A stretch of DNA of 21,030 bases from contig JWZX01002713.1 of NCBI GenBank assembly GCA_001275005.1, positions 1 through 21,030 of the forward strand, in the 5' to 3' direction. This document shows positions 1 through 21,030 of the stretch, piece after piece. The translations under genes and the position numbers were made by a program. Below the pieces are notes generated by a model. It saw nothing but the letters and a program-made list of their open reading frames with translations, ran no database searches and was not told the origin of the DNA. The DNA is from Chrysochromulina tobinii. Taxonomy: Eukaryota; Haptophyta; Prymnesiales; Chrysochromulinaceae. The stretch's first letter is position 1. Each line of letters starts with the position of its first letter.

Positions 1-310
1 GTTTCCGAGGCCCCCTCTTGCCTCTTCGGTCCAAGGCAGAGGAGAGGGACTCCCAAATTCCAGATTCCGAGTTTCCGAGTTTCCGAGGGCCCCTCTTGGG
101 TCCAAGCCCAAAGGATCCCCAGATTCCAGATTCCCAGTTTCCGAGTTTCCGAGGGCCCCTCTTGGGTCCGAGCCCAAGGGACCCCCAACTTCCAGATTCC
201 GAGTTTCCGAGTTTCCGAGGACCCCTCTTGGGTCCGAGCCCAAGGGACCCCCTGATTCCAGATTCCGAGTTTCCGAGTTTCCGAGGACCCCTCTTGGGTC
301 GCAGCAAGTG
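1..310. repeat. 66-bp minisatellite, about four and a half copies
   Basis: Tandem copies of a 66-bp unit containing GAGTTTCCGAGGGCCCCTCT and a GGGTCCGAGCCCAAGGGACC-like segment. Copies differ by a few substitutions only. Because 66 is a multiple of three, the plus strand stays open through the array and would read as 22-residue repeats (PDSEFPSFRGPLLGPSP-like). The open frame begins with TTG rather than ATG, and no domain or flanking exon supports it, so it is called a minisatellite. The array starts at or before the window edge. Confidence 0.9.
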
Positions 311-829
311 AGGGACCCACAAATTTCCGAGTGTCGATATACCTAGGGGCTAGGGCGTACCGCAACGTAGGGACCACACGGATTCCAGTATTCAGAGCGC
401 AGTTTCTATTTCCGCTCCTGTACTGACGTGAAGCCCCACGCCAGGGCGAGTCTGGATTTGAAATCAGTTGGTCAAGGATAAGTCGAGTGTGTCGTATAGG
501 TCGCACTCGGGACCGGGGGGCGGGGCCCACCGGCGCGCGTCCGCGGTTGCGCGAACCGCTGCGGAACCGGCGGAATAACTTTTTTAACGGGGGCACGTCG
601 CACGAGGCAACAAGGTGACACTCGGCCTGCACAACTTGATTACTATCACTGAGCAGTGTACTCTGAGTGCACTCGTGTCGCCGAAAATGTGTTTCTCTCT
701 CGCACATCGTGGCGCCCGCCGGGTTGGGGGTTGCCGCATGCGCCACGCCCCCGAAGCCGCGGCACGAGCCTCTCTCCCAAACGGGCCATCGCGCTCCTCG
801 CGCAATGGAATCCCAGCGCCTCTCGGCTC
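311..829. other. Intergenic, no gene recognised
   Basis: About 520 bases between the minisatellite and the stop codon of the P2X-like gene. It includes a GC-rich stretch near 500-560 and no open frame resembling a known family. It must contain the 3' end of the P2X-like transcript. No canonical AATAAA signal stands out. Confidence 0.5.
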
Positions 830-2258
830 CTATGCCTCACCTCGGACGCTCGTCATCGCAGCCTGTCCCTGTGCGGTGATGGCAGAGCGCCCACGCAGCA
901 GTGTGACATCGGCCACGGGGGCCGTCGCATCCCGAGGGCTCACGCTCAGGGCGCCGAGGGCGTCGGCGGCGACGAGCGGCTGGTTGCCGAGCTCGGCGTC
1001 CGACATCGTGAGCCGACCCTGCTCGATTTTCGCGCGCGAGGCGCGCTTCTTGTGAAGGATCTTTTCGAGCAGCGTTCTGGACTCGGCGCTGTCCGGCGAG
1101 AAGTCTGGAGTGAGCTGCTCGACGAAGAGACGGTAGTCTTTCCGCTTGGGCGCACAGTAGAGCAAGAAGCTATCGGCAGTCGTCTTGGCCACGAAGAGCA
1201 GTCCAGCGCCCGAGAGTAGTGAGAGAAAGAGTGTGGGCAGGTTGAAGACGTTGAGCGTCGCCTCGATCGAGTAGATGAGCTGCAGGCCGTGCAGGTCGTA
1301 CTCAACGCGAGTCGTGTTGGTCCCATTACTGAGCAGTGCGCCGGAAATGGGGTCGATTGTATAGATGGGCACGGCCGTCTGATCCGTCCACGTCGTCTTC
1401 GCCTCCATATCGTTGACGCTCACAAAGTACTGGTAGTACGCTTGCTGATCCCATCTGGTACGATCTCCCGTGAAGACCACGCGGATTCGAATCGTTTGCC
1501 CGTCGCAGCGCAGTGAGGCGTCCGCGCCGCCCGTGGTCGGGTCGTTGAAGATCGCGTCGAGCTCGAGACCCGCCACCCACGCCAGCTGGCCCACCGTGAA
1601 TTGGTCTCCATAAGCCATAGGCAGCACTGGAAGCTGAGGCCGGTCGGACCCGTCATCGTGGCGCGGTCGAGTCGTGATAAACGAGTCGACGATGAGATCC
1701 TGGCTCCCGCCGTAGGCCTGCTGCGTCGCATTGCTCACGGCATTCTGGATCACGATCGTCGAGTTCTCGGACCCGCCCATGTAGAATGACTGCTTCGGGA
1801 CCGTAGTCTTGAAGTTGTTGCATGTGTAGTCGAGGTTGGCACAACTCAGGTCGCGTTCCTGCTGCGTGATGCTGACGCGCGAGCCGACCATGAGCGCACC
1901 GTCCTGGCCCGATGTGACCTGAGCGTACAGGCCCGAGCTATAGTCCGGGAAAAAGGCAAGGCAGCACTGGCGCAAACGTGCCTGTTGGAGTTTGGTTAGA
2001 GCCCTGCGGCAGGCAGTACGGATCCGTCGGGTAGATGACCGCTGGCTGTTGCGCCGTCGAGCGCACACTGCCCACAAAAGCGATGCTCTGCACGTAGCCC
2101 TCCTGATACCAGACCGTGTACAGGCCCGTGTACATAAAGATGAAAATCATCGTGATGTAATAGACCAAGCCGAGCGTGCGGTGCCTCACGCGGACGGTCT
2201 TGTACGTCTTGTACGCGAACAAATCGTCGAGGTCGAGGTCCTTGCAGCAGCTGAACAT
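830..2258 (-). CDS. P2X-type ATP-gated channel-like protein (two exons)
   Basis: Probable trimeric ligand-gated cation channel of the P2X purinoceptor family. Exons 2258-1978 and 1937-830 give about 462 residues. Near the N-terminus is the family motif YxTxK (residues 16-20, YKTYK), followed by VRVRHRTLGLVYY and a first membrane segment (about 30-51). The C-terminal half has NGTN..R, then IEATLNVFNLPTLFLSLLSG leading into a second membrane segment and LLYCAPKRKDY, which matches the region before and through P2X TM2. The ectodomain between them is divergent; the vertebrate ATP-binding lysines and the NFR motif are not obvious, so ligand is uncertain. The start at 2258 gives the short cytosolic N-terminus usual for P2X; upstream frame has only a GTG. 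Algal and amoebal P2X proteins can sit in intracellular vacuoles; location here is unknown. Divergent from the fucosyltransferase-like gene. Confidence 0.8.
1938..1977 (-). other. Putative 40-nt intron in the P2X-like gene
   Basis: The upstream frame runs into TAG at 1938-1940 and the downstream frame is offset by one. A GT-AG intron with donor C|GTTTGCG and acceptor GACTATAG|C, preceded by a pyrimidine tract (CCTTGCCTTTTTCCC), joins the two frames exactly (ACC codon across the junction). The alternative is a one-base indel in the T5/C3 run near 1948-1955. At 40 nt it would be the second-shortest intron proposed in the window. Confidence 0.55.
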
Positions 2259-2771
2259 ACTGCTGCGGCTGGGCTCCTGGATGGAAAGCACTGGGCCCTC
2301 TTGGATCGAAATGGTGGTTCAAGAGAGGCGCTCTCAAGACCGCGTCCTGCACGGATGGCTCAGTGATGAGGAGGACTCCGGCGACCGTTTCGCGGAATGC
2401 GCCTATGAAGGGTTTGTGCTGGCGTGAATGAAAAGAGCTTCCCAGTACATGTACTTTCTGCCTTGGCAATACTGGGCGGGAGCGGCGGCGGGGGCCCTCA
2501 CACCAGGCCTCGTGAACGTTAACACGACAGACGCGACAGCCGGTGCTACGGCACTGTTACTGCCCGCTCAGAATACACACACCTTACATGACCCCAAACG
2601 AGACACGTAGCATGCGCGCGCTGGCGGCGTTGAGGATGGTCTGGGCGTCGGCGGTTTGGATGGCGGTGGAGATGTTGGCGACGTGGTGTGTGAGGAAGCT
2701 GCGGGGGGACGCGCGGCCCTCGCCGTATCGCGTGTCGTCGGTGGCGCCGGGCCTCGTGTGACGAGAGAAAA
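2259..2771. promoter_or_regulatory. Divergent intergenic region, presumed bidirectional promoter
   Basis: About 510 bases separate the start codons of the P2X-like gene (-) and the fucosyltransferase-like gene (+). By position it must hold both promoters. No TATA box or other recognised element was seen. An upstream leader or anchor exon of the fucosyltransferase could also lie here, since that protein lacks an obvious signal anchor at its assigned start. Confidence 0.4.
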
Positions 2772-4202
2772 ATGTCGGGCACGGGAGCGCCTGGCAGTCA
2801 TCCGAGTATTGACGGGTGTGCCTGGCATCCCTCCTCCCCGACCGCGTGCCGCTGCTCAGCCGACGCCCACAGCCATGCCCACGGCCGGATCCGCCCCAAC
2901 TCGCACGTAGCTAACGCCTCCGACGATGGTGCGCAAGTGTGGGGTCTGCCCTCGGCCGGCTGCTCGGCCCACTGGACACGCTACTTTACCGAGGTGTATC
3001 CGCGCAAGCACGCCGAGTGGCGCGCCCAGGGTCGCGTGGTCGTCCATTGCTGCCCCTCTTCGGGCTTGGGCAACTACTTGCGCTCCCTGCCGCCCGCTCT
3101 CATCTACTCCATGGTCACCGAGCAGGCGCTCACGCTCGCGTGCGACGACCCTCCGAACTTCCCGTTGGAGCACGGTGGTCTGCTGCCCTCGGTGCTGCCC
3201 GGGCACCTGTTCAAGTACTTTCACGGCCCGCACTTCGACTGGAGCTTTCCCGTCAAGCTGCCGAGGGGTGTGCCGACCGTCCTGCTGGAAGGCGCACAGA
3301 TGAACCCGGGAATTTGGGCGTGGAACGAGAGCAAGGGCAGCCGCTTGGTGAGCACGTTCGCGACGCACGCGCGCCGCGTGCTGCTCTTCTCCAAATCTCG
3401 GTGGGCCGAGAAGTTCGACCGCGCGAGCGTCGACGCCATCCTCGAACGGAACCTCAACCTCGATGGTTGTCTACTACGGTACCTTCTCGCACCCCGCCCG
3501 GCTCTGCAACGGGCGATGCGGGCGGCGACGGCGCTCACGGCGACGCCTGGCGCGCTCATGCCGACCGTCACGATGCACGTGCGCTCGGGTGACAAGGCCT
3601 TTGCCCACGGCGGATGGTCCGCTCCCGGCAAGCTCTGGTATGCGGCGGCGGAGGTCCGATCCTCGCCATTCGACGCGAGCCCTTCAGGCGCGTTCGCATG
3701 CCTTGAGCGCCTGAGTGATGCGATCGCGGCTGACTGCGTGAGCTGCGTGGTGGTGAGCGACTCGTCTCTGGTGGAAGAGTGCGCTCGGCGCGCTCTTCCG
3801 CACGTGGTCATCTCGCCCGGCCTGCCCATACACCTCGCGGCCTCCTCCACCAACCTCACCAGCGATCCGATCAACATACAGCGCATCTTCCTTGACTGGT
3901 TCCTGTTGGCGATGAGCCGCAGCACTCTGCTCCTGCAGTCGCAGAGCACGTTTGCGTCGACGGCGTACAGCTTCAAGGCCGCATCGGCGGCCGTCGCGCC
4001 GCACGATACCAGCGCCGCACAGTGGCCTTTTGTTATTCTGGCCGAGTCGGGTGACCCGTTCCGCGACGCTGCTCAGCATGCGACACAGCTCCACACCCCC
4101 GGAGCGGCCGAGCGCTGGTGGCAAGACCGTTGCCGACCGGGCGCGCCTCCAACTGGGTGGTGGGTTCAGCACAAGTGGGGCAGCTTGGGGAGTCACAGTT
4201 AG
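2772..4202 (+). CDS. Fucosyltransferase-superfamily glycosyltransferase
   Basis: 476 residues from ATG at 2772, intronless as read. It has the layout of the GT-B fucosyltransferase superfamily (alpha-1,2/1,6 and plant FUT-like enzymes using GDP-fucose). A GLGNYLRSLPPALIY segment lies at residues 98-112. The signature HxRxGD appears as MHVRSGD (H269, R271, G273, D274). A VVVSDSS strand is at 326-332, and DWFLLAMS followed by SQSTFASTAYSF (375-401) matches the C-terminal nucleotide-binding part. The final segment has WWQDRC and ends in SLGSHS. Residues 1-50 are low-complexity with no clear membrane anchor, so the true start or an upstream anchor exon may be missed. Acceptor is unknown. Its 3' end faces the next gene convergently (267 bases apart). 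Confidence 0.75.
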   Translation: MSGTGAPGSHPSIDGCAWHPSSPTACRCSADAHSHAHGRIRPNSHVANASDDGAQVWGLPSAGCSAHWTRYFTEVYPRKHAEWRAQGRVVVHCCPSSGLGNYLRSLPPALIYSMVTEQALTLACDDPPNFPLEHGGLLPSVLPGHLFKYFHGPHFDWSFPVKLPRGVPTVLLEGAQMNPGIWAWNESKGSRLVSTFATHARRVLLFSKSRWAEKFDRASVDAILERNLNLDGCLLRYLLAPRPALQRAMRAATALTATPGALMPTVTMHVRSGDKAFAHGGWSAPGKLWYAAAEVRSSPFDASPSGAFACLERLSDAIAADCVSCVVVSDSSLVEECARRALPHVVISPGLPIHLAASSTNLTSDPINIQRIFLDWFLLAMSRSTLLLQSQSTFASTAYSFKAASAAVAPHDTSAAQWPFVILAESGDPFRDAAQHATQLHTPGAAERWWQDRCRPGAPPTGWWVQHKWGSLGSHS

Positions 4203-4469
4203 CGCTCCATCCGTTGTTCGTCCGGTCATCATCCGGGATCTGGGATCGGATGGGGGTCTCGCTTTTTCGAGCTCGTCTATCTCTCAGTCTGTACTCGACA
4301 ACGGAACAGTGAAATGTTTATCACACTCACTCGTGAAACTGTTGTCTCCCTTTTTGAGAGCACGGCAAGCATCGAGATACGACCATCCGATACGTGCATC
4401 GACGAACCGAACCGAACCCCAAAGCGTCTTGCCCGGCCGGCATGTGCCATTTCGTTTTCGGACCCGAGC

Positions 4470-7403
4470 TCAAGCCTCAACCTGACACCTTAGGCAGGCT
4501 AGTGCTGCACGTGTGTACAGCAACCCAGCTGATACGAGGCACTGGAGTACCTTCCCATTGTTGGGATTATCCCAACGCTGCATCCTCCAAATGCCCGGCG
4601 CGATGTTGACCCAGCGAGGAAGAACAGTACTATTAAGCCGAGCAGTGAAGTCGAAGGCAACAAGCTGCGAGTCGTTCAGCTGTAGCCGCAAGGGCGTGCG
4701 TGAGCGATATCCGTTTATGGTCCGAAATGGATCTGTCGAATTGCGCAAATGCCATGCGCCCGTCGATGAGATCCTGTACCCTATTGAGGGGTAGATGAGG
4801 CACATGGGCAGCACAACCGAAGATAGGAAGCCATCCCTTCGAAAAATTCGTCTGAGCTCGAGAAAATTGAAGCCGCGCTCAGCGGACGCGCTGGAATCGG
4901 TGAAGATCGCGTCGGCGAGACGCTCGGCGAAGCGGTGCAGCTCGCGCGAGGTGATCACGTCACCACCTGGATTCCGCAATCGCTCATGTGCAGCGCCCAC
5001 GCTCGGCTCCTGACCATCGCGCACGCCCCAGAACGCTTCGCCCTTTTGTAGTAGGCCCATCATCATCTCGTCCTGGAAAGGTTCTGCGTACATATCGTTA
5101 AATGGATCTGCCCATGTCCTCTCAAAGTTGATCCTTTGTGGCAATGTTCCCGTCATTGCCATGCGTCTCGCCATTCTGGGCGTCCCGTCGAGCATCATGA
5201 GAGCTTTCTCTGCCCAGAACCACGCATCGTAGCGTCGACCGCACGACGAGTGCCCCTCAGCCTCCATGGAATCTGGTCGGTATAGCACGCTTTTTACCTG
5301 TTCCCGAGCTCGAGCTACCAGTAAGGCAAGGCGTCGGCCGCTCAGAAAGCGCGGCCCACGCAAGACAAACTGTGCGGCGGCACTGTCTGCGCCGAACGGA
5401 AACGCAAGGCAGGCGGCATGCCATATGGACGACCACGGCCCAGGCCGTCGGAGGATCGCGGCGATCAACTCAGCTCGCGAGGCGCGCCCATCCTGGTCCG
5501 CGTCTGCAAGCTGGAGCAGCGTCGACAGCACGACGTCCGACGGAAGAATCCAGTTGAAGCCCGAGCCATGGATCTTATAGAAGCCCGACTCTGGCGTGTT
5601 GTTGGCGACGTGCGTCGGTGCGCGCCAAGCCAGGGGCGGACATCTGGAGACATTTGTCTGACTCTGGCTGGCCAAGAGCTTTACAATCACACCGGTGAGG
5701 AACTCGGTGTGCATCTTCGCCACAGCCTTTGGATGGTCGAAGACGTTCTTGCCCCCTGCAGGGAGCCTGGCATTCAGTGGCGCGAGCAGTTGATGCAGCC
5801 CTTTGTGAGATGCCGCAATGGCGTTGTGATTGGCCGCGTTAGTCCTCCAGACAGCCCTGCGTGATTCCGCGGAGGTATTCGCGGCGAGAAGCCCGATACC
5901 CTGGAGGAACGCGATGGCGCGCGAGCGGGACGACTTGCTGCCTACCACAGAGGCAGTCCCCTTGGACCATTCTGTGAGCTGAAATGCACGCACCTCGCAC
6001 CCTTCGGCATCCTCGTGAGCTACGCGAGGTACCGGCTCCGACAGAAGCATTGAACCCTGCATAAAGACAAACTGCTCAAAGTTGTCCTTGTCCCACGTTC
6101 CCGTCGACGTGGCAAGGAAGTCGAGGCCAGCAGCGTATCCGCCATACTCCCACTTGTTGGGCGTCTCGCGAGGCAAGCGAATGATGTGCACGCCGTGCTG
6201 AAACCAAGCAGCCATCGCGACATCTCCGACTGCGCCCACATGCGGCCCGGGGAGCACATCGTGCGATACGGGCGCGGGTGACGCCTTGTCTACGATGATG
6301 ACCTTGCACTTTGGATGATGTAGCTGCAGAGAGTAAAGGGTAAGCATGAGGGTCCGCGCGTGGAAGCGATTCCCGACGTACGTCGAGAGGACGAACAGGA
6401 TGCGGCGGTCCGAGGGCATTGAAGACGGTAGTTGCGATGGGCGAAGAGGGGCAGTGGAAGGGAACATCGGCGTGCTGCAACTGTAGTGCGTCTCCTCAAG
6501 TCGGCGGCTCTTGACATGACGCACCACCTCGAACGCACCAGTTGCAAGAGCGTGAGCAAAGATGCGCACTGCCTTTTGTGTTTGAGAGGTCATGACGCGG
6601 CCAAGTGACTCGACGGGCCCTTGCCTGTCGGGCGAAAAGGGGCCGCAGTAATCAACGCGGGGCAGATTCTTATTGTAGACAAGCAGTGACAGCGCGGCCT
6701 GGTCTTGGTTACAGTCGCAGAAGGCTGCCGGGTGCTCGACTGCCATTCTGAGCCACGTCGCCGCAATCGCGCGGTTCGCTGCTGTCGATTTCACGAAAAC
6801 ATGTGTCGCGAGGATGTGTTTTGCGGCGAGAAATCTCCGGCGAGAAGCTAGATCTGTGGCGTTAGGCAGCCAGACCTCGATTGCGTGCGGGCTCACGAGT
6901 GCAAAGCGTTTTGCGCCTCTGACAGCTGGCAACCATCTGTTACGTGGTTGGTCCCTGCCGTTGGCGCCGACGCCCTTGATCGGGCAGTGCTGAGTGCCCC
7001 AGACCGCGTCAATTTGCCGAGCCTCTAATGAGGCTGCTGCATCCATCAGGGAGTGATTTAGCGTTGGCACGTTCCATTGCGAGGAATCCGTCCACATCAC
7101 CCAGGATCCGTCATGATCTCGCAGCGTCATCAGCAGGGCCAAAGGCTTGAAAGCCGTGCAATAAGGCCGCTTCTCGCGCACTCGACGGCTTAGATTGCTG
7201 AGCATCCTAAATGCTGCTGCGTGCTGCACGTAAAGTGGGTCTTGTTGCAAAGTTTGCTTCGTCCATGAGACAACACGCATTACACCATGTGAACCTGCAA
7301 GAGATTCGATCAGCCGTTGCGACCTCTCGAAGCGCGCACCCTCTGCGTAGCTGACAAGCGTGACGCCGGCAGGCGCGCTATGTGAGTGGAGAGGCACAGG
7401 CAT
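4470..7403 (-). CDS. Large two-domain glycosyltransferase-like protein with EF-hand
   Basis: 977 residues from ATG at 7403; the frame remains open to 7490 but without another ATG. N-terminal domain (about 14-290) begins VTLVSYAEG, then RPYCTAFKPLALL (79-91) and VMWTDSSQW (102-110), the layout of nucleotide-diphospho-sugar transferase-like algal proteins with a WTD motif. A second domain (about 332-510) starts RRILFVLSTYVGNRFHAR, continues with WEYGGYAAGLDFL and FVFMQGSMLL, also GT-like. Residues 634-645 form a complete EF-hand loop (DADQDGRASRAE: D1, D3, D5, G6, E12). The C-terminal part (about 700-977) is unrecognised. No signal peptide is seen, so an upstream exon is possible. The enzymatic role is inferred from family resemblance only; the reaction is unknown. 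The 292 bases upstream, before the GH79 stop codon, hold no recognised gene. Confidence 0.65.
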   Translation of the reverse strand: MPVPLHSHSAPAGVTLVSYAEGARFERSQRLIESLAGSHGVMRVVSWTKQTLQQDPLYVQHAAAFRMLSNLSRRVREKRPYCTAFKPLALLMTLRDHDGSWVMWTDSSQWNVPTLNHSLMDAAASLEARQIDAVWGTQHCPIKGVGANGRDQPRNRWLPAVRGAKRFALVSPHAIEVWLPNATDLASRRRFLAAKHILATHVFVKSTAANRAIAATWLRMAVEHPAAFCDCNQDQAALSLLVYNKNLPRVDYCGPFSPDRQGPVESLGRVMTSQTQKAVRIFAHALATGAFEVVRHVKSRRLEETHYSCSTPMFPSTAPLRPSQLPSSMPSDRRILFVLSTYVGNRFHARTLMLTLYSLQLHHPKCKVIIVDKASPAPVSHDVLPGPHVGAVGDVAMAAWFQHGVHIIRLPRETPNKWEYGGYAAGLDFLATSTGTWDKDNFEQFVFMQGSMLLSEPVPRVAHEDAEGCEVRAFQLTEWSKGTASVVGSKSSRSRAIAFLQGIGLLAANTSAESRRAVWRTNAANHNAIAASHKGLHQLLAPLNARLPAGGKNVFDHPKAVAKMHTEFLTGVIVKLLASQSQTNVSRCPPLAWRAPTHVANNTPESGFYKIHGSGFNWILPSDVVLSTLLQLADADQDGRASRAELIAAILRRPGPWSSIWHAACLAFPFGADSAAAQFVLRGPRFLSGRRLALLVARAREQVKSVLYRPDSMEAEGHSSCGRRYDAWFWAEKALMMLDGTPRMARRMAMTGTLPQRINFERTWADPFNDMYAEPFQDEMMMGLLQKGEAFWGVRDGQEPSVGAAHERLRNPGGDVITSRELHRFAERLADAIFTDSSASAERGFNFLELRRIFRRDGFLSSVVLPMCLIYPSIGYRISSTGAWHLRNSTDPFRTINGYRSRTPLRLQLNDSQLVAFDFTARLNSTVLPRWVNIAPGIWRMQRWDNPNNGKVLQCLVSAGLLYTRAALACLRCQVEA

Positions 7404-7695
7404 CGTTGGACATCGCCCGATGTATCGAATGCCTATACTGACGCGATCCGACAAGTACGCCGCGGAATGAGACGCCCATTCACACCGCAATGGTCATCGA
7501 CGCATAAGAGCCCCGCCGCCCGAATGCTCAGTGATACTAGCCCAAATTCTAGGTGGGTGCAGGTGGAGGATGAGAATACTTTGGGCGAGGGCGATTCACA
7601 ACGAAAAGCGATAGGCTGACAAAGCTCCGGTAGCGGTTTTAACATGCGCCGCCTCAAGCGAGACGCCCGCTAGCGCCAACCTTGGCTCTCCGTCG

Positions 7696-10600
7696 TCAAG
7701 CGCACGCCTCCTCCCCTCCAGCGCTCGCGGGCTGCACGAACGCCACCGACACGGGCGGCAGCGTGAACGGCCCCTTGACCCAGAGCGCCTCAAAGGGCGG
7801 CGGCGAGCCGTCTGGCGCGGGCACGAGCGCCAAGCCGTTGAGACGCACGACCTTGCTGCTCAGGCTCTCGCTCGTGAGCAAGTGCACGAGGTACCCGCTC
7901 TCGTCCTCGTCGTCCTCTGACGCGGTCGGTCGCCCCAGCGCGGCTGCGAGGTCGAGCACGAAAGTCCGCTCGGTCGCCAAGTTGAGCGCGAGGGCGATCG
8001 GTGTACCAGGCCGCTGTGCCGAGCAGTGGAGCGTGACTTGAAGCGCCGACGGAGCGGGCGGCAGCGAGCCGGGTGCAATCTCCAGCACAGTTGGAGCGAT
8101 CATCTGTCGCCATAGCGCCGCGAGCCAGTAGCTCGGGTTCGGCGCGTACCTGCCATCAGGGGCAATCAGAACCGTACCTGCCATCAGGGGCAATCAGAAC
8201 CGTACTTGCCATCAGAGGCCATCAGAGGCCATCAGAGGCCATCAGAGGCACTCGCGAACGCTCGGGTGTGGCACTTGGCGTGTAGCGATCGATGAGGCAA
8301 TCGCGAGGCAATGGCGAGGCAATCAGAGCCGATTCACGTGTAACGATCGATGAGCTCATAGTCGCCACCGACGAGCGTTTGGCGCATCACGGTGGCCACG
8401 CCACGTGTCGCCATCGCCTGCAGAAGGTAGCCCGTGTAGAAGCAGTCGAGGAAGCTGTCGGTCACGCCTGGAATGCCGCCCGTCCAGCAATTGGCACCCT
8501 CGCCATGCCAGGCACTGATGCCGTGCACGGCGGCGAGCGAGCTGAAGGTCTCTGCGGCCTGGTCGAGCTTACCGAGGCAGCTGAGGCTTAGGATCGTGCC
8601 GTGATCCTCATCGGGCTGGTTGCAGTACGGGTACTGATGCCATGTGAGTGCCTGCAAAGCGCCCTTGGGCACCGCGCCGAGGAATCGCTTAAAATAGTCC
8701 GGAAGGCCAGTGCCGCCTAGGGTTAGGGTTAGGGTTAGGGTTAGGGTTGGGGTTGGGGTTAGGGTTGGGGTTAGGGTTAGGGTTAGGGTTGGGGTTAGGG
8801 TTAGGGTTACCGGTGAAGGCGGCGATGTCGGGGCCGAGAAGGACGGGTCGGTTCACCCTATCCGGCCATAGGCCCTCTATAATGTGAGCGAGGGCGCCCA
8901 AGTCGGCGCCGAGCGTCTCTGGCATCACGCCGTCGCTCCCCGAGTACGTACCATCAAGCTCGTTCGCGAGCTCAAATCCCCACACGGGGAGGCGAGCGCG
9001 CGCCGTGTCGGTCAGGAAGCGCCTCAGGCCCTCCTCCCAATTCAGAGGCGCATTGGGAGCCGTTCGCCCGAGGCAGCCGTTGAGGCCAAGCACGAGCCGC
9101 AGATCCGCGGCGCTCGCGAAGGCGGTGAGCGCTTCCCACCTGGCGAGGGAGGGAAGCAGTGGCAATCAGCAGCCATCAGCAGCCATCAGCAGCCACCAGC
9201 AGCCATCAGCAGCCATCAATGGCCAGCAGTGGCCAGCAGTGCTCAGGAATGCGCTCAGTACGGCGCTTAGTACGGCGCTCGCGGCCTCCCACCGGCTCGT
9301 CGTCAATCATCAGATGCAATCAAGCTCATCAGACGCAATCAAGCTCATCAGATGCAATCAAGCTCGTGGCCTCCCACCGGCTCGTCGTCAGGCAGTCGTA
9401 CACGGGCGGTCGGACTTGTGAGCAATAGTAGGGGGCGCCGAGGGCAGACGAGGAGCCGGACGAGCTGGTAGAGGAGCCGGACGAGCTGGTAGAGGAGCCG
9501 GACGAGCTGGGAGAGGAGCCGGAGGCGGATGCGGCGGATGCGGCGGATGCGGCGGATGCGGCGGAGGCGGAGGCAGAGGTGCCGAAGGTGGCGGTGGGGC
9601 AGTCGCCGCCTCGGGATTGGTACACGAGAGAGTCTTGGGGAGAGCCTCCGATGCGCATCACGGCCGGTCCGAGGGCTTTGGCCAAATTGGCCAGCCTTGA
9701 CGTGAGTGCAAGGGAGAGTGCGGAGGCGTTGCCCCACTTGGCGCCGTACTGGGCATCGTCGGCTCGCCAGAGGTCGAGGGTCACGCCGAAGAAACGGTCC
9801 GAGGTGCGGGCAAGCACCTTGCCGGTAGGGCGCACCTCCACGTGGACGCGGCTCTCGTTCGCAAGCGCGAGGAGCACGAAGCGCGAGTCGTGGGGCGCCA
9901 GGCCCCGAACAGACCATGTGGGCGTGGGGATCAGCCCAAGGTCCTGCCCCAAGTACAGGTCGCGTGCGCTCACGTTACTTGCGCCCCTAAAGTCCGTGGA
10001 CACGTTTGCCAACGGCAGGCTCACGTCGACTGGAGCAGATGCCGTGCTGAGCACGAGGAGCGCATGCTGGCCGTTGCCGAGGGGCTTGGACCAAGCCTGC
10101 CACTTCCCGGCCGGGTCCAGCGCGACCCTCGTGCCGGGCGCGCCTGCCCATGCGCTATTGACCGCGAGCACCTCGACGTTTGAGATGATCGGCCACACGC
10201 GGTCGATGAGCGCCTTGTCCTCGACGTCGAAGCCCAAAATGAGTGGTGACGAGCTGACAGCCCACAACCCAAAGTGAGACCGATCCTCGCTGTAGTTGGC
10301 GAGGCGGCCGACCTCGAGCACTGTGCACAGGCGCGAGGGAGATGGCGAGGTCAAGGGAGATCGCGAGGGAGATCGCGAGGGAGATCGCGAGGGAGATCGC
10401 GAGGGAGATCGCGAGGGAGATCGCGAGGGAGATCGCGAGGGAGATCGCGAGGGAGTCGATCAGCAGCCAGAGGTAGATGGCGAGGTCGTGGTAGGGAGCG
10501 ACGTGGCGCGCGGGTCGAGACGTGGCGCGCGGGTTCGATCGCCGTCCGCGCACTGTCGGGATGCGCCCACGTACCAGGTCTGCTGCGCGGCGGCGTCACT

Positions 10601-11614
10601 TGATTGTAGCGCAGCGTCGTCTCGGCGTTCGCAAGCATCGAGCTCCAAGTGGCGTCGATGTCACCCGAGGTGCGGTACAAGTTGTACGGGCAATCGTTGG
10701 GCGACCCGTCGAATTGGCAGTGCGCGTTGGACGCATCGTACGGCACAAAGTGCACCACGCTCTTGAGGTAGCACTTCGCGAGGGGCGCGTGCGGTGAAAG
10801 CTCATCGGACTCGAAGCTGATGCCCTGGCACTTGGCAAGCTCGGTGCAGTTCGCCATGCACGCGCCGAAGCTTGCGTTGCGCAGCGGCGAGCCGTCGCAA
10901 TCGTCGCCTGCCGAGAGGTACCCTAGCCGGTGCTCATAGCTCGAATTGCCGAGCTTCACATACGTCTGCCACTGCCCTGAGCCGGGTGCGAGGCCACCCT
11001 GATGGCAGTTCTCGAGTAGGATGGGCTTCCCGCTCGCGTTGATCAGCTCGTTCCACCGCGTGAGGTTGTTGAACCTGCGAGCAGGAGTCCAGCTTAAGGC
11101 CGTCGAACCCATACTCCATGAGGGTCTGCACCGATCGGCGGATGACGGTGTCGGCCATCGGCCCATCGAAGCCGTTCTCAGCGCAGATGCAATTGTTGAG
11201 ATACCAACCCGCCTTGACCCCGATTGCATGCGCGTGGGCGACCATCGAAGCTAGGGAGGGAAACTTGGCTTCATCGACCAGCGGCCTGCCTTCGGCATCG
11301 TGGAAGGAGCCGTTCACTCCGGCTCCGCACAGCTGCCAACCATCGTCGAGACCAACGTACTGATACCCAAGCTCGTGCAGCGAGGTTGGTTTACCGCCGA
11401 CGGTCCGCGAAGTATCCACGAACAAGTCCATCGCCGCCTCCATCTTGGACTGCGTCACCTCGCCGCCGTAGGCATTCCAGCTCCTCCAGCCTCGCGGCGG
11501 TGACCGCGCGAGGCCGTTGTCGAGCGCGCCGGTTGGTGGCAGCGAAACGGAAAGGGCGATGAGGGCTGCAAATGTGAGGCTCGGCCAGCGGACTGAAGTC
11601 TCCGTCGACACCAT
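7696..11614 (-). CDS. GH27 alpha-galactosidase fused to GH79 heparanase/glucuronidase-like domain (five exons)
   Basis: Exons 11614-10554, 10320-9378, 9139-8811, 8716-8345 and 8177-7696 give about 1061 residues once one extra base at 11074/11075 is discounted. A signal peptide (about 1-30) is followed by the GH27 start LDNGLARSPPRGWRSWN. GLDDGWQ lies at 88-94, and the nucleophile is D176 in LKLDSC. RTSGDID near 314-320 supplies the acid/base Asp. A Cys-rich PAN/apple-like insert occupies about 225-305. RPGTWAHPDMLEVGRL crosses intron 1, and a beta-sandwich domain ends near 504. Without a stop, the same exon enters GH79: FFGVTLDLWR (530-539), MRIGGSPQDS, acid/base E728 in ELANELDG, nucleophile E850 in WHGEG, then YAPNPSYWLAALWRQ and the C-terminal beta domain. 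Probably secreted or vacuolar and active on acidic, galactose-containing glycans; this substrate is inference. ATG at 11614 is preferred over the upstream GTG. Confidence 0.8.
8178..8344 (-). other. GH79 intron 4 (167 nt) with duplicated junctions
   Basis: Donor GATC|GTTACACG and acceptor GATGGCAG|GTACGGTT restore the frame (D-R-T). The donor junction is repeated inside the intron: 8337-8354 and 8279-8296 match at 17 of 18 positions. The acceptor side contains a 28-nt tandem repeat with further CAG|GTACG sites; using the nearest one (28 nt downstream) would break the frame. The interior is full of CCTCTGATGG- and GATTGCC-type repeats. Confidence 0.7.
8717..8810 (-). other. GH79 intron 3 (94 nt) made entirely of telomere-type hexamers
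   Basis: Donor ACCG|GTAACCCTAA, acceptor AACCCTAG|GCGGC. On the plus strand positions 8721-8810 are fifteen hexamers: ten TTAGGG-type, four TTGGGG-type and one ending in TTAC that supplies the donor. The remaining CTAG supplies the acceptor. Splicing gives AFTG-GTGLPDYFKRFL in the correct frame for GH79. Unspliced, it reads as an Asn-Pro repeat ending in a frame that loses the conserved WHQYPYC segment. Confidence 0.85.
8721..8810. repeat. Interstitial telomere-type repeat (TTAGGG/TTGGGG)n
   Basis: Fifteen uninterrupted hexamers mixing TTAGGG and TTGGGG. They lie within a gene, exactly filling an intron, with the C-rich strand as RNA sense. Confidence 0.95.
9140..9377 (-). other. GH79 intron 2 (238 nt) flanked by direct repeats
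   Basis: Donor CCG|GTGGGAGGC and acceptor CAG|GTGGGAAGC join S-R-W-E-A-L in frame. The first nine intron bases nearly equal the first nine bases of the next exon. A 28-nt copy of the exon/donor junction (9363-9390) recurs inside the intron at 9278-9305 with one mismatch. The rest is repeats such as GCTGATGGCT and CTTGATTGCATCTGATGAG. Confidence 0.8.
9452..9570 (-). repeat. In-frame Ser/Gly/Thr and Ala/Ser coding repeats
   Basis: Within GH79 exon 2 a 21-bp unit encodes SSSGSST about three times, and a 9-bp unit encodes SAA/AAS several times (residues about 602-645). This low-complexity insert sits inside the predicted GH79 barrel, between the first conserved strands and YYCSQV. All units are multiples of three, so the frame is kept. 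Confidence 0.85.
10321..10553 (-). other. GH27 intron 1 (233 nt) containing a 12-mer array
   Basis: Donor GACA|GTGCGCGG and acceptor GTGCACAG|TGCTCGAGG. Joining restores HPDMLEVGRL, the conserved GH27 segment, in frame. The two junctions share ACAGTGC.CG. The intron holds the array at 10354-10455. Confidence 0.85.
10354..10455. repeat. 12-bp tandem repeat, about 8.5 copies
   Basis: Near-perfect GGGAGATCGCGA units (GATCTCCCTCGC-type on the gene strand) inside intron 1 of the GH27-GH79 gene. Open frames across it (RGRSRG- or DLPR-type) are repeat artefacts. On the gene strand it is pyrimidine-rich. Confidence 0.95.
11074..11075 (-). other. Single-base frameshift in the GH27 domain
   Basis: After LKLDSCSQ (Q180) the frame must skip one G in CAGGTTC to continue as FNNLTRWNELINASGKPILLENCHQGG. 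Both flanks are conserved GH27 sequence, with no room for a normal intron. Either a sequencing error or a real inactivating insertion. Confidence 0.75.
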
Positions 11615-11906
11615 GCAACGTTTCGGAGCCACGGTGCCACGACTTCACGAGTCCGGCATGCGGGCCACGTCCGTCCGAAAACTGTCCGAATGCGGTTCAC
11701 AGTGCAAAGGCTGCAAACATGGTAAATATTGACTGAACTTGGGGTGTGAACCGGTTGCGTTCGTAACGGGTGTATGTGTCTTGACTTGACTTGACTTGAC
11801 TTGCAAGCAAGCTAGTTAGTCGAAACAACACAAGTACCTAAACAAGCGCAACCGAATACTCCTGTAGCCAGCGGAGTAGGAAAGAGTGGGCGGAGAGGAT
11901 GGAATG

Positions 11907-11942
<36 letters not shown>

Positions 11943-12037
11943 ACTTGACTTGTGCGCACGAACTTGATGAAGTCGTGGCCTTTGTCGTCCTCGGAGCGGC
12001 CGGCTCGTCGTCACGCTTCGCCTAACGCCCTTGTTGC
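11615..12037. promoter_or_regulatory. Divergent intergenic region with simple repeats
   Basis: About 420 bases between the start codons of the GH27-GH79 gene (-) and the DUF3431 gene (+), so by position it carries both promoters. It contains a CTTGA pentamer array (11780-11803) and a CTTG tetramer array running into CTTGA (11911-11953). No recognised core promoter motif was seen. Confidence 0.45.
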
Positions 12038-12916
12038 ATGGCTCCACCGTCTACGCAGAGCCCGACCATCGAGGTCGTTCTCGCTCGCTGCGGAGAGCGT
12101 GGCAGTGAAGGCGTGCGTGAGCTCAAGGCGCACGGCGTGCCGGTGCACGTGTACCAAAAGCGGCCATGCAGCAGCAGTCCATCTTCAGCGCGAACGCTGT
12201 CACAACTATTAGCACTGAAGACACACGTGCGGATGATGGAGCACAACGCTGGCGACGAGTGCGCCGCGTACCTGCAGTACATTAACGACGAGTACGATCG
12301 CCTCCCTCCGGCGGTGGCGTTCCTGCAGTACAACAGTGAGAGGCAACTGATCTTTCCTTCCATGCTGCAGACGCTCAATTCAAGTGTGCCCTCGCTGGAC
12401 AGTATGGGCTACCTCGCCTTGAGCAAACACTCGTTTGAGGGCAGTTGGCCAGCCCCATGCGAGGACACCGCTAAGCAAGCAACGTTTGATCGCTGCAGTA
12501 GACAAGCATGGCGCCACTTGGACATCGAGTCTCCACCCGCAACCTTTCGCTTCTACGCCAACGGCTTGTTTGCTGTCACCCGTGCCCGTATCCTGCAGCG
12601 GCCACGCGCATTCTATGCCGACATGCTCGAGCGTTTATCTGGGCGCAAGCCAGCATGGTGCGACGGTCCAGATACTCGGAGCATGAACCATTCCCAGCAA
12701 GCCCTTCGAGTAGGCGACTGCCACGTGCTCGAGAAGGCATGGCACGTGCTGTTTGGGGAGAACGGCACCTTGCCGCCGCCCACGGTGTACAATCCGATGC
12801 GTGCACCCTCGCACGCTGTGAGGGTAGGGGGGCGGTTCTACTCTTACCGGATGAGGCCGTGCAAGATGATCTCGTCGAACGACAGCACGACAACCATTCG
12901 AGGTGCATCTGACTGA
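12038..12916 (+). CDS. DUF3431 family protein
   Basis: 292 residues from ATG at 12038, no intron. The pattern matches DUF3431: IEVVLARCGE at the start, VPVHVYQK, then GDECAAYLQYINDEYDRLPP and VAFLQYN (the family has GREA.tYL..I...YD.LPD..vFLQ). Near the C-terminus is GLFAVTRARILQRPRAFYADML. These proteins are annotated in fungi and algae without a proven reaction; the fold is suspected to be glycosyltransferase-like. No signal peptide is visible at this start, so an upstream leader exon could be missing. A final RFYSYRMRPCKM segment follows. The 280 bases to the TRAPPC13 start hold no other gene. Confidence 0.7.
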   Translation: MAPPSTQSPTIEVVLARCGERGSEGVRELKAHGVPVHVYQKRPCSSSPSSARTLSQLLALKTHVRMMEHNAGDECAAYLQYINDEYDRLPPAVAFLQYNSERQLIFPSMLQTLNSSVPSLDSMGYLALSKHSFEGSWPAPCEDTAKQATFDRCSRQAWRHLDIESPPATFRFYANGLFAVTRARILQRPRAFYADMLERLSGRKPAWCDGPDTRSMNHSQQALRVGDCHVLEKAWHVLFGENGTLPPPTVYNPMRAPSHAVRVGGRFYSYRMRPCKMISSNDSTTTIRGASD

Positions 12917-13196
12917 AGCCGAGCGTGAAGTGTGACTGTGAGCCGGACGCTCGTGGGGGGAAACGCGGTGTTCTACCACTGTACTCAGTCTCAGACTAGG
13001 TCTCAGACAGGTCGGACCCTCTTCACACTAACACGATCACGATGATCGATGAACGCAGTGCTCTTCGCGCTGTCTCCTTTGCGGGATCCCCTATGGAGGC
13101 CCACGCCCCTCCTCGTGCCCTTTTCGAGGTATGAACAGTCTGTTCACACCTGAACGCCGCGAGGCGCCCCCGCTCCGCCGCTCTCGCCGCTCCGCG

Positions 13197-15050
13197 ATGT
13201 CAGCCCCTCCTCCTCCACCGCCGCAGGACGTCAACCCCATATCTCTCAAAGTGATGCGATTGTGCAAGCCGAGCTTTCACTTCTCTCTGCCGGTGCCATT
13301 CCCACCAGTGGCACCAGCGGGCGGCGATCCGGAGCCCGGAGTCGCGCTCTCGCCGATGCTCGCGCTGCCTCAGAGCTTTGGAGACATCTTCCTCGGCGAG
13401 ACCTTCAGCTGCTATATCTCACTGTGCAACATCGCGCCCATAGAGCTGGCCCAAGTCGGCCTCAAGGTCGAGGTCCAGACCCAGCTTGCTCGGGAGACCC
13501 TATCGGACTCGTCCGTAGCGGGCTCAGCCATTGCACGCTTCGCCTCGCAGCAGACGCTCGATAAGATCATCGAGTACGACCTCAAGGACATTGGCATCCA
13601 CATCCTCATCTGTTCGGCGCTCTACACGGACTCGCAAGGCGAGCGCAAATACTTCCGCAAGGTGCGCGTGCGCCGCGCCGCTCGCACCGCATTGTATGCA
13701 CCCGCCATGCGATCGATGCCTCTGCTTGCTCCTCCGGCGCCGCGCCGTGGGCCGCGCGTTGGCCCACGCCGCTGAAGGCCGCACTGACACCCGCCCCGCG
13801 CACCGGCTCGCAGTTCTTCAAGTTTCAGGTCAACAATCCACTCTCGATGAGGAGTAAGACGCATGCGCTCTCGCTGAACAACGAGGTACTCATCGAGACC
13901 CACTGATGACCTCTGATTGCCTCTGATGAACTATGATGACCTCTGATGACGCCTCTCGATTGCACCCTCATCAGGTACTCATAGAGACCCAATTGCAGAA
14001 CGCGATGCCACGCCATCTCTTCCTCCACTCGGTCGAGTTCAAGCCGGCGCCACAGTTCGAGGTCGAGTCGCTCAATGTCTTCCCGCCCAATGCCTTCCCG
14101 CCCTCCCTGGCTGCGCAGCCGCTCTCAAGAGCGCAGCCCGAAGCCGCGCCCGGCACGGCGCCCGGCGCCGGTGGTAGCGGCAGCGGCGCGGCGTCTGTGG
14201 TCGCCTCTGCTGTCGGGTTGCCCGCGTTTGGCCACCTAGCGTATCTCAAGAGCGGGGACACGCAGCAGTACATGTTCCGGCTGCGCGGCAAGGTGCCGCC
14301 TGCGCAGCTGCGCCAGATAAATACTCTAGGTGGGTTCGTGGCGGAGCTTGCCGCGGATCGCGTCTCGCATGGCCACCGATGGCCTCTCTGCTCGCCACTG
14401 ATTGTGCTCGAGCTGGACGCAGGTCGGATGGAGGTCGTGTGGAAGCTCACCCTAACCCGAACCCTGACCCTAACCCGAACGCAGGTCGGATGGAGGTCGT
14501 GTGGAAGTCGTCCATGGGCGAGGCGGGCCGGCTACAAAGCAATACCGTGCAGCGCAAGCTGCCGGTCGTGAGGGGCGTCGAGATCCATCTGATCTCGGCG
14601 CCATCTGAGGTGCATCTCGAGACGCCCTTTGAGATCGTAATCTCGGTCGCCAATACCTCCTCGAGCGAGATGCAGCTGCAGCTCATGGCGTCGACAATGC
14701 TGCCGCCGGCCCCAGCGGCGATTGTGGTCGAGGGCGTGTGCACGCGCAACCTCGGCACCTTCCGACCAAACTCGTCGCAGTCAGTCACCATACGAATGCT
14801 TGCGATCGAGACTGGCATGCATAGGGTCACTGGGCTGCAGCTCATCGATGTCCTCAGCGAGCAGGTGCGTGAGCACGCCCCCACAAGACTTGATTGTGAT
14901 TACAATCACATCCTACAAAACTTTGTATGGACCCCGTGGTGCGCATGATTTGCGTCTGATTTCTCATCGATCTGCATCGATCTCCTCACCGAGCAGGTGC
15001 ACGAGGTTGGCTCGCTCGCGGACATCTTCGTGCTTGGGCATCGCGAGTGA
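13197..15050 (+). CDS. TRAPPC13: TRAPPC13 (DUF974), TRAPP complex subunit, five exons
   Basis: Exons 13197-13661, 13814-13885, 13975-14329, 14485-14864 and 14997-15050 give 441 residues, close to the roughly 417 of the human protein. Recognised segments: ISLKVMRLCKPSFHF; LALPQSFGDIFLGETFSCYISLCN; IGIHILICSALY; GERKYFRKFFKFQV across intron 1; YMFRLRGKV; GRMEVVWKSSMGEAGRLQ across intron 3; and TGLQLIDVLSEQ-VHEVGSLADIFVLGHRE at the end. The family is a subunit of TRAPP complexes that tether vesicles and activate Rab GTPases. An Ala/Gly/Pro-rich insert lies within exon 3. ATG at 13197 (MSAPPPPPP) is preferred because the next residues align with the family start; the ATG at 13131 would add an Arg-rich leader. 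Three of its four introns have duplicated or repeat-laden junctions. Confidence 0.93.
13662..13813 (+). other. TRAPPC13 intron 1 (152 nt)
   Basis: Donor CGCAAG|GTGCGCG, acceptor GGCTCGCAG|TTCTTC, phase 0, joining YFRK to FFKFQV. GC-rich with a CTGAC near the 3' end; no direct repeat at the junctions, unlike the other introns of the gene. Confidence 0.85.
13886..13974 (+). other. TRAPPC13 intron 2 (89 nt) starting with a copy of the next exon
   Basis: Donor GAG|GTACTCATCGAGACCCA and acceptor CAG|GTACTCATAGAGACCCA, phase 0. The first 17 intron bases match the first 17 bases of exon 3 at 16 positions. Between them lie CCTCTGATGA/TGATGACC repeats. Confidence 0.9.
14330..14484 (+). other. TRAPPC13 intron 3 (155 nt) with duplicated 3' splice junction and telomere-like insert
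   Basis: Donor CTCTAG|GTGGGTTC, acceptor GAACGCAG|GTCGGATGG, giving INTLG-RMEVVWK in frame. A 29-nt sequence spanning the acceptor and following exon occurs twice, at 14417-14445 and 14479-14507, without mismatch. Using the first acceptor would read into the repeat and shift the frame. Confidence 0.88.
14446..14478 (+). repeat. Telomere-like hexamers between duplicated splice junctions
   Basis: After CTCA the stretch reads CCCTAA, CCCGAA, CCCTGA, CCCTAA, CCCGA(A): five degenerate C-strand telomere hexamers in RNA-sense orientation. Confidence 0.85.
14865..14996 (+). other. TRAPPC13 intron 4 (132 nt) between 31-nt direct repeats
   Basis: Donor AGCGAGCAG|GTGCGTGAG, acceptor ACCGAGCAG|GTGCACGAG, phase 0. 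The junction-spanning segments 14843-14873 and 14975-15005 match at 27 of 31 positions. The interior is AT-richer (GATTGTGATTACAATCACATC) than the exons. Confidence 0.9.
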
Positions 15051-15963
15051 GCGCGCGGGGCCGCGAGTAAGGGTGCGTCGGCTCGGTGTTAAGCGGTGAG
15101 GTGGTGTGATCGGTCCGCCGGTATAAAGCTGAACGCTGCAGGCGGTGGGACGAGACGGCAACCGGGCAACGCGAGCGTGGCGCCATCTCAGTGCAATGCG
15201 CCGCGCGCGCACGTCGATATATTCGTCATCCGGAGTGACACCCAGAGGCGCCATGCTGTCATGCTTTCATCCTCGCCACGTGGACGATCAGATAGCTACG
15301 AAGAGGACTTCGACAAATGTCAAATCCGTTCCACGACCCATGCGCACGACCGCCCCATTCAATCTCTGCCGTGTCCCGTGACGATGCCGATAGGTTACAT
15401 AAGGTCATAAGCAGGTACATGTAGGTTACCATCTTTCATTCCATTTGAGTGCGTCTCTCTTCATTGCCTTCTCATCAGCGCGGGGACGGGGCGGTGAGGG
15501 GGATACCGGAGTGTAGGCACTAAGAGCATACGTTCAGCCCTGTCTCGAGTCCATCTGTCATCATTTCATGGTGTGTGGTATAATCCTGGGACTTATCTGA
15601 AAAACTGCCCGCTGACCTCCATTCTCCTGAGTTTTGGAAACATAGTGTAAGCCCTTCATGTGGTGCTGGTGGTATATTATAATGGCTGGAAATTCTCTGA
15701 GCTTGTGAGAAACAAAAAATCAAAAAAATGATGAAAGAGCAAAGACAGCTCCCCCAAGAGGTCAAAATCTCAGCTCGCAGCGCGCGTGCGCGCGCGGCCG
15801 CGGCGCGCGCGAGATACCTTTAGCCCCGCGCTTTCCCGCGCCCGGCGCTGTAATCGGCCCACAGATACGACCCATTTCATCGACGCACTCTTTTGGAGCC
15901 GTCTTGGGCTTACGAAAGGCGGCTCGACTCAGTAGTACGACCCGTCGTTGCGTCGCGTCGGTA
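15051..15963. other. Convergent intergenic region with AT-rich patch
   Basis: About 910 bases between two gene 3' ends. Nothing coding is recognised. Positions about 15530-15770 are markedly AT-rich, including CAAAAAATCAAAAAAATG and TATATTATAATGG, unlike the rest of the window. A stretch of alternating CG/GC dinucleotides follows at about 15778-15815. A minus-strand 81-codon open frame (15520-15765) has no recognised match. Confidence 0.5.
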
Positions 15964-17005
15964 TTAACTAAACCTCCGGCTACGCGACGGTCGAGCGGTC
16001 TCAAGACTCCTCATCCCTACCCCACCTACCAGTACCGTACACACATCGTCTTCGCGGAAGTAGAATCTTCCACTAAAGTCATCTACGAGTGACGCATCTC
16101 GCGTCATGGGCAATGCGCGCCTCCACATCACCTCGTTTGTCCGAAAGGAGAGGACGCCTTCCGGAGGTGTATACGCCAGGTCATCGAGCATGACCAGCGC
16201 CACTTGGGACAGCACTTGGCGCGCCAGCTGGACCGCCGCTTTCCCTTTTGGGCCGTCGATAATCACGGCGATTTTCGCCTGAGGGTCTGTTTGAGAGATA
16301 TTGCTGACGAAGGCAGGCACGAGTCGCATGCCATCACCGTCTGCCAGGACAAGGGCGTCACCAAGAGTGTCGCGAAGCCCCTGACGGACTGCGTACACAG
16401 GCTCTCTTTCTATCGACGTGAGGTTGCCAAAGCCGAGCATGTAGTAGTGCACCTGCACACGTAGATTCATGCACACACGGGAGGGCTGAGGGCTGAGGGC
16501 GGGTAGAGGGCAGGTAGCGGGCAGGTTGCGTGCAGGTAGGGGCAGGTAGGCGTACCAATGAGAGCCCACCCATCCGACCACTCTCGATTAAGTGCGTGAC
16601 ATCGAATGCGCGCATGAAGAGGATGTTCGCGAGGATCTTCCCGAAAGCCATGTTGCTCCATAGGCATAGCTGATTCGGATACGGCTCCCAGATGAGGTCC
16701 CCTCTGTAGGAACCCGTGCCTCGTGCATGTCGGGAAGACGAATTGCATCCCGGAAGACGAAAACGGGACATGTTGTTGGGGTGGTAGAAGTACCGGATAG
16801 CATCAGCGTTGGATGGCCAAGAAAGGAACTGCAAGGCGCATCCTGACATGCAGCTGGAGACCGTCGGCCACGTATGGAGCTTGTCGACACGCTTATCACA
16901 CGAGACACAACACCTCCGGAAGCTGGCATGAAGCATCGGATGATCAAAGTGATCATATGGCGAGGAAGTGGTTAGGAAATGGACGAGGAGCGCACATGAA
17001 GCCAT
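15964..17005 (-). CDS. Methyltransferase-like (Rossmann) protein, two exons
   Basis: Exons 17005-16556 and 16452-15964 give 312 residues. The start MASCALLVHFLTTSS suggests a short signal or anchor; the upstream in-frame alternative is only a GTG. The C-terminal half has the order of motifs of class I SAM-dependent methyltransferases: THLIESGRMGGLSL (about 137-150, motif I-like), NLTSIEREP (160-168, motif II-like acidic residue after the second strand), LVLADGDG (184-191) and IAVIIDGPKG (211-220, motif IV-like), then LVMLDDLAY. The Gly-rich loop is non-canonical, so catalytic activity is unproven. Cys-rich N-terminal third (about 31-57) is unrecognised. Convergent with TRAPPC13. Confidence 0.65.
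16453..16555 (-). other. Intron (103 nt) of degenerate CTACCTGCC repeats
   Basis: Donor TCATTG|GTACGCC, acceptor GTGTGCAG|GTGCACTAC, phase 0, joining GLSL to VHYYMLGF. The first two thirds are imperfect copies of CTACCTGCCC and CCCTCAG. Confidence 0.85.
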
Positions 17006-17778
17006 TGTCGCGAGACGTGTGATCAACACTCTTCCAGCTCAACAGTTGGCCAACGACGTCGGTCGAGCGCTCGCCCGTGAAAGACTAACGGAAACCTCTT
17101 TGATCACACTGACCAAGCGCGTCAATAGCGCAGCGCACCGCGGTCAATACGCAGTGGAGTCGCCTCGATCGCGACACACGCGGAACCTCAAATCCGACGG
17201 AGAACACAACTTACTGTACAGTACCGGTACAAGTTTGGGAGAGACACGGCCTGCGTTGTTAGCGGCCTCGTCACTCGCACTTGCCTCTGCAAGTGCCCCC
17301 ATGTTCACACCACCGTGCGTTTGCACTTTCCCTTACGCGTCGCCGACGTCGGTGTCGAAAAGGAGAGAGTGGATTCACGAATGGAGCGCTGCGTCGGGCG
17401 CACGCGACGGGGAGCCGCGACACTCCCAAAGGTTCGTCAGTGAGTGAGCTTCCGTTAGTACGCCACATACGAACACTTGTCGGCTCTGAAACGTCGAGCG
17501 GTTTCTTTAGGCGCGCGCTTTCTGTACGGTACACGGCGGTTTTTGGGGGGCGAAGGTGGAGACAGCGGCAGGGAACCAGGGATCAATTCACCCGGTTCGT
17601 CTGGCTCTCTGCCAGGAGATCAGGCTAGGGGGAAGTGACGGGAAGTGGTGGCAGGATATGGGGAATGGCGTTCCAGACTCGTGCAGTCGGATTCCGGAAC
17701 ATTTCTTTTTTGATCTTTTCGGACATCGCCCGCGCTCCCCTCGCGCGCATGTGCGGGGTATAGGGGTGACGTGGGGTT
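17006..17778. other. Intergenic, no gene recognised
   Basis: About 770 bases upstream of the methyltransferase-like gene, presumably including its promoter. Short open frames on both strands show no family resemblance. No RNA gene was recognised. Confidence 0.45.
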
Positions 17779-18350
17779 TCCTATCCTTTTTTGGGGGGGT
17801 TCCTATCGGATACGTATCCTGATGTATTTCGATGTATCCTGCATGTATCCTGATCGTATCTTGATGTGTCCCGTTCATATACATCAAGATACATCAAGAT
17901 ACATGCAGGATACAACAAGATACATTTGCAGATACGTGCCTCTCTGGATACAATTGAGATACATGTATCTCATTATGTATCCCTCATGTATCCCGCATGT
18001 AAATCCTCCATGTATCCTCGAACCTCTGCAGATACATGTATCTCATATGTATCCCGCATGTATCCCGCATGTATCCCACGTGCACGATACATGTATCTTG
18101 ATGTATCTCATACATGTATGTATCCCAAAATGTATCTTGGACTCGTTCGGGATACGTGTAAAATACATGCAGATACATGTATTCTCTTGGAATGTAACAG
18201 GGCATTTAAGATACATTTGAGATACATCAGGATACATAAGGGATACATGTATCCTTCAGGATACATGCAGGATACATGCAGCCTTGCAGGATACATCGAA
18301 ATACATCAGGATACGTATCCGATAGGACCCCCCCCCCAAAAAGGATAGGA
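17779..18350. mobile_element. Fold-back element with about 64-bp terminal inverted repeats and ATACAT/ATGTAT array
   Basis: The left end (17779-17842) and the reverse complement of the right end (18286-18350) are nearly identical: TCCTATCCTTTTT, a G run, TCCTATCGGATACGTATCC, then TGATGTATTTCGATGTATCC. Between them lie roughly 35 copies of ATACAT or its complement ATGTAT, often as the palindrome GATACATGTATC. Orientation of the words switches along the element. No transposase is present, so if mobile it would be non-autonomous (fold-back or MITE-like). A target-site duplication could not be defined. Long open frames through it on both strands are artefacts of the stop-poor repeat. Confidence 0.6.
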
Positions 18351-18882
18351 CCCCCCCCTAACCCCGGGGTATAGCGCGCGTGTTGGTCTTCGAAGTTCGA
18401 TGGATCCGAGGTATCACACACTACAGCCCGCGGCCGCGTGGGCGGGCGCGCGGCGCTGACCGACCCAGCAAGCAGCATCCCGCCTCACAAGTCACATCCG
18501 CCATCCTCGTGTAATCCGACCTCGATCGATTTCGTATATAGATAGGTAGTATCATAATAGCTGACGTTCGAGCATGCGATGCGTTCGAGTGCGTTTATGT
18601 GATAGTAATTGTGATTACGCCACTGATTACGGATACGGACTCGCGAAAAGCTAACCTTAGGACTATACTTCGCTATGCTCGGTTCAACGGCCGTCAAACA
18701 GTCTACCTTCAACCATTCTCTTATCGGATACATCTCTCCTACATCTCTCCGCCGGGACGACGGGATCGTCACATGACGAGGCCTCTCTCACGTCGTCGTC
18801 GAACGTCGTCGCGGCTCGCGCTCGTTCTCAAGTTCAGTCCTTCTCGCATACGAGTACTCCACGCCAACGGCCCCGCCGCGTG
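18351..18882. other. Intergenic, no gene recognised
   Basis: About 530 bases between the fold-back element and the stop codon of the transporter gene. No recognised gene or RNA; it must include the transporter's 3' end. Confidence 0.45.
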
Positions 18883-19980
18883 TTACTCGGCCTTCGGCTT
18901 CTTGGGCGGGGTCTGGGCGCCGGGGCCTCTGAGCCTCGCGAGCGTGTACACGCAGAAGCCCGCGAGCGACGCCACATAGCCACCCAGCTGCACCACCGAA
19001 GGCGGCGCATCCCCGCCTTTGCCGCCGGTGCCGCCGGTGAGCACCTCAAAGAGAACAAGGGCCGCGCCGCGGGCGGTGCTGAGCAGTTTGAAGGTGACCG
19101 AGCCAGTGAGCTTGACCGCCACCAGCCCGACCACTTGAAGCAGCAGCCCGAGCAGCCCCGCCAGCACAAAGGGCCACGGCGTGCTCGCCACGGCGCTCAA
19201 CGCGGCCGCGCGAGCGCTCTCAGAATGCATCTCGAGAAGGGCAGATGCGCCAAGGAGAAAGATGAGCTGGGGCGGCGCGGTGTGGTACTGCATCTCGAAC
19301 AGGGAGAGCTGCATGTTGGCGAGCAGCTGCTGCGAGAGCACCAGCCGAAGCGCCTCGGCTCCATTGGCTCCGAGCTGCACTGCCACGCCTATGCGCGAGA
19401 TGGCAATGTCACCGCGGGTGGCCACGAGCGTGCCGAGCGTGATAACGAGGACGCAGAGTGCCTCGACAAGGCTTGGCGACTCGATCCGCATCGCTGACAC
19501 CAGCGCAAACGTGATCGCTGGCGTGAGTGCCTTGAGCATCTGGCACATGGCCACGGAGAGATGCACATACGAAGCGTTGCCGAGTGCGAGCGTGAGGCCA
19601 GACAACGCGCCGATGGGCAGCGCCGTTCCCATGTAGAAGCGCCACGATGCCACGCCGGGGGCTTTGTACACATTCGGCTGCTCGCTGAATGGGACGACGC
19701 CCGAAAGCAGCAGCAGGCGGCTCGCCACAGTCGCAAAGCCGACGCCGAGCGCGGAGAGCGCGATCGGGTACGGAAACTCGGTGAGGATGCGATTGTTCAG
19801 GAGAATGAGCAATGGGCCCGCAATCACGTAGCCACCAGACGCTAGCAGAAATTTGAGGGTGTGGCTGGCCTTCGTGCCAGACGGAGCTTGTGGCCGCTCG
19901 GGGCCTACACGCAAGGGACTGGAACCTTGCATGTCGGTCGGCGGCGTGAAGAGGAGATGACGTGGCCGCCATCCAACCAT
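18883..19980 (-). CDS. Triose-phosphate / nucleotide-sugar transporter family protein
   Basis: 365 residues, one exon, in the TPT/NST part of the drug/metabolite transporter superfamily (SLC35-like). About ten hydrophobic segments are spread over residues 42-355. Family landmarks: GPLLILLNNRILTEFPYPIAL (first helix, N[KR]..L..FPYP), SYVHLSVAMCQMLKALTP (the conserved VS..qmlKA.tP region), GANGAEALRLVLSQQLL, and LTGSVTFKLLSTARGAALVL near the end. The tail is KKPKAE. Such proteins exchange sugar phosphates or nucleotide sugars across plastid, ER or Golgi membranes; the sequence does not decide the substrate. ATG at 19980 is the first in frame; a second ATG at 19932 (MQGSSPLRVG) lies before the first helix and is equally possible, and would avoid overlap with the candidate gene upstream. 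Confidence 0.85.
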   Translation of the reverse strand: MVGWRPRHLLFTPPTDMQGSSPLRVGPERPQAPSGTKASHTLKFLLASGGYVIAGPLLILLNNRILTEFPYPIALSALGVGFATVASRLLLLSGVVPFSEQPNVYKAPGVASWRFYMGTALPIGALSGLTLALGNASYVHLSVAMCQMLKALTPAITFALVSAMRIESPSLVEALCVLVITLGTLVATRGDIAISRIGVAVQLGANGAEALRLVLSQQLLANMQLSLFEMQYHTAPPQLIFLLGASALLEMHSESARAAALSAVASTPWPFVLAGLLGLLLQVVGLVAVKLTGSVTFKLLSTARGAALVLFEVLTGGTGGKGGDAPPSVVQLGGYVASLAGFCVYTLARLRGPGAQTPPKKPKAE

Positions 19981-20588
19981 CTTTTAAACCTTCTCGTAGA
20001 ACCGTACTTTTGTTTTAAGGCTTTCTCCATGAGGTCAATCCGCGAAGCTCTCGGCTTGTTCTTGGCATATCTGTTTCGAAACTTTGCGCTCGCACGCCTG
20101 TCATCCGCACGCGAGGAGGTGGTCCTCACTGGTGGTCGCAAGAATGTCGAAGCGCTACCTTTCAGAGTCGGACATGGACAGGACCATGAGCTTCCGTAGC
20201 AACATCGACGTCATCCGCACTCGAGTTGTGGCGACGCCATCGAGCAGCTCCATCTTTCTCGACAAGCGGCCAGCCTCGCGTGCGTTCTCCAACACTTTCG
20301 CCACTTCGGCAGCGCCGCCGCCGGTGCAGCTGATGATGACCACCCGCCGCACATCACCGTTCGTCTACCCTGCCAACGAGAAAGCGAGCTCACGCAACAG
20401 TAACGACAACTGGCCCACATGGAACTCGACGCAGTTTAGCATGTCGAAACCCCGAATCGCCACCATGCCGCCAGCATCCACGAATGCCTTCCATATCGGC
20501 GGCAGCATGGCCCTCGGCAGCGCCGGCGTGAGCACGGCTGCGTCCACGCCCAAGCCTGTGCCATGGACGACGCAGACGGGTGCCCCGC
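19905..20588 (-). CDS. Candidate spliced gene of unknown function with an in-frame TAG or 39-nt intron
   Basis: On the minus strand a good-looking frame runs from an acceptor-like CCACCAG|GC at 20589 through CVVHGTGLGVDAAVLTP, AFVDAGGMVAIRGFDMLN and QLSLLLRELAFSLAG to a TAG at 20365-20367. The same frame then continues as RRVVIISCTGGGAAEVAKVLE to SDSER at 20160. A 39-nt GT-AG intron (20330-20368) would remove the TAG in frame; otherwise it is a premature stop. A second possible intron, 20098-20158 (61 nt; GAAAG|GTAGCG, GATGACAG|GCG), leads to RASAKFRNRYAKNKPRASRI and a stop at 19905, overlapping the transporter start. No family recognised. The overlapping plus-strand frame is Ser/Thr-rich and looks like a shadow. 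Confidence 0.35.
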
Positions 20589-21030
20589 CTGGTGGCTGGT
20601 GCGTGGCCGGTTCGATGGCTGAGGGGTGGTGAAGTGAGGGTGCTCACATGAGAACAATTCCATTGGCTATGCATAGCGACTTTACATTATGGCATAGCGG
20701 GCGCCCTGTCGCCACAATTGTCTCGAGAGGTCTCGAGGTATGGTCAGCCCCGCGGGGCTGTTTTGTAGATATGGACCGGTCAACTCCTGCCATCCACCTT
20801 GTGGGATGGGCGTTTTGGACGAAAAGGGCACGGCGGGGACAAGGGGCAGCACGAGTGCACGACCCGCGCGGCTAGCTTGTAGCAGCATCGAGCGCGGCGA
20901 CGGACGCGACAGGACGACCCCCGGCCCCCCCCGAGCCTATAGCCCCGAGCCTATAGAATAATCGAAACCTAATTTACGTATCCGCCTCGTTCACTAATTG
21001 GGAGCCCGGGATGCTGGTCGCGCTAGGCGA
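20589..21030. other. Window end, no gene recognised
   Basis: About 440 bases with no recognised coding sequence. Contains a short direct repeat GAGCCTATAG(CCCC)GAGCCTATAG at about 20933-20957. An upstream exon of the minus-strand candidate could lie here or beyond the window. Confidence 0.4.

Follow-up and report, generated by a model that had tools for sequence, protein, structure and literature searches.

The GH79 gene of Chrysochromulina tobinii raises the question of how a coding sequence came to be interrupted by a predicted intron made only of telomere repeats, and whether this DNA was inserted as such or grew inside an older intron. The window analyzed is the entire 21,030-nt contig, from a genome assembly of 53.15 Mb in 2253 contigs. 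The host gene lies on the minus strand at about 7.7–9.9 kb and belongs to GH79 (Pfam PF03662; heparanases in the PDB). An alpha-galactosidase-like (Melibiase_2) region lies directly 5' of the GH79 region (window 7696–11632, minus strand), and a single frame connects the Melibiase_2 end to the GH79 start; the same join is found in the relatives P0003 and P0006, and this may be a GH27–GH79 fusion. The features of the GH79 site are as follows (here and below, a slash marks a splice position):

8717..8810, minus strand: predicted spliceosomal intron of telomere repeats, 94 nt, phase 1; homologues contiguous, empty site in P0015
8718..8809, minus strand: telomere array in a single register, 92 nt (11 TAACCC, 4 CAACCC and TA)
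8810..8811, minus strand: left GG, possible 2-bp target duplication; the second G is base 1 of the donor GT
8716..8717, minus strand: right GG, possible 2-bp target duplication; the first G completes the acceptor CCCTAG
8811..9139, minus strand: GH79 exon on the 5' side of the telomere intron
8338..8716, minus strand: GH79 exon on the 3' side of the telomere intron; its end is set by the next predicted donor
9140..9377, minus strand: upstream intron, 238 nt, filled with tandem repeats (10-mers and others); the P0015 ORF retains its 3' end

The 94-nt intron can be read as ...TTCACCGG, the one-register array of 92 nt, and GGCGGCAC.... The array fills the entire intron, with no residual other sequence, and a single register kept over 92 bases cannot be due to chance. 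The first-pass annotation, which described an intron composed wholly of telomere-type repeats (15 hexamers and CTAG in the frame used there), was exact in this respect. It also derived the donor GTAACC from a variant hexamer, whereas in the one-register reading the G is supplied by the flank. Both the donor G/GTAACC and the acceptor CCCTAG/G are made at junctions of array and flank; the donor is the only GT in the intron and the acceptor is its only AG. Ten branch-point-like CTRAY motifs are present, the last of which starts 10 nt before the 3' end; they are sequence matches to the consensus given in the first-pass annotation. The sequence AACCCTAACCCTAGG has two exact copies in the 53-Mb genome, one in the GH79 intron and the other on contig C2226 (locus L042), and both are predicted 3' splice sites.

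The repeat is the same as that at the chromosome ends. The terminal repeat of this genome is CCCTAA, and the seven arrays that could be placed within about 50 nt of contig ends are all in telomere orientation (left ends of C103, C992, C1485, C1490, C1678 and C1970; right end of C855). The duplication score of the GH79 site is 16, which is the background level, and at most the 2-bp GG is duplicated there; a duplicated AG/GT segment of the kind left by tandem genomic duplication is absent.

That the 94 nt are an intron, as first proposed, is indicated by the reading frame, by the continuity of homologues across the junction, and by P0015. The protein without the 94 nt reads ...LLGPDIAAFTG/GTGLPDYFKRF..., and the uninterrupted form of the target site would read ...TTCACCGGCGGCAC.... 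Since 94 is not divisible by three, retention would shift the GH79 frame. Fourteen homologues were found and ten were aligned, of which seven are contiguous across the junction (P0001, P0002, P0003, P0004, P0005, P0007 and P0008); P0006 (ENA, 8847-nt contig) stops short of the junction, and P0009 and P0012 differ around it. P0002 (518 aa, 1612-nt contig) looks like the transcript of a relative. P0004, P0007 and P0008, which have no intron here, are on contigs of 5974, 15,921 and 5842 nt. Frame and homology together suggest that the array is spliced out.

A search with the unspliced ORF of 158 aa revealed P0015, a 245-aa protein from ENA that represents a cluster of 46 and is encoded on a 3505-nt contig. 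Its identity with the GH79 protein of the window is 98% over the shared part, or 97% and 95% for the individual exons. In P0015 these two exons are directly connected, with no array between them, and read ...GPDIAAFTGGTGLPDYF... contiguously. It starts with the 3' end of intron A (MPLLPSLA) and ends with the first codons of intron C (DRYT); because the edges of both flanking introns are retained, it looks genomic, and a transcript from which only the middle intron had been removed seems less likely. The orthologous site is thus empty at the protein level, as seen in a cluster representative. No match to P0015 was found in the viral contig collection. With 38 and 44% identity, paralogues in the same genome were too divergent to be used as empty sites; the GH79 locus is single-copy, with no other copy found in this genome. 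A longer, non-telomeric intron in a related strain had been named as the observation that would speak for late expansion of the repeats, and P0015 has no intron at the site. Because P0015, P0004, P0007 and P0008 lack this intron, a gain in the lineage of the window is the simplest history, and the GH79 intron would most simply be a recent clean insertion. The suggestion that telomeric DNA was inserted, and did not grow within an older intron, agrees with the empty site in P0015 and with the target duplications at many other arrays.

These arrays were found by scanning both strands for the pattern (CCCNRA)n; the set analyzed comprises 50 internal arrays from 48 loci, and 23 of the 27 places from one pattern scan are outside this count. 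Two satellites (L074 and L104) and four contig ends (L001, L012, L067 and L103) were removed beforehand, and L100 was kept, although it is a GGACCC repeat and not telomeric. The control was a stricter null of 4433 places in the same loci, as an earlier null contained tandem repeats. Direct flanking copies with a score of at least 24 were found at 24 of the 50 arrays, compared with 191 control places (4.3%), which leaves 26 arrays without a duplication at this score. At a score of at least 40, the counts were 17 of 50 and 67 of 4433 (Fisher P about 5e-18), and when both copies were also required to abut the array, 13 of 50 and 24 of 4433 (Fisher P about 2e-17). The target duplications in the array class are 13–51 nt long. 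The clearest case is L022 (C881), where a pure CCCTAA array is bracketed by two perfect 47-nt copies, both of which contain AACGCAG/GTGCGC. AGGT is present within the C-rich-strand duplication at 10 of the 23 duplicated loci.

The identity of the two copies correlates with the CCCTAA purity of the array between them (rho 0.62, P 0.002, n = 23). Such a joint fall is expected if duplication and array arose together and aged together. The regular TAACCC/GAACCC pattern of L039 indicates that some growth after insertion is likely. Ten of the 23 C-sense proteins were scanned with Pfam, and eight of them match a family at E ≤ 0.01 (L052 below the curated cut-off); no Pfam match was found for the C-sense proteins of L022 and L039. 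Pfam matches of C-rich-sense frames span the joined site at L050 (MatE), L082 (Ion_trans), L092 (TAXi_C/Asp) and L047 (cyclophilin).

The orientation of the arrays relative to coding sequence was assessed with a codon score trained on 1088 codons from three genes of the window (the window arrays lie in two of them) and applied to 450 nt of each flank of the 50 arrays. Where both flanks scored at least 10 on one strand, this was the C-rich strand in 17 of 17 cases and never the G-rich strand; the check for a sense-strand bias toward CCCTAA proposed at the outset thus came out as predicted. Without the genes of the window, the ratio is 15 to 0 (P 6e-5), and with thresholds of 8, 9, 12 and 14 the C-rich strand was favored in 23, 19, 13 and 10 cases, respectively, versus 0. 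The strand claim rests on this codon score, the Pfam scans having covered the C-sense proteins. A strong G-rich-strand coding score was seen at L061, L076 and L100, in one flank only. The longest ORF through the empty site favored the C-rich strand at 19 of 23 duplicated loci, with L011, L033, L048 and L102 showing the opposite. If insertion is blind to orientation, the strand bias reflects selection for the spliceable strand.

Arrays of this type are also seen to break up conserved genes in other public ORFs and in a protein of Phaeocystis antarctica. The search with the unspliced 158-aa ORF gave, in addition to P0015, 42 proteins (P0016–P0057), all with NPNP-type arrays, through which they were matched. 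Ten of the array proteins were rescanned, most of them with a domain already listed, and Pfam matches were obtained for nine: kinesin, gelsolin, EF-hand, V-ATPase, peptidase M1, CLC, MatE, CH and dynein AAA. In P0020 the kinesin match is in two stretches; the one shown stops at the array start, and motor-like sequence resumes beyond. An array ending in ...PR (the reading of CCTAACCCTAGG) was found in 16 of 51 cases, a count possibly biased by the query, which shared that ending. In P0025 (EukProt, Phaeocystis antarctica), two arrays have repeated peptides on each side (SLGRA and RPEMAAL). P0036, for which no Pfam match was found, has a myosin-like ORF, as judged by eye, with C-rich-sense arrays and a terminal, seemingly G-rich-sense array (RLRLRVRV type). 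It may be an exception to the strand bias, and orientation may not be absolute.

A second array in the window lies in the TRAPPC13 gene:

14330..14421, plus strand: older TRAPPC13 intron, absent from homologous proteins; the telomere insertion duplicated its 3' splice site
14417..14445, plus strand: first copy of a perfect 29-nt target duplication (ACGCAG/GTCGG...)
14446..14483, plus strand: telomere-like array that continues into the duplicated acceptor (CTCACCCTAACCCGAACCCTGACCCTAACCCGA followed by ACGCAG)
14479..14507, plus strand: second 29-nt copy, containing the acceptor CGCAG/GTCGG

The possibility that this array is a new intron was rejected; homologues show an older intron that was lengthened at its 3' end. 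The sister cluster P0058 (29 members, jgi/lgn/ena) is also occupied at this place, by a different array; P0058 ends in ...GRMEVVWKLTLTRA. The named relatives of the TRAPPC13 protein are from Phaeocystis antarctica, Calcidiscus leptoporus and Chrysotila carterae.

Comparison of the loci suggests three routes by which such insertions may acquire splice sites. In the first, the array would meet a suitable flanking base, as in the GH79 intron and in the cyclophilin locus L047 (C943). The latter reads ATTGG, TAACCCTATCC...CAACTCA and GGCGGC, with the same GG...GG form and GGCGGC target as the GH79 intron. In the second, a duplicated target stretch would carry the splice sites, as predicted for L042 (C2226), L022, L039, L044, L050, L092 and others. 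The L042 intron reads TGG/GTGCTTGG...CCCTAG/GTGCGC and is 77 nt long, with a short GTGC repeat; a donor giving a 70-nt intron was rejected, since it is in the 77-nt form that the frame stays open and reads on. In the third, duplication of an older intron's 3' splice site would lengthen that intron; homologues show this for TRAPPC13, and the same appears to have happened at L011, L048 and, probably, L056. A search with AGGTAACCCTAACCC returned no match, which indicates that a CAG/GTAACCC donor of exactly that form is not general.

Several other repeats were observed. The 17-mer GTGCTCACCACGGCGCC has 668 exact copies in this genome, against 0 for the control; close relatives of the 17-mer lie between exon duplications in several loci (e.g., L033, L038, L047, L092 and L094), and these sequences are probably an abundant introner family. 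Introns of the window at 8145–8340, 9157–9390, 10330–10570 and 13887–13975 contain tandem repeats of 10–12 nt (CTGATTGCCT and AGGGAGATCGCG types), and some tandem-repeat introns adjoin duplicated exon sequence, such as a 29-nt stretch present at both 9277 and 9362. At 17763–18365 there is an element of roughly 600 nt with 81-nt inverted ends (84% complementary) and many GATACAT/ATGTATC 11-mers, which looks like a non-autonomous DNA element. A 66-bp satellite of 3.9 copies with the internal 8-mer TTCCGAGT occupies positions 45–300. Loci L009 (C294) and L036 (C1330) are similar dispersed repeats in apparently noncoding sequence, and a CCCTAA array occupies the corresponding position in both.

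Apparently, the GH79 intron is young, and we consider it very probable that it arose in one step, by insertion of about 92 nt of telomeric DNA between two Gs of an exon, most likely during double-strand break repair. Observed in favor of this are the sequence itself, the junctions, the duplications as a class, the strand bias and the protein-level empty site. From these we infer actual splicing, break repair and a role of telomerase. The C-rich sense strand would bring repeated CTAAC and pyrimidines and no internal GT or AG, so that the only splice sites would be those formed with the flanking Gs, and splicing would restore the original GH79 coding sequence. The same insertion process would have acted at many genes of this genome, often duplicating 13–51 nt of the target; where the duplicated stretch held AG/GT or an existing acceptor, its two copies would supply both splice sites. 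Possibly, a staggered break leaves long 3' overhangs, telomerase primes on bases that are in register and adds repeats to one end, and both overhangs are then filled in, giving the target duplication, before end joining. Insertions into coding sequence would persist only in the spliceable orientation.

The bases at the junctions bear on the role of telomerase. The 3' end from which G-strand synthesis would start is at the right junction, and there at least one in-register base was found in 15 of 18 cases and at least two in 9 of 18. This excess has P 0.0007 for both counts when chance extension on both sides is allowed for, and 0.007 and 0.01 with C-rich composition. At the left junction, the counts were 13 of 19 and 4 of 19, a weak excess. 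The bases at the right junction fit telomerase better than the capture at breaks of telomeric fragments, or of reverse-transcribed TERRA-like RNA, without telomerase at the site. Such capture would have the same intron as its outcome, and we regard it as a tenable, though less favored, explanation. The 10-mer repeats and the sequences holding the 668-copy 17-mer also sit between exon duplications, and these other fillers imply that the duplicating step needs no telomerase; in addition, introners are reported for a Chrysochromulina MAG by Gozashti et al. 2022 (PMC9860276). In turn, interstitial telomeres of the horse show in-register bases, and some of those in horse and mouse carry telomerase-RNA sequence, according to PMC7215372.

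If the insertion were unspliced, the gene would be broken in this strain, which we find unlikely. A single assembly carries the array, and its 94 nt would shift the frame; however, the exact GT-AG ends, the CTRAY motifs and the lack of internal splice sites are those of an intron, loci whose duplications have diverged by 10–22% keep long open C-sense frames (L044, L052, L070, L082, L092 and L095), and the strand bias is best explained by selection for splicing. Late slippage expansion of telomere repeats inside an older, ordinary GH79 intron has in its favor that tandem repeats are frequent in the introns of this genome, that the TRAPPC13 insertion adjoins the edge of an older intron, and that the pattern of L039 suggests later growth. 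Against this, P0015 is intronless at the site despite having the edges of the flanking introns, homologues on genomic-sized contigs are intronless as well, and the array occupies the whole intron, so that such an expansion is most unlikely. Telomeric reads joined into the gene by the assembler are hardly credible as the source: the array at 8717 is known from one assembly and the contigs are short, but the flanks are collinear with one gene at a single-copy locus, and an array at TRAPPC13 is also seen in the independent cluster P0058.

The proposed one-step telomeric insertion at a break has a counterpart in the short interstitial telomeric sequences (ITSs) of mammals. For these, Santagostino et al. 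2020 (PMC7215372) likewise describe single-step insertion at breaks, orthologous sites that are empty in relatives, and in-register junction bases. Target duplication is reported there at a few loci, with duplication alone listed for 3 of 66 horse loci, versus 24 of 50 arrays here; human ITSs are described as absent from exons, whereas the arrays found here are in coding sequence with the C-rich strand as sense. The ITS authors expected stop codons in both orientations and thought it interesting to test the effect of ITSs on splicing.

Among known routes of intron gain, the break-repair introns of Daphnia (reviewed by Yenerall and Zhou 2012, PMC3443670) have short direct flanking repeats, explained by the filling of staggered breaks with inserted DNA, a pattern resembling that of the array class; unlike in Daphnia, the filler is here identified as telomeric, the class recurs, and the longer duplications often give both splice sites. 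Introners, as described in PMC9860276, resemble the present class in that many similar introns occur genome-wide in one genome and a splice site possibly comes from the target duplication. They differ in having duplications of 3–9 bp, compared with 13–51 nt of variable length for the arrays, which are simple repeats without terminal inverted repeats, and in their transposon source, as opposed to what looks like a chromosome end. The word "telomere" does not occur in the text of PMC9860276. In tandem genomic duplication of AGGT (e.g., PMC4974935), two AG/GT copies give donor and acceptor, as at some of our loci; the copies here, however, enclose telomeric filler, and the GH79 intron does not use that route. 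Rogers and Bendich 2025 (PMC11782384) examined 213 introns and report that all of them have direct repeats of 4–30 bp close to their borders. Given that such repeats are claimed there to be general, short repeats by themselves prove little, and it is the counts of abutting and long duplications with a control that matter. No paper on introns made of telomere repeats was recognized by title or abstract in the literature covered, most subscription papers and bioRxiv lying outside this coverage. The outcome, a spliceosomal intron, and the general route, insertion at a break, would thus be known ones; what appears to be new is a source that can be traced at genome scale.

The origin of new introns is a long-standing question, because most introns that have been gained can no longer be traced to a source. 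Here the source sequence is known, and a near-identical population seems still to have the gene in its empty form. How far the flanking copies have diverged gives a ranking of the stages of decay, and selection by the spliceosome can be read from the orientation bias. The finding links telomere repair to intron birth. Whether this extends to haptophytes as a group is, in our estimation, evenly balanced: telomerase acting at staggered breaks may be a recurrent source of introns in these algae, the C-rich strand, with a CTAAC at every TAACCC unit and neither GT nor AG inside, serving as a ready-made intron body, so that a gene repaired in this orientation would work at once. If so, telomerase would count as an enzyme that makes introns, and through splicing genes would tolerate telomeric repair.
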